Positions 1-62,317 of a stretch of 62,317 nt of DNA are shown piece after piece. Within the stretch, counting starts at the first letter, position 1. Every line of letters begins with the position of its first letter. The stretch is from Rothia santali (lineage in GTDB: Bacteria; Actinomycetota; Actinomycetes; Actinomycetales; Micrococcaceae), in the NCBI RefSeq assembly GCF_024199905.1, contig NZ_JANAFB010000020.1, positions 1-62,317 on the forward strand, written 5' to 3'. The notes under the pieces are model-generated. The model made no database searches. It had not been told where the DNA came from and saw only the letters and a list, made by a program, of their open reading frames with translations. The translations under genes were made by a program, and so were the position numbers.

Positions 1-50
1 GGCCTGGCGCGGTGCGCGACGGCACGCCCGAGACGGTGGCCGGCCAGTAG
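1..50 (+). CDS. 3' end of an unidentified gene (partial)
   Basis: Reading from base 3 gives an open frame of 15 codons that ends in TAG at 48-50, with a C-terminus resembling GAVRDGTPETVAGQ. Codon composition is typical of the window. Too little is present to name a family. It runs toward the leftward regulator at 89-778, so the two genes converge with 38 bases between them. Only the stop and the reading frame are seen; that it is a gene is inferred. Confidence 0.4.
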   Translation, partial: PGAVRDGTPETVAGQ

Positions 51-88
51 GCGCGCCGCGGCGGCCGGCACACCGGCGGCCGGCCGGG

Positions 89-778
89 TCAGTCCTGCAG
101 TCGTGAGACGTAGAGCGCGTCGGTGGCCTCGGGGCCCAGCGGCAGGGCGGGGCCGCCCTCCCCGATCTCGACCTCGGTCCCGCCCAGGTACGGGTCCCGC
201 GCCCGCTTGAGCAGGCGGGTGCCCACCCGGACGCCGTGGCCGGCGAAGAACTGCAGCAGCTCGGGGTCGGCGTCGGAGATCCGCTCCACGCTCAGGGGCT
301 GGTCCGCGCCCGCCTGGGTCAGGGGGATCGCGGCGGGCAGCGTCGTCGTGCCGTCAGCGGACGGGATGGGGTCGCCGTGGGGGTCCCGGACGGGGCGGCC
401 CAGGCGCTCGTCGATCCGCTCGATCATGAAGTCCGAGACCGAGTGCTCCAGGACCTCCGCCTCGTCGTGGACCTGGTCCCACGTGTAGCCCAGCACCTCG
501 ACCAGGAAGGTCTCCAGCAGCCGGTGCCGGCGCACCATGGCGACGGCGTGCAGCCGCCCGGCCTCGGTGAGCGCGACCGCGCCGTACGGGGCGTGCTCCA
601 GGAAGCCCTGGGCCGTCAGCCGCCGGATCGCGTCCGAGACCGAGGAGAGTCGCAGCCCGGTCGCGGCGGCGATGCCCGACGCCGTGACCTTCTCGTCCGA
701 CCACTCGGACAGGGTCCAGATGGTCTTGAGGTAGTTCTGGGCGGAGCTGCTCAGCTGGGTGACAGACATGGTCTCCAT
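89..778 (-). CDS. mntR: DtxR-family metal regulator, MntR-like
   Basis: A 229-residue metal-dependent repressor with the full DtxR/IdeR layout: N-terminal winged helix (about residues 10-75), dimerisation/metal domain (about 80-150), and a C-terminal SH3-like domain (about 155-225). Compared with C. diphtheriae DtxR, the ancillary-site residues are kept (H85, E89, H104), as are E111 and H112 of the primary site. The selectivity residue Cys102 of DtxR is Glu here (E108), as in manganese-sensing MntR, and Met10 aligns with Asn15. Manganese rather than iron sensing is therefore inferred. The first ATG (778) gives METMSVTQ; a second ATG three codons later (769) is an equally good start. It is probably not the regulator acting at the iron box at 6140. 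Confidence 0.8.
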   Translation of the reverse strand: METMSVTQLSSSAQNYLKTIWTLSEWSDEKVTASGIAAATGLRLSSVSDAIRRLTAQGFLEHAPYGAVALTEAGRLHAVAMVRRHRLLETFLVEVLGYTWDQVHDEAEVLEHSVSDFMIERIDERLGRPVRDPHGDPIPSADGTTTLPAAIPLTQAGADQPLSVERISDADPELLQFFAGHGVRVGTRLLKRARDPYLGGTEVEIGEGGPALPLGPEATDALYVSRLQD

Positions 779-838
779 GGTACGGAACCCTGGGCGCCGC
801 GCGGCCCGGCCGGGCGCGGACCCGGCCGAGCGCGGGCA

Positions 839-1852
839 TCAGACGGCCCGCGTAGGCGCGCCCATCGCCGCCTCGGCCTCGCGCAGCGCCTCGGCGGCGA
901 GCGCGATGCCCTCCTCGCGACCCAGCTCGGTGTCCTCGTGCTCGATGTTGACCCACATCTGCGGGTCGATCTCCCGCAGCGCCTCCAGGAACCGGGTCCA
1001 GTACTCGACCGGGTGCCCCTTGCCGATCGCCACGAAGTCCCACGCGGAGGGCTTCGGCCACTCGTTGGCCCACTCGTCGCCCCCGAGGTTGGTGCGCTCC
1101 TCGTCCGGCCCGAGCCTGCGGAAGGAGTTGTCCAGCACCCCGTTGATCGCCGCGTGCGGGTTGATCCGCACGTCCTTGGCGGCGGCGTGGAAGACCAGCG
1201 GGCCGAGGTCGCGGGCCACTGCGATCGGGTCCATCTGCTGCCAGAACAGGTGGGAGGCGTCGAGCTCGACGCCGACGTGGGAGGCCCCCGTGCGCTCCAC
1301 CAGCTCGCGGATGCCCGCCGGGTTGAAGACGAGGTTCTGCGGGTGCAGCTCCAGCGCGACCTTGACGCCGTGCTCCCCGGCCAGCTCGTCGATCTCCCGC
1401 CAGAACGGCGTCGCGACCTGCCACTGGTGCTCCAGCACGTCCAGGGCGGCCGAGTTCCACGCGTTGACGACCCAGTTGGGGCGGGTGCCGCCCTCCTCCC
1501 CGGCGGGAAGGCCGGACATGGTCACCACGCGGTCCTGGCCGAGGCGCGCGGCCAGCCGGATCGAGCGGCGGACGTCCTCGGCGTGCCGGGGGCCGATCGC
1601 GGGGTCGGGGTGCAGCGGGTTGCCGTTGCAGTTGAGGCCGGCGAGGCTCACCCCCGTGCCCTCGAACTGCGCGAGGAAGTCGTCGCGGGCGGCGTCGCTG
1701 GCGAGGATCTCGTCGATGTTCGGCACGTGGCTCGGCGGCAGGAACCCGCCGGTGTTCAGCTCGAGGCCGGTCAGGCCCTGGTCCGCGATGACCCTCAGGG
1801 CCTCGGGCAGCGGGCGGTCGTGCAGGATGGCGTTGTAGAGTCCCAGCTTCAC
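839..1852 (-). CDS. Sugar phosphate isomerase/epimerase (TIM barrel)
   Basis: A 337-residue protein of the IolE/IolI-like xylose-isomerase TIM-barrel family, which isomerises or epimerises sugars or inositol derivatives using a divalent metal. Candidate metal-site segments are spread along the barrel: LELNTGG near the N-terminus, ALELHPQN, ELDASHLFW, and NIEHED near the C-terminus. The start is GTG at 1852, because GTGA overlaps the stop of the upstream oxidoreductase by four bases, which implies translational coupling; the frame also opens immediately into MKLGLYNAI-type barrel sequence. With the neighbouring Gfo/Idh/MocA oxidoreductase it looks like a two-gene catabolic unit for a polyol or unusual sugar. 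The substrate cannot be read from sequence. Confidence 0.85.
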   Translation of the reverse strand: MKLGLYNAILHDRPLPEALRVIADQGLTGLELNTGGFLPPSHVPNIDEILASDAARDDFLAQFEGTGVSLAGLNCNGNPLHPDPAIGPRHAEDVRRSIRLAARLGQDRVVTMSGLPAGEEGGTRPNWVVNAWNSAALDVLEHQWQVATPFWREIDELAGEHGVKVALELHPQNLVFNPAGIRELVERTGASHVGVELDASHLFWQQMDPIAVARDLGPLVFHAAAKDVRINPHAAINGVLDNSFRRLGPDEERTNLGGDEWANEWPKPSAWDFVAIGKGHPVEYWTRFLEALREIDPQMWVNIEHEDTELGREEGIALAAEALREAEAAMGAPTRAV

Positions 1853-3078
1853 GGGGTGGCTCCTTCCAGGGGGAGTTCGTCGGATGCGTCGTCGAGGGCG
1901 ACCGTCGCGCCGCCGGCGAGGGCGGAGTCGGCGGCCGCGGCGAGGATCCTCATGTTGTGCAGCCCGGCGTCGAAGGCGGCGCAGCGCGGGAGGGCCTGAT
2001 CCCGCGGGACCCCGGCGATCTCCTCGAGGAACGCGCGCGCCTGGTACTCGAACATCTGGTTCTGGCCCCAGCCGACGCCGGGTGCGTCCATGGCCATGCC
2101 GCCGGCCACGTAGGGGTGCGCGGGGCCGAGGATCACCTGGCGGAAGCCGCCCACCCGCGGGCCGTCCCCGCGCAGCGCGAGGCCGATCTCCGAGGGGCGC
2201 TCCTGGTCCCACCGGGCCGAGCCGTTCTCGCAGAAGACCTCCAGCACGAGCCCGTTGGGGTGGCCGGTCGCGACGCGGGAGACCTCCAGGGACCCGGCGC
2301 CGTGCTCGAAGCGGGCGTTGAAGGTCGCGTAGTCGTCGTTCTCCACCGGCGCGGTCTCGGCGGAGACCTCAACGTGCTGGTGCCCGACGACGTTGCCCAG
2401 CGGCAGCGGACGCTCGGCGATCTCGGTGGTCAGCCGCCCGCCGGAGACCTCCCGGACCGGGCCGGCCAGGAACTCGAGCAGATAGGTCAGGTGGCTGCCG
2501 ACGTCGGCCAGCGCCCCGGAGCCCGGCCCGCCGCGGTAGCGCCAGGACACGGGCGCCTGCGGCGAGGCGCCGTAGTCGGTCCAGTAGCGCCCGGAGATGT
2601 GCCGGACCCGGCCGAGCGTGCCGTCGTCGATCAGCTCCCGGAGGGTCGCGACGCCGGGGGCGCGCAGGAAGGTGAAGCCGATCCGGGCCAGGACGCCGCG
2701 CTCCTCGGCGTGGCGGGCGGCCTCGGCCATCGCCTCGGCGTCCTCGAGGGAGTCGGAGAGGGGCTTCTCGCACAGGACGTGCTTGCCGGCCTCGAGGAGG
2801 GCCTCCACGATCTCGCGGTGCAGCCGGTTGGCGACGACGACGCTGACCACCTGGATCTCGTCGTCCTCCAGGATCTCGCGCCAGTCGGTGCAGTGGCGCT
2901 CGAAGCCGAAGCGGCGCGCGCACTCGCGCGCCAGCGGCTCGTAGAGGTCCGCGACGGCGACCAGGCGCAGGGCCGGGACGTCGGAGCTGAACACCGAGGG
3001 GGCGGCCTTCCACGCCGCCATGTGCGCCTTGCCGGCCATGCCGGCGCCGATGACGGCGACGCCGAGGGTCTCGACCAT
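1849..3078 (-). CDS. Gfo/Idh/MocA-family oxidoreductase
   Basis: A 409-residue NAD(P)-dependent dehydrogenase. The N-terminus carries the Rossmann dinucleotide motif GAGMAGKAH, and the family's catalytic EKP motif is present in HVLCEKPLSDS at about residue 100. The C-terminal half is the alpha/beta substrate domain. Family members act on inositols, glucose or similar sugars. The ATG at 3078 fits the usual N-terminus. Its promoter region is shared with the divergent LacI regulator (3183) and contains a perfect LacI-type palindrome 35 bases upstream of the start. It overlaps the downstream isomerase by four bases. Confidence 0.9.
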   Translation of the reverse strand: MVETLGVAVIGAGMAGKAHMAAWKAAPSVFSSDVPALRLVAVADLYEPLARECARRFGFERHCTDWREILEDDEIQVVSVVVANRLHREIVEALLEAGKHVLCEKPLSDSLEDAEAMAEAARHAEERGVLARIGFTFLRAPGVATLRELIDDGTLGRVRHISGRYWTDYGASPQAPVSWRYRGGPGSGALADVGSHLTYLLEFLAGPVREVSGGRLTTEIAERPLPLGNVVGHQHVEVSAETAPVENDDYATFNARFEHGAGSLEVSRVATGHPNGLVLEVFCENGSARWDQERPSEIGLALRGDGPRVGGFRQVILGPAHPYVAGGMAMDAPGVGWGQNQMFEYQARAFLEEIAGVPRDQALPRCAAFDAGLHNMRILAAAADSALAGGATVALDDASDELPLEGATP

Positions 3079-3112
3079 GGGTACTCTCCCTTGAGCAGTG
3101 GTGGGATGATGA

Positions 3113-3124
3113 TGGAACGTTCCA
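3113..3124. promoter_or_regulatory. LacI-type operator palindrome
   Basis: TGGAACGTTCCA is a perfect 12-bp palindrome with the central CG step typical of LacI/GalR operators. It sits between the divergent oxidoreductase and LacI genes, where it could repress both. Another palindrome with the same AACGTT core lies upstream of the sugar transporter at 4470-4483. Binding is inferred. Confidence 0.7.
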
Positions 3125-3182
3125 AATTGCGTTCGTCTCCACAGTGTGATTTATGTCTATATGTCCTGTCAAGGAGGTCACC

Positions 3183-4208
3183 ATGCCGACGCGCCGGCCC
3201 ACCATCATCGACGTCGCCCAGCGGGCGGGCGTCTCGAAGTCGCTGGTCTCGATGGCCCTGCGCGGGGACCCCGGCGTCTCCCCCGCCCGGCGCGAGGCGG
3301 TGCTCCGCGCCGCGGACCAGCTGGGCTACCGGCCGAACCGCGCAGCCTCCCTCCTGGCGGGCACCCGCAGCGACACCGTCGGCGTCGTCGTCGACGACCT
3401 GCGCAACCCCTGGTACCTGCCCCTCCTGGCGGGCATCCGCGGCGCCCTGGTCCCGCACGGGCTGCGGCTGACGCTGACGGACGCCGCCATGAACCGCCAC
3501 CTGGGCGCCGACCCGCTCGACGACGCCGTCTCCCTCCGCGTCGACGGCCTGATCATGGCGGCCGAGGCCCTCGACCACCGCGCCGTGCCCGAGGGGCTGC
3601 CGGTCGTCGTCGCGGGCACGCGGGCGCAGCGGCCGGAGGGGGCCGCCGTCGTCGCGGCCGACGAGGGCGCGGGCATCCGGCTGGCGCTGGACCACCTGTG
3701 GGGGCTCGGGCACCGCGAGGTCGCGCACCTGACGGGCCCGGGCGGCAGCGCGACGGCGCGCAGGGAGGCCGCGGAGGCCGCCGCCGCCGAGCGCCCGGAC
3801 GTGCGCCTGACCATGGAGGGCGAGGACGCGACCACCGAGGAGGCCGGCTACGCCGCGACCCTGCGGGCGCTGCGGGACCGCCCCGGAGTGACCGCGATCC
3901 TCGCCGCCAACGACGTCATGGCGATGGGGGCCCTGGCCGCGGCCCGCGAGCTCGGCCTGCGGGTGCCCGAGGACCTCTCGGTCATGGGCCACGACGCGTC
4001 CCCCCTGGCGGCCTCGCCCCTCCTGCGCCTCACCACGGTGGACCCCCGCAACGACGACGTCGGGCGCGCGGCCGCCGAGCTGCTGCTGCGGATGATCCGG
4101 GGTGGGGCCGAGGGGAGCCCGGTCGAGACCACGCTGCTGAGGCCCGGCCTGATCGCCCGCCGGAGCACCGGGGCCGCGCCGACGCGCCGGCGGGATGCCG
4201 CGGGGTGA
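3183..4208 (+). CDS. LacI-family transcriptional regulator
   Basis: A 341-residue LacI/GalR repressor. The N-terminal helix-turn-helix reads TIIDVAQRAGVSKSLVSMAL, followed by the hinge GYRPNRAASLLA and a periplasmic-binding-protein-like sugar domain (about residue 62 to the end). The start is ATG 3183, preceded by a perfect Shine-Dalgarno AAGGAGG at 3171-3177; an upstream in-frame ATG at 3153 would add ten residues but lacks such a site. It lies between a divergent catabolic pair and a downstream MFS sugar transporter, each with an AACGTT-centred palindrome, so it is the likely local repressor. The C-terminus runs into a short duplicated DNA segment. Confidence 0.92.
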   Translation: MPTRRPTIIDVAQRAGVSKSLVSMALRGDPGVSPARREAVLRAADQLGYRPNRAASLLAGTRSDTVGVVVDDLRNPWYLPLLAGIRGALVPHGLRLTLTDAAMNRHLGADPLDDAVSLRVDGLIMAAEALDHRAVPEGLPVVVAGTRAQRPEGAAVVAADEGAGIRLALDHLWGLGHREVAHLTGPGGSATARREAAEAAAAERPDVRLTMEGEDATTEEAGYAATLRALRDRPGVTAILAANDVMAMGALAAARELGLRVPEDLSVMGHDASPLAASPLLRLTTVDPRNDDVGRAAAELLLRMIRGGAEGSPVETTLLRPGLIARRSTGAAPTRRRDAAG

Positions 4209-4246
4209 ACCGCCCCGCCGTCGGGATGCCGCGGGTGAACCGCCCC
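4191..4246. repeat. Short tandem duplication at the end of the LacI gene
   Basis: The segment 4191-4216 (CGGGATGCCGCGGGGTGAAC plus CGCCCC) is repeated at 4222-4246 with a single base missing. The first copy contains the LacI gene's stop codon. The rest of 4209-4400 is GC-rich and I see no gene in it. Confidence 0.7.
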
Positions 4247-4405
4247 CGCCCATGGGGCGCCGCTGGGAGGGGCAAAACGCCGCGCCCACGGGCCGCCGCG
4301 AGGCGGGCCTGGAGCCGGAAAGAGGGGCGTGACGAGCCGCCCTCGCGAGGAGGATAATAAATTCTCGGGAGAAAACTCTGGACGAGCCGCCGGAGACCGT
4401 CTAGG

Positions 4406-4419
4406 GTGATCCACATCAC
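4406..4419. promoter_or_regulatory. CRP/GlxR-like binding site
   Basis: GTGATCCACATCAC has the GTGA-N6-TCAC layout of CRP/GlxR sites (consensus TGTGA-N6-TCACA) with perfect inverted arms. It lies 97 bases upstream of the sugar transporter start and just ahead of the LacI-type palindrome, so catabolite control of the transporter is plausible. A further inverted repeat, TTGTCA-N8-TGACAA (4429-4448), lies between the two sites. Confidence 0.5.
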
Positions 4420-4469
4420 TCCCCTCGATTGTCACGTCAAACTGACAAATGACACATCGCGAGTCATCA

Positions 4470-4483
4470 GCGCAACGTTGCGC
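4470..4483. promoter_or_regulatory. LacI-type operator palindrome upstream of the transporter
   Basis: GCGCAACGTTGCGC is a perfect 14-bp palindrome 19 bases upstream of the transporter start. It shares the central AACGTT with the operator at 3113-3124 but has different flanks. It may be a second operator of the adjacent LacI protein. Confidence 0.6.
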
Positions 4484-4502
4484 ATGGACAAAGGACAATG
4501 CC

Positions 4503-5969
4503 GTGGCCACCACGTCAACACCTCGAGAATCGGCAGCCGGGCTGCCGCCGCTCACCCCCGGCAGATACCGCAACCGCCTCGGGCTCATCTCCATCATCGC
4601 CTGCTTCGGCGGGCTGCTCTTCGGATACGACACCGGCGTCATCAACGGCGCCCTGCGCCCCATGACCGCCGAGCTTGGCCTGACCCCCTTCACCGAGGGC
4701 GTCGTCACCAGCTCGCTGGTGTTCGCCGCGGCGATCGGCGCCCTGTGCTGCGGGCGCCTCTCGGACGGCTGGGGCCGCCGCAAGACCATCATCATGCTCG
4801 CCGTGCTGTTCTTCGCCGGCACCCTGTTCGTCGTCTTCACGCCCAACTACGAGGTCCTCGTGGTCGGGCGCGTCCTGCTGGGCCTGGCCGTGGGCGGCGC
4901 CTCGACCGTGGTCCCGGTGTTCCTCTCCGAGCTCGCCCCCTACGAGATCCGCGGGTCCATCGCGGGGCGCAACGAGGTCGCCATCGTCATCGGCCAGCTC
5001 TCGGCCTTCGTGATCAACGCCGTGATCGGCAACGTCTTCAGCGAGTTCACCGGCGTCTGGCGCGTGATGTTCGCGATCTGCGCGATCCCCGCGATCTGCC
5101 TGTTCGTGGGCATGCTGCGGATGCCCGAGTCCCCGCGCTGGCTCGTGGAGAAGGGCCGGCACGAGGAGGCCCTCGCGGTGCTCAAGACCGTCCGCCCGGA
5201 GGACCGTGCCATCGCCGAGCTGGGCGAGGTCGAGCAGGTCGCCGAGGAGGAGCAGACGGAGCGCCAGGTCGGCCTGCGCGCGGTGCTGTCGAACAAGTGG
5301 CTGTTCAGGATCCTGCTGGTCGGCGTCGGCCTGGGCATCGCCCAGCAGCTGACGGGCATCAACTCGATCATGTACTACGGCCAGACGGTGCTGGTGGAGT
5401 CCGGGTTCGACGAGCACGCGGCCCTGATCGCCAACATCGCCCCGGGCATCATCGCCGTCGTCGGTGGGTTCATCGCCCTGACGATGATGGACCGGATCGA
5501 CCGGCGCAAGACCTTCACCATCGGCCTGACGCTGACCACGAGCTGCCACCTGCTCATCGGGCTGGCCTCGATGATGCTGGAGGTCGGCAACCCGGCCCGG
5601 CCCTACGTGATCCTCGCGCTGGTGGTCGCCTTCGTCGGGTCGATGCAGACCTTCCTGAACGTGGCGGTCTGGGTCTACCTCTCCGAGGTGTTCCCGCTGC
5701 ACATGCGCGGGATCGGCACCGGCGTCTCGATCTTCATGCTCTGGGTGACCAACGGGTTCCTCTCGCTGTACTTCCCGTCGCTGGTCGCCGGCGTCGGGAT
5801 CACGGGGACGTTCTTCCTCTTCGCCGGCGTCGGGGTCCTGGCCCTGATCTTCGTGATCACCCAGGTCCCGGAGACCCGCGGGCGGACGCTGGAGGCCCTC
5901 GAGGAGGACGTCAGCACCGGCGCCATCTACGCGGTCAAGGAGCGCCGGAGCCGCCGCGTGACCCACTGA
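4503..5969 (+). CDS. MFS sugar porter
   Basis: A 488-residue, 12-helix major facilitator transporter of the sugar porter family, probably a proton symporter in the cytoplasmic membrane. Signatures seen are FGYDTGVING in helix 1, GRLSDGWGRRK in the 2-3 loop, PESPRWL after helix 6, QQLTGIN in helix 7 and the C-terminal PETRGRTLE. The start is GTG at 4503, seven bases after AAAGGA; the ATG at 4449 in the same frame would add unrelated residues that overlap the operator palindrome. It follows the LacI gene in the same direction and has its own regulatory region, so it probably imports the sugar used by the oxidoreductase/isomerase pair. A strong hairpin at 6008 ends the unit. Confidence 0.92.
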   Translation: MATTSTPRESAAGLPPLTPGRYRNRLGLISIIACFGGLLFGYDTGVINGALRPMTAELGLTPFTEGVVTSSLVFAAAIGALCCGRLSDGWGRRKTIIMLAVLFFAGTLFVVFTPNYEVLVVGRVLLGLAVGGASTVVPVFLSELAPYEIRGSIAGRNEVAIVIGQLSAFVINAVIGNVFSEFTGVWRVMFAICAIPAICLFVGMLRMPESPRWLVEKGRHEEALAVLKTVRPEDRAIAELGEVEQVAEEEQTERQVGLRAVLSNKWLFRILLVGVGLGIAQQLTGINSIMYYGQTVLVESGFDEHAALIANIAPGIIAVVGGFIALTMMDRIDRRKTFTIGLTLTTSCHLLIGLASMMLEVGNPARPYVILALVVAFVGSMQTFLNVAVWVYLSEVFPLHMRGIGTGVSIFMLWVTNGFLSLYFPSLVAGVGITGTFFLFAGVGVLALIFVITQVPETRGRTLEALEEDVSTGAIYAVKERRSRRVTH

Positions 5970-6007
5970 CCCATCGACCCCCCACCGCTGCATCGGCGCA
6001 CGATGAC

Positions 6008-6050
6008 GACGCCGCCCGCCCCGCTCGGACTGAGCAGGGCGGGCGGCGTC
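6008..6050 (+). terminator. Hairpin terminator after the sugar porter
   Basis: GACGCCGCCCGCCC (6008-6021) pairs perfectly with GGGCGGGCGGCGTC (6037-6050), giving a 14-bp stem with a 15-nt loop 38 bases after the transporter stop. There is no T-run, which is common in high-GC actinobacteria. A hairpin with the same stem core recurs at 6306-6348. Confidence 0.7.
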
Positions 6051-6121
6051 GCGCTCGGGCCGACCCCGCGCGCCGCGAACGCACTCCGGGATGACGCCGT
6101 GTGACGGACGTGAGAAGGGGC

Positions 6122-6151
6122 TTGCCAGCGAGAACCTGTTAAGGATAGGCT
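6122..6151 (+). promoter_or_regulatory. Promoter overlapped by an iron box
   Basis: TTGCCA (6122-6127) and TAGGCT (6146-6151) are separated by 18 bases, matching an actinobacterial -35/-10 pair. The -10 hexamer lies inside the DtxR/IdeR-like palindrome, an arrangement typical of iron-repressed promoters. No protein-coding gene follows. Confidence 0.55.
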
Positions 6152-6158
6152 CACCTTA
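6140..6158. promoter_or_regulatory. DtxR/IdeR-type iron box
   Basis: TAAGGATAGGCTCACCTTA matches the 19-bp DtxR/IdeR consensus TTAGGTTAGGCTAACCTAA at 15 of 19 positions, with TAAGG/CCTTA as symmetric ends. It overlaps a promoter -10 element. It lies in the gene-free stretch 5970-6428. Confidence 0.65.
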
Positions 6159-6224
6159 CTGGTTGCTGATAAGTTTCCTGTGTGTGTGATGCTGGGAAGC
6201 CCCCGCCGTGCGGCGGGGGCTTCC
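6158..6224 (+). ncRNA. Candidate iron-regulated small RNA
   Basis: Transcription from the iron-box promoter would begin near 6158 and meet a very stable hairpin at 6195-6224 (GGAAGCCCCCGCC pairing with GGCGGGGGCTTCC). This defines a short RNA of about 65-70 nt with no convincing reading frame or ribosome site. The promoter, operator and hairpin are seen in the sequence; that this is an RNA gene is inferred. It could instead be the leftover leader of a lost iron-regulated gene. Confidence 0.4.
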
Positions 6225-6305
6225 TGCGTCTCCGGCCACTCGAGCGGCACCGCGGCCCCCACCGGCCTCTCGCGCGATACCCCGCACTCACTACACCCAC
6301 CGAAC

Positions 6306-6348
6306 GACGCCGCCCGCCCCGCTCGGTGCGAGCGGGGCGGGCGGCGTC
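6306..6348. terminator. 20-bp perfect hairpin
   Basis: The arms 6306-6325 and 6329-6348 are exact reverse complements with a 3-base spacer (GTG). It lies downstream of the leftward small gene at 6429 and of the rightward RNA candidate, so it can end transcription from both sides. Its outer arm sequence, GACGCCGCCCGCCC, is the same as in the hairpin at 6008. Confidence 0.65.
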
Positions 6349-6423
6349 GGGGTCCGGGGTCCGGGGTCCGGGGTCCGGGGTCCGGGGTCCGGGGTCCGGG
6401 GTCCGGGGTCCGGGGTCCGGGGT
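6349..6423. repeat. GGGGTCC tandem repeat, about 10.7 copies
   Basis: Ten exact copies of the heptamer GGGGTCC (6349-6418) plus a partial GGGGT follow the 20-bp hairpin directly. They end six bases before the stop codon of the small leftward gene. It is noncoding. The copy number is probably unstable. Confidence 0.95.
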
Positions 6424-6428
6424 GGAGG

Positions 6429-6656
6429 CTAGTGCTCGGCCGTCTCCGCGACGGCGTGCCGCGGCTTCTCCTTGGCCAGCCACACGGTGGAGGCGACCAC
6501 GATCACCACGAAGACGGCGAGGATGCCCATGACCGCGGCCATGTGCGGCGTGCCCGACTGCACGGTGAACCACACCGTCACCACGGTGCCGAGGATCAGA
6601 GTGACCAGGAAGGCCAAGGTGATCTGGTTCCTGGAGCGCTTCGGAAACTGTGCCAA
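6429..6656 (-). CDS. Small two-helix membrane protein
   Basis: A 75-residue protein of unknown function with two predicted membrane helices, about residues 12-33 (ITLAFLVTLILGTVVTVWF) and 38-60 (MAAVMGILAVFVVIVVASTVW), a basic N-terminus (KRSRN) and a short charged tail. The start is TTG at 6656, eight bases after AAGGG; no ATG fits. It stands alone between noncoding repeats and the oxidoreductase gene. I do not recognise the family. Confidence 0.7.
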   Translation of the reverse strand: MAQFPKRSRNQITLAFLVTLILGTVVTVWFTVQSGTPHMAAVMGILAVFVVIVVASTVWLAKEKPRHAVAETAEH

Positions 6657-6829
6657 ACGTTCACCCTTCGAGAGAGCCGCGGGCGTCGAGGGGCCCGGCG
6701 GCCGGTTTTTCTGATTCGACCCCCGATTCTACCCGGAACGCGGCCTTCCCGACATGACGTCCCCCACGTGGGCGCGGGGAACGCCCCGCGCGGCCGGCGC
6801 CCCGCACCGCCACGCCCGCGCGGGAGGCC

Positions 6830-7843
6830 TCAGATCCTGACGACCATCTTCCCGACGTTCTCCCCGCGCATCATGCCGAGGAACGCCGCGACCGCGTTCT
6901 CGACCCCCTCCACGACCGTCTCGTCGTAGGCGATCTCCCCCGCGGCGAGCCACGCGCCCATGCGCTCCTGGAACTCCCGCGCGAACCCGGCGTACTCGCC
7001 CAGCGTGAACCCCTGGAGCATGAGCGAGTTCTTGATGACGTTGGTCAGGTTGTCCGGTCCCGCGGCCCGGGCGCCGGCGTTGTACCCGCTGATGGCCCCG
7101 CACACGGCCACGCGGCCGCCGCGGTTGAGCACGTCGAGCGCGGCCTCGAGGTGGTCCCCGCCCACGTTGTCGAAGTAGACGTCGACGCCGTCCTCCCCGG
7201 CGGCCTCGGCCAGCTGTTCGCGGATGGGCGCGGCGCGGTAGTCCAGTGCGACGTCGTACCCGTACCTCTCCCGCAGCAGCGCCGCCTTCTCCGGGCCGCC
7301 CGCGGAGCCGATGACCCGCGAGGCGCCCAGCAGGCGCGCGATCTGCCCGACGGCGGTGCCCACCGCGCCCGCGGCGCCGGAGACGAACACCGAGTCCCCC
7401 TCGCGCAGGCGCGCCACCTGCGTGAGGCCGACGTAGGCCGTCATGCCGGTCAGGCCCAGCATACCCAGGTGCAGCGAGACCGGGACGCCCTCGACCTCGG
7501 GGACCGGGCGGAATGCTTCGCCCGGCCCCTGCGCCAGGTCGCGCCACCCCTGGTCGTGCAGCACGAGGGTGCCCGCCGGGAGCCGGGGGTCCTCCGAGGC
7601 GACAACCCGCCCCACGGCCCCGCCGGTCATGGCCTCCCCGACCTCGAAGGGCGGGATGTAGCTCGGGGCGTCCGACATGCGGCCGCGCATGTACGGGTCC
7701 ACGGAGACGAACTCGTTGCGCACGCGCACCTCGCCCTCGCGGAGGGCGGGCAGCTCGACGCGGACCAGGGAGAAGTCGTCCTCGACAGGCCACCCCTGAG
7801 GGCGGGAGGCGAGGTGGATCTGGGTGCTGACGTCTGAGGTCAT
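6830..7843 (-). CDS. NADP-dependent MDR oxidoreductase (CurA/LTB4DH type)
   Basis: A 337-residue zinc-free medium-chain dehydrogenase/reductase of the leukotriene B4 12-hydroxydehydrogenase / curcumin reductase group, which reduces activated C=C bonds with NADPH. Seen are the N-terminal SVDPYMRGRM motif, the catalytic-domain GLTGMTAY segment, the nucleotide motif SGAAGAVGTAVGQ and the VDVYFDNVGG segment. The ATG at 7843 gives MTSDVSTQ. The longer frame upstream is an artefact of open GC-rich sequence. It lies downstream of the DUF1304 gene on the same strand, with 122 bases of degenerate repeats between them. Confidence 0.9.
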   Translation of the reverse strand: MTSDVSTQIHLASRPQGWPVEDDFSLVRVELPALREGEVRVRNEFVSVDPYMRGRMSDAPSYIPPFEVGEAMTGGAVGRVVASEDPRLPAGTLVLHDQGWRDLAQGPGEAFRPVPEVEGVPVSLHLGMLGLTGMTAYVGLTQVARLREGDSVFVSGAAGAVGTAVGQIARLLGASRVIGSAGGPEKAALLRERYGYDVALDYRAAPIREQLAEAAGEDGVDVYFDNVGGDHLEAALDVLNRGGRVAVCGAISGYNAGARAAGPDNLTNVIKNSLMLQGFTLGEYAGFAREFQERMGAWLAAGEIAYDETVVEGVENAVAAFLGMMRGENVGKMVVRI

Positions 7844-7881
7844 CGGAAGGGTCCTTTCGGTAGGGGACGAGGGAGCGGGAG

Positions 7882-7957
7882 GGTGCGGATCGGTCGATCG
7901 CGGGCGGAACGGCCAAGCACGGGCGGCTCGGCCGACCGCGGACGGATCGGTCGGTCG
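7882..7957. repeat. Four degenerate 19-bp tandem units
   Basis: Units start at 7882, 7901, 7920 and 7939. For example, CGGGCGGCTCGGCCGACCG and CGGACGGATCGGTCGGTCG are similar at most positions. They fill the gap between the DUF1304 gene and the oxidoreductase gene and could space or regulate them. Confidence 0.55.
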
Positions 7958-7965
7958 CCGACTGA

Positions 7966-8352
7966 TCAGCCGATCACACCCAGCAGGAGCAGGATCAGCG
8001 CGAGCAGCGGCAGCGCGCCCTGCTTGGCAGCGGCGGCGCGCTGGGCGGGTGCGGTCGCGAACAGGACCGACGCCGCCAGGAGCATCGCCCCGAGGCCCGC
8101 GACCAGCAGCGCCGCACCGGCCGCCGTCGCGCCCGCGAGCGTCATGACGGCGCCCGCCGCGGCGATCAGGCCCAGGAACAGGTTGTAGAAGCCCTGGTTG
8201 AACGCCAGCTGGCGGGTGGCCCGGGCCTCCTCCTCGGTGGTGCCGAAGATCGCGCGGGCCCGCGGCGTCGTCCAGGCGAAGGACTCGAGGACGAAGATGT
8301 ACGCGTGCAGCGCGGCGGCCAGGAGGCCGAGGACGAGGCCGGCGATGATCAT
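7966..8352 (-). CDS. DUF1304-family membrane protein
   Basis: A 128-residue protein with four predicted membrane helices. It matches the DUF1304 pattern: an early acidic/aromatic segment (HAYIFVLESFAWTTPRARAIFG), then NQGFYNLFLGLIAAAG, then two Ala/Leu-rich helices. The function of the family is unknown. ATG 8352 has GGGAG upstream and lies 27 bases from a symmetric operator shared with the divergent TetR gene, so it is probably repressed by that protein. Confidence 0.85.
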   Translation of the reverse strand: MIIAGLVLGLLAAALHAYIFVLESFAWTTPRARAIFGTTEEEARATRQLAFNQGFYNLFLGLIAAAGAVMTLAGATAAGAALLVAGLGAMLLAASVLFATAPAQRAAAAKQGALPLLALILLLLGVIG

Positions 8353-8379
8353 GGTGTGCTCCCATTTTGAACTGAACGA

Positions 8380-8403
8380 TTCAGAATCTATCACCATTCT
8401 GAA
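8380..8403. promoter_or_regulatory. TetR-type operator in divergent promoter
   Basis: TTCAGAAT (8380-8387) and ATTCTGAA (8396-8403) form an 8-bp inverted repeat with an 8-bp spacer between the divergent DUF1304 and TetR genes. This is the usual size and position for a TetR-family operator controlling both directions. Confidence 0.65.
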
Positions 8404-8452
8404 CCGATTGGTACAATTAGAAGGAGGCACCACACGATCCGGGAGGTCCGCC

Positions 8453-9034
8453 ATGCCCCGCACCCAGAGCTTCGACACCGACGAGGCCGTCCGGCGCGCC
8501 CGGGACGTCTTCTGGCGCAACGGCTTCTCGGACACCTCCCTGCCCGACCTGGAGCGCGGGACGGGCCTGAACCGCTCGAGCCTCTACAACGTGTTCGGCT
8601 CCAAGCAGGGGCTCTACGAGGCGGTCCTGCACGACTACCTCCGCGAGGTCGTGGCCCCCGGGCTGCGCCGCTTCGAGCACGACGCCGTGGGCGAGGGCGC
8701 GCTGCGCGACTACTTCACCGCCCTGCGGAGGGCGGTGGCGGAGCACCGGGAGGGCGCCGGGCGGGACGGCTGCCTGCTGCTGAACTCGGCGGGCTCGGCG
8801 ATCGTGCGCGAGGGCGCGGTCCGGGACCTCGTCGCCGCCTACCACCGCCGGCTCTGCCGGTCCCTCCGGGCGGGGGTCGCGGCGCGCTGGCCGCACCTGG
8901 ACGACGCCGACGCCGGGCGCCGCGCCGTGCTGCTCGCCTCCTCGGCGAGCGCCGCCCTGACCCTCACCCGCGTGGACCTGGATCAGGCGCTGCTCAGCGT
9001 CGACGCCGCCCTGGGGATGATCGACGGCCCCTGA
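8453..9034 (+). CDS. TetR/AcrR-family regulator
   Basis: A 193-residue repressor with an N-terminal helix-turn-helix (FWRNGFSDTSLPDLERGTGL, then NRSSLYNVFGSKQGLY) and a C-terminal ligand domain containing GRDGCLLLNSAG. ATG 8453 follows GGGAGGT. An in-frame start further upstream would run through the operator and the divergent gene. It probably represses itself and the divergent DUF1304 gene. It converges on the gluconate permease gene, with only 25 bases between the two stops. Confidence 0.9.
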   Translation: MPRTQSFDTDEAVRRARDVFWRNGFSDTSLPDLERGTGLNRSSLYNVFGSKQGLYEAVLHDYLREVVAPGLRRFEHDAVGEGALRDYFTALRRAVAEHREGAGRDGCLLLNSAGSAIVREGAVRDLVAAYHRRLCRSLRAGVAARWPHLDDADAGRRAVLLASSASAALTLTRVDLDQALLSVDAALGMIDGP

Positions 9035-9059
9035 GCGGGGCGGGGCGAACCGGGCCGGC

Positions 9060-10460
9060 TCAGCCGAAAGCGGCCGCGGCGTAGAAGATGGCGACCGCGA
9101 CCGCGAAGCCGACCACGCCGATCAGGGTCTCCATCACGGTCCAGGTCTTCAGCGTCGTCTTCTCGTCCATCTGGAAGAAGCGGCCCACCAGCCAGAAGCC
9201 GGAGTCGTTGAAGTGGGAGAGGATCACCGATCCGGCGGCCACCGCGACGACCATCGCGGCGACCTGGACCTCGTTGTACCCGCCGGCCTGGACGCCCGCG
9301 GAGATCAGCCCGGCCGCCGTCGTCAGCGCGACCGTGGCGGAGCCCTGTGCGACCCGGAGGATGCCCGCGATCAGGAATCCGGCGAAGATCAGCGGGATGC
9401 CGAGGCCCTCGAGCGAGTCCGTCAGGGCGTCGCCGATGCCGGAGGTCCGCAGCACCCCGCCGAACATGCCGCCGGCGCCGGTGATCAGGATGACCGAGCA
9501 GACGGCCGGCAGCGCACCCTCCAGCGTCGACTGCACCGCGCTCTTGTCCCGCCCCCGGGCGCGGCCGAGCACCAGCGCCGCGACCAGCAGCGTGAGCAGC
9601 AGCGCCACGGGCGTCTGCCCCAGCAGCACCAGCCCCTGGAACCACGCCTGGTCCGAGACGTCCCCGCCGAGCGTGCCGGCGCTCTCCAGGGTGGTCAGGC
9701 CGGTGTTGGCGAAGATCAGGAGCATGGGCAGCAGCAGGATGCCCACCACGGTGCCCCAGTGCGGCGGGTCCGCGTGGTCCTCGGCCTCCTGGTCGCTGAA
9801 GATCGTGGGCACGGGCAGCTTGATGCGGCGGCCGATGTACTTGCTGAAGGCGTACACCGCGACCAGCCAGGTGGGGATCACGACGACCAGGCCCACCAGC
9901 AGCACCATGCCGACGCTGGCGCCGAAGAACGACGCGGCCGTGACGGGACCCGGGTGCGGCGGGACGAAAACGTGCATCACGGAGAACGCGCCGACGGCGG
10001 GGATCCCGTACAGGAGCATCGAGCCGCCGACCCAGCGGGCCACGGAGAAGACCACCGGCAGCATGACCACCAGGCCGGCGTCGAAGAAGATGGGGAAGCC
10101 GAACAGCAGCGAGGCCACGCCCAGCGCGAGCGGCGCGCGCCGCTCCCCGAAGACGGAGATCAGCTGGTGCGCGAGCGCCCGCGCTCCCCCGGAGACCTCC
10201 AGCAGGGCGCCGAGCATGGCCCCCAGGCCGACCAGCAGCGCGACGTCGGCGAGGGTCCCGCCGAAGCCGTCCAGCATCACGTCCACGATTGACCCCAGGG
10301 GGATCGTCGCGACCGCGGTGAGGAGGCTGACGAGGATCAGCGCGGGGAAGGCGTGCAGCTTGAGCTTCATGATCAGCACCAGCAGCAGCGCGATGGCCGC
10401 GGCGGCGATCAGGAGCAGCGGCACCGCTCCGAGGGTGGGGGTCCAGCCGTCGATCTCCAT
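9060..10460 (-). CDS. gntP: Gluconate permease (GntP family)
   Basis: A 466-residue polytopic permease of the GntP gluconate:H+ symporter family with about 12-14 hydrophobic segments. Conserved stretches include FGFPIFFDAGLVVMLP and HVFVPPHPGPVTAASFF, which belong to this family's core. It follows the gluconokinase gene on the same strand after 9 bases, so the pair forms an operon for uptake and phosphorylation of gluconate. No GntR-type regulator is nearby. Confidence 0.9.
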   Translation of the reverse strand: MEIDGWTPTLGAVPLLLIAAAAIALLLVLIMKLKLHAFPALILVSLLTAVATIPLGSIVDVMLDGFGGTLADVALLVGLGAMLGALLEVSGGARALAHQLISVFGERRAPLALGVASLLFGFPIFFDAGLVVMLPVVFSVARWVGGSMLLYGIPAVGAFSVMHVFVPPHPGPVTAASFFGASVGMVLLVGLVVVIPTWLVAVYAFSKYIGRRIKLPVPTIFSDQEAEDHADPPHWGTVVGILLLPMLLIFANTGLTTLESAGTLGGDVSDQAWFQGLVLLGQTPVALLLTLLVAALVLGRARGRDKSAVQSTLEGALPAVCSVILITGAGGMFGGVLRTSGIGDALTDSLEGLGIPLIFAGFLIAGILRVAQGSATVALTTAAGLISAGVQAGGYNEVQVAAMVVAVAAGSVILSHFNDSGFWLVGRFFQMDEKTTLKTWTVMETLIGVVGFAVAVAIFYAAAAFG

Positions 10461-10469
10461 GCGGGGCTC

Positions 10470-11105
10470 CTAACGGTCGGCGGCGCGGTCGGCGGCGCCC
10501 TCCGGGCGGGCGGCGGCCTCGGAGCGGGCGGCAGCCTCGCGGTGAGGGCGGGCGGCGTCCGGGCCCGCATCGGGGCGGGCGCCGACGTGGTCCGGAAGCC
10601 GCCGCATGATCTCCCGCAGCTCCTCGTCGAGGGGCGCGGCGACGTCGACGGCGAACCCGTTCTCGTCCGGCCCCAGCGGCTCGAGCGTGTCCAGCTGCGA
10701 GTCCAGCAGGGCCTGCGGGAAGAAGTGCCCCTCCCGGCCGCCGAGCCGCGAGGAGATCAGCTCCCGCGACCCCGAGAGGTGGACGAAGACGGTCACGGCG
10801 CCGCTGTCCGCCAGCACGTCCCGGTAGGAGCGCTTGAGCGCGGAGCAGGTGACCACCAGGGCGTTGCCCTCTTGCGCCTCCCGGCGCATGGCGGCCACGA
10901 TGAGGTCGAGCCACGGCCAGCGGTCCGCGTCGGTGAGCGGCGTGCCCGCCGCCATCTTCCGGACGTTGGCCTCGGGGTGCAGGGCGTCGCCCTCCACGAA
11001 TCGGGTGCCCAGCTCGCGGGCGAGCGCCTCGGCCACCGAGCTCTTGCCGGTGCCGGACACCCCCATGACGATGACGTGGGCCGGCTGCGGTGATGAGGAG
11101 CTCAT
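10470..11105 (-). CDS. gntK: Gluconokinase
   Basis: A 211-residue kinase that phosphorylates gluconate to 6-phosphogluconate for the pentose phosphate pathway. The P-loop GVSGTGKSS is at about residues 15-23, followed by FVEGDALHPEANVRKM, the LTDADRWPW motif, TCSALKRSYRD and EGHFFPQALLDSQ, all typical of GntK. The last 40 residues or so are an Arg/Ala/Glu-rich tail that family members usually lack. It is the first gene of a two-gene operon with gntP. Confidence 0.93.
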   Translation of the reverse strand: MSSSSPQPAHVIVMGVSGTGKSSVAEALARELGTRFVEGDALHPEANVRKMAAGTPLTDADRWPWLDLIVAAMRREAQEGNALVVTCSALKRSYRDVLADSGAVTVFVHLSGSRELISSRLGGREGHFFPQALLDSQLDTLEPLGPDENGFAVDVAAPLDEELREIMRRLPDHVGARPDAGPDAARPHREAAARSEAAARPEGAADRAADR

Positions 11106-11142
11106 GGGCCGATTCTGCCAGCTCCGGGGCGGGAAACCGGGG

Positions 11143-12072
11143 TCATCCCCGCAGTGCCCGTGCCGCGGTGGCCCGGACGGCGTCGGTGAGGCTCTCCAGC
11201 GCGGGCGAGGCGATGGTCCAGCGTTGCCAGAAGATGGCGACGTCGATGGGCCGCTCGACCAGGCGGACCAGCCGCCCCGACTCCAGCTCGCCCGCGCACT
11301 GCTGCTCGGGGATCCCGCCCCACCCCAGGCCGAGCTCGACCGCGCGGTGGTACTCCGTGGAGGAGGGGATGAACACGCGGGGCGCGTGGTGCTGGGGGCG
11401 CAGTCCGTGCTCCGCGGCGAGCAGCTCCGCCATCGCGTCCAGGCCGATGTCCTTGCGGTCGAAGCGCACCGAGGGGGCCGCGGCGAGCTGCTCCTCGGTG
11501 ATCCCGCCGCGGGGCGGGGCGGGCGGCGTCGCGAATCCGGGGAAATACGCGTCCACGAACTCGGCCGAGGCCGCGATCCAGTAGCGCATGGTCCCCAGCC
11601 GCTCCACCGAGCAGCCCTGCACCGGCTGCGGGTCGGCGGTCAGCGCGGCCATCACCGCGCCGGAGCGCAGCAGGGCCGAGGAGTGCATCTCGTCCTCGCG
11701 GCGGACCTCGCAGAAGATGCGCTCGGCGCGGGGCACGGCGGCGACGGCGTCGAGGAACCAGGTCGCGAGGGAGTCGGAGTTCGCCGCGACCGCGAGGCGG
11801 CGATCGCCGGGCTCGCCGGTGAGCTCGCGCTGGGCCTCGAGGGTGAGCTGCTCGATCTGCTGGGCCAGGCGCAGCACCGTGCGGCCGGCGTCGGTGGGCT
11901 CCACGGGGTTGCTGCGCCGGAGCAGGACCTGCCCGCTGGCCTGCTCCATGGCCTTGATGCGTTGGGAGATCGCCGACGCCGTGACCCGCAGGACCAGCGC
12001 GGCCTCCTCGAAGGTCTGCTCCTCGACGACGGTGGCGAACGTGTGCAGCTGCTCGGTGGTGAACCTCTTCAT
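11143..12072 (-). CDS. lysG: LysG/ArgP-type LysR regulator
   Basis: A 309-residue LysR-family activator of the ArgP/LysG group. The N-terminal helix-turn-helix is in TFATVVEEQTFEEAALVLRV and ASAISQRIKAMEQ; the rest is the substrate-binding domain that senses basic amino acids. It is divergent from the LysE exporter gene with 82 bases between them, the standard LysG/LysE arrangement, in which lysine or arginine bound to LysG switches on export. The shared region contains TCTCCT twice at a 10-bp spacing (12090-12105). Confidence 0.9.
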   Translation of the reverse strand: MKRFTTEQLHTFATVVEEQTFEEAALVLRVTASAISQRIKAMEQASGQVLLRRSNPVEPTDAGRTVLRLAQQIEQLTLEAQRELTGEPGDRRLAVAANSDSLATWFLDAVAAVPRAERIFCEVRREDEMHSSALLRSGAVMAALTADPQPVQGCSVERLGTMRYWIAASAEFVDAYFPGFATPPAPPRGGITEEQLAAAPSVRFDRKDIGLDAMAELLAAEHGLRPQHHAPRVFIPSSTEYHRAVELGLGWGGIPEQQCAGELESGRLVRLVERPIDVAIFWQRWTIASPALESLTDAVRATAARALRG

Positions 12073-12154
12073 GACCCCCCATCATAAGATCTCCTCAGGT
12101 CTCCTAAAAAAGCTTAGCTGTACTGATCCGAGCGGGCTCCCTAGCGTAGGGGGC

Positions 12155-13018
12155 ATGGTCGCTGAACTCCCCCTCATCCTCATGGGCGCGGGCACCACGC
12201 TCGCCCTCATCGTCGCCATCGGTGCGCAGAACGCCTTCATCCTCAAGCAGGGCATCATGGGCCGCACCATCCTGCCCGTCATCGTCTTCTGCGCGCTGGC
12301 CGACGTGCTGCTCTACGCCGTGGGCGTCTCCGGGATGGGGTTCCTGGTGGAGCGGACCCCGTGGGTGCTGACGGTGCTGAAGTGGGGCGGCGTCGCCTTC
12401 CTGCTCGGGTACGGCGCGATGGCCGCGCGGCGGGCGATCCGGCCCTCCGGGGAGGCGCTGGTGGTGCCGCGCGAGGCGGCGGGCCGGGGCGCCGGGGCCG
12501 TGGCGGACGGCGTCGGCGGCGCAGTGGCGGATGCGCCGGCGGGCGGCACGCGCGGAACGACCGCCGACGGTGCGCGCGGAGCGAGCGCGGATGGCGGGCG
12601 CGGAACGGCCACCGGCGTCCTGGACCGCGTCGAGGCGCCCGCGGCGTCGGCGGGCGCAGCACCCGTGCCCGCCGGCGAGGCGACCCCCGGGGGCGCCGGC
12701 CCGGGCCCCCGCCGCGGCCCCCGCCGCCGCGAGCTGACCGCCGCCCTGCTGACCTGCGCCGCCATCACCTTCCTGAACCCGCACACCTACCTCGACACCG
12801 TGGTGCTCGTCGGCTCGGTGGCCAACCAGCACGGGGAGGACGGCCGCTGGTGGTTCTTCGTCGGCTCCTGCCTCGGCTCCGCGGTGTGGTTCGTGGCCCT
12901 CGGGTACGGCGCCCGGCTGCTGCGGCCGCTCTTCGCCCGCCCGCTCACGTGGCGGCTGCTGGACGCCGGGATCGCCGTGCTCATGCTCTTCATCGCCGGG
13001 AACCTGATCCTCCACTAG
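12155..13018 (+). CDS. lysE: LysE-family amino acid exporter with enlarged loop
   Basis: A 287-residue LysE/ArgO transporter that would export L-lysine and/or L-arginine. The first three helices (about residues 5-90, including IVAIGAQNAFILKQG) and the last three (about 195-287, including TFLNPHTYLDTVVL) match the family. Between them, at about residues 97-192, is an Ala/Gly/Pro/Arg-rich cytoplasmic loop far longer than in C. glutamicum LysE, which is about 233 residues in total. A TAGCGT hexamer at 12142-12147 lies only 7 bases before the ATG, so the mRNA may be leaderless. Confidence 0.9.
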   Translation: MVAELPLILMGAGTTLALIVAIGAQNAFILKQGIMGRTILPVIVFCALADVLLYAVGVSGMGFLVERTPWVLTVLKWGGVAFLLGYGAMAARRAIRPSGEALVVPREAAGRGAGAVADGVGGAVADAPAGGTRGTTADGARGASADGGRGTATGVLDRVEAPAASAGAAPVPAGEATPGGAGPGPRRGPRRRELTAALLTCAAITFLNPHTYLDTVVLVGSVANQHGEDGRWWFFVGSCLGSAVWFVALGYGARLLRPLFARPLTWRLLDAGIAVLMLFIAGNLILH

Positions 13019-13184
13019 GCTGGCGAACGTCCCTCCCGCCGGGCGGGCCGCCCACCGCACGGCGTCGGGCCCCTCCCCCGCGAGGCCGCACCCGCCCCGG
13101 GGAGCCCGCCCGTCCCGGGCCCCGCCCGCACCACGGCGCACCCTCCGGCCCGCCGCCACCCCCAGCAGATTCAGAGGTCGCCCC

Positions 13185-14594
13185 ATGCGCATCGCCATCT
13201 TCGGCTCCGGCTACGTCGGCCTGGTCACCGGGGCCTGCCTGGCCGACGGCGGCCACCACGTCACCTGCGTCGACGTCGACTCCGAGCGCGTCGCCCGGCT
13301 CCGCGCCGGCGAGTCGCCGATCTGGGAGCCCGGCCTCGAGGAGCTGCTGCGCGGCAACCTCGCGCAGGGCCGGCTGGAGTTCACCGACGACCCCGCGGAG
13401 GCGCTCGAGGACGCGCGCGTGGCCTTCGTCGCGGTCGGCACTCCGCAGGCGCCCGACGGCTCCGCGGACCTGAGCTACGTGGACGACGTCGCCCGCCGGA
13501 TCGGCGAGCTCGCCCGGCGGGACCTGCTGGTGGTCAACAAGTCGACCGTGCCGGTGGGCACGGCCGCGCGCGTGCGGGCGCTGATCGAGGAGGGGCTGGC
13601 GGCGCGCGGGGCCGGCCACCGGGTCGGGGTCGCCTCCAATCCGGAGTTCCTCAAGGAGGGCGCGGCGATCGCGGACTTCAAGCACGGCGACCGGATCGTC
13701 GTCGGCACCGAGGCGGCCGAGGACGAGGAGCTGCTGCGCCTGGTCTACGAGCCCTTCAACCGCCAGCGCGAGAAGATCATCGCGATGGACATCCCCTCGG
13801 CGGAGCTGACCAAGTACGCCGCCAACGCGATGCTGGCCGCCAAGATCAGCTTCATGAACGAGATCGCCGCGATCTCCGAGGCGGCCGGCGCGGACATCGA
13901 GCGGGTGCGCCAGGGCATCGGCTCCGACCCGCGGATCGGCTACCAGTTCCTCTACGCCGGCGCCGGCTACGGCGGCTCGTGCTTCCCCAAGGACGTCGCG
14001 GCCCTGGCCCACACGGCCCGGCAGGCCGGCTGCGAGCCGCGGATCCTCGACGCCGTCGAGGCCGTCAACGCCCACCAGAAGGGCACGCTGCTGCGCCGCC
14101 TGGACGAGCTGCTCCCCGGCCTGGCGGGCCGGACCGTGGCGGTCTGGGGCCTGGCCTTCAAGCCCCGGACCGACGACGTCCGCGAGGCCCCGGCCCTGCA
14201 CCTGGTCCGCGGGCTGCTCGCGGCGGGCTGCACGGTGCGGGCCTACGACCCGGTGGCTGCGGGCACCTTCGCCGCCGCCCTGGGCGAGGAGGCGGCGCGC
14301 GTGGAGTTCACCGACTCGGCGCTCGACGCGGCACGGGGCGCCGACGCCCTCGCCATCTGCACCGAGTGGGAGGAGTTCCGCGCGTTCGACGCCGAGGGCC
14401 TCGCCGAGCGCATGGCCGGCCGGCTGATCGTGGACGGCCGCAACCTCTACGACCCGGCGCGCGTGGCCGCGGCCGGCTTCGCCTACGCTTCCGTGGGCCG
14501 CCGGACCGCGGGCCTTCCGGCGGAGGAGGGGGCCGGTCAGCCGCCGGCGGGCAGCCCCAGCCGCGCCGCGATCCCGGCGTCGATCCGCTCGTAG
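13185..14594 (+). CDS. ugd: UDP-glucose 6-dehydrogenase
   Basis: A 469-residue enzyme that oxidises UDP-glucose to UDP-glucuronate with two NAD+. The N-terminal Rossmann motif is FGSGYVGLVTGACLADGG, SNPEFLKEG precedes the central domain, and the catalytic cysteine (about C266) is in GYGGSCFPKD. The C-terminal UDP-binding domain begins near WGLAFKPRTDDVREAP. The last 20 or so residues extend beyond the family's usual end and overlap the 3' end of the convergent gene by 58 bp. It opens the surface polysaccharide locus. Confidence 0.93.
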   Translation: MRIAIFGSGYVGLVTGACLADGGHHVTCVDVDSERVARLRAGESPIWEPGLEELLRGNLAQGRLEFTDDPAEALEDARVAFVAVGTPQAPDGSADLSYVDDVARRIGELARRDLLVVNKSTVPVGTAARVRALIEEGLAARGAGHRVGVASNPEFLKEGAAIADFKHGDRIVVGTEAAEDEELLRLVYEPFNRQREKIIAMDIPSAELTKYAANAMLAAKISFMNEIAAISEAAGADIERVRQGIGSDPRIGYQFLYAGAGYGGSCFPKDVAALAHTARQAGCEPRILDAVEAVNAHQKGTLLRRLDELLPGLAGRTVAVWGLAFKPRTDDVREAPALHLVRGLLAAGCTVRAYDPVAAGTFAAALGEEAARVEFTDSALDAARGADALAICTEWEEFRAFDAEGLAERMAGRLIVDGRNLYDPARVAAAGFAYASVGRRTAGLPAEEGAGQPPAGSPSRAAIPASIRS

Positions 14595-15325
14595 ACCTCC
14601 GGCGCGTAGTGGAAGGGCGCGAGCCCCCACTTGTGCTCGGGGTCCGCGTGGACGGGGCCCTCCACGCTCAGGACGTCGAAGCCCAGCTCGCGCAGCCGCG
14701 CGTAGTACGGCCGGTAGAGCCGGTTGGCCTCGGCGGAGGTCAGCCCCATGCTCGGCGGCACGGGCTCCCCGCCCAGCGCGGCCTCGGCCCAGGGCACCTC
14801 CAGGACCACGGTCCGCTCGAACAGGCCCGCGGCCCGCAGCCGCTCGGCGAACTCCGCGGCGGCGTCGCTCCAGGCCGCGAGGTGGTCCCCGGAGCCGAAC
14901 CCGATGAGCTGGTCCTCGGGCAGCAGCTCCATCAGGCCCGTGCCCATGATGTCCACGGAGCGGGTGACCACGCCGCCCTCGAGGAACCAGTAGGCGCCGT
15001 GCCGCTCGTCCACGAGGTCCCACACGAGCAGGTCGAGCGGGCCGGCGTCGTCGAGCTGCTCCATGACGTCGCCCGCCCAGTCGCTGCGGACCATGCGCTC
15101 CTGGAAGGCGTGCTCCATGCGGAAGTCCTCGGGCAGCAGGCCGGTGGCGTCGTGGCCGGCCGAGAGCAGCGACTGGCGCGCGACGTAGGCCGTCAGCTCG
15201 TGGCGCTCGTCCCGGCCGGGCAGCACCTCGTAGGCGTCCCGGGACACGCACGAGCCGTAGATGAACACGCGCCGCGGCGCGCCCGTTGCTTCAGGTCCCA
15301 GAACCATACTCCCGTCGGTCTTCAT
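14537..15325 (-). CDS. DUF6270-type protein of polysaccharide locus
   Basis: A 262-residue protein of unknown function. It begins with RRVFIYGSCVSRDAYEVL, the GSC-x-RD pattern I associate with DUF6270 proteins found in cell-envelope gene clusters; the fold may be SGNH-hydrolase-like, with the Ser/Asp positions unproven. Conserved-looking segments are LLVWDLVDERHG and HYAPEVYERI. I chose ATG 15325 (MKTDGSMV) because longer frames run through the palindromic promoter; ATG 15307 is also possible. It is divergent from the glycosyltransferase at 15382 and overlaps ugd tail to tail. Confidence 0.75.
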   Translation of the reverse strand: MKTDGSMVLGPEATGAPRRVFIYGSCVSRDAYEVLPGRDERHELTAYVARQSLLSAGHDATGLLPEDFRMEHAFQERMVRSDWAGDVMEQLDDAGPLDLLVWDLVDERHGAYWFLEGGVVTRSVDIMGTGLMELLPEDQLIGFGSGDHLAAWSDAAAEFAERLRAAGLFERTVVLEVPWAEAALGGEPVPPSMGLTSAEANRLYRPYYARLRELGFDVLSVEGPVHADPEHKWGLAPFHYAPEVYERIDAGIAARLGLPAGG

Positions 15326-15328
15326 AGC

Positions 15329-15352
15329 GGACCAGTCTATATAGACTGGTCC
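15329..15352. promoter_or_regulatory. 24-bp perfect palindrome in divergent promoter
   Basis: The 24 bases centred on TATATA are a perfect palindrome, with inner core AGTCTATATAGACT (15334-15347). It contains a TAGACT -10-like hexamer in each direction (15342-15347 rightward, 15339-15334 leftward), two bases apart. It lies 4 bases from the DUF6270 start and 30 from the glycosyltransferase start. It is either an operator or two back-to-back promoters. Confidence 0.6.
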
Positions 15353-15381
15353 CCGCCCCATCTTCTCACCCGGAAGGCCCC

Positions 15382-17415
15382 ATGCGTTCACCCCGAGTCG
15401 GCACCGTCCTCTCCCTCCGCCGGACCCTGTGGCACCTGCGCCACGGGGGCCTGCAGCAGGCGAGGAAGCACCTGCGCCGCGTGAAGCTGGGGCTCGACGT
15501 CGGCCCGGGGCCCTCCGCGGTGGCCCCGGGCGCCGTGGCCGCCGCCCCGGGAGCCCCGGTCACCACCGCCACGCCCACCTCCCGCCAGTCCCGCCCCTTC
15601 GGCGCCCGGGCGGGCATCTCCCCCGGCGGCGCCCCGGCGGGCTACACGCTGGACTTCCTCCCCGCCGAGCCGACCGACCGCCCCCGGCGCTTCGCCGACC
15701 TCACCGTGGCCACCATCCTGGACGACTTCTCCGAGCTGGCCTGGGGCTACGAGTTCACCACGGTCGCGATGACCCCGGAGGGCTGGCGCCGGGACCTGGA
15801 GCGGCACGAGGTCGACCTGCTGCTGGTCGAGTCCGCGTGGGCCGGCAGCGGCAAGGCGTGGCAGTACCAGCTCACCGGCTCCAAGGCGCCCTCCGAGGAG
15901 CTGCGCGCCCTGGTGGCCCGCTGCCGCGAGCTCGGGATCCCCGCGGTCTTCTGGAACAAGGAGGACCCGCCCCACTTCGAGGACTTCCTGGACACGGCCC
16001 GCCTCTTCGACGCCGTCTTCACCTCCGACTCGCGCCTGCTCGAGACCTACCGCGAGGCCCTGGGCCACGACCGCGTGGCGCCCCTCCCCTTCGCCGCGCA
16101 GGACGCGATGCACAACCCCATCCGGCCGCAGTGGGGCTTCCACGAGCGCGACGTCGCCTTCGCCGGCATGTACTTCGCCCACAAGTTCCCGGAGCGCCGC
16201 GAGCAGATGCACCTGCTGCTCGGCGCGGCCGAGGAGGCCTCCCGCCGGATGCCCACGGGCCTGGAGATCTTCTCCCGCTTCCTGGGCGACGACGAGCGGT
16301 ACCAGTTCCCCGAGCCCTACGACCGCCGCGTCGTCGGCGGCCTGCCGTACGCCAAGATGCTCACGGCCTACAAGGGCTACAAGGCGTTCCTCAACGTGAA
16401 CTCGGTGACCGAGTCGCCCTCGATGTGCGCCCGCCGCGTCTTCGAGATCACCGCCTCCGGGACCCCGGTGGTCACCACCCGCTCCGAGGCGATCCCGCGC
16501 TTCTTCACCGAGAACCAGGTCCCGGTGGTGGACACGCCCGAGCAGGCCCGCGACGTCCTGCGCGCCCTGGTCCGCTCCCCCGAGCTCAACGACCGCACGG
16601 TCCACCTGGCCCAGCGGACCATCTGGCGCCACCACACCTACTCGCACCGCGCGGTGGACGTGCTGCGCGCGGCGGGCCTGGAGCACGACGCCGGCGGCGT
16701 CCCCTTCGCCGAGCGGCTGCGGCTGCCCAGCGTGAGCGCGCTGGTCTCCACCAACCGGCCGCACCAGCTGGAGCACGTGATCCGCACGGTCGGGGCGTTC
16801 CAGGACGTGGAGACCGAGCTGGTCCTGCTGACCCACGGCTTCACGCCGGAAGAGGGGCACGTGGCGCGCCTGGCCCGCGAGGCCGGGCTGGCCGACGTCC
16901 GCCTGCTGCGCGCCGAGGCCGAGGTGCCCCTGGGCGCGTGCCTGAACCGCCTGGTGGCCGCGGCGGGCGGCGAGGTCCTGACCAAGGTCGACGACGACGA
17001 CCTCTACGGCCCGCAGTACCTCGCAGACCTGCTCCGGGCCATGCGGTTCTCCGGGGCCGACGTCGTGGGCAAGCAGGCGCACTACATGTACCTGAAGGAG
17101 ACGGACGCTACTTTGTTGCGCTTCGCCGAGCGGGAGCACCGGTGGACCGACTTCGTCATGGGGCCGACGATCACGGGGACGGCCGCGGCCTTCCGCGACA
17201 CGCCCTTCGCCGAGGTGTCCCGCGGGGAGGACTCGAACTTCCTAGCCAGCGTGCTGGATGCCGGCGGGCGCATATATTCGGCCGACCGGTTCAACTTCTG
17301 CCAGATGCGGCACGCCGCCGGCGGGGGGCACGCGTGGGCGGTGGAGGATCGGGAGATCCTGGCTACGGGGGACGTGAAATATTACGGCCTCAACATGGCT
17401 CACGTCATCGCGTAG
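15382..17415 (+). CDS. Two-domain glycosyltransferase (CgeB-like plus GT2-like)
   Basis: A 677-residue protein. After a basic N-terminus and an Ala/Pro/Gly linker (about residues 45-85), residues about 100-430 resemble the CgeB/GT-B family, with PAVFWNKEDPPHFEDF, FTSDSRLLETYREALG and the C-terminal nucleotide-site segment NSVTESPSMCARRVFEITASG. Residues about 450-677 resemble a GT-A (GT2) domain with the metal-binding run KVDDDDLYGPQYL. The two domains could add two different sugars in turn. It is divergent from the DUF6270 gene across the palindrome and precedes wecC. The donor sugars are unknown. Confidence 0.8.
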   Translation: MRSPRVGTVLSLRRTLWHLRHGGLQQARKHLRRVKLGLDVGPGPSAVAPGAVAAAPGAPVTTATPTSRQSRPFGARAGISPGGAPAGYTLDFLPAEPTDRPRRFADLTVATILDDFSELAWGYEFTTVAMTPEGWRRDLERHEVDLLLVESAWAGSGKAWQYQLTGSKAPSEELRALVARCRELGIPAVFWNKEDPPHFEDFLDTARLFDAVFTSDSRLLETYREALGHDRVAPLPFAAQDAMHNPIRPQWGFHERDVAFAGMYFAHKFPERREQMHLLLGAAEEASRRMPTGLEIFSRFLGDDERYQFPEPYDRRVVGGLPYAKMLTAYKGYKAFLNVNSVTESPSMCARRVFEITASGTPVVTTRSEAIPRFFTENQVPVVDTPEQARDVLRALVRSPELNDRTVHLAQRTIWRHHTYSHRAVDVLRAAGLEHDAGGVPFAERLRLPSVSALVSTNRPHQLEHVIRTVGAFQDVETELVLLTHGFTPEEGHVARLAREAGLADVRLLRAEAEVPLGACLNRLVAAAGGEVLTKVDDDDLYGPQYLADLLRAMRFSGADVVGKQAHYMYLKETDATLLRFAEREHRWTDFVMGPTITGTAAAFRDTPFAEVSRGEDSNFLASVLDAGGRIYSADRFNFCQMRHAAGGGHAWAVEDREILATGDVKYYGLNMAHVIA

Positions 17416-17547
17416 ATCGGCGTGACCAGCGGGTATACGCTATAGTCCGTCACGGTTTAATCTCGCATCAATTACCTGCCTGTGACGAGCGTGTCCCGCC
17501 TGCGTTCGCGGACCGCGTCACTCCAACCGCTTGAGGACTCCCTTCTT

Positions 17548-18801
17548 ATGACCTCTCAGTCAGTGTGCTTCGTCGGGCTGGGCTACATCGGCCTGCCCAC
17601 CGCCGTCGTCATGGCCAACCACGGGGTCAAGGTGACCGGCGTGGACATCAATGCCGCCAACGTCGAGCGGATCAACCGCGGCGAGGTGACCATCGTCGAG
17701 CCCGGCCTCGAGGAGGCGCTCCAGCTCGCCGTCGAGTCCGGCAACCTCACCGCCACCACCGAGATGCCGCACGCGGACGCCTACATCCTGGCCGTCCCCA
17801 CCCCCTTCAAGGACAACTACGAGGGCGACCTCTCCTACGTCATGGCCGCCGCCGAGTCCCTCGCGCCGCAGCTGCTGGGCGACGAGCTCATCATCCTCGA
17901 GTCCACCTCCCCGCCGCTGGCGACCGCCAAGATGGCCGAGAGGATCCTCTCCCTGCGCCCCGACCTGGTGGCCGACGGCGCCGAGAACCCCGAGGACAAG
18001 CCGGTCCTGCACTTCGCGCACTGCCCCGAGCGCATCCTCCCCGGCAAGGCCATGGAGGAGCTCATCACCAACGATCGCATCATCGGCGGCGAGACCCCCG
18101 AGGCCACGCGCCGCGCGACCGAGATCTACGCGAGCTTCTGCGAGGGCGAGCTGCTGCCCACCAACGCGGTGACCGCCGAGATGGCCAAGCTGACCGAGAA
18201 CTCCTTCCGCGACGTCAACATCGCCTTCGCCAACGAGCTCTCGCTGATCGCCGACCGCCTGGGCGTCAACGTCTGGGAGCTCATCGAGCTGGCCAACCAC
18301 CACCCGCGCGTGAACATCCTGCAGCCCGGCCCGGGCGTGGGCGGCCACTGCATCGCGGTGGACCCGTGGTTCATCGTCTCGGCCGACCCCGAGAACTCCC
18401 GCCTGATCCGCACGGCCCGCGAGGTCAACGACGGCAAGCCCGAGTGGGTCATCAGCAAGGTCGAGAAGGCCCTGCGCGGCATCTCGAAGCCGACCGTCGC
18501 CACCCTGGGCCTGGCCTTCAAGGCGGACATCGACGACCTGCGCGAGTCCCCCGCCCTGAACATCACCAAGAAGCTGGCCTCGGACCTGCCCCACGCCACC
18601 GTGCTGGCCGCGGAGCCGAACGTCGAGACGCTCCCCACCGCGCTCGACGGCGCCGAGAACCTCTCGCTGGCCGAGTACGCGGACGCGATCGAGCGGGCCG
18701 ACGTCGTACTGCTCCTGGTCGACCACCAGGAGTTCAAGGCGCTCCCGGCCGCCGCGCTGGAGGGCAAGACCGTCGTCGACACCAAGGGCATCTGGCGCTG
18801 A
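17548..18801 (+). CDS. wecC: UDP-N-acetyl-D-mannosaminuronate dehydrogenase (WecC-like)
   Basis: A 417-residue nucleotide-sugar dehydrogenase. The N-terminal Rossmann motif is CFVGLGYIGLPTAVVMANHG, the middle contains HCPERILPGKAMEELITNDR, and the catalytic cysteine (about C268) is in GPGVGGHCIAVDPWF. The sequence type matches UDP-ManNAc 6-dehydrogenases, which make UDP-ManNAcA from the product of WecB (gene at 29778). ATG 17548 follows TTGAGGA; an in-frame upstream start at 17482 has no support. A TATAGT hexamer at 17441 may be its -10. It is 28 bases from the next glycosyltransferase gene. Confidence 0.9.
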   Translation: MTSQSVCFVGLGYIGLPTAVVMANHGVKVTGVDINAANVERINRGEVTIVEPGLEEALQLAVESGNLTATTEMPHADAYILAVPTPFKDNYEGDLSYVMAAAESLAPQLLGDELIILESTSPPLATAKMAERILSLRPDLVADGAENPEDKPVLHFAHCPERILPGKAMEELITNDRIIGGETPEATRRATEIYASFCEGELLPTNAVTAEMAKLTENSFRDVNIAFANELSLIADRLGVNVWELIELANHHPRVNILQPGPGVGGHCIAVDPWFIVSADPENSRLIRTAREVNDGKPEWVISKVEKALRGISKPTVATLGLAFKADIDDLRESPALNITKKLASDLPHATVLAAEPNVETLPTALDGAENLSLAEYADAIERADVVLLLVDHQEFKALPAAALEGKTVVDTKGIWR

Positions 18802-18829
18802 GCCGGGCGAAAGGAATCTTAAGGAACAT

Positions 18830-20896
18830 ATGACGACCGAATCCCGCCTCGACATCGCCCAGGAACTGAAGAGCATCTCGGGTCTGTCCGTGGAGAAGGC
18901 ACGCATCGCCCATCGTGAGCTGGCGCTTCGAAGCGGCCTCGACGGACGCTCGCTTGTCGCCTATGGCCGTTTTCTTATCGCCCAGTCGGAGGCCCGCGCC
19001 GCCGAGGAGATCCTGGCGCTGGCCCTCGAGCGGGACGGGGCTAACGTCCCCGCCTTGGAGCTGTACCTCACGGTCCTCGAGAAGATCGGTGCACCCTCTG
19101 GGCGCCTGGCCTGGGCTCTCAAGCGCCTCGAGGAGTCGGTGGTCCTGACGCCCGGTGCGCATCGAGCCGCCCTGGACTACCTGATCCCGTATCGGCGCGT
19201 CGCCGCGCTGGAGGTCCTAGGGAGGTCCCCCGACCTCATTGTGCGGGCCGTGGTGGCGGTCAACGCCATCTTCGCCGACCGGCAACGGGACTCCGCCGAG
19301 GCCGATGCCATCCTGGACGAGCTCAAGGACACCGACCGAAACCGAGTGCTGCTCACGGTATCCATGGCCCGGGGCAATGGCACCCTCCTGGAACAGACGC
19401 TCCACGTTTGCGCCGACGAGTCCATCCCCGAAGACTCGACACGGCGTGCCATTCGACGCGCCCAGCGGCAGAACAAGCCCAAGATGGTCGAGACCCTCCT
19501 CCGCGCCTATCTGCGCCGAAAGCCCCAGGATCGCTGGGCCAAACAGCAGCTGGAGAAGCTCCCCGGCGGGGCATTCTCCAACTACCGCCTGGGCCAGGAG
19601 GGCTTCCCGCTGCCGCCGGCTGCCTCGAGCGCCGCGTACCAGCCTGTGGACAAGAAGGTCTTCTACCTCTTGCACAACTCGCTGCCGCACCACTCGGCAG
19701 GCTACGCCACCCGCACCCACGGGCTGCTCCACCAGCTGAACCGCAGCGGTTGGGATGTCGACGGCGTCACCCGCCTGGGTTACCCCTACGACATGCCGGG
19801 CAAGGCCGACCTGCCAGACGTGGCTCCGCACGACGTCGTCGACGGCGTCGACTACATCCGTCTGCTTCACGGTCGAGAGATCGAGAAGAAAAACCCCCTC
19901 TACCACTACACGCAGCGCTACTCCAAGGCATTGGAAGGTCTCGCACGGACAGAACGTCCTAGCATCATCCACGGGGCCTCCAACCACTGGAACGGTTTGA
20001 CCGCAGTCCAGACGGCCCGCCGGCTCGGCCTGCCCTCCGTGTACGAGGTACGCGGTCTGTGGGAGGTCACCCGGGGGTCCCGGGACCCCGAATGGGCACG
20101 AAGCGATATGTTCAGGTACATGGCGCGCATGGAGGCCGACGCCGCCGACGGCGCCACGGCCGTCATCACCATCACCAACGCGTTGCGGGATGAGATGATC
20201 GACCGCGGCGTCGATGCAAGCAAGATTATGGTGGTTCCCAACGGAGTCGACACCGGCCGGTTCAACCCCATCCCTCGCGATGAGGCGCTGGCCACCGAAC
20301 TCGGTGTGCAGGGCAAGAAGGTCATCGGCTACGTCGGATCCGTCTTGGACTATGAGGGCATCGACCTGATGCTCGAGGCCACCGCCGTGATGAGCAATCT
20401 TCGGAACGACTTCCACGTGCTCATCGTGGGCGACGGCACCGAACTCCAGCGGTTCCAGGACTTCGTCCGCGACAACGCGCTGGACAATTTCGTCACCTTC
20501 ACCGGCCGTGTCCCTCACGAGGATGTCGAGCGCTACTACTCCCTCATCGACATCACACCGTTCCCCCGGCTGGCCCTCCCGGTGTGCGAGATGGTCTCCC
20601 CGCTCAAGCCCTTCGAGGCGATGGCGATGGGCAAGGCCGTAGTCGCCTCCAACGTGGCGGCGCTGGCCGAGATCGTGACGCCGGGGCTGAACGGCCTCCT
20701 CCACGAGAAGGGTGACGCCGAGGCTCTCCGCGCCGAGCTGGAGCGCCTTCTGGACAACCCTGAGCTGGTGGGCCGTCTGGGTGATCAGGCACGCCGCTGG
20801 GTGGTCGAGAACCGTGATTGGAAGAGTCTGGCGGGAAGGATCAGCGACCTCTACCAGACGCTGAGGGTTCAGGAGCCGGCGCACGCTGCCCTCTGA
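18830..20896 (+). CDS. GT4 glycosyltransferase with helical N-terminal domain
   Basis: A 688-residue protein. The first 270 or so residues are helical with TPR-like spacing (AEEILALALERD, AEADAILDELKD). The GT-B glycosyltransferase starts at about 272 with KVFYLLHNSLPHHSAGYATR and includes the acceptor-domain segment SVYEVRGLWEVT and the donor-domain segments VVPNGVDTGRFNP, GYVGSVLDYEGID and PLKPFEAMAMGKAVVAS. It resembles the damaged gene at 32753-34560 in both halves. Codon use is noticeably less GC-biased than in its neighbours. It ends ahead of a strong bidirectional terminator. Confidence 0.88.
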   Translation: MTTESRLDIAQELKSISGLSVEKARIAHRELALRSGLDGRSLVAYGRFLIAQSEARAAEEILALALERDGANVPALELYLTVLEKIGAPSGRLAWALKRLEESVVLTPGAHRAALDYLIPYRRVAALEVLGRSPDLIVRAVVAVNAIFADRQRDSAEADAILDELKDTDRNRVLLTVSMARGNGTLLEQTLHVCADESIPEDSTRRAIRRAQRQNKPKMVETLLRAYLRRKPQDRWAKQQLEKLPGGAFSNYRLGQEGFPLPPAASSAAYQPVDKKVFYLLHNSLPHHSAGYATRTHGLLHQLNRSGWDVDGVTRLGYPYDMPGKADLPDVAPHDVVDGVDYIRLLHGREIEKKNPLYHYTQRYSKALEGLARTERPSIIHGASNHWNGLTAVQTARRLGLPSVYEVRGLWEVTRGSRDPEWARSDMFRYMARMEADAADGATAVITITNALRDEMIDRGVDASKIMVVPNGVDTGRFNPIPRDEALATELGVQGKKVIGYVGSVLDYEGIDLMLEATAVMSNLRNDFHVLIVGDGTELQRFQDFVRDNALDNFVTFTGRVPHEDVERYYSLIDITPFPRLALPVCEMVSPLKPFEAMAMGKAVVASNVAALAEIVTPGLNGLLHEKGDAEALRAELERLLDNPELVGRLGDQARRWVVENRDWKSLAGRISDLYQTLRVQEPAHAAL

Positions 20897-20941
20897 GGCG
20901 GGCGGGCCCCCACCGGGGGTGTCATCCGGCTTCCTCATTCC

Positions 20942-20981
20942 GGCGGGCCCGGAGAGACGATTACGTCTCTCCGGGCCCGCC
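20942..20981. terminator. Bidirectional intrinsic terminator
   Basis: An 18-bp perfect stem (20942-20959 with 20964-20981) has the 4-base loop ATTA and is followed on the + strand by TGGTTTTCTA. It lies between the convergent glycosyltransferase (ends 20896) and the leftward gene (ends 20989). Confidence 0.9.
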
Positions 20982-20988
20982 TGGTTTT

Positions 20989-22011
20989 CTACTCGTCGAC
21001 GCCCGCGTAGGCCCGGGTGGAATCGGAGTGGACCACGACGGGGGCGGGCCCGTCGTTCTCCAAGGTGAGCGTAAACTTAGGCGTTCCGCGGCAGCCTTCG
21101 GGTTCCTCGTACTCACCACCGATGGTGAAGATGTAGTGATGCTGGTCGTGGTCGATGAGGTGATCCACCTGCTGCTCACGCGGATTGCCGCACTCGTTCC
21201 CGTCGGACGCCTCCACCTCCTGCGAAAGCACCGCGCTGACCTGGCTACCCTGTCGATCCAGGGTCGACTCGTCACAGAGGAAGTCGCCGCCTTGGGAGTC
21301 TTTCGACCCGTTCTGAATCGTGCAGGTCGTCAGGTGCATCGATGCCGAGGAACGGAACCGCCGTTCACCTTCCGCGGCAGAGAGCGTGTCATCGAACAGC
21401 ACCACCTTCTTGCCCGGGTCGATGACAGCAGGCAAGCTGGTCCGCGGTTTCGCTTCCTCCCCCTGAACAGGCCGAGCACCCAACGTGAAGCTGGTGTCGA
21501 TGTCTACCGTCATGCCCGCTGCCACGGCCTCCCCGTTCGGAGCGCTGACTCTGACCCGGCATGATGCCTCTCCGGCGTGGGTCGCCTCAACGAGGCCTGT
21601 CATCTTGATGGTCGTTGGCTCGTCCTGGCGGATGTTTTGCGTCCCGGTCATCCCTAGTGCTCGAGCACCGGTCGAGTCCTTGCACCCCAGATAGACGGCG
21701 AGGTATGCGGCGGCCGCCGACCCCGGCTCTAGATAGGTATCCAGGGTCAGGTCGAGCCACCGACGCTCGCCGCTCTTGAATGTCTCCTCGAAGGGCTCCG
21801 ACACGAAGCTGTCGGGGATGACGAAGGACCCGGAATCGCTGGCCTCGATGCTGGCGTCGCCCTCCGATTCGGGCGGGGCCTCGGTGTCATTCGCCCACGG
21901 CCGCAACCATGCGAGCACCAGGACGACTGACAGGCACAGGGCCGTTGCGACGATGATGAGGAGGGACCACCGCAGTCTATGCTTCTGGCGGGAACGAGAA
22001 TCAGAGGTCAT
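20989..22011 (-). CDS. Membrane-anchored extracytoplasmic protein, unknown
   Basis: A 340-residue protein that I do not recognise. A basic N-terminus (SRSRQKHRLRW) is followed by one membrane helix (about residues 15-36), an acidic linker (EAPPESEGDASIEASDSG) and a secreted domain rich in beta-type sequence with several cysteines (GCKDS, ASCRV, TTCTI, FLCDES, NECGN, GCRGT), which may form disulfides. The start overlaps the stop of the upstream gene as ATGA, so the two are translationally coupled. It sits at the distal end of the leftward polysaccharide gene block, and a wall or export role is only inferred. Confidence 0.75.
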   Translation of the reverse strand: MTSDSRSRQKHRLRWSLLIIVATALCLSVVLVLAWLRPWANDTEAPPESEGDASIEASDSGSFVIPDSFVSEPFEETFKSGERRWLDLTLDTYLEPGSAAAAYLAVYLGCKDSTGARALGMTGTQNIRQDEPTTIKMTGLVEATHAGEASCRVRVSAPNGEAVAAGMTVDIDTSFTLGARPVQGEEAKPRTSLPAVIDPGKKVVLFDDTLSAAEGERRFRSSASMHLTTCTIQNGSKDSQGGDFLCDESTLDRQGSQVSAVLSQEVEASDGNECGNPREQQVDHLIDHDQHHYIFTIGGEYEEPEGCRGTPKFTLTLENDGPAPVVVHSDSTRAYAGVDE

Positions 22012-22409
22012 CCCTGGCGGATGACCTCTGCAGTGTTCCCCGTCGCCATCAGACGCCCGACCTCGCGCAGCTGCGCCTCGTGCTGCCGGACCTGCCCCTC
22101 GACGAGGGAGAGTTCCTCCTGCGATCGACGGGCTGCGAGCTGCCGGGTCTCGTCGACGGTCTTTCGGATATCCTCGAGCTGTTCATGGGCCTTCTGCGCG
22201 CGGGCCTCCAGGTTGCCCACCCGCGTCTGGAGCGACCACATGAACTTTCTCTGACCGCGGGAAACCAAGACGCCGCCCACGGCCGCCAGCAGCGCACCGA
22301 CGACGAGGAACGGCAGGCTGGCCGCCGGCCCCACCTGCAGCCCGATGAGGAGCAGCGAGACGAAGATCAGCGCCGCCCCGGCGCCGATGAGGATCATGGT
22401 TTTGTTCAT
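22008..22409 (-). CDS. Two-helix membrane protein with coiled-coil tail
   Basis: A 133-residue protein with two membrane helices (about residues 5-26 and 31-50) and then a cytoplasmic or periplasmic coiled-coil (about 60-115: LQTRVGNLEARAQKAHEQLE through QVRQHEAQLREV). ATG 22409 has AAGGAG six bases upstream. It overlaps the following membrane-anchored gene by four bases (ATGA), so the two products probably work together. No family is recognised. The 150-base gap before it, toward the PP-loop gene at 22560, contains no other gene. Confidence 0.75.
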   Translation of the reverse strand: MNKTMILIGAGAALIFVSLLLIGLQVGPAASLPFLVVGALLAAVGGVLVSRGQRKFMWSLQTRVGNLEARAQKAHEQLEDIRKTVDETRQLAARRSQEELSLVEGQVRQHEAQLREVGRLMATGNTAEVIRQG

Positions 22410-22559
22410 GGGAATCTCCTTGATGCGAGATGAGAATGACGCACGCCGTAGCGTGGTGCCGCCGAGGACCAGAGCCTCAGCGCAATGACTCGTGAGTATT
22501 TTACTGACGAACGGGGACGAGGGCTGGATGGCTGCCCCGATCATCGATGTACCGGGGGA

Positions 22560-23852
22560 TCAATGCTGTTCCTCCGAGGAGAGGATCTGACGCAGCCTTT
22601 CCTGCCCCCGCTCTCTTCGGGCACTTTGGTGGTCGGCCACGTTCCAGTTCCGTATGACTTCCTCCTCCTCGTCCGTCATGGGCCCGAGAAGGTCGTTCAG
22701 CTGCTCCATCACTCCATCGCGGTATCGCGGCGGCATGAAGTCCAGCGCGGGCGAGTAGTGCCGCTGAAGGAACTCGACGTCGTACGTGGCGAGCTTGTCC
22801 TGCAGAGCACCCATGATCTCGCTGCCACCGGAAGACTGATCGTATCGATTGACAGAGAAGGCGACGACGCCCTCGTGCTTGATCGGGTCCTCGGTCAACC
22901 TCATCTTCGCCTCGCGGTTGCCGCAGAGCTCGTCGAGCATGTCGGGCGCCGGCCATACCCCGTTGAGAGAGCTGTCCAGCATCACCTTCCGGGTGCACTT
23001 CCAGCACTTGAGGCAGGGCTTGCCGACGTCGCCCCTCATACAAGATTGAACGACGTCGCCGAAGCCGCTGCCGTGGGAGATGACCGCGGTCCCCACCTCG
23101 CTCACGCCGGCGACGGCGTTCACGACGCCCAGCCCGACCGCCTCGAAGACCGGTCCGTACGTACGAACGAAGGGGCTGGCGTCATAGTCGCGGAACTTCT
23201 TGGAGCCGATGCGGTAGGTCGACTCGAGGATGGCGCCCCACCCGACGGCGTCCAGACCGTCACGGTCCGCGCAGCACAGCGCCGGGATGACGTTCGAGAG
23301 GTCGTCGGGAAAGCCCACCGGCTGACGCATGAACTCGAGGTCCGTGCTGACGCGGCGCACGAGGTAACCGCGCCGGGTCAACTCCTCGCACGCGTGGTGC
23401 GCCGCTGCCTTGGAGTAGAGCCCCTTCCACTCCCCGTCCTCCCGCGGGATCCGGTCGAGGAAGTAGGCCCCCGTCTCCGCGGGAAGGACCGCGAGCGCGG
23501 CGGAGCAGTCGGCGCCCCCGCTGTACGCGAGGCCGGGCCTGGCGTTCTCGGGCGCCTCGCGCGGAGCCTGGTCCGGGTCTACGGTGACGATGTGCGTCGA
23601 GAGCGCTTCCTCGACGGCTCGAGCGAACGAGGGCGACGCCGCCACATTGCACTCGAGCACACCGCCGATCCAGGGCGCCGCCCCGAGGTAGGCGATCAGC
23701 ACCAGAAGATCCGGGTGGGTCGCCCCCAGGTCCTCCTCGATCCGGAAGTCCCGGTTCAGGAACGTGGCTCGCCCCGCGACCTCCCGGTCGCCGCCCTGCA
23801 GCTCATACGCGAACGTCGCCCGCTCGCCAGTCAGCATGATTTCACACCGCAT
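22560..23852 (-). CDS. QueC-like PP-loop protein of polysaccharide locus
   Basis: A 430-residue protein. A PP-loop nucleotide-binding motif, YSGGADCSAALAV (about residues 110-122), matches the SGGxDS pattern of ATP pyrophosphatases that activate substrates by adenylation. Further on, C271, C280, C283 and C286 have exactly the C-x8-C-x2-C-x2-C spacing of the zinc site of QueC, the 7-cyano-7-deazaguanine synthase. The N-terminal 100 residues and the C-terminal 140 are not QueC-like, and no other queuosine gene is nearby. It may make an amide or nitrile modification on a sugar or lipid. It lies in the leftward block, 105 bases after the dehydrogenase gene. Confidence 0.75.
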   Translation of the reverse strand: MRCEIMLTGERATFAYELQGGDREVAGRATFLNRDFRIEEDLGATHPDLLVLIAYLGAAPWIGGVLECNVAASPSFARAVEEALSTHIVTVDPDQAPREAPENARPGLAYSGGADCSAALAVLPAETGAYFLDRIPREDGEWKGLYSKAAAHHACEELTRRGYLVRRVSTDLEFMRQPVGFPDDLSNVIPALCCADRDGLDAVGWGAILESTYRIGSKKFRDYDASPFVRTYGPVFEAVGLGVVNAVAGVSEVGTAVISHGSGFGDVVQSCMRGDVGKPCLKCWKCTRKVMLDSSLNGVWPAPDMLDELCGNREAKMRLTEDPIKHEGVVAFSVNRYDQSSGGSEIMGALQDKLATYDVEFLQRHYSPALDFMPPRYRDGVMEQLNDLLGPMTDEEEEVIRNWNVADHQSARRERGQERLRQILSSEEQH

Positions 23853-23957
23853 ATAGATTCAGCCTCTTACCCGACCGAGGCCGCCAGGGCCGGGGTCATT
23901 CATCCGATGGACGGTTCTCGTGAGGCGCGGCCACCCGCGGGGGCTGCGCCTCGGGTC

Positions 23958-25253
23958 CTAAAGGGTCACCACCTGGTCGCGGCCGCGCAGGTACCCGCGG
24001 GTGTCCAGGATCGTGCAGGGACTCTCGGTCTCGACCAGGGTCGAGTAGGCCTCGTGCGGTTGGAGGAGCACGGCGATGTCCGCCTCGTCCAGCGCGGTCT
24101 GGAGGTCGTCCTCGCACTGCAGGGCGACGTCGGAGCCCAGGCTCCACTCGTCGACCTTCGGGTCGTGGAAGCGCAGGTCCGCACCGGCATCGTGGAGCAG
24201 CTGACCCAGCGGGAGGGCCGGCGACTCGCGCTGATCCGCGATGTTCGCCTTGTAGGTCACGCCCAGCAGCAGGATCTTCGAGCCGCGGATGGACTTCGAC
24301 TCGTCGTTCAGGGTCTCCGCGATGCGCGTCCGCACGTAACCCGGCATGGAGTTGTTGATCTCCTGGGCCAGCTCGACGAAGCGGAAAGGCTGCCCCAGCT
24401 CGGTGCGAATGGTGTAGGAGAGGTAGTTCGGGTCGATCGGGATGCAGTGCCCGCCGACGCCGGGGCCGGGGTAGAAGGCCTGGAAGCCGAAGGGCTTGGT
24501 CTTCGCGGCGTCGATGACCTCGAAGATGTCCACGCCCAGGCCGCGGCTGCAGCGGGCGAGCTCGTTGACCAGCGCGATGTTCACGTGCCGGTAGGTGTTC
24601 TCCAGCAGCTTGGCCATCTCGGCGGAGCGGGTCCCGGAGACGGGCACCACGGTGTCCACGATCCGCTCGTAGAAGTGCCGAGCGCGCTCGGTGCACGCCT
24701 CGGTCGCGCCACCGACCACCTTGGGGGTGTTGCGGAAGCCGTAGACCGGATCGCCCGGGTTGATCCGCTCCGGCGAGAAGGCGAGGAAGACGTCGACGCC
24801 GACCGTGAGGCCGCGCTTCTCCAGCAGGGGCCGCAGCAGGTCGTCGGTCGTGCCGGGGTAGGTGGTGGACTCGAGGCTCACCAGGGTGCCCGGGGCCACC
24901 TTGTCCGCCACGGTCGACGCCGCCGAGATCACGTAGCTCATCTCCGGCGCGCCGTCCTTGGACAGCGGCGTGGGCACGCAGATGACGACGGCGGTCGCGT
25001 TCGCCATGACGTCCGGGTCGCTCGTGGCGAAGTACCCCGAGTCGTTCATCCATCGCACGTCCTCATCGCCGAGGTCGTCGATGTGCGAGACGCCGTTGTT
25101 GAGCCCGTCCACCACGCGGGGGCTCAGGTCGAAGCCGGCGGTGCGCAGGCCGGCCTTGACGGCCTCCTGAGCGAGCGGCAGGCCGACGTAGCCCTGGCCG
25201 ACGACCACGAGGTCGACGGTCGGCAGGGCGGTATTGGATGTCGTGTCAGTCAT
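23958..25253 (-). CDS. Nucleotide-sugar dehydrogenase (WbpA/WbpO type)
   Basis: A 431-residue UDP-sugar dehydrogenase. The Rossmann motif is VVVGQGYVGLPLAQEAVKAG, the middle contains AFSPERINPGD, and the catalytic cysteine is in GPGVGGHCIPIDPNYL. This sequence type usually oxidises UDP-GlcNAc or UDP-GalNAc to the uronate. It is the third nucleotide-sugar dehydrogenase of the locus and belongs to a different subfamily from Ugd (13185) and the WecC-like enzyme (17548). Substrate assignment is inferred. Confidence 0.9.
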   Translation of the reverse strand: MTDTTSNTALPTVDLVVVGQGYVGLPLAQEAVKAGLRTAGFDLSPRVVDGLNNGVSHIDDLGDEDVRWMNDSGYFATSDPDVMANATAVVICVPTPLSKDGAPEMSYVISAASTVADKVAPGTLVSLESTTYPGTTDDLLRPLLEKRGLTVGVDVFLAFSPERINPGDPVYGFRNTPKVVGGATEACTERARHFYERIVDTVVPVSGTRSAEMAKLLENTYRHVNIALVNELARCSRGLGVDIFEVIDAAKTKPFGFQAFYPGPGVGGHCIPIDPNYLSYTIRTELGQPFRFVELAQEINNSMPGYVRTRIAETLNDESKSIRGSKILLLGVTYKANIADQRESPALPLGQLLHDAGADLRFHDPKVDEWSLGSDVALQCEDDLQTALDEADIAVLLQPHEAYSTLVETESPCTILDTRGYLRGRDQVVTL

Positions 25254-25295
25254 GTGTCTCTACTCCGTAGGAATGCTCAGATGATGGGGAGGCGG

Positions 25296-25835
25296 TCAGG
25301 CAGCAGGCGTGCGCGCGACCGCCTCGAAGGGGAGCTTGGACTTGATGTCGCGGCAGAGACGCTCGTGGTCAGTGCGGGCGATCCCGCGGCCGTCGGCCAC
25401 CAGGACGTGGGCGACGTCGAGCCGTTCGACCAGCCGCTTCAGTCGATCCGTGGTCGTCTCCGCCCAGTCCTTCGACGGTTCGAGCGCGGCCAGATCGGAC
25501 CGAGAAAGGACGTGCTCGACCATCCAGCCGTAGCGACGCACCTCCTTCAAGTCCGCGCCGTCCGAGACGACGACGATACGGATTTTCTGTGTCAGCCGCT
25601 GCAGGGCGTAGGCATACTCGTATACCGCCTGCCGCACCGCCGGGGAGACCTCGAGGAGGACGAGGGCGATCGTGCTCAGGCGCGTATCGTTCCGGTCCGA
25701 TGCAGCGCCGGGAGCGAATGCAACACTCGATGTGCTCTTCGAGCGGTGGGCGGGCACGGCCGCTCGAGCGATTTCCGCACCGTTGGGGACGTTCAGAGCG
25801 CCCTCCATGTCCAATGCAGGTGACAGGAGACTCAT
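25296..25835 (-). CDS. Unknown alpha/beta protein coupled to a glycosyltransferase
   Basis: A 179-residue protein without recognised motifs. After about 45 variable residues it shows an alpha/beta pattern (STIALVLLEVS, IRIVVVSDGADL, DVAHVLVADGRG) reminiscent of half a GT-B domain. Its ATG overlaps the stop of the upstream glycosyltransferase as ATGA, so it is made together with that enzyme. It may be an accessory subunit. The next gene, the WbpA-like dehydrogenase, follows after 42 bases. Confidence 0.7.
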   Translation of the reverse strand: MSLLSPALDMEGALNVPNGAEIARAAVPAHRSKSTSSVAFAPGAASDRNDTRLSTIALVLLEVSPAVRQAVYEYAYALQRLTQKIRIVVVSDGADLKEVRRYGWMVEHVLSRSDLAALEPSKDWAETTTDRLKRLVERLDVAHVLVADGRGIARTDHERLCRDIKSKLPFEAVARTPAA

Positions 25836-28045
25836 GATCGAACCACCCCTTCCTTGACCAGTGTTGATAGACGAGCGGCGGCGGCGGACGCACCGTTGTC
25901 CACCCAGAGTTCCTCTAGGCGGCTTCGCATTTTCTCGAGGACCCCCGGCTCTGTAAGACCGGTGAGGGCTCGGGAAATACTCTCGTAGCTGGGATCTTCG
26001 ACGTTCACGCCAACCCCTGCCAATTCCGCGTAGCGGGAGCGAGCACCCTGATCGTCCGTCTGGGTCTCGAGGTTCGGGATCCAGAGCGTCGGAACGCAGG
26101 CCATGACCCACTCGTGGAATGAGTTGTACCCGGTGGCGGAGACGGTGAAGTCGAAGGCATTGGCATATTCGACAATCGGGTATATGTCCAGAGAGTCCAC
26201 ACCCTCGAACGCCGTCACACCGGCCGCGATGGGGTTGTTGGTGAGGAAGATGCGCCATGGGGCGCCAAGTTTCTGCAGAGCCTCGACCACCACCGACGTC
26301 GTGTCGCTGATGTTGTTGAGGTTCCCAGCACCCAGCGTCACGAGGACGCCGCGTTCACCGGGTCGGAGTCCGAGGTGTTCCCGGGCCTCCTCACGGCTCA
26401 GAAGCTCTGAGCGGTCGAGGATCGTCAGCGGCGCGACCTCATGGGCATCGTCCATACGGGTCGTGGCACCGCAGTCCAATTCCGCTGCGAACTCGCCAGG
26501 CTGAATGATGCCGTCGAAGTTGACGGCAGCGCTCAACGCACGGTCTGCGACGCCCTCGCGCCACATCCCGCGGCGGGACCACACCATGCGTACGCCTTCG
26601 GCCGCCGCGGCGTTGAGGAGACCGCGGTACGGCCATGTGCCGTCGAAGATCAGCACGTCGGGCTTGAGGAGGGCGAATTCCTCCCGGAACCGAGATTCGC
26701 TATAGGCGTTCCAGACCGACGGCTTCATTCCCGTCTCGTTCTTCGAGGCGATGTAGACATAGGGGAAGCCGAACTTGGCCACCACGGGCACCGCCTGCGA
26801 GAGCGATATGAAGACGGGTTCGATCTCCTCCGGCATGCGGCGAGCCATGGCCAGCAGACGGGTCAAGTGCCCCATGCCCGCCCCGTTGCTGGTCACGAAG
26901 GCGACGCGGAACCGGTCGCGGCCCTCTCGCGGAGCGTAGGCGGGGGGAGCGGACTCACGGACCGCGAGAGACTCCGTCGTGCCGAGCGGGGCAAGGACGT
27001 CAAGGATCCGGTCCGAACTCCGCTCACGGGCATAGTTGACTGCACGCCGCGACTGATCCGCGAACAAGGTGCCCTCCGTGTGACGCTGACGCGCCAACTT
27101 CCTGACCCCGGCGGCACTCGCGTAGATCGCGCCTTCCCCAAAATGTCTCCGCATTTCGAAAGGAAGGATCACCAGAAGGCCCGCCGCAATGGCCTCTCGG
27201 ACGGCTGGGTCTTCGACGATCGCCTGAGGGTCGTCGACAATGGGCACCCAGAAGTCCAGCGTCTCGAGGTCTCGGGGGCCGACCACCGAGTGCATCCGCC
27301 AGTTAGGTGGTGTGCGCCCCAGGAGCTTGATCAGTCGTGTGTGCGGTCCATAGAACCGGACGTCCCAGTCGGCGGTGGTCGGCAGGACGCGCCGGACGTC
27401 GATCTCCTGCTCGGGCCACAGCGGTTCCGCGCCCACGACGTGACGGCCGATCCGGGGGACCTGCTCGTCGAGCGGAGCGGTCCGAGGCTGCGCGGCGAGG
27501 GCGGCGGAGGGGAACTGGAAATCCCACACGTCCTCGAGCGCCGTCAGCTCCGTGTCCTCGACCAGCCGGGCGAGGGCGGGCAGGTCGTCCACCGCCGACG
27601 CCGCGACGCTGAGAGCGGCGCGCAGCGCGGCCCCGGTCCCGGAGAGCTCCTCGCGCAGCTGCTCGAGGGCCTCGTCGTCGGCCTTCGCCGCTCGCTTGGC
27701 CATCGCGCCGTCCAGCACCGCGACGGCGGAGTCGGCGACGACCGTGACCCCGGTGTCCCGGGGACCGGTCGAGATGGACGGGCGGAAGACGATGGCCGTC
27801 TGCACCCGGAAGGCCGACCCGGGGCCGGCGAGGAAGATCCTGTCCACGGACAGCAGCTCCGTGACGCGGGACGGGACGGCCGCGAAGGCCGGCGTCTCAC
27901 CGCGTCGGGAGGTGTCGATCAGCGTGATCAGGAACCCGGCGCGGGCCAGCGTCTTGAGCGCGGCGTAGACGCTCAGCTGTTCCGCGCCCCTGCCGCGCAG
28001 CGGTGCGTAGACGGCGATGTCGGCGTCGTACTGGTGTTCGGTCAT
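25832..28045 (-). CDS. Large GT28/MurG-like glycosyltransferase
   Basis: A 737-residue protein. The C-terminal half (about residue 375 on) is a GT-B enzyme of the MurG/GT28 kind, with the glycine motif SNGAGMGHLTRLLAMARRMP and donor-site segments VTLGAGNLNNISD and VSATGYNSFHEWVMACVPTL. The first 370 residues also look alpha/beta (ADIAVYAPLRGRGAEQLSVY, VVGPRDLETLDFWVPI) but I cannot place them; they may be a second, diverged glycosyltransferase. It is separated from the upstream fusion gene by five bases and overlaps the next gene by four. Confidence 0.78.
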   Translation of the reverse strand: MTEHQYDADIAVYAPLRGRGAEQLSVYAALKTLARAGFLITLIDTSRRGETPAFAAVPSRVTELLSVDRIFLAGPGSAFRVQTAIVFRPSISTGPRDTGVTVVADSAVAVLDGAMAKRAAKADDEALEQLREELSGTGAALRAALSVAASAVDDLPALARLVEDTELTALEDVWDFQFPSAALAAQPRTAPLDEQVPRIGRHVVGAEPLWPEQEIDVRRVLPTTADWDVRFYGPHTRLIKLLGRTPPNWRMHSVVGPRDLETLDFWVPIVDDPQAIVEDPAVREAIAAGLLVILPFEMRRHFGEGAIYASAAGVRKLARQRHTEGTLFADQSRRAVNYARERSSDRILDVLAPLGTTESLAVRESAPPAYAPREGRDRFRVAFVTSNGAGMGHLTRLLAMARRMPEEIEPVFISLSQAVPVVAKFGFPYVYIASKNETGMKPSVWNAYSESRFREEFALLKPDVLIFDGTWPYRGLLNAAAAEGVRMVWSRRGMWREGVADRALSAAVNFDGIIQPGEFAAELDCGATTRMDDAHEVAPLTILDRSELLSREEAREHLGLRPGERGVLVTLGAGNLNNISDTTSVVVEALQKLGAPWRIFLTNNPIAAGVTAFEGVDSLDIYPIVEYANAFDFTVSATGYNSFHEWVMACVPTLWIPNLETQTDDQGARSRYAELAGVGVNVEDPSYESISRALTGLTEPGVLEKMRSRLEELWVDNGASAAAARLSTLVKEGVVRS

Positions 28046-28050
28046 CAGAC

Positions 28051-29724
28051 TCAGTTCTTGTCGGGGAGTGTCTCGAGAACCGCCAGTTCTCGGAATCCGG
28101 TCAGTTCGTGGAAGGCGGAGGTCCGCAGCCAGGCTGCGACCATGGCCCGCTCGTCGGGACGCGTGGCGTCGTCGACCGCGATCACGGATCCGGGCCGCAG
28201 CCGATCGCGCAGGCAGGCGAGGGCGCTCTCGCGGATCCTCGGGGCGCGGCCGCCCGGCGGACCGTCGATGAACAGGAGGTCGATCTCCGCCGGCAGCTGC
28301 TCCAGGGCCTCGGCCCCGTACCAGAGCCGCGCCTCGCCCTCCGGGCCCTCGCTCTCCTCGAGCGGCGCCTCGAGGACCGTCACCCGGTGCTCGACGCCGA
28401 GCGAGGCCAGCAGCTGCCGCGTGGTCTCGGCGTACTTCGGGTCGTGCTCGAGGCTGAACAGGTGGCCCTCACCCAGCTCCTCGAGGGCGAGCCCGAGCCA
28501 CGCGGAGGACGAGCCCGAACCGCATTCGACGATCCGGCTCGGCCGGCGCCCCCGGACGAGGTCGACCAGGTCGGCGATCCCCTGGGCGCGGAGCGCGAAG
28601 GACCCCGCGGGCGGGAGCGGCCCGTCGCGCGGCACGAAGCGCTCGGCGACGCGTCGGTAGGTCTCCGTCTGCCAGGGCAGCTGGCCCAGCTCGCGCGCCA
28701 GGGAGCGGTACATGCGGCCGCTGGCCTCGGCGCTGTGGTCCAGCTTCTCGGCGTTGTGGTCAAGCTTCTGGGCGATGCCTTCAAGGCGCTCGAGGACGTC
28801 ACCGGTCACTCCCGCGACGTCCGAGGCCGTGGGATCGGAGAAGAACGCGAATGCGCGACCCAGGTGGTCCTCGAACTCCTCGGCGTTGGGCGGTCCGTGA
28901 CCTTCCCTGGCCTGCGGGATGAGGGCGAAGCGGATGCCTCCGTCGGCGGTGTCACCGGAGGCCTCCATCATCCCCACGGCCCGCGTCATCGGCAGGTAGT
29001 GGTCCTTGAGATGACCGTGGTCCATCAGGTTCTGCAGGTAGTAGACGGTGTTCCGGTGGCCCGCGGCGTATTCGGAGACCACCTCGAAGCGTCCCGGGTA
29101 CCGCTCCAAGGCGGCCTCCGTGCTCATGCCGTCGAAGCCGACCTCCATGAGCCGGGGGAAGGCCCTCCCCTCGTAGCGCGGCGTCGAGGTCTGGGGCGAG
29201 AAGACGAAGGCCTTCGAGCCCGGGAAGCGGCGCGAGTACTTCAGGGCCGCGAAGCCTCCCCCGGAGCCGCCGATGAAGATCAGCTCCTCGGCTCCGCTCA
29301 CCTTCATCGCCTCGCGGACGGCCTCGACGATGGTCTCGTCCGGGCTCCACGTGGAGGTGCCGGCGTACCAGCCCAGCCTCATCTCCGGATCCACGACCAG
29401 GGTGGGGTCGGCGATGCTGAGGAACGAGTCCTCGGTGCGCCGCATGGTCGAGACGCGGTCGAACCGGGGGTAGGAGTCGACGCCGGGGCGGATGGCGCCG
29501 TGGAAGACCACGCGCAGGCGCCGGGAGGGCACGACGCGGGCGTAGACCTGCAGGTGCGGTCCCCCCGGGATGTCGAAGGCGCGGATCGACGGGGCCGTGT
29601 CGGCGAACGCCCCTTCGATCGTCGCGCAGGCCCTCACGGGAACCTTGTAGTACGAATGGCTCTCCTGGTCCTCGACACGAGGCGCCCGCGGCTGGGGCGG
29701 CGCTTCTGGGGTGGCGTCAGGCAT
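28051..29724 (-). CDS. Alpha/beta-hydrolase and methyltransferase fusion
   Basis: A 557-residue protein with two enzyme domains. Residues about 30-300 are alpha/beta-hydrolase-like, with strand LRVVFHGAIRP, the nucleophile elbow IGGSGGGFAALKY (S154) and a possible catalytic histidine near H276 (AREGHGPP). A helical linker follows (about 305-350, LERLEGIAQKLDHNAEKL). Residues about 375-557 form a class I SAM-dependent methyltransferase with motif I VECGSGSSSAWL and DLLFIDGPPGG. Both domains may decorate the polysaccharide or its lipid carrier, for example by acyl or methyl transfer. It is 53 bases downstream of wecB and 5 bases upstream of the large glycosyltransferase. Confidence 0.8.
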   Translation of the reverse strand: MPDATPEAPPQPRAPRVEDQESHSYYKVPVRACATIEGAFADTAPSIRAFDIPGGPHLQVYARVVPSRRLRVVFHGAIRPGVDSYPRFDRVSTMRRTEDSFLSIADPTLVVDPEMRLGWYAGTSTWSPDETIVEAVREAMKVSGAEELIFIGGSGGGFAALKYSRRFPGSKAFVFSPQTSTPRYEGRAFPRLMEVGFDGMSTEAALERYPGRFEVVSEYAAGHRNTVYYLQNLMDHGHLKDHYLPMTRAVGMMEASGDTADGGIRFALIPQAREGHGPPNAEEFEDHLGRAFAFFSDPTASDVAGVTGDVLERLEGIAQKLDHNAEKLDHSAEASGRMYRSLARELGQLPWQTETYRRVAERFVPRDGPLPPAGSFALRAQGIADLVDLVRGRRPSRIVECGSGSSSAWLGLALEELGEGHLFSLEHDPKYAETTRQLLASLGVEHRVTVLEAPLEESEGPEGEARLWYGAEALEQLPAEIDLLFIDGPPGGRAPRIRESALACLRDRLRPGSVIAVDDATRPDERAMVAAWLRTSAFHELTGFRELAVLETLPDKN

Positions 29725-29777
29725 CGGTCGGTCCGTCCTTCGGTGTCGTGCGTCGTCGGGGCGGGAGGCCCGTGGTC

Positions 29778-30926
29778 TCAGGCCGTGAAATCGGGCAGCC
29801 TCTCGCCCTCGCCGAACAGGCTCCGCAGCGCGGCCTCGGTGCGGCTCGAGGCGCGGCCGTCGCCGTAGGGGTTCACGGCGTTGGCCATGGAGGCGAAGTG
29901 CGCCTCGTCCTCGATGAGCGCGGTGGCCTCCTCGACGATGCGCTCGACGTCGGTGCCGATCAGGCGCACGGTGCCGGCGGTGACGGCCTCGGGGCGCTCG
30001 GTGTTCTCGCGCAGCACCAGGACCGGCTTGCCCAGGCTGGGCGCCTCCTCCTGGACCCCACCGGAGTCGGTGAGCACGAAGCGCGAGGCGCCGATGAGGC
30101 GGGTGAACTCGCCGTAGTCCAGGGGCTCGATGGTCAGGACGTTCTCGAGGTCCTCCAGCTGCGGCAGCACCGCGGAGCGGACCTTCGGGTTCTTGTGCAT
30201 CGGGAAGACGAAGCGGTACTCGGGGTGCTCAAGTGCCAGGCGGCGGATCGCCCGGGAGATGCCGACCATCTTCTCGCCGAGGTTCTCCCGGCGGTGGGTC
30301 GTGACCAGGACGACCGGGTGCTCGGTGCCCACGAACTCCTCGAGCTGCTGGTCCGAGAAGGAGACCTGCTTCTCCACGGTCGCGAAGAGGGCGTCGATCA
30401 CGGAGTTGCCGGTGACCACGATGTCCTCGGCCGGGACGTTCTCCCGCAGGAGGTTGCCCTTGGACTCCTCCGTGGGCGCCAGGTGGAGCTTGGTGATCTG
30501 CGTGGTGAGCTTGCGGTTGGCCTCCTCGGGGAAGGGCGAGTTGATGTCGCCCGACCGCAGTCCGGCCTCGAGGTGGATCACCGGGATCTCGCGGTTGAAG
30601 GCGGCGATCGCGGCGCCCATGACCGTGGAGGTGTCGCCCTGGACGATCACGGCGTCGGGGGCGAACTCCTCCAGGACGCCGTCCACGCCCTGCACCACCT
30701 TGGAGACGATCCCGTTGAGGGTCTGGTTGGCGGTCATGACCTGCAGGTCGCGCACCGGCTCGATGCCGAACAGATCGTTCACCTGGGCCAGCATCTCCTT
30801 GTGCTGACCGGTCACCACCGGCAGGCTCTCGAAGGAGTCGGACTCCTCCAGCGCCTTGATGATGGGGGCCACCTTGATCGCCTCGGGGCGGGTGCCGTAG
30901 ATCGTCATGATGCGCTTCTGGGCCAT
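29778..30926 (-). CDS. wecB: UDP-N-acetylglucosamine 2-epimerase
   Basis: A 382-residue non-hydrolysing epimerase that converts UDP-GlcNAc to UDP-ManNAc. Family motifs are IYGTRPEAIKVAPIIKAL at the N-terminus, VQGDTSTVMGAA, HLEAGLRSGDINSPFPEE, VTTHRRENLG and TDSGGVQEEAPSLGKPVLVLR. ATG 30926 follows AAGGAG; the in-frame upstream start at 30992 runs through the probable promoter. The upstream region holds an inverted repeat ACGCT-ATC-AGCGT (30974-30986). Its product is the substrate of the WecC-like enzyme at 17548, so the locus can make UDP-ManNAcA. Confidence 0.95.
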   Translation of the reverse strand: MAQKRIMTIYGTRPEAIKVAPIIKALEESDSFESLPVVTGQHKEMLAQVNDLFGIEPVRDLQVMTANQTLNGIVSKVVQGVDGVLEEFAPDAVIVQGDTSTVMGAAIAAFNREIPVIHLEAGLRSGDINSPFPEEANRKLTTQITKLHLAPTEESKGNLLRENVPAEDIVVTGNSVIDALFATVEKQVSFSDQQLEEFVGTEHPVVLVTTHRRENLGEKMVGISRAIRRLALEHPEYRFVFPMHKNPKVRSAVLPQLEDLENVLTIEPLDYGEFTRLIGASRFVLTDSGGVQEEAPSLGKPVLVLRENTERPEAVTAGTVRLIGTDVERIVEEATALIEDEAHFASMANAVNPYGDGRASSRTEAALRSLFGEGERLPDFTA

Positions 30927-31031
30927 CGACTGCTCCTTGGGATGGTACTGACGGGAATACTCTGCGGTATCGGACGCTATCAGCGTTCGCAACTGACGGG
31001 GCGTAACACAGCGAAAGGAAGGGCGGGAAAC

Positions 31032-31856
31032 TCAGCCGTACTGGCGTCGGTTCTCCGCGTGGGCGTCGTTGAGCAGGCCGAGGGCCTTCTCCTCGTCGCC
31101 CTCCGCGAGGACGTGGGCGAACCACCGGTACTGCCGGGCGACCTCCTCGGCCGGGCCGTCCATGACCAGCCGGCCCTGCTCGAGCCAGATGGCGCGGGTG
31201 CACAGCTCCTCGATGGTCTGGGCCGCGTGGCTGACCAGGAAGATCGTGCCGGCGTCCTCGAGGGCCTCGTCCATCGCTCGGCGGGAGCGGTCGGCGAAGG
31301 AGGCGTCACCGGTTGAGAGGGCCTCGTCGATGAGGAGGATCTCCGGGTGGGAAGCACGCGAGATCGCGAAGCGCAGCCGCGCGCCCATGCCCGAGGAGTA
31401 GGTCTTCATGGGCCGTTCGATGGCCGCGCCGAGACCCGCGAGCTCCTCCACGGCCGGGCGGGCCCGCTCGACCTCGGCGGGGCTGAGGCCCATCGCGAGA
31501 CAGCCGAGCGTGATGTTCTCGGACCCCGTCATCTCGCCGATCAGGGCGGCGCTGACGCCGATCAGGGTGGGGGTCGAGCGCGCGTAGACGGTCCCCGACG
31601 TCGCGGGCTCGACCCCGGCGATCACCCGCAGCAGAGAGCTCTTGCCGGACCCGTTCCGCCCGACCAGCCCCACGAACTCACCACGAGTCACGCTGAAGCT
31701 CACGTCCCGCACAGCGTGCACCTGGGTCCGCCGCGCCCGGCCCTGCCCCGGCCGGAACCGGCTGAGGGGCGAGGACCCGGAGGTCGACGTGTAGGTGAGC
31801 GAGACCGAGTCCACCAGGATGCTCGTCTCGCCGCGGTGGTCCTCAGTGCCGGCCAT
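31032..31856 (-). CDS. ABC polysaccharide exporter, ATP-binding protein
   Basis: A 274-residue ATPase of the TagH/Wzt type that powers export of lipid-linked polysaccharides. Walker A is VGRNGSGKSSLL (about residues 65-76), the signature is YSSGMGARLRFAISR, Walker B is ILLIDEALSTGD, and the switch histidine is in VSHAAQ. It lacks the long C-terminal carbohydrate-binding domain of Wzt proteins, so it is closer to short TagH forms. It overlaps the permease gene by 14 bases. Confidence 0.9.
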   Translation of the reverse strand: MAGTEDHRGETSILVDSVSLTYTSTSGSSPLSRFRPGQGRARRTQVHAVRDVSFSVTRGEFVGLVGRNGSGKSSLLRVIAGVEPATSGTVYARSTPTLIGVSAALIGEMTGSENITLGCLAMGLSPAEVERARPAVEELAGLGAAIERPMKTYSSGMGARLRFAISRASHPEILLIDEALSTGDASFADRSRRAMDEALEDAGTIFLVSHAAQTIEELCTRAIWLEQGRLVMDGPAEEVARQYRWFAHVLAEGDEEKALGLLNDAHAENRRQYG

Positions 31857-32772
31857 AGCGCTCCTCGGCCTTCCAGAACATCAGGAACCCGACGACGGTC
31901 AGCCCCGCGCCCCACGCGGCGATGGTCAGCCAGTCGCCGAGCGGCGGGACGGTGTGGTCGAGCAGCATCGTCCGGTACATGTTCAGCAGGATGAAGAGGG
32001 GGTTGTTGGTCATGACCTCGTAGATCGCCGGGTGGCTGATGAACCGCTCGATCGGGAAGATCACCCCGGAGCCGTACATCAGCACGCGGCTGAGGAAGTT
32101 GAACCCGAAGGAGATGTCCGGCAGGCTCACGCCGATGCGCGCCACGATGAAGGAGACCCCCAGGTTCATCAGCGCCTGCAGCGGTACGAGGGGAAGGACC
32201 ATCAGCCAGGAGAGGCTGGGGAACTCGTGAGGCGGGATGATCATCAGCATCACGAACACCGCCGCGAGGAGCGGCACCACGGCGAACAGCTCCCGCAGCG
32301 CCAGCGAGATCACCAGGCTGGCCCGGGGGAAGCTGAAGGCGTGGATCATGGCGCGGTTGGAGTGCATCAGGCTCGCCGACTGCGTCATCGAGTTCGCGGT
32401 GTACCGGAACAGCAGCACACCGATGATGATGAACCCGGGGTAGTTCTCGATGCCGCGGTCGATCTGGAGCACCAGGCCGAAGATGACGAAGAAGAAGGCA
32501 GCGTCCAGGACCGGCTTGCCCACGAGCCACACGGAGCCCAGCCGGTGCTTGCTGTTCTTGGTCAGCACCCGTGAGCGCGCGTCGTAGACCAGGAAGTGCC
32601 GGCGCGCCCAGATGTCCCGCAGGTAGGCCCCGATGGACGGCCGGACCCCCACCGCACGCAGCTCCCCCTCGGCGATGAGCTCCCGGAAGGGCTCCCGCTC
32701 CGCGAGGGCGCTGTCGTCCCACGGACCGGCCGGGGCTCCCCGGCGTTCGGTCTCAGTGCTCACTGACATCAT
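31843..32772 (-). CDS. ABC polysaccharide exporter, permease
   Basis: A 309-residue membrane protein of the TagG/Wzm (ABC-2) type. A cytoplasmic N-terminus of about 75 residues (ending near YLRDIWARRHFLVYDARSRV) precedes six membrane helices with the family-typical TKNSKHRLGSVWLVGKP lead-in. With the ATPase it would form the channel that exports the polymer. It overlaps the ATPase gene by 14 bases and the glycosyltransferase gene by 20, so the four leftward genes 36298-31032 are one transcript. Confidence 0.9.
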   Translation of the reverse strand: MMSVSTETERRGAPAGPWDDSALAEREPFRELIAEGELRAVGVRPSIGAYLRDIWARRHFLVYDARSRVLTKNSKHRLGSVWLVGKPVLDAAFFFVIFGLVLQIDRGIENYPGFIIIGVLLFRYTANSMTQSASLMHSNRAMIHAFSFPRASLVISLALRELFAVVPLLAAVFVMLMIIPPHEFPSLSWLMVLPLVPLQALMNLGVSFIVARIGVSLPDISFGFNFLSRVLMYGSGVIFPIERFISHPAIYEVMTNNPLFILLNMYRTMLLDHTVPPLGDWLTIAAWGAGLTVVGFLMFWKAEERYGRH

Positions 32773-34560
32773 TCCTCACCGATTTCGCGGCCTCCGACGC
32801 CAAGCGGGCGTAGAGGTTCTCGAGGACCTCGGCGTTGGCGGACCAGGTCCTGGTCCGCGCGAACTCCCGCGCGGCACGGCTCAGCCGGGCGCGATCCTCT
32901 GCCGCCCTCAGCCTCCCCAGCCCGCGGGCCAGGTCCTCGGCGTCCTCGGGCCGGAAGAGCTCGCCCCTCGGGGCGCCTCCCGGACCGGCGTCCGCCAGCT
33001 CGCGCAGCGGCGGCAGGTCGCTGAGCAGAACCGGCGTCCCCGCCGCCATCGCCTCGATGGGCTTGAGCGGGGTGACGGAACGGCACACCTCGGTGTCCCT
33101 GCGGGGAACGCAGAAGACGTCGAGGGCGCGGTGATAGCTTACCGCCTGGTACGCGGATACCCGACCCGTGAAGACGACCGCCGAGGAGATTCCCAGCTCG
33201 GCCGCCAGCGCCCGCAGGCCCGGCTCGGCCGCGCCGGAGCCCACCAGGAGCGCGCGGACGTCTTCGCCCTCGGCCCGGAGCCGCGCGACGGCGCGCAGCA
33301 GCGTGTCGAAGCCCTCGTAGTCCACCAGCGAGGAGACCGAGCCGACCCAGAAGCCCTCGGCGGGCAGGCCCAGCTCGCCCCGGGCGGCCGCCGGGTCCGG
33401 CTCCCGCTCGAAGAACCGCTCGGCGACGGCGTTGGGCAGCACGGTGATGCGCTCGGCGGGGATGCCGCGGCCCACGAGCGCGTCCCGCATGACGCCGGAG
33501 AGCGTGACCACGTGGTCGGCGAGGCCCATCATGCGGGTCTCCTGCGCGCGGAGGGCGAGGAAGCGCTCACTGGCGCGGGCGGCGTCGTGGTCCGGGCGGC
33601 CCGCGGCCCAGGTCTCCTCCAGGAGGCCGCGGACCTCGTAGACCCAGGGCAGGCCCAGGCCGCGGGCCAGGGCCTCGGTCATGAGCGCGTTGGTGTAGTT
33701 GGTGGTGCAGTGCAGCACGCGGGGGCGCAGGGCCCGGGCGGACTCGGCCATCATGTCGGTCTGCTGCTGCAGGCGTGCGGGGAGGTCCGGGCCGGGGCGC
33801 GCGGTCAGGGAGCGGCGGTAGCGGACGCCGTCGAGCTCCTGGACGTCGGCGCCCCACGGGATGCCGACCAGGACCGGGTAGCCCAGGCGGGTCACGGCGT
33901 CGACGACGACGCCCCGCCCCGCGAGCGCGCTCAGCAGGCGGTGGGTCCGCAGGGTGTACCCGGACTGGGTGTGCGGCAACGAGTTGGTCAGGACGTGGAG
34001 GACGCGCAGGGGGCCGGGGTGGGCGAGGGCCCCGCCCGAGGGGCCGGCGACGGCGGTCGGTGCGGCGGGGGCGCGGGGCGGCGAGCCGGAAGTCGGTGCG
34101 CATCGTGGCCGCCTCGCCGCGGAGGCGGCGCCGGAGACCGCGGTCCGGCGCGGACGTCCCCGACGTCGCGGGCGCGTCCAGGGTCTTCAGCGTCTCGGCG
34201 GTCCGCCCCGCCTTCCACAGGGCGCGGGCGCGCGTGGCCGCGGGCAGGTCCCCGAGGTCCGGTCCACGCCGCCCACCACCAGGGCCACCTCGGCGGCCAG
34301 GCGGCGCCCCGGGGTCCCGGCGGGGCGCTCAGGGCGCGGCGGCACAGCTCGCGGGCCCGGGCCTCCCCGCCTTCCAGGTAGGCGGCCAGGGCGCGCGCGC
34401 CGGTGACCGGAATCGCGCCGATGCCGACGCCGAGCGCCCGCGCGGCGCGGCGCGGCACCCTGCGGGACCCCTGCACCACGAGGTGCACGGGGTCGTCGAC
34501 GGCGTGCTGGGCCAGGGTCCGCCCCATCAGCACGAGGTTGCGGAGGAGGCTACGAGGCAT
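32753..34560 (-). pseudogene. GT4 glycosyltransferase interrupted by frameshifts
   Basis: The 3' part (33979 down to 32753, 408 codons) encodes most of a GT-B enzyme, with WVYEVRGLLEETW, VLPNAVAERFF, GSVSSLVDYEGFD and TPLKPIEAMAAGTPVLLS. No ATG or GTG starts it: the frame opens at TTG 33979 in the middle of VLTNSLPHTQSGY, cutting the first strand. Upstream, gene-like sequence continues in other frames: ATG 34560 (SLLRNLVLMGRTLAQHAVD), then RRLAAEVALVVGGVD, then ATRARALWKAGRTAETLKTL, then back to the final frame by about 34075. Three shifts at G/C runs explain this, by sequencing error or true decay. It resembles the intact gene at 18830. If only the open part is annotated, use 32753-33979. 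Confidence 0.75.
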
Positions 34561-36298
34561 TGCGGTACTCGACCTCGTCGGACCGGGCGGGGTCGAGGGT
34601 CCCGCGGTGCCGGGCGAGGGAGGTCGACTCCGGCCGCCGAGGAGCGCCGGTGGGCTCGGCGCGGCCCGCGCCCTCCGGGGCTCGGGAGGCCGCACCCTCC
34701 GGCGCGCGGGAGACGGGGGCGCCGGCCGCGGTACCAGTGCGGCCGGCGGCGTCGTCCACGGATCCCGCGTCCGAGGCGCGGGGCCCCTCGGTGCTCCCGC
34801 GCAGCGAGGCGGGGATCGCCCGGGCCGCGCGGTGCCCGCGGTGCGCGGCCTCCAGCAGGCGGAGGTAGCGGGCACTGAGGTCCTTGTTGTCGGTGTGCTC
34901 GGCCACCCAGCGGCGGCCCGCGCCGCCGTGGTCCAGCACGGAGCGGTCCGCGGCGGCCTCCATCCAGTGGCGGGCCAGGGCCTTGGCGTCCCCGGGGGCG
35001 GCGACGAAGCCGGCGTCGGCGGCCCGGACGATCTCCGCCGACTCCCCCGAGACCAGCGCCGAGACGTGCACGTTGGTGGCCAGCAGCTCGTACAGCTTGG
35101 AGGGAACGGTCCAGCGGAAGGGTGCCCAGTCGCGGAGGGAGACGGCCACGGTGTCGGCCCAGCCGTAGTGCTCCGCGACCTCCCGGTGCGGCACGGGGTC
35201 CAGGAAGGTGATGTCCGCCAGGGACTCGCGGGCGCGCTCTTCGAGGGCCTCCCGCTCGGCGCCGGCGCCGACGAAGCGCAGCCGGAGGTCGACACCGCCC
35301 GCGCTGGCCATCCCCGCGGCGTCGATGATTGCGGAGAGCCCCTGGCTGCGGCCCAGGGTGCCGAGGTAGAGGACCTTGAGGGTGCGGCGGGCGGGGGCGG
35401 TCGCGCCGTCCGGGTCCGTGCCGGGCTCTGTGGCGGAGGATGCAGACTTCGCGGCGGAGAGATCGGGCTCCGCGGTCGAAGGGGTGAGCCCTGCAGCCGA
35501 GGGGGCGGTCCCCGCCGCGGAAGGCCCGGATTCCGCGTCCGAGGGGCCAGGTTCCGCGACGGACGCCAGCCGGCGCGCGGCGGGGGCCAGGTCCGGCGTG
35601 GTGCTGAGGTCGGCGCCGTTGCGGATGACCGTGACGGACTCGACGCCGCGGGCCGCCAGGATCCCCGCGAAGCGCGAGCTGGTGGTCACCACCTGGTGGG
35701 ACCCCAGCTGCAGGCGGGTCACCCAGCGGTGCGTGAGGCTCCGCAGGGCCCCCGTGATGCCCCTGCCCTGGGAGATCCCGGGGGTGAAGGTGACCAGGTC
35801 GGGCCAGGCGTCCCGCATCTCGACCACCAGCGGCGCCCGCAGCAGGCGCGCGGCGACGTGACCCGCGAACAGGGAGGTCAGGGCGGGGACGGTGGTGATG
35901 ACGACGTCGTGCCCGCCCCCGGCGCGGAGCAGGCCCATCGTGAGGCTCTGGAGGCTGACGTAGAAGTGATCGAGGGTCCGGGTCAGGACGTCCTTGCCGT
36001 GCGGGAGGTAGGGCATGCGGATCACGGTCTCGCCGTGCTCGCCGGTCTCGCGCCGGTAGGGGCGCCGGCCCGCCCGCATGGCCTCCGTGAGGTCCGGGTG
36101 CGGGTAGTGCGGCATGGAGGTGAGGACGGTGACCTCGTGCCCGAGCGCCCGCCACTCCCTGACCAGCGCCGACCACCGGCGCTGAGGGGCGCCGATCTCG
36201 GGAGCGTAGTAGTGGGAGAGGAGGAGGATCCTCACGCGATCCGCCGCCGGCCCGCGGCCGGTGCCTCCAGGATGTGTGCCACTGCGAAAGTTCCTCAT
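34550..36298 (-). CDS. WbuB-like GT4 glycosyltransferase with repeat insert
   Basis: A 582-residue GT-B enzyme. The N-terminal domain starts with RILLLSHYYAPEIGAPQRRW and includes TSMPHYPHPDLTEA and PLVVEMRDAWPDLV, typical of WbuB-type transferases. The C-terminal donor domain has LKVLYLGTLGRSQGL and VPSKLYELLATNVHVSALV. Between them, at residues 246-294, are seven 7-residue units of the pattern S-x-A-x-x-x-P, and the last 80 or so residues are again low-complexity. The start may be ATG 36298 or GTG 36235, the latter being closer to the family N-terminus. It is first in the exporter operon and overlaps the next gene by 11 bases. Confidence 0.88.
   Translation of the reverse strand: MRNFRSGTHPGGTGRGPAADRVRILLLSHYYAPEIGAPQRRWSALVREWRALGHEVTVLTSMPHYPHPDLTEAMRAGRRPYRRETGEHGETVIRMPYLPHGKDVLTRTLDHFYVSLQSLTMGLLRAGGGHDVVITTVPALTSLFAGHVAARLLRAPLVVEMRDAWPDLVTFTPGISQGRGITGALRSLTHRWVTRLQLGSHQVVTTSSRFAGILAARGVESVTVIRNGADLSTTPDLAPAARRLASVAEPGPSDAESGPSAAGTAPSAAGLTPSTAEPDLSAAKSASSATEPGTDPDGATAPARRTLKVLYLGTLGRSQGLSAIIDAAGMASAGGVDLRLRFVGAGAEREALEERARESLADITFLDPVPHREVAEHYGWADTVAVSLRDWAPFRWTVPSKLYELLATNVHVSALVSGESAEIVRAADAGFVAAPGDAKALARHWMEAAADRSVLDHGGAGRRWVAEHTDNKDLSARYLRLLEAAHRGHRAARAIPASLRGSTEGPRASDAGSVDDAAGRTGTAAGAPVSRAPEGAASRAPEGAGRAEPTGAPRRPESTSLARHRGTLDPARSDEVEYRNAS
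35417..35563 (-). repeat. 21-bp-period repeat inside glycosyltransferase gene
   Basis: Seven consecutive 21-bp units encode SVAEPGP, SDAESGP, SAAGTAP, SAAGLTP, STAEPDL, SAAKSAS and SATEPGT in the linker between the two GT-B domains. The units have diverged but keep the phase. Confidence 0.75.
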
Positions 36299-36363
36299 GC
36301 GATGGGGTGCCGTCCTCGGGCCGCCGGGTGCGGCGCCCTCGTGACGCGTGCGAGATGCCGATC

Positions 36364-36379
36364 CCTACCGGTCGGTAGG
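36364..36379. promoter_or_regulatory. Inverted repeat upstream of the exporter operon
   Basis: CCTACCG (36364-36370) and CGGTAGG (36373-36379) are exact inverted arms with a 2-base spacer, like many TetR-family operators. It lies 66 bases upstream of ATG 36298 of the first gene of the leftward operon. No regulator gene is adjacent. Confidence 0.5.
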
Positions 36380-36480
36380 CATCCATCCGCAGTCTAGGCA
36401 AAAAAACGCCTCACGTGCAGGTCTTTCTCAGAATCCCCGGTCAGAGCGCTTATCATCCGCGGGAGCGTGCGACGAAAAGA

Positions 36481-36516
36481 TGACGCCGGCATGTCCTCCG
36501 GCGTCACGATGACGCC
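36481..36516. promoter_or_regulatory. Three-arm alternating inverted repeat
   Basis: TGACGCCGG (36481-36489) is complementary to CCGGCGTCA (36498-36506), whose end GGCGTCA is also complementary to TGACGCC (36510-36516). The middle arm can pair with either side. It lies in the 317-base gap between the exporter operon and the flavin reductase, about 100 bases before ATG 36616. A TATCCT hexamer (36544) and a further hairpin (36559-36579) follow before the gene. Confidence 0.5.
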
Positions 36517-36615
36517 CCGCCTTCCTCGCCCACCGGGACCGCCCTATCCTGGCTGTGAGCCACCGGGCCGCCCGGTGGCCGCCTCACGTATTCGTCGCGG
36601 ACGCAAAGGACCAGC

Positions 36616-37134
36616 ATGAGCGTCACTCCCGAGCCCGGATCGCCGATCAGCGAGCTCTTCAAGGAGGCCTTCGGCCACCACCCGGCCGGGGTCGCCATCA
36701 TCACCGCGGACAGCGAGGAGGGGCCGGTGGGCCTGACCGCCTCCTCGGTCACCTCGATCTCCGCCTCGCCCGCGATCCTGGGCTTCTCCCTCGCGGCGCA
36801 GCGGGGCTCGGCCGTCCACGTCGCGGAGGCCGAGACCTTCCTGGTCCACCTGCTCGACGCCGAGAACGTCCAGCTGGCCAGGACCTTCGCGACCCACGGC
36901 GCGCCCCGCTTCGACGAGTCGATGAACTGGGAGACGCTGCCCACCGGCGAGCCCCTCCTGACCGACGTCCGCCGCGTCCTGCGCTGCCGCCCGCTCACCA
37001 AGGCCCAGGCGGGCCCCGCCCTGGTCTTCACGGCCGAGGTCCTCGAGGCCACCCGCCACGACCTCTCCGGGACCCCGCTGGTCTACCACCGGCGCACGTT
37101 CCACTCGCTCGGCGAGGGCACCTACGTCATCTGA
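36616..37134 (+). CDS. Flavin reductase-like FMN-binding protein
   Basis: A 172-residue flavin reductase domain protein (the FMN-binding split barrel of two-component monooxygenases). It begins with FKEAFGHHPAGVAIITAD and has GLTASSVTSISASPAILGFSL, the family flavin-binding segment, and a C-terminal LVYHRRTFHSL. It would supply reduced flavin to an oxygenase or serve as a general NAD(P)H:flavin oxidoreductase. No partner oxygenase is adjacent. ATG 36616 has AAAGGA 11 bases upstream. Confidence 0.88.
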   Translation: MSVTPEPGSPISELFKEAFGHHPAGVAIITADSEEGPVGLTASSVTSISASPAILGFSLAAQRGSAVHVAEAETFLVHLLDAENVQLARTFATHGAPRFDESMNWETLPTGEPLLTDVRRVLRCRPLTKAQAGPALVFTAEVLEATRHDLSGTPLVYHRRTFHSLGEGTYVI

Positions 37135-37163
37135 GGCGCCCGACGCCGGCCGGTCGCCCGGGG

Positions 37164-37181
37164 ATCTCACCCGGGTGAGAT
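37164..37181. terminator. 18-bp perfect palindrome after flavin reductase gene
   Basis: ATCTCACCCGGGTGAGAT is its own reverse complement and starts 29 bases after the flavin reductase stop. It can form a hairpin terminator or be a protein-binding site. The gap 37135-37541 holds otherwise only a possible promoter at 37414 and no gene that I can see. Confidence 0.5.
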
Positions 37182-37413
37182 GCCGACCAGGCCGTTTGCA
37201 CATTTCCGCGCCGGATGCTCCGCGAACGCCCCAGGTCCACGGAACTGAGACGAACACCCCACTCCCCGACCCCTTCATAAATCTTCACAAAGATCGGTGA
37301 CGTGGGCGATGAAGTAGCGTGAAGTTGGCGGGTTGTCGTGAGGGCCTGCGGGACTGCTCGATGCAAATGTTGGTCGATCCCCCCATAGTGACTGCATTTT
37401 TCCGACTCTCCCG

Positions 37414-37442
37414 TTGACCTTTCCCCCAAGTAGGCATAGGCC
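37414..37442 (+). promoter_or_regulatory. Possible argE promoter
   Basis: TTGACC (37414-37419) and TAGGCC (37437-37442) are separated by 17 bases, giving a leader of about 90 nt before ATG 37542. Confidence 0.4.
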
Positions 37443-37541
37443 GCACGGCAACCCGCTTCTCCGCGCCCGGAACCCGCCCTCCCCCACGCCCGCCGGGCCC
37501 GCGACGTCGGGCGCCCGGCCGCCGGGGTTAGGCTGATCCGT

Positions 37542-38801
37542 ATGGCTCAGAACGCGAACGCACCCCAGCACACGCCCGCTTCCCTCCCCTGGACCGAGAA
37601 GCTGATCCGCATCCCGACCGTCAGCTACGAGTCCAACCTCGAGCTGATCGAGGTCCTCGAGGCGGAGTTCTCCCGGCACGGGATCGAGAGCCACCGCAGC
37701 TACTCCGAGGACCGCACCCGCGCCAACCTCTTCGCGACCGTCCCGGCCGCCGACGGGGGCACCAGCGGAGGCGTCGTGATCTCCGGGCACACCGACGTCG
37801 TGCCCGTGGAGGGCCAGCCGTGGGACACCGACCCCTTCGAGCCGGTCCTCCGGGACGGGCGCCTCTACGGCCGCGGGTCCTCGGACATGAAGTCCTACAT
37901 CGGCGCGGCGATGTGGCTGCTGCCCCGGATCGCGGAGGCCGAGCTGGCCGAGCCGATCCACTTCGCCTTCTCCTACGACGAGGAGCCCGGCTGCCTGGGC
38001 GCGCCGCGCATGATCGAGGAGTTCGGCGCGCGCGGGATCCGCCCGGAGTACTGCGTGGTCGGCGAGCCGACGCTCATGAACGTCATCCAGGCCCACAAGT
38101 CGCCCCAGCGCGGGCGCATCACCTTCCGCGGCGTGCCCAAGCACTCCTCGATGGCGCCCTACGGCGTCAACGCGGTGCACTACGCCGGCGAGTTCATCCA
38201 CTTCTACAAGGGGATCGCGGACGCGTGGCGCGAGTCCGGCCCCTTCGACGAGGGCTTCGGCATCACGCACACCACCGGCGGGGTGAACTTCGCGCGCGGC
38301 GGGATCGCCTACAACATCGTGGCCGAGGAGTGCGTGCTCGAGTACGACTTTCGCGCGATCCCCGCGACCCCGCCGGACGAGATCCGGGCCCGCATCGAGG
38401 CGTTCCTCTTCGAGGAGCTCGAGCCGGCCATGCGGCGCGAGGTCGAGCGCGTCCGGGGGCTCGGCGGGGCGGACGAGGCCGCGCTCGACGCCGTCGGGAT
38501 CTCGCTGGAGATCCTCGCCGACGTCCCCGGCCTGAACACCGCCGACGACGACCCCGCGATCGCGCTGGGCGAGGAGCTCGGCGGCGTGCGCGGCGGCCCC
38601 GGGCCCGACGGCACCCCGCTGCCCTCCCGCGTGCCCTACGGCACCGAGGGCGGTCAGTTCCAGGCGGCCGAGATCCGCACGATCGTGTGCGGCCCCGGCG
38701 ACATCGCGCAGGCGCACACCGCGAACGAGTGGATCGAGCTGTCGCAGATTGAGGCGTGCGAGAAGTTCCTGGAGGCCGTGCTGGAGCGGGCGCGGGCTTA
38801 G
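37542..38801 (+). CDS. argE: Acetylornithine deacetylase (M20 family)
   Basis: A 419-residue zinc peptidase-fold enzyme that removes the acetyl group from N-acetylornithine in arginine synthesis. M20 metal-site motifs are VISGHTDVVPVEG, YGRGSSDMKSYIGAA, AFSYDEEPGCLGA with the catalytic Glu, VVGEPTLMNVIQAHK, and the last ligand His in AHTANEWIE. It stands alone, unlinked to other arg genes. Other M20 deacylases are possible, but the match to ArgE is good along the full length. It is followed by a group of hairpins (38811-38967). Confidence 0.88.
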   Translation: MAQNANAPQHTPASLPWTEKLIRIPTVSYESNLELIEVLEAEFSRHGIESHRSYSEDRTRANLFATVPAADGGTSGGVVISGHTDVVPVEGQPWDTDPFEPVLRDGRLYGRGSSDMKSYIGAAMWLLPRIAEAELAEPIHFAFSYDEEPGCLGAPRMIEEFGARGIRPEYCVVGEPTLMNVIQAHKSPQRGRITFRGVPKHSSMAPYGVNAVHYAGEFIHFYKGIADAWRESGPFDEGFGITHTTGGVNFARGGIAYNIVAEECVLEYDFRAIPATPPDEIRARIEAFLFEELEPAMRREVERVRGLGGADEAALDAVGISLEILADVPGLNTADDDPAIALGEELGGVRGGPGPDGTPLPSRVPYGTEGGQFQAAEIRTIVCGPGDIAQAHTANEWIELSQIEACEKFLEAVLERARA

Positions 38802-38810
38802 GGGCCGGGT

Positions 38811-38831
38811 GCCGCCCCGGTCCGGGGCGGC
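38811..38831 (+). terminator. Hairpin after argE
   Basis: GCCGCCCCGG (38811-38820) and CCGGGGCGGC (38822-38831) form a stem starting 10 bases after the argE stop. Confidence 0.6.
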
Positions 38832-38908
38832 TTACCGATCCGGGGGCGGTGCGGGGCCAGGGTCGAGCTCTCCCCCCGATGCGGCGTCGCCGGGGCTCGG
38901 ACGCGACC

Positions 38909-38967
38909 GGGGCGGGGACGCCTCGCGTCCCCGCCCCGTGACGAGCCCCGGCCCACAACGGGCCGGG
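38909..38967. terminator. Two hairpins between convergent genes
   Basis: A 13-bp stem (38909-38921 with 38925-38937) and an 8-bp stem (CCCGGCCC 38947-38954 with GGGCCGGG 38960-38967) follow one another. The second begins 13 bases beyond the stop of the leftward PNPOx-like gene, in its direction of transcription. Confidence 0.6.
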
Positions 38968-38979
38968 CGCCTCGGCCTG

Positions 38980-39462
38980 CTACAGCTCCGTGGTGCCGCT
39001 GCCCCCGGCGGGGCGCTGCCCGGTGACCTTGGCCTTGACCAGCTCTGCGATCGAGGCGACCTTGCCGCCCGGCTGGCCCCAGAACTGCGCCGAGTCGCCG
39101 ACCACGCGGATCAGGCCCAGGTTCGGGTCGTCCTTGCCGCCGTCGAACCACTTGGAGACGTCGTCGTTCCACAGCTCCTCGATCTTGGACCGGTCGTCCT
39201 CGAAGACCGCGCGCCCGGCCACCGAGAGCCAGGATCCGGTCTCGGCGAAGGCGAGGTTGACCTCGGGGTTGGTGCGCAGCTCGTCGGCCTGCTCGCCCCG
39301 AAGCCCGATGAAGAACCAGACGTCGGCGTCGTCGGTGACCTCCTGCGGCGTCATCGGGTGGGAGTGCAGCTTGCCGTCGTGCGCGATGCAGGTGAGCATG
39401 GCCAGCCGCTCGCCCCGCATGATCTCGACGACCTTGTCCTGGTTCAGCTCTGACTCTGACAT
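38980..39462 (-). CDS. Pyridoxamine phosphate oxidase-like (general stress 26 type)
   Basis: A 160-residue FMN-binding split-barrel protein of the general stress protein 26 / PNPOx-like group. It has MLTCIAHDGKLHSHPMTPQ, ADVWFFIGLRGEQADEL and VNLAFAETGSWLSVAGRAVF, the usual order of segments. The family binds flavin or heme, and the exact role here is unknown. ATG 39462 follows GAGGAACC; an upstream in-frame start at 39501 is less likely. Confidence 0.88.
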   Translation of the reverse strand: MSESELNQDKVVEIMRGERLAMLTCIAHDGKLHSHPMTPQEVTDDADVWFFIGLRGEQADELRTNPEVNLAFAETGSWLSVAGRAVFEDDRSKIEELWNDDVSKWFDGGKDDPNLGLIRVVGDSAQFWGQPGGKVASIAELVKAKVTGQRPAGGSGTTEL

Positions 39463-39555
39463 GGTTCCTCCTCGGTCGAAAATGCCTGTGACGCCAGTCA
39501 ACCCGACGCGATGGCCGATGGGAATGGATTCGGCTCTCCGCGAGAAGACCGCCCG

Positions 39556-40713
39556 TTACAGCGCGGGAAGCGCCTCGCGCAGGCTACGCGCGGCGGTCTC
39601 CGGGTCGGCGGCCTCGGTGATCGCGCGGACCACGACGACTCGTCCCGCGCCCGCCTCGACCACCTCGCCCACGGTCACGGCGTCCACGCCGCCGATCGCG
39701 AAGAACGGCTTGCCGGCCGTCGTCGTCGACCCCTTGTCCGTGGTGGGGCCCATGCCGGCCACCTCGCCCCCGGTCATCACGTCCCGGGCCGTCACCTGCG
39801 CCGCGAAGGCGGGCAGGCCCAGGCCGACGGCCGTGCGCCCCGGCTTGGTGGGGGTCTCCCAGACGGGGCCGGTGCAGAAGTAGTCGGTCTCGGGGTCCTG
39901 CGCCGCGCGGGTGACCTGGTGGCGGTCGTGGCACGAGCGGCCGACCACCACCTCGGGGCCCAGCAGGGTCCTGACCTGGGCGGAGGTCAGGTCGGTCTGC
40001 CCCACGTGGAACACGTCGACCCCGGCCAGGAGCGCGACGTCGGCCCGGTCGTTGGCCGCCGAGAGGCCGCCGTGACGACTCGCCACCTTCCCGAGCAGCC
40101 GCAGCGCCTCGAGCTCCGCTTGGACGGAGACCTTCTTGTCCCTGACCTGGATGATGTCGACGCCGCCGCGGAAGCAGGCCTCGAAGAACCGCTCCAGAGC
40201 CCCGGCGTCGAGCGCCTCGACCGTCTCACCGTCGGAGGGCTCGATGAGGTAGCGCTGCAGGTCGGTGCAGAGGTACAGCCGGGCGCCCTCGAGCCGGCGG
40301 CGCCGCCACGCGCCGTCGCGGTCGGGCTGGGGCTCGGGCCGCCCCGCCGTCCCGGGGGACTCCGCGCCGGCCTCCGACGGGTCGGCGGGGAGGAACTGGG
40401 TCGAGCGCGAGGCCATGGGACGGAAACCGGTGCCGCGGACGGCGTAGGGGTCGACGTCGAAGTCGTCGTCGTACGGGTCGGGGTGCGGGGGGCGGGACGA
40501 CGACTCGTGCCCGGGACGCGACGACTCGCGGTCGGAGGAGGCCGCTGCGCGACCGGCGGGTGACGACTCGCCAACGGGCTGCGACGACTCGCCAAGGGGC
40601 CGCGACGGCTCCCCAACGGGCTGCGACGGCTCGCGGCGGGGCGCCGGGGCCTCCCGGTCGAAGGGCTCGGGTGACTGGTCGCCGGTGGGCCGGTGGCCGG
40701 AGGAAGAACTCAT
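39556..40713 (-). CDS. thiE: Thiamine phosphate synthase with long N-terminal extension
   Basis: A 385-residue protein whose last 230 or so residues are ThiE, which joins HMP-PP and THZ-P into thiamine phosphate. Signatures are [11 protein letters not shown] (diphosphate/Mg site), [43 protein letters not shown] and FFAIGGVDA. The first 140 residues are disordered-looking and contain 7-residue repeats ([21 protein letters not shown]) encoded by a 21-bp DNA repeat near 40560-40640. The start is ATG 40713; GTG 40722 is also in frame. It is divergent from the riboswitch-controlled thi operon. Confidence 0.9.
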
Positions 40714-40784
40714 GGAGCCCACAGTAGAGCACCGGTCCCGCCCGGGGTGATGCGCCCCACGCGCGAAGTTCCGTACACTGGTGG

Positions 40785-40870
40785 GGACACATGGGAGTCC
40801 GGGCAGGCCGGGCTGAGAGGGCGAAGCCGCCGACCATCAGTACTCGATGCGGGTCATGCCGCCGTGAGGA
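40785..40870 (+). promoter_or_regulatory. TPP riboswitch (thi-box)
   Basis: The leader of thiO contains the thi-box hallmarks: TGGGAGTC, then GGGCTGAGAGGGCGAAGCCG and, later, GATGCGGGTCATGCCGCCGT-GAGGA. The final GAGGAGA overlaps the ribosome site ten bases before the GTG start, so thiamine diphosphate binding would probably block translation initiation. The position 5' of thiO-thiS-thiG supports the call. Confidence 0.92.
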
Positions 40871-40880
40871 GATCAATCCA

Positions 40881-42131
40881 GTGCGAATCGCCGTGGTGGG
40901 CGCCGGGATCGTCGGCGTGCAGACCGCGTGGCAGCTGCGTCGCCGCGGCCACCGGGTCGTCGTCGTCAGCCCGGACGTCGGGGAGGGCGCCAGCTGGGCC
41001 GCCGCCGGCATGCTGGCCCCGGTCAGCGAGGTCCAGTACGGGCAGGAGCGCCTCTACCCGCTGATGATGCAGGCGCGCGACGAGTACCCGCCGCTGATCG
41101 CGGACCTCGAGCGCGCGACGCCTCGCCCCCACGGCTACCTCGAGAACGGGACCGTGCTGCTGGGCTGGGACGCCGCCGACCGGCGCAGCATCGCGGACCG
41201 GGCCCAGGTCCAGCGCGAGCACGGCATGGCGGTCGCCGACCTGGCCGGCCGTGCGCTGCGCCGCGCCGAGCCCGCCCTCAATCCCCAACTGACCAGCGGA
41301 TACGCCGCCCCCGGCGATCAGCAGGTGGATCCCCGCCTGCTGATCGGGGCGCTCACGGACGCGCTCGGGCGGGACCTCGACCCCGCGGCCTTCCCCGGAG
41401 CCGGACCGGCCGCGGAGTGGGTGCGCGGCGCAGTCGAGCGCATCGATGCGGCGGGCGAGGAAGGCTGGAGGCTGACCCTCGCGGCGGGTGGCGACTCGTC
41501 ACCCGCTGCCGCCCAGAAGTCACCCGGCACCTCGCGGACCCTCTCGGCCGACCGCGTCCTGGTCGCGGCCGGGATGGGGTACGGGCGGATCGCCGGCGTC
41601 ACCGAGCGGCTGCCCCTGGACCTCCGCCCGGTCCACGGTGACGTCCTGCGGCTCAGGCTCGTCCCCGGCCAGCTGCTGCCCGGCGAGGACCACCTGATCA
41701 GCGCCACGATCCGCGCCACCGTCCGCGGCCGCCAGGTCTACCTGGTCCCGCGCGGCGACGGCGGCCTGGTGATCGGCGCGAGCGTGCGGGAGGACCGCCT
41801 CGAGGGGGTCAGCGCCGGCGGCGTCCAGGAGCTGCTCGACGACGCCGTGACCGTCCTGCCGGCCGTGAAGGACATGGAGCTGGTGGAGATGACGGCCCGC
41901 GCCCGCCCGGGCACCCCCGACGACATCCCGTACCTCGGCCGCGTCCCCGGGGCCGAGGGCGTCGTCGTCTCCACGGGGTACTCCCGCCACGGCATCCTCC
42001 TCGCCCCGCTCGGCGCCCGGCTCGCGGCCGACCTGCTCACCGACCGGCCCCTCGGGGACCACGACGCCGCGCTGCTGGCCGGCATGGACCCCGCTCGCTT
42101 CAGCCCCTCCCTCGAAAGGACCCCCGCATGA
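40881..42131 (+). CDS. thiO: Glycine oxidase
   Basis: A 416-residue FAD-dependent oxidase that forms iminoglycine for the thiazole half of thiamine. The FAD motif is VVGAGIVGVQTAW at the N-terminus; GASWAAAGMLAPVSEVQYG, GYAAPGDQQVDPR and YLGRVPGAEGVVVSTGYSRHG are typical of ThiO. GTG 40881 is chosen because AGGAGA lies just upstream at the end of the riboswitch. A Ser/Ala/Pro-rich insert (GGDSSPAAAQKSPGTSRT) interrupts the middle. It overlaps thiS by four bases (ATGA). Confidence 0.93.
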   Translation: MRIAVVGAGIVGVQTAWQLRRRGHRVVVVSPDVGEGASWAAAGMLAPVSEVQYGQERLYPLMMQARDEYPPLIADLERATPRPHGYLENGTVLLGWDAADRRSIADRAQVQREHGMAVADLAGRALRRAEPALNPQLTSGYAAPGDQQVDPRLLIGALTDALGRDLDPAAFPGAGPAAEWVRGAVERIDAAGEEGWRLTLAAGGDSSPAAAQKSPGTSRTLSADRVLVAAGMGYGRIAGVTERLPLDLRPVHGDVLRLRLVPGQLLPGEDHLISATIRATVRGRQVYLVPRGDGGLVIGASVREDRLEGVSAGGVQELLDDAVTVLPAVKDMELVEMTARARPGTPDDIPYLGRVPGAEGVVVSTGYSRHGILLAPLGARLAADLLTDRPLGDHDAALLAGMDPARFSPSLERTPA

Positions 42132-42367
42132 TCACCGTGACCATCAACGGCGACGCCGTGGAGCTGCCCGACGACTCGACCGTCGTGGACGCCGTCGCCG
42201 CCACGCTCGACCGCGAGCTGGACCCCGACGGGCGCCCGTCCGACGGCGGCCGCCTCGGCGTCGCCGTCTCGCTCGACGCCGCCGTGGTGCCGCGCAGTGC
42301 CTGGGCCTCGACGACGCTCGCCCCCGACGCGGAGATCGAGCTCGTCACGGCGGTCCAGGGCGGCTGA
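42128..42367 (+). CDS. thiS: Sulfur carrier protein ThiS
   Basis: A 79-residue ubiquitin-like sulfur carrier, starting MITVTINGDAVELPDDSTV and ending in VTAVQGG; the C-terminal Gly-Gly is adenylated by ThiF and then thiocarboxylated. It overlaps thiO by ATGA. A loop (LDRELDPDGRPSDGGR) makes it a little longer than the usual 65 residues. Confidence 0.95.
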   Translation: MITVTINGDAVELPDDSTVVDAVAATLDRELDPDGRPSDGGRLGVAVSLDAAVVPRSAWASTTLAPDAEIELVTAVQGG

Positions 42368-43240
<873 letters not shown>

Positions 43241-43380
43241 CTCGCGCGCGGGGCGGGCCGCATCCCGCGCCGCGCGGAGGCCCTCGCCTCCTCGCCCCAC
43301 GAGGGCCGGGTGACGTCCGACGACGCCGCGGCGGGCAACGCCCCGCACGACGCCGCCCGCCCCGGGGCGGAGGGCACCCG

Positions 43381-44670
43381 ATGAGCGACCTGAGCGGGCT
43401 CAGCGACTCGCAGCTCGAGCGCTTCCAGCGCCACCTCTCCCTCAGCGGCTTCGGCCCCGAGCCCCAGCAGCGGCTCCTCGACTCCCGGGTGCTCGTGATC
43501 GGCGCGGGCGGGCTCGGCGCGCCGGTGCTGACCTACCTGGCGGCGGCCGGCGTCGGGCGCCTGGAGATCGTGGACGACGACGTCGTCGACCGGTCCAACC
43601 TGCACCGGCAGGTCATCCACGCGGAGGAGCGGATCGGGGAGCCGAAGACCGCGTCCGCGGCCGGCGTCATGCGCGGGCTGCACCCGGAGGTCGACGTCGT
43701 CGAGCACCGCTGCCGCATCACCCCGGACAACGCCCTGGACCTGGTGCGGGACGTGGATCTGGTGATCGACGGCTCGGACAACTTCCTGACGCGCTACGTC
43801 GTCTCCGACGCCGCGGAGATCCTCGGCAAGCCGGTGGTCTACGGAGCGATCCTGCGCTTCTCCGGCCAGGTCAGCGTCTTCTGGGCGGGCCGGGGCCCCA
43901 CCTACCGCGACCTGTACCCCGAGCTGCCCGACCCCCGCGAGGTGCCGACCTGCGCCGAGGCGGGGGTGCTGGGCGTGCTGCCGGGCGTCGTCGGTACCCT
44001 CATGGCGACCGAGGCGATCAAGGTGCTCACCGGGATCGGCGAGCCGCTGCTCGGGCGGATCCTGTTCTTCGACGCCCTCGCGGCGAGCTTCCGGGAGCTG
44101 GCCCTGGCGCCGGACCCCGGGCGGGCCCGGGTGGAGGAGGTCGGCGCGGACCTGGGGCCGCTGCTGGAGACCGCGTCCGCGTGCGCCGTGGGCGGCGGCG
44201 AATCCGGGGCGGCCGGCTCGTCCGCGGCGGCCGGCGGTGATGGGGAAGCCGGCGGCGATGCCGGTAACGGCGCCGAGGCGGGCACCGGCGTCGACGCGGG
44301 CACCGGCACCACCACCGCGGGCACCGACGCCGACGCTGGCGCCGAGATCTCCCCCGCGCGCCTGCGCGAGCTCCTGTCCGGCGCACCCGGCGGCACCGCG
44401 GTGCGCCTCCTCGACGTGCGCGAGGGCTGGGAGCACCGCCTGGGCGCGATCCCGGACGCCCTGCACGTCCCGCTCGGCGGGATCGTCGAGTCGGGCGGGG
44501 ACCTGCCCGCGCTGGAGCCGCTGGGCCTGGGGGAGGACGCCGACGTCGTCGTGGTCTACTGCAAGGCCGGGGTCCGCTCCCGCCGCGCTCAGGACGTGCT
44601 GCGGGAGCGGTACCCGCAGGCGCGCCTGCTGAGCCTGGCGGGAGGGTACGACGCCTGGTCCCGCGGCTGA
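43381..44670 (+). CDS. thiF: ThiF/MoeB adenylyltransferase with rhodanese domain
   Basis: A 429-residue E1-like enzyme that adenylates the C-terminus of ThiS (or MoaD) and can supply sulfur through its rhodanese domain. The N-terminal part has the nucleotide motif VLVIGAGGLGAPVLTYLAAA, DDDVVDRSNLHRQ, and the catalytic-cysteine region VPTCAEAGVLGVLPG. The C-terminal rhodanese has VRLLDVREGWEH and the active cysteine in VVYCKAGVRSRRA. A Gly/Ala/Thr/Asp linker (about residues 275-325) separates them. ATG 43381 overlaps the TGA of the full-length thiG frame. It could also serve molybdopterin synthesis. Confidence 0.9.
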   Translation: MSDLSGLSDSQLERFQRHLSLSGFGPEPQQRLLDSRVLVIGAGGLGAPVLTYLAAAGVGRLEIVDDDVVDRSNLHRQVIHAEERIGEPKTASAAGVMRGLHPEVDVVEHRCRITPDNALDLVRDVDLVIDGSDNFLTRYVVSDAAEILGKPVVYGAILRFSGQVSVFWAGRGPTYRDLYPELPDPREVPTCAEAGVLGVLPGVVGTLMATEAIKVLTGIGEPLLGRILFFDALAASFRELALAPDPGRARVEEVGADLGPLLETASACAVGGGESGAAGSSAAAGGDGEAGGDAGNGAEAGTGVDAGTGTTTAGTDADAGAEISPARLRELLSGAPGGTAVRLLDVREGWEHRLGAIPDALHVPLGGIVESGGDLPALEPLGLGEDADVVVVYCKAGVRSRRAQDVLRERYPQARLLSLAGGYDAWSRG

Positions 44671-44803
44671 GGCCCGCGGGGGCATGGGAAGAGGGCCTGG
44701 GGGCACCTCGCACCGGAGAAGCGGCGGTGGCACGGGCCATCCGATTCAGCTCGGCCGGCCACGCCCGGTCCGGCCTGGCCACCCACCCGGCCCGCCCGCC
44801 GGC

Positions 44804-45862
44804 CTAGGCGCGGGCGCCGGCCCGCTCCCGCGAGGCACGGGCCACCATCTCCTCGACCATCGCGCGCGCGACGTTGACGGGCTCCCCGTAGGCCGGCAGA
44901 TGGTGCACCGAGATGTTCCCGCCCACGTTCATCTCCAGGACCACGGCGTTCTCGGCGCTGTCCGGCGAGGTGATCAGGAAGTCGACCCCGGCGGCCCCGA
45001 GGCCCGGGATCGCCCCCACGGCGTCGACCGCGATCTTCTTCAGCTCCGGGTCGAGGAGGTCGGTGACGTCGACGTTCTCGCCGCCCTGGTGGAGGTTGAC
45101 GGTGGGGTTCAGCACCACAATCTCATCCCGCCCGGGGACGGCGGACGGGGGCCGGCCGACGTTCTCGAGCCACTCCCGGTCGACGACGATCGGCATGCGC
45201 CCGAGGTACCGGTTCGTCTCCCGCAGGGCCTGCTTGGCCTCCACCAGCTGCTCGACCGTCAGCTCCCCGTCCCCCACGACGAACGGCGGGAGCCGCGTCC
45301 CGGCCGCCACGACCGAGGTCCCGACGACGTAGACCCGGACGTCCAACCCGGCCACGTGCTCCTCCACGACGACGGGCGAGTTTCTCCTCGCCGACGCGAC
45401 GGCCTTCCGCCACGCCGCCCGGAAGTGCTCCTCCGTGCGGATCCCGCAGGTCACACCCTCGCCGCCCCGGCCGTCGGCGGGCTTCACGACGGCGGGAGAG
45501 CCGAGCGACCGGAAGAAGGAGAGCGCCTTGCCCGGAGCGTCCTGCGGCAGCGAGACCCCGCGCGGCACGGGCACCCCGGCCGCCGCCAGCAGCTGCTTGG
45601 TGAGGCTCTTGGAGCCGCAGACCCTGACCGCCTCGTGGCTCGCCAGGGAGGAGACCATCGAGCGCATCGAGCCCACGACGCCGGCGTCGTCGTAGAAGTA
45701 GTATCCGCTCTCGATCTCGCGGACGGTCAGTCCGGCCCGCTCCGCCTCGCCCACCACCAGCTTGTTGTGCGCGCCGGAGCGCCGGTGCGCGTTGAAGGCC
45801 AGCCGGCCGAGGACCTTCTCCTCGATGAACCGCTTGACGTGGTGCTGCTCGTAGACGGCCAT
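44804..45862 (-). CDS. ATP-grasp ligase of unknown substrate
   Basis: A 352-residue ATP-grasp protein. The nucleotide-binding segment is SPAVVKPADGRGGEGVTCGI and the metal-binding end of the domain is VVLEMNVGGNISVHHLP; PVVVEEHVAGLDVRVYVVG is the middle strand pair. The N-terminus (HHVKRFIEEKVLGRLAFNAH) and the type of ATP-grasp recall the cyanophycin synthetase or glutathione-ligase group, which form amide bonds between an acid and an amine. ATG 45862 gives MAVYEQHH. It stands alone between thiF and the SDR-TspO gene, so no pathway can be assigned. Confidence 0.82.
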   Translation of the reverse strand: MAVYEQHHVKRFIEEKVLGRLAFNAHRRSGAHNKLVVGEAERAGLTVREIESGYYFYDDAGVVGSMRSMVSSLASHEAVRVCGSKSLTKQLLAAAGVPVPRGVSLPQDAPGKALSFFRSLGSPAVVKPADGRGGEGVTCGIRTEEHFRAAWRKAVASARRNSPVVVEEHVAGLDVRVYVVGTSVVAAGTRLPPFVVGDGELTVEQLVEAKQALRETNRYLGRMPIVVDREWLENVGRPPSAVPGRDEIVVLNPTVNLHQGGENVDVTDLLDPELKKIAVDAVGAIPGLGAAGVDFLITSPDSAENAVVLEMNVGGNISVHHLPAYGEPVNVARAMVEEMVARASRERAGARA

Positions 45863-46056
45863 GCCGGGCCTTTCGACGACGTTCGCTTGCCCCGGGCACG
45901 GCGGTTGGACCGGCCGTACCGTCACGGCGGCCGCTCGACGGTGCGCGGTCACGTCCCCCGACCGGCCGCAGGGCCTGCCGAGGGACCTCCCGAGCCTACC
46001 GAAGCCGCGGAACGAAGGGCATTTGTGACGTCTCGGGGGCGGCGTCGCCCCTCAGG

Positions 46057-47589
46057 TCACCGCAGGCGCCCCACCGCCCGCCGGAGCCGCCCCTTCCGGT
46101 TCATCCCGGCGATCGTCCCGTTGAGCACGGTCGCGAACCCGTTCCAGACCGCGTAGGGCGCCAGCAGCGCCCCGCGCTGCGGCGCCGACTCCGCGGCCCG
46201 GCGCACCAGGTCCGCCGAGCTCACCGCGAGCGCGCCCGCCCACACCGTGGACAGCACCGGCCGCCGGCTGCGGAAGAACATCCCGCACCACCCGGCGTTG
46301 AGCACCAGGTTGGTGCCCAGCGCGACCATGTGGCTGCGCGCCTTGCGCACGTTCCCGGCCTCCAGCTCGTCGGCGATCATCAGCGAGGAGATCGCCGCGA
46401 CGTCGGCGTAGAGCGCGCTCCACACCACCGGGAACACGGCCGTGGGCGGCTGCCAGGCGGGCAGGCGCAGCGAGCGGTACCAGCGGTTCTTCGGGTCTGT
46501 CAGCAGGGAGCCGACGGCGGCGCACGCCAGCACCGACCCCGCCGTGACCGCGAACACCCGGGTCCAGCGGCGCGTGTCGACGTTCTCCACGGCCGCGCGG
46601 ACCGCCTGCTCGAAGGTCTGGTTGCCGCCACCGGGCTTGCCCACGTAGGACTCGATGTCCCGCTCGTGGACCACCGTGTCGTGCAGCAGGCTGCCGATCA
46701 GCGGCTTCGCGAGGCTCCGCTTGACCGGGGTGACCAGGGAGATCCAGTGCGAGGCCAGCGAGTTGGTGGTCACCGGCGCCGTCAGCACGACGCGCGGGAT
46801 CAGCCCCAGCGCCTTCGCGTAGCGCTTCATCATGTCCGCGTACGGGATGGCCTCGGGCCCGCCGACGTCGAAGGTCCGGTTCACGCTGCCGGGCAGGTCC
46901 GCGGCGCCCACGAGGTAGTGAATGGCGTCCCGCACCCCGATGGGCGTGATGCGGTTGACGATCCAGAACGGCCCGATCGCCCCGGGCAGCCGCTCGGAGA
47001 GGTGGCGGAGCATGTGGAACGAGGACGATCCCTCGCCGATCACGACGCCGGCCTGCAGCGCCGCGGTCGGGACCCCGGAGTCCATGAGCTCCTCCCCCAC
47101 CTTCACCCGCGACCGCAGGTGCTCGGAGAGCTCCTCGTCCTGCGGGTGCAGGCCGCCGAGGTAGACGATGCGGCCCACGCCCTGGCGCTTCGCGGCGGCG
47201 CCGAAGGTGCGGGCCATCGCGGCCTCCTCCTCGACGAAGTCGCTGCCGCCGGACATCGAGTGCATGAGGTACCAGGTGACGTCGACGCCCTCGAGGGCCG
47301 CCTCGACGTCGTCGGCGGAGGTCGCGTCGCCCTCGAAGACCTCGACCTGGCCGGGGCCCGCCTCGCGGCCCTCCTGGACGATCTTGTCCCCCCAGGCCAT
47401 CCCCAGGGCCTTGTCCCGGCTCCGGGACAGGGTCCGCACGGCCCAGCCGCGCTTGAGCAGCTCGGCGGTGACCTGGCTGCCCACGTAGCCGGTGGCGCCG
47501 GTGACCATGGCTTTGCGGGTCTCCGCGATCGCCTCGTTCGTGCTCTCGGCCGGTGCTGCGCGCCGGGTGTCGGTGGCGTTCTGGGCCAT
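46057..47589 (-). CDS. SDR/NmrA-like and TspO/MBR fusion protein
   Basis: A 510-residue two-part protein. Residues about 28-300 are an NAD(P)-binding, NmrA/atypical SDR domain (AMVTGATGYVGSQVTAELLKR, VEVFEGDATSADDV, FDVGGPEAIPYADMM). Residues about 355-500 form a TspO/MBR membrane domain of five helices, recognised by RLPAWQPPTAVFPVVW, LNAGWCGMFF and PYAVWNGFATVLN. TspO proteins bind tetrapyrroles and act in porphyrin or oxidative stress responses. ATG 47589 has AGGAGG upstream. It is divergent from the CPBP protease gene. Confidence 0.88.
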   Translation of the reverse strand: MAQNATDTRRAAPAESTNEAIAETRKAMVTGATGYVGSQVTAELLKRGWAVRTLSRSRDKALGMAWGDKIVQEGREAGPGQVEVFEGDATSADDVEAALEGVDVTWYLMHSMSGGSDFVEEEAAMARTFGAAAKRQGVGRIVYLGGLHPQDEELSEHLRSRVKVGEELMDSGVPTAALQAGVVIGEGSSSFHMLRHLSERLPGAIGPFWIVNRITPIGVRDAIHYLVGAADLPGSVNRTFDVGGPEAIPYADMMKRYAKALGLIPRVVLTAPVTTNSLASHWISLVTPVKRSLAKPLIGSLLHDTVVHERDIESYVGKPGGGNQTFEQAVRAAVENVDTRRWTRVFAVTAGSVLACAAVGSLLTDPKNRWYRSLRLPAWQPPTAVFPVVWSALYADVAAISSLMIADELEAGNVRKARSHMVALGTNLVLNAGWCGMFFRSRRPVLSTVWAGALAVSSADLVRRAAESAPQRGALLAPYAVWNGFATVLNGTIAGMNRKGRLRRAVGRLR

Positions 47590-47695
47590 GGCGAACCTCC
47601 TCGTGGTCTGTGATGCCAGTCTATGGTCCGGGACGCCCCGGGAAGGAGACCCCGCTCGCAGACCGGCGGGCCGGTTACGTGCCACACTGGGAGGC

Positions 47696-48349
47696 ATGAA
47701 TGCGTCGCGGACGACCCTCACCACCTCATCGACGGTGCTGCTGGGCGTCGTCCTGCCCGCCGTGCTGGGCGCGGCGGGGCTCTTCGTCTCCTCGATCGGC
47801 GAGCGGGGCGGCACGGTCTTCTACGCCGGCACGTTCTTCACCGCCGTCGTGTACATCGTGACCTGGATCTTTTTCGGCGATCGGCGAACGAGCTTCGAGC
47901 GCGCCGAGCCGATCACGGACATCCTGCGCGGCGCCCTGATCGGCCTGGCGCTCATCGCCGTCTTCGTGGTGGGCGCGCTCATGGTCCGCGACGTCGAGGT
48001 GCTCTCGGGCCCCGTGGACGGCCTGCTGGACAACGCACGCCTCGGCATCATCTGGCTGACGGTGCTGACCACGACGGTCAACGGCGTCGGCGAGGAGCTG
48101 TTCTTCCGCAACGTCGCGGTCCACCGGCTGCCGTGGTCGGAGAACGTCTCCCGGATCGCGTCGGTGGGGCTGTACATGCTGGTCACCGCGAGCATGGGGG
48201 TGCCGCTGCTGATCTTCGCGGCCCTGGTCATCGGCGCCGTCGCGCAGTACGAGGCGAAGCGCAGCGGGGCGCTGGCCTCCTCGATCACCCTCCACCTCGT
48301 CTGGACGCTCGGCATGCTGCTGGTGCTGCCGCCGATCATCATCCAATAG
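47696..48349 (+). CDS. CPBP-family intramembrane protease
   Basis: A 217-residue membrane protein with about six or seven helices and the CPBP (Abi/CAAX protease-like) motifs: VGEELFFRN, matching EExxxR, and the late histidine in SSITLHLVW. The family cleaves membrane substrates or has chaperone-like roles, and the target here is unknown. ATG 47696 follows GGGAGG. Confidence 0.85.
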   Translation: MNASRTTLTTSSTVLLGVVLPAVLGAAGLFVSSIGERGGTVFYAGTFFTAVVYIVTWIFFGDRRTSFERAEPITDILRGALIGLALIAVFVVGALMVRDVEVLSGPVDGLLDNARLGIIWLTVLTTTVNGVGEELFFRNVAVHRLPWSENVSRIASVGLYMLVTASMGVPLLIFAALVIGAVAQYEAKRSGALASSITLHLVWTLGMLLVLPPIIIQ

Positions 48350-48509
48350 GGGCGCCCGCGCGGAAGCCGGCGTCGGCTCACGCGGCCCGGAGCGGCCCGC
48401 CCGTCATGTTCGGAGTCGCCGGGGACTGCGATTAGCCTGGTAGGACGCTCATCGCGGCGTCGTCGCACGCGACGGAGCCGTTCCAGAACCGGGAAAGGTT
48501 GATGCATCC

Positions 48510-49961
48510 ATGTCGCAGGCGTCCGAGGGGTCGGCCACGGTCGAGCTCCCCCGCACCGATCAGATCGACTTCGCCCGCGGCTTCCTGATCAGCCCCGCCG
48601 GGCGCACCGCGAGCTTCCCCTCCTGGTGGCGGGAGGAGGCCTTCGACGACGTCGTGGTCGCCTCCGACCCCCGCGTCGAGTGGACGGCGTCGTCCGACGG
48701 GACCGTGGCGCTGCTGGGCCACGCCATCGACGTCACGCACGGCGGCCGGGACCTCCGGGAGATCGTGGAGGGCCTGTCCCGCGGCCTGCGGGCGAGCGCG
48801 AGCGACTTCCAGGCCGCCGCGGACGTCCTGTGCGGGCGGTTCGTCATCCTGTCCTCCGACGCCGCGGGGACCCACCTGCAGTCCGACGCCGTCGGGCTGC
48901 GCAGCACCTTCTTCACCACCGCCGAGCACCCGCCGTACCTCGCCTCCCACGAGGCCCTGGTGGCCCGGCAGATCGACGCGGGCCCGAGCGTCTTCGGCGC
49001 GCCCCGCTACCTGCGCGAGAACAACCTGCCGGTCATGCCGGGCCGGGCCACGCGGTACGCCGGCGTCAAGGTCCTCACCCCCAACACCTCGCTGAACCTC
49101 CAGAGCCGCGCGACCACGCGCATCTTCGACGGCGGCGGCATCCGGCCGCTCAGCCCGTACGACGCCGCCGGCGTCGTCATCGACGACTCCCACGCCCAGC
49201 ACGAGGCGCTGCGCCGGATGGCGCCCCTCCGGCTCTCCCTCTCGGCGGGGCTCGACAGCCGCGTGACCGCGGTCCTGCTGCGCCCCCTGCTCGACGACAT
49301 CGAGTTCTTCACCTACGAGCTGTCCTACCGCCCCCGCACCAACGCCGACCGGTACGACCTGACGGCCTCGAAGGAACTCGCGGAGCGGTTCGGCCTGAAC
49401 CACCGCGTGTTGGACATCGACTCCCCCGACGTCGACCCGGCGGTCAAGAAGGCCCTGGCCGGGATCTCGGCCAAGAGCCACTCCCGGGCCCTGGCGAGCT
49501 CCTACTACGAGCAGCTCCAGGACGGCCTGCACATCCGCTCGCACGTCTACGAGATCGCCCGCTCCTCGTACCGCCGCGGCGGCTTCGAGGACACTCCCCT
49601 CACGGGCGCCGGCCTGCTCACCATGGTGAGCAAGCGCAAGAGCACGGACCGGGACGCCGTGGCCGCCTTCGAGGAGTACATCGAGGAGACCGGGTTCGGC
49701 GCCGTCGACGCGATGGACCCGCTGGACCTCTTCTACTGGGAGCACCGCGTGGGGTACTGGATGGTGCCGGTGGTCAGCGAGAGCTCGATCGCCCACGAGA
49801 CGCACGTGCTGATCAACAGCCGGCACACGCTCACGGCCATGCTCGGCATCGAGGAGCCGCTGCGGCGGGTCGGGGCCGTGAGCGACGAGATCGTCACCCG
49901 GCTGTGGCCCGAGATGTTCGACCTGCCCGTCAACGGGATGATGCGCTCGCTGACGCGCTGA
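48510..49961 (+). CDS. Asparagine synthase-like PP-loop protein without amidotransferase cysteine
   Basis: A 483-residue protein with the asparagine synthetase synthase domain: the PP-loop RLSLSAGLDSR is at about residues 241-251, followed by FFTYELSYRPRTNADR and a helical C-terminus. The first 230 residues look like a degenerate glutaminase fold (LLGHAIDVTHGG, CGRFVILSSDAAGTHLQSD), but the sequence starts MSQASEG with no Cys at position 2, so glutamine hydrolysis is unlikely. Such proteins include lactam synthetases and polymer-linked amidating enzymes. It is single, with its own upstream region, between the CPBP protease and nitroreductase genes. Confidence 0.8.
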   Translation: MSQASEGSATVELPRTDQIDFARGFLISPAGRTASFPSWWREEAFDDVVVASDPRVEWTASSDGTVALLGHAIDVTHGGRDLREIVEGLSRGLRASASDFQAAADVLCGRFVILSSDAAGTHLQSDAVGLRSTFFTTAEHPPYLASHEALVARQIDAGPSVFGAPRYLRENNLPVMPGRATRYAGVKVLTPNTSLNLQSRATTRIFDGGGIRPLSPYDAAGVVIDDSHAQHEALRRMAPLRLSLSAGLDSRVTAVLLRPLLDDIEFFTYELSYRPRTNADRYDLTASKELAERFGLNHRVLDIDSPDVDPAVKKALAGISAKSHSRALASSYYEQLQDGLHIRSHVYEIARSSYRRGGFEDTPLTGAGLLTMVSKRKSTDRDAVAAFEEYIEETGFGAVDAMDPLDLFYWEHRVGYWMVPVVSESSIAHETHVLINSRHTLTAMLGIEEPLRRVGAVSDEIVTRLWPEMFDLPVNGMMRSLTR

Positions 49962-50048
49962 GGCGGAGCCCCGGCCGGGCCCCGCCGGGGCCGCCCGGTT
50001 GCGCGCCGGGGCGGACGACGCCGTTCCGGAAGGACGTCGTCCGACGCC

Positions 50049-50843
50049 TCACCCCTCGTCCCACCCCTCCTGCGGCGTCCGGCACGTCTCCCGGAAGACG
50101 AAGCGGGAGGGCGGGCGCCGCTCACGGCTCGACCAGTCGATGACCGGCCGCCCGGGCTGCTCCGGCACGTAGCCCAGCCGGTACAGTGCCATGAGCTCCA
50201 GGTCCTCGGGGATCTCCAGCATCCCCGTGATGCGCTCCCACTGCCCGGGCACCTCCATGGGGAAGGAGATGAACTGGATGCCCATCCCCAGCTCCACCGT
50301 GGTCAGCCAGACGTTCTCCATGCTCGCGCCCATGCTGAACTGGCAGTAGAAGTCGGCGAGCGGGTGGGCGTAGCGCTCCCGCCGGTCCAGCATGACGCCG
50401 AGGATCAGCGGCGAGCCCGCGACCAGCTTCCGGTTCTCCTCCCCCAGCGTCTGCGGCACCCGCAGCGTGTTCATGGTCCGCTGCCCGGCGGAGGTGAACA
50501 CCGTGCGGGTGAAGGGGCGCAGCAGCTTGGGCAGCTTGTCGAAGTACATGCCGGAGCGGTGCTCGGCCATCTCCTGGGCGCTGAAGCGGAAGTGGCGCTT
50601 GTACCGCTGGAAGAAGGACCCCTCGGAGAGCACCGCGGTCATCGACTCACCGCTGATCCGGGCGATCGACTCGATGGTCTCCCGCTCCTCGATCACCAGG
50701 AACCGCCACGGCTGGCTGTTGAACTGCGAGGGCGCCGAGGCCGCCGCCTTGATCAGCAGCCGCTGGTGCTCCTCCGAGACCGGGTCCGGCAGGAACGGCC
50801 CGTTGGTGGTGCGGCGGTTGAACAGCGCGTCGAGGAATTCCAC
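50049..50843 (-). CDS. Nitroreductase-family protein
   Basis: A 264-residue FMN-dependent nitroreductase-fold protein. It starts with the FNRRTTNGPF motif, then AAASAPSQFNSQPWRFLVIE, which are the flavin-binding N-terminal segments; ASMENVWLTTVELGMGIQFI and YRLGYVPEQPGRP are the C-terminal ones. It is longer in the middle (FRFSAQEMAEHRSGMYFD) than simple nitroreductases. The stop is 87 bases from the convergent asparagine synthase-like gene. A small membrane protein gene lies just upstream. Confidence 0.88.
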   Translation of the reverse strand: MEFLDALFNRRTTNGPFLPDPVSEEHQRLLIKAAASAPSQFNSQPWRFLVIEERETIESIARISGESMTAVLSEGSFFQRYKRHFRFSAQEMAEHRSGMYFDKLPKLLRPFTRTVFTSAGQRTMNTLRVPQTLGEENRKLVAGSPLILGVMLDRRERYAHPLADFYCQFSMGASMENVWLTTVELGMGIQFISFPMEVPGQWERITGMLEIPEDLELMALYRLGYVPEQPGRPVIDWSSRERRPPSRFVFRETCRTPQEGWDEG

Positions 50844-50846
50844 GGC

Positions 50847-51248
50847 TCATCTCCTGGGGGTGGGGTCGGACCGGACGGAGCGGACCCAGAGGGCCAGCGC
50901 CGCGAGGTAGAACGGGGCGGCGCTGGAGGCGATCAGGACGTGCCGGCGGGGGCGGCGTCGGGCGTGGGTGCCGAAGCGGGGCAACAGCGCCAGCGGGGCC
51001 AGCGCCCCGAGCAGGGCGACGCCGCGGGCGCGGTGGCGCGGGAGGAGCAGGCGGCGGCGAGCGCCGTCGTCGCGCACGTCAGGATGAACAGGCGGGCGTG
51101 GACGGCGGGGCAGCCGGTGCCGCCGGAGGCTCGCCGTGCCCACCAGGACGTTGGCGAGGTAGACGGCGCAGGCCACCGGCGTCCACGGGGCGCGGCCCGA
51201 GAGCAGCCGGCGCACGACGCCGCGCGCTCGCCTCCCCGTCCCGGCCAT
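50847..51248 (-). CDS. Small membrane protein with two probable compensating frameshifts
   Basis: An open 133-codon frame from ATG 51248 starts with VACAVYLANVLVGTASL (helix) and ends with RGVALLGALAPLALLPRF and RHVLIASSAAPFYLAALALWV (two helices). The stretch between (about 51000-51115) is Arg/Pro-rich in this frame, but in another frame it reads AVHARLFILTCATTALAAAC, a good membrane helix. Two indels that restore the frame explain this: either sequencing errors in G/C runs or a damaged four-helix protein. It is followed 3 bases later by the nitroreductase gene. The family is not recognised. Confidence 0.55.
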   Translation of the reverse strand: MAGTGRRARGVVRRLLSGRAPWTPVACAVYLANVLVGTASLRRHRLPRRPRPPVHPDVRDDGARRRLLLPRHRARGVALLGALAPLALLPRFGTHARRRPRRHVLIASSAAPFYLAALALWVRSVRSDPTPRR

Positions 51249-51500
51249 GCGATCCCCTCCCCCTTCGTCCTTCGTCCGTTCCCTCGCCGCCGGTGCGGCG
51301 GCGCGTCCCTCCGGCCGAAGGTGACCCCGGTCTCCGGTCCATTCTGGCACCGCGCCGCCCCCTACCGCAGGATTGCGACCCGAAACAGCAGGTCAGCCGA
51401 AGAAGATTTCCATGCCGAGCCGTCTTGTGCGCCGCGTCATGCCCGGGAAGGATGGAACGTGCCGCCGTCTGGGCGCCCCACCGCACGAGGAGGACACGCC

Positions 51501-52682
51501 GTGAAAGCACTGACCTGGCAGGGCAAGAGGAACGTCAGCGTGGAGACCGTCCCGGACCCGGGGCTGGTCATGCCCAACGACGCGATCATCGAGGTGACCT
51601 CCAGCGCGATCTGCGGCTCCGACCTGCACCTCTATGAGGTCCTCGGCCCGTTCATGGACCAGGGGGACATCCTGGGGCACGAGCCCATGGGCCGGGTCGT
51701 GGAGGCCGGGTCCCAGTCCACCCTCTCGGTGGGCGACCGCGTCGTCGTCCCCTTCAACATCTCCTGCGGCTCCTGCTGGATGTGCTCCCGCGGGCTGTAC
51801 TCGCAGTGCGAGCGGACGCAGATCACCGAGTACGGCTCGGGCGCGGCCCTGTTCGGCTTCTCGAAGCTCTACGGCTCGGTGCCCGGCGGGCAGGCGGAGT
51901 ACCTGCGGGTCCCGCACGCCGACTTCGGTCCCATCAAGGTCGGCGAGGAGCGGCCCGACCACCGCTACCTCTTTCTGAGCGACATCCTGCCGACCGCGTG
52001 GCAGGGCGTGAAGTACGCCGACGTCGGGGAGGGAGACACGCTGGCCGTCTACGGCCTGGGCCCGGTGGGCCAGTTCGCCGCCCGGATCGGCGTGCACCTG
52101 GGCGCCCGGGTCTTCGCGCTGGACCCGGTGGAGGAGCGCCGGGAGATGGCCAAGCGCCACGGCGTCGAGGTCTTCGACATCTCGGACGAGAGCCACGAGG
52201 CCATCCGCGACGCCACCGAGGGGCGCGGGCCCGACGCCGTGGTGGACGCCGTCGGCATGGAGGGGCACCAGTCCCCGCTGGGCAAGCTCGCCCACCAGGC
52301 CGTGGGGCTGCTGCCGGACGCCGCGGGCCAGAAGCTCATGGAGGTCGGCGGGCTGGACCGGCTCTCGGCGCTGCACTCGGCGATCGACCTGGTCCGCCGC
52401 GGCGGGACCATCAGCCTGAGCGGCGTCTACGGCGGGCAGGCCGACCCGATGCCGATGCTGACCCTCTTCGACAAGCAGATCCAGCTGCGCATGGGCCAGT
52501 GCAACGTCAAGCGGTGGATCGACGAGCTGATGCCCATCGTGGAGGACGCGAGCGACCCGCTGGGCATCGACGACCTGGTGACCCACCGCCTGCCCCTCTC
52601 CGAGGCCCCGCGGGGGTACGAGATGTTCCAGAAGAAGACCGACGGCTGCATCAAGGTGGTGCTGGAGCCGCAGGCCGGCTGA
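51501..52682 (+). CDS. Zinc-dependent alcohol dehydrogenase
   Basis: A 393-residue zinc MDR dehydrogenase of the glutathione-independent formaldehyde dehydrogenase-like group. Catalytic zinc ligands are in AICGSDLHLYE and ILGHEPMGRV; structural zinc cysteines are in CGSCWMCSRGLYSQCE. The NAD-binding motif is VYGLGPVGQFAARIG and the long insert HQSPLGKLAHQAVGLLPDAA is typical of the subgroup. GTG 51501 follows GAGGAGGA; the much longer open frame upstream is a shadow of the opposite strand. A terminator follows at 52695. Confidence 0.9.
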   Translation: MKALTWQGKRNVSVETVPDPGLVMPNDAIIEVTSSAICGSDLHLYEVLGPFMDQGDILGHEPMGRVVEAGSQSTLSVGDRVVVPFNISCGSCWMCSRGLYSQCERTQITEYGSGAALFGFSKLYGSVPGGQAEYLRVPHADFGPIKVGEERPDHRYLFLSDILPTAWQGVKYADVGEGDTLAVYGLGPVGQFAARIGVHLGARVFALDPVEERREMAKRHGVEVFDISDESHEAIRDATEGRGPDAVVDAVGMEGHQSPLGKLAHQAVGLLPDAAGQKLMEVGGLDRLSALHSAIDLVRRGGTISLSGVYGGQADPMPMLTLFDKQIQLRMGQCNVKRWIDELMPIVEDASDPLGIDDLVTHRLPLSEAPRGYEMFQKKTDGCIKVVLEPQAG

Positions 52683-52694
52683 CCGCCGGGCGTG

Positions 52695-52726
52695 CGAGGG
52701 GCCCGGAGATTCCCCCGGGCCCCTCG
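52695..52726 (+). terminator. Hairpin terminator after alcohol dehydrogenase gene
   Basis: CGAGGGGCCCGG (52695-52706) pairs perfectly with CCGGGCCCCTCG (52715-52726) across an 8-base loop, 13 bases after the stop codon. Confidence 0.75.
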
Positions 52727-52881
52727 GCCGGCCCCTCTCCGCCCCGGAATCCCGCGGTTGCATAGCAGGGCCATGATAGAGTCGGGCGGGGGATGAAACA
52801 CACCCCACCGACTCACTTCCTCTGGTGGGGCCGTAGCGGGGCGCGTCGGTTCGATTCGTCGTGCCGAAAATCGGGTGATCC

Positions 52882-54159
52882 GTGTCAGCTGTTCCTCCGA
52901 GAACGTACTCCTCTCCTCTCTTTGCCCCCGAGACCCGGTGGCCGGCCCCCTCCGCGGCCGACCCCGCCGGCCTCGACGCCGCCCCCTGGCCGCGCCGTCT
53001 GCGCGTGCTGGTGGTCGCGGCCTTCCGCAACCCCCTGACCCAGCCGCACGCGGGCGGGCTCGAGTCCCACGTGTGGACGCTCGTCCGGTCGCTGCGGCAG
53101 CGGGGCCACCACGTGGTCCTCGCCGCCCCGGAGGGCTCCGACTTCCTGGAGCACACGCCCCCGGCCCTGGTGTACCCGGCCTTCTCCTGGCCCCCCGACG
53201 TCGAGCGCACCGACACCGAGTTGCCCCCCGAGGTCCGCCTGCAGGAGAGCGACGCGCTGCGATCGGTCATGCGCTACGTCGTGGAACACCCCGGGGCGTT
53301 CGACGTCGTCCACAACCACAGCCTGAGCCCCGAACCCCACCTGTGGGTGGACCGGCTGCCGATCCCCATGGTCACGACCCTCCACACCCCGCCGCTTCCC
53401 GAGCTGTGCCGGGTCATGGACTCCTCCTCTCCCCGCCGCCACCGGTTCCTCGTGGTCTCCCGGTACACCGCGGACTCGTGGGCGCGGGAGGGGGTGCTGG
53501 CCGACGTCGTCGAGAACGGGGTCGACACCGCCCTGTGGCCCCCCTCCGAGGGCGGGCCCTCCCTCTGCTGGTTCGGGCGGATCGTGCCGGAGAAGGCGCC
53601 GCACCTGGCCATCGAGGTCGCGCGGCACCTGGGGGTTCCGCTCACGCTCGCCGGGCCCGTGGGGGACCCCGCCTACGCCGAGCGGCGGGTCTTCGCGCCC
53701 GCGGCAGGCGCCCAGCACCGCGCGCCCGCGGTGGAGTACCTCGGGCCGCTGTGCCAGAAGGAGCTCTCTGAGCTCGTGGGGTCCTCCCTGTGCACGCTGG
53801 TCACGCCCGTCTGGGATGAGCCGTTTGGACAGGTCGTGGTGGAGTCGCTGGCCTGCGGCACCCCGGTGGTGGGGATCCGCCGCGGCGGCATGGGCCAGGT
53901 CTTCGGCAACGAGGACGACGTCCGATTGGTGGAGCCCTCCCGCTTCGAGGCGCTGCAGGTCGCGCGCCTGGTCAAGGAGACCCGCAAGACCCTGGCCCTG
54001 CACCGCCAGGGCGAGGAGCGGGAGCGGCTGCGCCGCCGCGCCCGGTACCGCGCGGTGCGGCACTTCTCGATGGAGGCCGCCGTGGACGCCGTCGAGGAGG
54101 TCTACGGCAGCCTCCTGCCCGCGGGGGAACGCACCGCGCCGGGAGCACCCCGGGGCTGA
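52882..54159 (+). CDS. GT4-type glycosyltransferase
   Basis: A 425-residue GT-B glycosyltransferase. The N-terminal domain has RVLVVAAFRNPLTQPHAGGLESHVW and VVHNHSLSPEPHLW; the donor domain has VVENGVDTALWPP, CWFGRIVPEKAPHLAIEVA and PVWDEPFGQVVVESLACGTPVVG with the nucleotide-sugar glutamates. The start is GTG 52882 with no clear ribosome site. It stands apart from the main polysaccharide locus, so it may make a separate glycolipid or glycan. A terminator lies upstream at 52695 and katE converges from the right. Confidence 0.88.
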   Translation: MSAVPPRTYSSPLFAPETRWPAPSAADPAGLDAAPWPRRLRVLVVAAFRNPLTQPHAGGLESHVWTLVRSLRQRGHHVVLAAPEGSDFLEHTPPALVYPAFSWPPDVERTDTELPPEVRLQESDALRSVMRYVVEHPGAFDVVHNHSLSPEPHLWVDRLPIPMVTTLHTPPLPELCRVMDSSSPRRHRFLVVSRYTADSWAREGVLADVVENGVDTALWPPSEGGPSLCWFGRIVPEKAPHLAIEVARHLGVPLTLAGPVGDPAYAERRVFAPAAGAQHRAPAVEYLGPLCQKELSELVGSSLCTLVTPVWDEPFGQVVVESLACGTPVVGIRRGGMGQVFGNEDDVRLVEPSRFEALQVARLVKETRKTLALHRQGEERERLRRRARYRAVRHFSMEAAVDAVEEVYGSLLPAGERTAPGAPRG

Positions 54160-54238
54160 GGCCGAGCCGAGGCCGGGCCGCCCGGGCCCGGGCCGCCGAC
54201 CCGCGGCCTCCCCTCGCTCGGGTCGCCCGGGCCGCCCG

Positions 54239-56485
<2,247 letters not shown>

Positions 56486-56668
56486 GGCGCGCCCTTTCGC
56501 GTGGTGTGTGTGGTGCCGGGGCGAATGGATGCGCTGCGCCCCTCCTTCCAGTGTGGTCCAGATCTCAGGACGTGGGAGGGGGCTCGGGGAAGGAGAATGT
56601 TGCGCTCTGAGCGTGGCGACCCCCGCGGCCGGGCGGCCGGATCTGCGGTCGGGTGGCCGGGCCCGCGG

Positions 56669-57178
56669 TCAGGCGGCTGGGCCGCCGGTGCCGCGGAAGA
56701 GCCGCGCGGCCGTCGCGCGGCGCATCGACTCGAGTCGCTCCAGCTGGTCGTTGGCACTCTCGATCAGCGACTCGAGCTTCCCGCGGTCCAGCCGGTCGTC
56801 GCCGCGGGAGGCCTCCAGCATGCTGATCCACCCGCACTTCTTGCCCTCGACGCCGAGCACCAGCATCTCGAGCTCCACGAGGTCGCTCAGGGGCGAGCGG
56901 CGGAACAGCGTCCCGTTGGGCTTGAGCCTGCCGAGGGTCTCGCCGAACCCGGCCAGCAGCTGCCAGCCGCGGCCCTTCGAGGCCCCGAGGCGCTCGGCGA
57001 AGCCCGCCAGGTCGGAGCGCTCCCGCGTGACCTGGCGGGCGATCTCGCCCAGCTGCTCGCGCACGCCGGGGTCGCGCTGGGAGGTCGCGGCCCGCTTGAG
57101 GAGGTCCAGGCCCCCCTTGGAGCCGACCAGGTGGTGTTGGACATAGTCGCGGAGGAGGAACTCGTCGTCGTGCTTCAT
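56669..57178 (-). CDS. Helical-bundle protein, ferritin-like in outline
   Basis: A 169-residue, mostly helical protein: EFLLRDYVQHHLVGSKGGLDL, GVREQLGEIARQVTRERSDL, PLSDLVELEMLVLGVEGKKC and LESLIESANDQLERLESMRR are amphipathic helices spaced like a four-helix bundle. Glu, His and Asp positions might bind metal, but no clear diiron motif is present. ATG 57178 is the only good start. It lies between katE and a 72-residue membrane protein, which suggests a stress role. The family is not firmly recognised. Confidence 0.75.
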   Translation of the reverse strand: MKHDDEFLLRDYVQHHLVGSKGGLDLLKRAATSQRDPGVREQLGEIARQVTRERSDLAGFAERLGASKGRGWQLLAGFGETLGRLKPNGTLFRRSPLSDLVELEMLVLGVEGKKCGWISMLEASRGDDRLDRGKLESLIESANDQLERLESMRRATAARLFRGTGGPAA

Positions 57179-57307
57179 GGCGCGTCCGGTCCTTTCGGGA
57201 GCGGGGAGGGCGCGCAGCGGGGGCGGCGCGCCTGGGCGGGACGGGAAGGACCGGGGGCCGAGGGGCGGCACCCGGTCCGGTGGGTCAGGGCGGCGCCGGG
57301 GCCGGGT

Positions 57308-57404
57308 GGGCGACGTCGTACCGCCCAGCCGGACCGGGGGGGGGCGACGTCGCACTGCCCGGCCGGACCGGGGGACGACGTCGCGCCGCCAGGTCTGGCC
57401 GGGG
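57308..57404. repeat. Three imperfect units of about 32 bp
   Basis: Units starting near 57308, 57340 and 57373 share GGCGACGTCG...GCCGGACCGGGG, each with the self-complementary CGACGTCG or its variant. They lie in the 265-base gap between the helical-bundle gene and the small membrane protein gene, where I see no other feature. Confidence 0.6.
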
Positions 57405-57443
57405 GCCGGCGTCACATCACCCCGGCCCGGCGCCGCGGTCGGG

Positions 57444-57662
57444 TCAGCGGTTCAGCTCCTCGAGCCTCAGCGCGTTGCCGAGGGCGAAGAAGCTGGGCGC
57501 CCAGTGACCGATGAAGATGCCCCACCGGTCCGACTGCGACTTGGAGTCGCCCTTCTTGACGCGGCTGACGGCCCACGAGGTGTAGCTGAGCCCGATGGAG
57601 ACCAGCCCGGCCGCGTAGCAGTGGTCGGGGCGGAGGCCGTAGCCGTACAGGGTCTTGATCAT
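57444..57662 (-). CDS. 72-residue membrane protein, copy 1
   Basis: A 72-residue protein of unknown function: a hydrophobic segment (CYAAGLVSIGLSYTSWAVS), a charged turn (RVKKGDSKSQSDRWG) and a second hydrophobic segment (IFIGHWAPSFFALGNALRL). It is nearly the same as the product of 59764-59982 (about 60 identical residues), and the two genes flank the ThDP-enzyme gene. ATG 57662 follows GGAGAGAAG. The WGIFIGHWAPSFFALGNAL segment appears strongly conserved between the copies. Confidence 0.85.
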   Translation of the reverse strand: MIKTLYGYGLRPDHCYAAGLVSIGLSYTSWAVSRVKKGDSKSQSDRWGIFIGHWAPSFFALGNALRLEELNR

Positions 57663-57740
57663 GATCTTCTCTCCTTGCGGTGGTGGTTGATTGAGCGGGG
57701 TCTGGGTCCGGGGTCGGGGCCGGTCAGGGCCTGCGGGAGG

Positions 57741-59543
57741 TCACGCGTCGTCCTCCAGCCCGAGCAGCCGCAGCTCGATCCCGGCGTACTGGTCCAGGAG
57801 GTGCAGCGCGTGGCTCCGGCGCTCGGCGTCCTCCCGGCCGATCGCCTCGCGGATCCCCTCGAGCTTGGCGCGGTCCTGGTACAGGGGCGGCAGCAGGGGG
57901 ATCTGCGGGTCGGTCCGGACGTCGACGACAGCCGGCCGGCCCGCCGCGAGCGCCTCCTCGATCGCCCCGCCCAGCTGGGCGGGGTGGGTGACGGTCAGCC
58001 CGGCGAGCCCCAGCTGGCGGGCGTAGGCCGCGGCGTCGAACCCCGGCAGGTCCTGGCTGCGGTCGAAGCGCGGCTGGCCCTCCATCTCGCGCTGCTCCCA
58101 GCTGACCTCCGCGAGGTCGCCGTTGGTGAGGACCACGAGGACGAACCGGGGGTCCTCCCACCCCGGCCACAACCGGGAGACGGTGATGAGCTCGTTGATC
58201 CCGAGCATCTGCAGCGCCCCGTCCCCGGTGAAGGCCACGAGAGGGCGGCCGGGGTGGAGGAGCTTCGCGGCGATCCCGTACGGGACCGAGCAGCCCATGC
58301 TGGCCAGGGTGCTGGAGAGGTGGGCCCCGCCCACGGGCCCCCGGCGCAGCTGGCGGGCGTACCAGTAGACGCTGGAGCCGACGTCGAGGGCCACCAGGGC
58401 GTCGTCGTCCAGCCGGCCGTTCCACTCGTGGAAGACGGCCTCGGGGTTGACCCGGCCCGGGGCTGCCTCGACCGCCGCGCGCGCCTCGGCGACCCGCCGG
58501 CCGGCGTCGACGGCCTGCACCGTCCGCTCCCGCCAGCCGCGGTCCTCCGCCTCCGGCAGGCGGGCGAGCAGGCCCTCCAGGGAGGCGGCGGCGTCGCCCG
58601 CGATTCCCACGTCCACGGGGTGCCGGTTGCCGAGCTTCACCGGATCGATGTCGATCTGCACCGCGGGCACGCTCCCGGGCGGCGGGTAGTACTCGGTCCA
58701 GGGGTCGTCCGAGCCGACGATCAGCAGCGCGTCGCACTCCTGCAGCACGACGGCGCTCTCCGGCGTCCCGAGGTGGCCCATGGTCCCGGCCACGTAGGGG
58801 GCGCGCTCGTCCACGTGCGGCTTGCCCAGCAGGCTGGCCGCGACGGCGGCGCCGCGGCGCTCCGCGAGGGCCTCGACCTGGGGCCACGCGTTCGCGGCGC
58901 CCTGCCCCACGAGGATGGTCAGCCGCCGGGAGGGCGATAGAGCCTCCGCGGCCCGGTCCAGGTCGGCCTCGGCCGGGCGGACCTCGGGCGCGGTGCTCAC
59001 GGGCGAGGAGGGCATGTGCCCGTGCTCCTGCCCGGGCTCGGCGGCCTCGGCCTCCTGGACGTCCTGCGGGACGATGACGACGGCCGGCCCCCGGTGGGCC
59101 AGCGCCTGCCGGAAGGCACGGTCGATCGCCAGGGGCACCTGGGTGGGCGAGGCCAGCTGCTGCGCGAACCCCACGGCCACGTCCTGGAAGAGCGTGTGCA
59201 GGTCCACCTCCTGCTGGTAGCCGGAGCCCAGGGTGTCGGTCTGCTGCTGCCCGACGATCGCGACCACCGGAGCGCTGTCGGACTTCGCGTCGTAGAGGCC
59301 GTTGAGCAGGTGGATGGCGCCGGGGCCCTGGGTGGCCGTGACGACGCCGACACCGCCGCCGTACTTGGCGTGGCCCACGGCCATGAAGGCGGCCGACTCC
59401 TCGTGGCGGGCCTGGACGAACTCGGGCGTCCCGGCCCGCTGGAGCGCGCCCATGAGCGCGTTGTTGCCGTCGCCGCTGTAGCCGAAGATGCGGGTCACGC
59501 CCCACTCGGAGAGGCGGCGGACGATGAGGTCGCTGGTGAGCAT
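57741..59543 (-). CDS. poxB: ThDP-dependent pyruvate oxidase/dehydrogenase-like enzyme
   Basis: A 600-residue thiamine-diphosphate enzyme of the pyruvate oxidase / acetolactate synthase superfamily. The catalytic glutamate is in VQARHEESAAFMAVGHAK, the middle domain has LLIVGSDDPWTEYYPPPGSVPA, and the ThDP/Mg motif is FTGDGALQMLGINELI through VLTNGDLAEV. Domain order and length match PoxB (572 in E. coli) without a clear C-terminal membrane-binding helix. It could convert pyruvate to acetate, to acetyl phosphate with H2O2, or another 2-keto acid. It has a terminator upstream at 59641, so it uses its own promoter. Confidence 0.85.
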   Translation of the reverse strand: MLTSDLIVRRLSEWGVTRIFGYSGDGNNALMGALQRAGTPEFVQARHEESAAFMAVGHAKYGGGVGVVTATQGPGAIHLLNGLYDAKSDSAPVVAIVGQQQTDTLGSGYQQEVDLHTLFQDVAVGFAQQLASPTQVPLAIDRAFRQALAHRGPAVVIVPQDVQEAEAAEPGQEHGHMPSSPVSTAPEVRPAEADLDRAAEALSPSRRLTILVGQGAANAWPQVEALAERRGAAVAASLLGKPHVDERAPYVAGTMGHLGTPESAVVLQECDALLIVGSDDPWTEYYPPPGSVPAVQIDIDPVKLGNRHPVDVGIAGDAAASLEGLLARLPEAEDRGWRERTVQAVDAGRRVAEARAAVEAAPGRVNPEAVFHEWNGRLDDDALVALDVGSSVYWYARQLRRGPVGGAHLSSTLASMGCSVPYGIAAKLLHPGRPLVAFTGDGALQMLGINELITVSRLWPGWEDPRFVLVVLTNGDLAEVSWEQREMEGQPRFDRSQDLPGFDAAAYARQLGLAGLTVTHPAQLGGAIEEALAAGRPAVVDVRTDPQIPLLPPLYQDRAKLEGIREAIGREDAERRSHALHLLDQYAGIELRLLGLEDDA

Positions 59544-59640
59544 GGTGCCTCCCGGGATGGACGACGTCGGGCGGCCGGGCTCCGCGGAGCCCGCCGGCGG
59601 TGATGCGGGCCCCGGCGTGGGACCCGGCTTGAAAAACGAC

Positions 59641-59669
59641 TCGGCCCGGAGCGAGACGCTCCGGGCCGA
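59641..59669 (-). terminator. Intrinsic terminator after copy-2 small protein gene
   Basis: A 13-bp perfect stem (59641-59653 with 59657-59669) and AGA loop is followed, in the leftward direction, by AGTCGTTTTTCAAG. The T-run makes this one of the clearest terminators in the window. It separates the small gene at 59764 from the ThDP-enzyme gene. Confidence 0.9.
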
Positions 59670-59763
59670 TCCCGCCGCCCGCGAAGGCGATGCCGCGGCC
59701 CGCCCGAGCGCCGGGCGAGCCGCGGACGCCCCGGGGAGGCGGCAGGTGCTCGCGGGTGGAGTG

Positions 59764-59982
59764 CTACTTCTTGAGCTCGGCGAGCTGGAGGGCGTTGCCG
59801 AGGGCGAAGAAGGAGGGCGCCCAGTGGCCGATGAAGATCCCCCACCGGTCCGACTGCGACTTCGAGTCGCCCTTCTTGATCCGGCTGATGGCCCACGAGG
59901 TGTAGCTCAGGCCGATGGAGACGAAGCCGGCCGCGTAGAGGTGGTCGGACTTGAGGCCGTAGCTCTGCAGTGTTTTGATCAT
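59764..59982 (-). CDS. 72-residue membrane protein, copy 2
   Basis: The close paralogue of 57444-57662: YAAGFVSIGLSYTSWAISRI, then KKGDSKSQSDRWG, then IFIGHWAPSFFALGNALQL. The DNA is also very alike, so this is a recent duplication or is kept alike by gene conversion. ATG 59982 gives MIKTLQSYGLKSDH. It has its own terminator at 59641, so it is a monocistronic gene. Confidence 0.85.
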   Translation of the reverse strand: MIKTLQSYGLKSDHLYAAGFVSIGLSYTSWAISRIKKGDSKSQSDRWGIFIGHWAPSFFALGNALQLAELKK

Positions 59983-60369
59983 CGTTGATTCCTTAGGTGG
60001 GAGAAACAAGGAAGAGCGGGTCGTTCAACCGTAGACCGCTGACGACCGGGCGCACAACCGATTCACGGGACCATCGGCGGTTTTTCCGCGATCCCGCCTG
60101 CGTGATATATAACCCGAGCGCGAGCCGGAGAAAATAGGCTGCCCCTCCCTTGGCGACCCGGCCGGAACGGGCGCTGCAACGCTCCGGACCGCCGTTTGGC
60201 CCGGGTGGATCCCACGTCACAGACATCATGTCCGCGTGGATTTCCTCTGCGTTCCGGAACGGCATTTCCGCCCATTCAGCCCGCCCTGTGACGCGGATTT
60301 CATCACCTCGGAAATACGTCGCGAGGATGTACTGACGAGTTGCGTCGGCGGGGTGCTTATGATGGCCCC
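59983..60369. other. Gene-free 387-base stretch
   Basis: Upstream region of two divergent genes (59764 leftward, 60370 rightward). It has lower-GC patches near 60100-60140 and 60230-60340 and a TATATA at 60106-60111 that could serve as a -10 in either direction. A TATGAT at 60358-60363 is only 6 bases ahead of ATG 60370, so that gene may be transcribed without a leader. Open frames here look like chance. Confidence 0.5.
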
Positions 60370-60777
60370 ATGCTGCCATCAGATCGAGCCACCCCAGAGA
60401 ACGCCGAGGGCGCGGAGCATCCCCGGGAGCCGGAGGAGGAGTTCTCCACGGCCGAGATGGACCCCCGCGCACGCAACCGGCTCGCGACGCTGTGGGAGAA
60501 GTTCGACCACGACCGCGACTTCGCCCGCCGCATCAGCCAGATCATGGGGCGGGAGGACGGGTGGAACGTCCCCGAGTACGTCGTGCCGCACGAGCTGCGC
60601 CACACGGCGTCGGGGGACAAGGCCCTGGACCTCGTCGCGGCCGTGAGCGAGGCCCTGGAGGGCAGCCCCGAGAACAGGCGCCGCTACGAGGAGGGGGCGA
60701 ACGAGATCCTCGAGGAGCACCGCATCCCGTACGCCTTCTCCGGGGGCGCCCTCACCCCGGTGGAACGCGAGGCCTAG
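60370..60777 (+). CDS. Conserved-looking hypothetical protein
   Basis: A 135-residue acidic, helical protein of unknown function, with an N-terminal disordered part (about residues 1-30) and then RARNRLATLWEKFDHDRDFA, GREDGWNVPEYVVPHELRH and EALEGSPENRRRYEEGANEI. It has no membrane helix or cysteine motif. ATG 60370 is chosen because TATGAT is immediately upstream; an in-frame ATG at 60340 would lie ahead of that element. Confidence 0.65.
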   Translation: MLPSDRATPENAEGAEHPREPEEEFSTAEMDPRARNRLATLWEKFDHDRDFARRISQIMGREDGWNVPEYVVPHELRHTASGDKALDLVAAVSEALEGSPENRRRYEEGANEILEEHRIPYAFSGGALTPVEREA

Positions 60778-60781
60778 GGGG

Positions 60782-60909
60782 CTGCCGGCCAGCCCGGCGG
60801 CGGCGCGAGGGACGTGCCGGCCAGCCCGGCGGCGGCGCGAAGGACGTGCCGGCCAGCCCGGCAGTGGCGCGAGGGACGTGCCGGCCAGCCCGGCAGTGTC
60901 GCGAGGGGT
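60782..60909. repeat. Four tandem 32-bp units
   Basis: Units start at 60782, 60814, 60846 and 60878. Each begins STGCCGGCCAGCCCGGC and ends near GCGAGGGAC, with 1-4 differences between neighbours. They start 5 bases after the stop of the small gene and lie downstream of the leftward methyltransferase gene. The inner GCCGG...CCGGC can form a hairpin in each unit. Confidence 0.9.
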
Positions 60910-60974
60910 CCTGGCACCGCCGCGGTGCCCCTCGGCGAGGTCGCGACGGGCCCGAGGGGGCGGCGAACCGCGAC

Positions 60975-61790
60975 TCAGCCGCGGATCAGGAGGTTCCGCC
61001 AGGGGGCCTGGCCCACCACGCGCCACCCGTCCGGGACGGCGTCGCGCAGCTCCGCAGCCGTGTAGCTGCGACGCACCGAGATCAGCCCGTCGACGCGGAC
61101 GAAGGAGGCGCGGTCCCCCGGCCTGGCCAGCAGCGGCAGGGTGCCCGCGGCGTAGAGGCGGTACGCCCAGGGGCTGCGCCGGATGTCGCTGTGCACGACG
61201 CCGCCCGCGGCCAGCGCCGCGGAGTCGGCGAGGAACGCGCCGAGCTCCCCCGCCGCCAGGTGGTGCAGCACGTGGTTGGAGACCACGACGTCGAAGACCC
61301 GCCCCTGTGCGACCAGGTCGGCGCTGCCGGCGCGCAGGAACTCGACCTCCCCGCTCCCCTCCGGTTCCCGGCCGCCCGCGACGTGCCGGGTGAGTGCCGA
61401 ACCGCGCCCCGCAGCGCCCGCGACGCCGCCCCGCCGCGTCGCCCAGGCGTGGGCCCGCCCGTCCGGGTCGGCGGCCGTGATACGGAGGTCCAGGCCGTCC
61501 CGCCGGGCCCAGCGCGCGAGCGCGCGGACGACGTCGCCCCCTCCCGAGCCGAGGTCCAGCAGGGTGTTGACCCGCCCGGACTCCAGGCGGGGGCGCACCT
61601 GCCGGAGGTAGGTGCGGCGCCACCCGGCCACGGCCGCGTTGACCCAGCGGAAGTCGGCGTAGGTGCGCTCCAGCGCGGCGAGGTCGCAGTCGGGGTCGTC
61701 CATGAGCTCCGCGGCGTCGGCGTCCCGTTCCCGCAGGTCGGAGAGCAGGTGGCGGCCCACCGGCTCGGGACTCCCCCGGCCGGGCCTCAC
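60975..61790 (-). CDS. Class I SAM-dependent methyltransferase of PKS cluster
   Basis: A 271-residue methyltransferase. Motif I is NTLLDLGSGGGDVVRALARW, followed by ITAADPDGRAHAWA and VFDVVVSNHVLHHLAAGELG. The GTG start at 61790 overlaps the stop of the type III PKS gene as GTGA, so the two are coupled; it probably methylates the polyketide product. A loop in the middle (RRGGVAGAAGRGSALTR) is a GC-rich insertion. Confidence 0.88.
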   Translation of the reverse strand: MRPGRGSPEPVGRHLLSDLRERDADAAELMDDPDCDLAALERTYADFRWVNAAVAGWRRTYLRQVRPRLESGRVNTLLDLGSGGGDVVRALARWARRDGLDLRITAADPDGRAHAWATRRGGVAGAAGRGSALTRHVAGGREPEGSGEVEFLRAGSADLVAQGRVFDVVVSNHVLHHLAAGELGAFLADSAALAAGGVVHSDIRRSPWAYRLYAAGTLPLLARPGDRASFVRVDGLISVRRSYTAAELRDAVPDGWRVVGQAPWRNLLIRG

Positions 61791-62317
61791 CGGGTCTTCC
61801 TCAGCAAGGCGGTCTCCACGGTGAGGCCGGGACCGAAGGCCATGCCGCAGACGTACTCCTCCTCGCCCTCCATCGGGGCGTGGAGGATCTCGCGGAGCAC
61901 GAAGAGGACGGTCGCGCTGCTCATGTTCCCGTAGTCGCGCAGCACCGCGCGCGAGGGCCCGAGCTGCTCCGGATTCAGCCCCAGGACCGCCTCGACCTTG
62001 TCCAGGATGCTGCGGCCGCCGGGGTGGACGGCCCACCGGTCGATCCCGACGCCGCGCCGCTCGGCCTCCTCCCGCAGCGGCGCGAGCGCCTCCACGATGT
62101 TGCCCTCGATGATCTGCGGGACGTAGGAGCCCAGCACCATCTCGAAGCCGAGGTCCCCGATGCTCCACGCCATCTCCTCGCCGCCGGTCGGCGTCACGGT
62201 GGTCTCGAAGCGCTCGAGGTGGAGGACGGGGGTGCCGGGGGTGGGGGCGCCCGGGGCGGGGGTGGCCGGGGCGGGGGGCTCCGGGCCGGCGGCGGCGGGG
62301 GGGGGGGCCCCGCGGTG
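61787..62317 (-). CDS. Type III polyketide synthase (partial)
   Basis: The C-terminal 176 codons of a chalcone/stilbene synthase-fold enzyme; the 5' part lies outside the window. The catalytic His is in RWAVHPGGRSILDKV and the catalytic Asn in DYGNMSSATVLFVLRE; the C-terminal AFGPGLTVETALL loop is also present. Upstream of VLHLERFETTVTP the frame is a Pro/Ala-rich run of at least 25 residues, not usual for the family. It would make an alkyl-resorcinol or pyrone product, methylated by the coupled enzyme. Confidence 0.9.
   Translation of the reverse strand, partial: HRGAPPPAAAGPEPPAPATPAPGAPTPGTPVLHLERFETTVTPTGGEEMAWSIGDLGFEMVLGSYVPQIIEGNIVEALAPLREEAERRGVGIDRWAVHPGGRSILDKVEAVLGLNPEQLGPSRAVLRDYGNMSSATVLFVLREILHAPMEGEEEYVCGMAFGPGLTVETALLRKTR

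Follow-up and report, generated by a model that had tools for sequence, protein, structure and literature searches.

Iron-sparing small RNAs (sRNAs) have been described in several bacterial groups, and PrrF1/PrrF2 of Pseudomonas, IsrR and RyhB are all controlled by Fur. IsrR of Staphylococcus, the likewise Fur-controlled FsrA of Bacillus, and RyhB of the enterics are iron-repressed sRNAs that cut the synthesis of iron proteins, and neither a dependence on a chaperone nor the synteny of their genes is common to all such RNAs (PMC9410917). PrrF is Hfq-dependent (PMC9410917) and regulates brnD, which encodes a bacterioferritin-like Dps protein, through the 5′ UTR, with a predicted pairing to katA (PMC13104616). 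In Mycobacterium tuberculosis, MrsI (ncRv11846) is an sRNA of ~100 nt that carries an IdeR box in its promoter, is expressed on iron starvation, uses a six-nucleotide seed for bfrA and hypF and lies at the blaI-rv1847 locus (PMC8628891); it is predicted to be down-regulated by IdeR, in an organism without Hfq (PMC9410917).

Here, we describe a locus, E1, in the window (the whole 62,317-nt stretch of Rothia santali DNA that was analysed) and a longer sister RNA, E2, encoded elsewhere in the same genome. Together, they probably constitute a previously undescribed RNA family that would function in the manner of an iron-sparing sRNA, as far as can be judged from sequence. In the reading that we favour and consider fairly probable, E1 is a stand-alone iron-repressed sRNA gene, the short sister of E2, and its seed would block the translation of dps, resulting in iron sparing. 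The system closest in kind is MrsI, which is actinobacterial and has an IdeR box where E1 has an iron box; it is set apart, by description, by its genus and locus, whereas E1/E2 have their seed in a GU-repeat tail before the terminator and dps as the predicted target. The system closest in target is PrrF1/PrrF2, also sibling iron-responsive sRNAs with a Dps-like target, but Gram-negative and compared in sequence via Rfam only. IsrR, FsrA and RyhB are separated from E1/E2 by the absence of Rfam matches for the window and for five E2 loci.

Iron sparing in Corynebacterium is carried out by RipA. This regulator acts on acn, and in C. diphtheriae ferritin is directly induced by DtxR (PMC13001254); like E1/E2, this actinobacterial DtxR network adjusts iron use, but through protein regulators rather than RNA, and the available text of that source on Corynebacterium contains no sRNA or dps term. 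The oral commensal Rothia mucilaginosa makes enterobactin, and the sRNA terms searched are not present in the available parts of that report (PMC7190385). Other candidate Rothia noncoding RNAs, tied to ribosomal-protein and hypothetical genes, are reported in a metatranscriptome study. Among the matches listed in the open-licence PubMed Central literature, there was neither an iron sRNA of the E1/E2 kind in Rothia nor an actinobacterial iron-sparing sRNA besides MrsI. If our reading is true, E1/E2 would offer a second actinobacterial case that is simple to approach by experiment, being linked to iron boxes across the genus and having a defined seed as well as a candidate target that can be named. 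It would also allow asking how such RNAs act in bacteria that are not known to possess Hfq.

A short noncoding unit with an iron box over its promoter

An earlier note on this DNA had proposed a candidate iron-regulated sRNA transcribed from a TTGCCA-18-TAGGCT promoter, the -10 of which is covered by a DtxR/IdeR-like palindrome. Both hexamers and the palindrome can be read directly from the sequence in that arrangement (Table 1), and the palindrome, TAAGGATAGGCTCACCTTA, agrees with the consensus TTAGGTTAGGCTAACCTAA at 15 of 19 positions. Compared with the pattern TWAGGNTAGSCTNACCTWA, it has 0 mismatches and is the sole such site in the 3.3-Mb genome (84 contigs); both are forms of the DtxR/IdeR consensus. 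When up to three mismatches to TWAGGNTAGSCTNACCTWA are allowed, the genome contains 25 matches (13 + 12, a near-palindrome often being counted once per strand), compared to 4 for the reversed control pattern.

The GC hairpin that had been noted downstream is likewise present and comprises 13 bp (arms 6195-6207 and 6212-6224), with the sequence GGAAGCCCCCGCC(GTGC)GGCGGGGGCTTCC. The 73-nt RNA 6158-6230 folds with -43.3 kcal/mol, at z -6.6 relative to shuffles, and the predicted unit, ending at the hairpin, has 67 nt, within the ~65-70 nt originally estimated. Its end module, UUCCUGUGUGUGUGAUGC followed by the hairpin, recurs in E2. Judged by its sequence, E1 is thus a noncoding unit with promoter-like hexamers and a terminator hairpin, in keeping with an iron-sparing sRNA. 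A simple sigma-70 scan and a U-tract terminator scan of 5950-6450 returned no calls, and a U-tract is almost absent after the E1 hairpin, whereas several E2 relatives have T-runs there. Rfam covariance models gave 0 matches to the window at the gathering score. E1 is flanked by a sugar transporter gene (4449-5969, + strand) and a 75-aa open reading frame (6429-6656, - strand) without a Pfam match. A tandem array of about ten copies of the 7-mer GGGGTCC, at ~6349-6422, separates the end of this open reading frame from a GC hairpin at ~6306-6348.

Table 1. Positions of the E1 features in the window and of E2 in the window's genome
Feature	Position	Strand	Remarks
-35-like hexamer TTGCCA	6122..6127	+	sequence; 18-nt spacer to -10
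DtxR/IdeR-type iron box TAAGGATAGGCTCACCTTA	6140..6158	+	sole 0-mismatch genome match
-10-like hexamer TAGGCT inside iron box	6146..6151	+	sequence
E1, predicted sRNA of ~67 nt	6158..6224	+	start inferred from -10
Seed TTCCTGTGTGTGTGATGC, common to E1 and E2	6175..6192	+	directly 5′ of hairpin
Terminator-like hairpin, 13 bp, loop GTGC 6208-6211	6195..6224	+	sequence, fold
E2 of the window's genome	G000:C33:84564-84728		longer RNA with E1 seed and terminator

Conservation of E1 in Rothia halotolerans

A search with 6100-6245 against 59 genomes (the window's own, G000, and its relatives) revealed one further near-full copy, in Rothia halotolerans JCM 31975 (G019), with 94% identity over 6124-6224; in three other genomes among the 59, the match was restricted to the hairpin part. 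In the alignment of the two copies, 52 of 52 nt are identical over 6142-6193, the promoter hexamers of R. halotolerans read TTGGCA-18-TAGGCT at the same spacing, and the flanks are without clear similarity. The earlier note had proposed to judge its candidate by whether close relatives conserve the palindrome and the hairpin; both are kept in one close relative, at a matching locus and with one base of the iron box changed. Indeed, a 5.9-kb query placed a LacI-type regulator gene (81%) directly upstream of E1 in R. halotolerans and the 75-aa gene region (78%) ~4 kb downstream, which ruled out a non-syntenic locus; the sugar transporter gene is merely absent beside E1 there, and related copies are located on other contigs (84%, 76% and 75%). 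Since the neighbours change while the box, the RNA body and the hairpin stay, these three behave as a unit. The chance of finding 52 unchanged bases at 81% per base is, by simple arithmetic, ~2 in 100,000.

Beyond these two genomes, a DNA search of 35 Rothia genomes identified no E1, the remaining matches being short, and the sole match of a 25-mer pattern in 295 family genomes, a sample without R. halotolerans, was the window's own copy. An 18-nt seed pattern with 2 mismatches matched in 5 of the 35 genomes of the genus and a 17-nt seed pattern with 1 mismatch in 9 of 395 genomes of the family; in both cases, the contexts outside the window's genome and R. halotolerans were unrelated. Such seed-pattern searches miss relatives, as the repeat of most E2 copies is shorter by one GT than that of the E1 seed, a difficulty that a covariance model solved (see below). 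An exact pattern scan of genome contigs matched R. halotolerans, where the context was examined, together with one Mucilaginibacter and one Rhizobiaceae contig. Considering that the strict filters of the E2-model search of 395 genomes passed over the E1 copies of both the window's genome and R. halotolerans, other short E1-like copies could have been missed.

E1 was found in just two of the 35 Rothia genomes, and genes have come or gone on either side of it, as might also be expected of an orphan iron-box promoter that has lost its gene and is accompanied by a bystander hairpin. We regard this as very improbable, because 52 nucleotides in a row are unlikely to stay unchanged in a remnant under decay at a background identity of ~80%, nor would such a remnant be likely to have its arrangement of seed and terminator in common with a genus-wide RNA.

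E2, a longer sister RNA across the genus

In the window's genome, an 18-nt match at G000:C33:84671 carries TTCCTGTGTGTGTGATGC directly before a GC hairpin, as in E1, and an iron-box match (2 mismatches) is located ~110 nt upstream. The longer RNA to which this module belongs, E2, is 84% identical in R. halotolerans, where one GT less is found in the repeat, and short DNA matches indicate the seed and hairpin module in G034 and G009 as well. A covariance model trained on an alignment of four copies identified full-length E2 in 31 of the 35 Rothia genomes (E 2.7e-8 or better, search of 395 family genomes), 27 of which were outside the training set. The model did not find E2 in G018 (99% complete) or in the less complete G004, G024 and G016. 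Among the 360 family genomes outside Rothia, it gave three weak partial matches, under strict filters that lose weak matches; G106, G174 and G069 (E 0.015-0.046) were rejected as E2 members, being terminator-like only. Rfam searches of the E2 loci of five genomes returned no match inside E2 at E<=1.

In the 31 copies of E2, the block ATTAGGTTATRTTTTTATTACCRAAT is nearly invariant and is followed by a stem region that varies, by GAAGA-CTTT-TCTTC, by the seed CCTGTGTGTGATGC and by the terminator. The first 26 nt of E2 contain a near-invariant imperfect dyad, ATTAGGTWATRTTTTTATTACCRAAT (GGTWAT-N6-ATTACC), which may be a promoter or operator element or a 5′ RNA hairpin. The seed is nearly invariant, with deviations in G007, G025 and G029. 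The E1 of the window matches the E2 model at positions 107-151 only (24.6 bits), showing that E1 is without the 5′ block of E2, and the signature of the E1/E2 family, UUCCUGUGUG(UG)UGAUGC directly followed by the terminator hairpin, is found at window 6175-6224. A more specific proposal, which we advance tentatively, is that of a two-member iron-box sRNA system of Rothia's own, outside Rfam and with a GU-repeat seed that varies by one GT, in which E1 would be a duplicate of E2 stripped down to box, seed and terminator.

Irrespective of the model alignment, all 33 copies (31 of E2 and 2 of E1) fold a hairpin that starts 0-4 nt downstream of the seed, and 23 different stem octamers occur among these 33 hairpins. 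In the model-fitted alignment, which leans towards structure and includes 4 partial rows, 96.3% of the cells are paired, compared to 75.0% after shuffling. In the same alignment, all 12 pairs of the E2 terminator helix, which corresponds to the E1 hairpin, covary with changes on both sides. T-runs after the hairpin in several E2 copies point to an intrinsic terminator.

No reading frame is conserved between E1 and E2, and the frames spanning the seed vary in length and stop among the copies. A tiny peptide or a transcription attenuator could still be imagined from an 8-codon frame before the terminator (TTG CTG ATA AGT TTC CTG TGT GTG TGA), which neither E1 copy interrupts and whose final FLCV-stop recurs at the end of E2 in the window's genome. 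However, the other E2 copies, being one GT shorter, are shifted in frame, so that the stop is lost or moved, no gene follows closely on the + strand in either the window or R. halotolerans, and the terminator covaries at the RNA level; we find this explanation hardly credible.

At most of the ten E2 loci inspected, a divergent membrane-protein-like gene lies on one side and a convergent CHAD gene on the other. The former has no Pfam match, and behind it follows a gene with a LysR substrate domain (Pfam, one genome). The window's genome and R. halotolerans instead have, by eye, an FAD-oxidoreductase-like gene upstream of E2.

Iron boxes probably mark a siderophore regulon, and iron-box-like sites accompany E2

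We inspected the neighbours of the other iron-box matches in the window's genome, with one protein per locus picked by eye. Ten of the eleven neighbour proteins located were analysed (L021 was omitted); the box loci L019 and L023 lie outside this set, and L026 is about the same place as L025. Seven of these ten proteins are of siderophore type according to Pfam, the set comprising five Peripla_BP_2, one AMP-binding, one isochorismatase, one MFS transporter and one UPF0014 protein, as well as one without a match. These neighbours fit catechol siderophore genes, and it is thus very likely, insofar as protein domains can tell, that genes carrying the motif form the organism's iron regulon.

An iron-box-like site matching at least 12 of the 17 informative positions occurs within 120 nt upstream of E2 in 29 of the 31 genomes; the two remaining genomes score 10 (G032) and 11 (G029). 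Among 640 control stretches taken at these loci, the frequency of such sites is 1.6%, and among sequences resampled with a Markov model it is 10.8%. As the genomes are related, these 31 counts are not independent events. Relative to the invariant block of E2, the best site starts 23 nt upstream in G000, G019 and G003, 105 nt upstream in G008 and 39-77 nt upstream in the other 27.

Sites at 39-77 nt could serve the divergent neighbour gene, and in most of the ten loci they do lie on its side. Together with the near-invariant dyad at the start of E2, this lends some substance to the view that E1 and E2 are not set by iron at all and that the boxes pertain to the genes next to them or to an unrelated repressor that has a comparable operator, AGG-N4-CCT. 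Yet the E1 box is a perfect match that overlaps the -10, and it stays in place while the window's genome and R. halotolerans have different genes next upstream of E1. Similarly, these two have another gene upstream of E2 than the other Rothia inspected, and the box-like sites stay. With the genome's box matches marking siderophore-type genes as well, we deem such an origin of the boxes improbable and retain control by iron as the preferred reading. Since the E1 promoter is covered by the iron box, a DtxR/IdeR-type repressor loaded with Fe2+ should hold E1 off, and E2 may be held off likewise, with less certainty. Iron scarcity would free the promoter, and the 67-nt E1 RNA, ending at the GC hairpin, would be made.

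dps as a candidate target

The proposal of an iron-regulated sRNA is thus supported, and two elements missing from the earlier note can be added, namely the sister RNA E2 and a likely target, dps. In the window's genome, the E1/E2 seed has its complement at the ribosome-binding site of dps, a member of the ferritin family. The leader of this gene reads GCATCACAC-19 nt-CACAGGAAGGAAGATC-ATG and contains the seed complement in two separate halves, of which the second covers the ribosome-binding site. The same arrangement is found in R. halotolerans, with CATACAGG at the second half (G-U pair); the Dps protein of this species matches Pfam Ferritin and is 94% identical to that of the window's genome. 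The dps leader of G008 contains three seed-complementary sites, GCATCACACACAC, GCATCACACAC and CACACAGGAAGG, and split or repeated sites are found in the dps leaders of three GC-rich genomes, so that the sRNA may contact a single mRNA at more than one site. We propose that the single-stranded UUCCUGUGUGUGUGAUGC before the hairpin acts as a seed that would pair with mRNA leaders over the ribosome-binding site. On the dps leader, its foremost partner, pairing would block translation, and iron storage would stop when the cell needs iron.

Pattern searches alone did not single out dps. A search for CACAGGAA before start codons gave 14 matches in each genome, with no excess over the control (15 and 13). 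Of the 14 in the window's genome, two are plausible gene starts by eye, those of dps and an MFS transporter. With up to three mismatches, the seed complement had five 3-mismatch matches in the window's genome and R. halotolerans besides the three seeds of the RNA genes, and its reversed control had 4.

Duplex energies, which take no account of accessibility, place dps first among 645 candidate leaders in the part of the window's genome that was covered, for both E1 (-27.2, against a background of -16.9 +/- 3.1) and E2 (-30.6, against -17.8 +/- 3.6). Every start codon that has a Shine-Dalgarno-like motif counted as a leader, so that a gene can contribute more than one, and the set includes loci chosen for their pattern. 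In R. halotolerans, the sample was one contig of 788 kb with 539 genes from a home-made gene caller, which contains dps and is otherwise unselected for targets; here, dps ranks second for E1 and first for E2, and its combined z of -3.96 is followed by -2.89 for the next leader.

For a longer E1 piece and a longer leader of the dps of the window's genome, the pairing is borderline (p 0.060 with resampled leaders and 0.040 with shuffled RNA), and the corresponding values are 0.020 and 0.000 in R. halotolerans; the 26-nt tail of E1 gave 0.000 and 0.000 with the dps of the window's genome. When the E2 of each genome was paired with its own dps leader, the duplex outscored both kinds of shuffle at the 0.05 level in 8 genomes (G000, G019, G008, G010, G001, G022, G020 and G025) out of 25 and was not significant in the other 17, in a comparison that leaves out G029 (seed GTGAAGC) as well as G003, G006, G013, G023 and G031 (distant or no dps match). 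dps therefore cannot be a target throughout the genus, though the seed is nearly invariant; it is a good candidate, on the basis of complementarity, in part of Rothia.

This very discrepancy, a seed kept in nearly all E2 copies alongside significant dps pairing in a minority of the genomes, would also be expected if E1 and E2 are real iron-responsive sRNAs with another mRNA as the main target, dps being incidental or minor. Other leaders do score well for E1 among the 539 of R. halotolerans, in particular those of catalase (rank 3) and L-serine dehydratase (rank 6), both identified by Pfam. For E2, however, these two drop to ranks 119 and 31, whereas dps is an outlier in this sample and the first of the 645 leaders in the window's genome, and we consider a different main target unlikely, with more in its favour than any other alternative to dps repression weighed here. 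The 20 top-ranking leaders of R. halotolerans include those of dps, catalase, L-serine dehydratase, an endonuclease III-like and a siderophore-interacting-like protein (by eye and Pfam), and 20 random genes include an iron-sulfur LutB-like and a cytochrome-c-biogenesis-like protein; iron proteins, assigned mostly by eye, were not clearly enriched in the former set.

Two further observations concern the surroundings of dps and E2. At locus L127, ~65-110 nt before the dps start codon, there are two overlapping inverted repeats, TCATAATAACGTTGTTATGA and TTATGAATGATTCATAA, which look like an operator of a Fur/PerR-type regulator. Near E2, a gene that appears by eye to encode an alpha/beta-hydrolase-like protein (L061:7058-7941) has the leader GCATCACACCCAGGGAGGCAAGAGT-ATG, which ranks second for E2 among the 645 candidate leaders of the window's genome.
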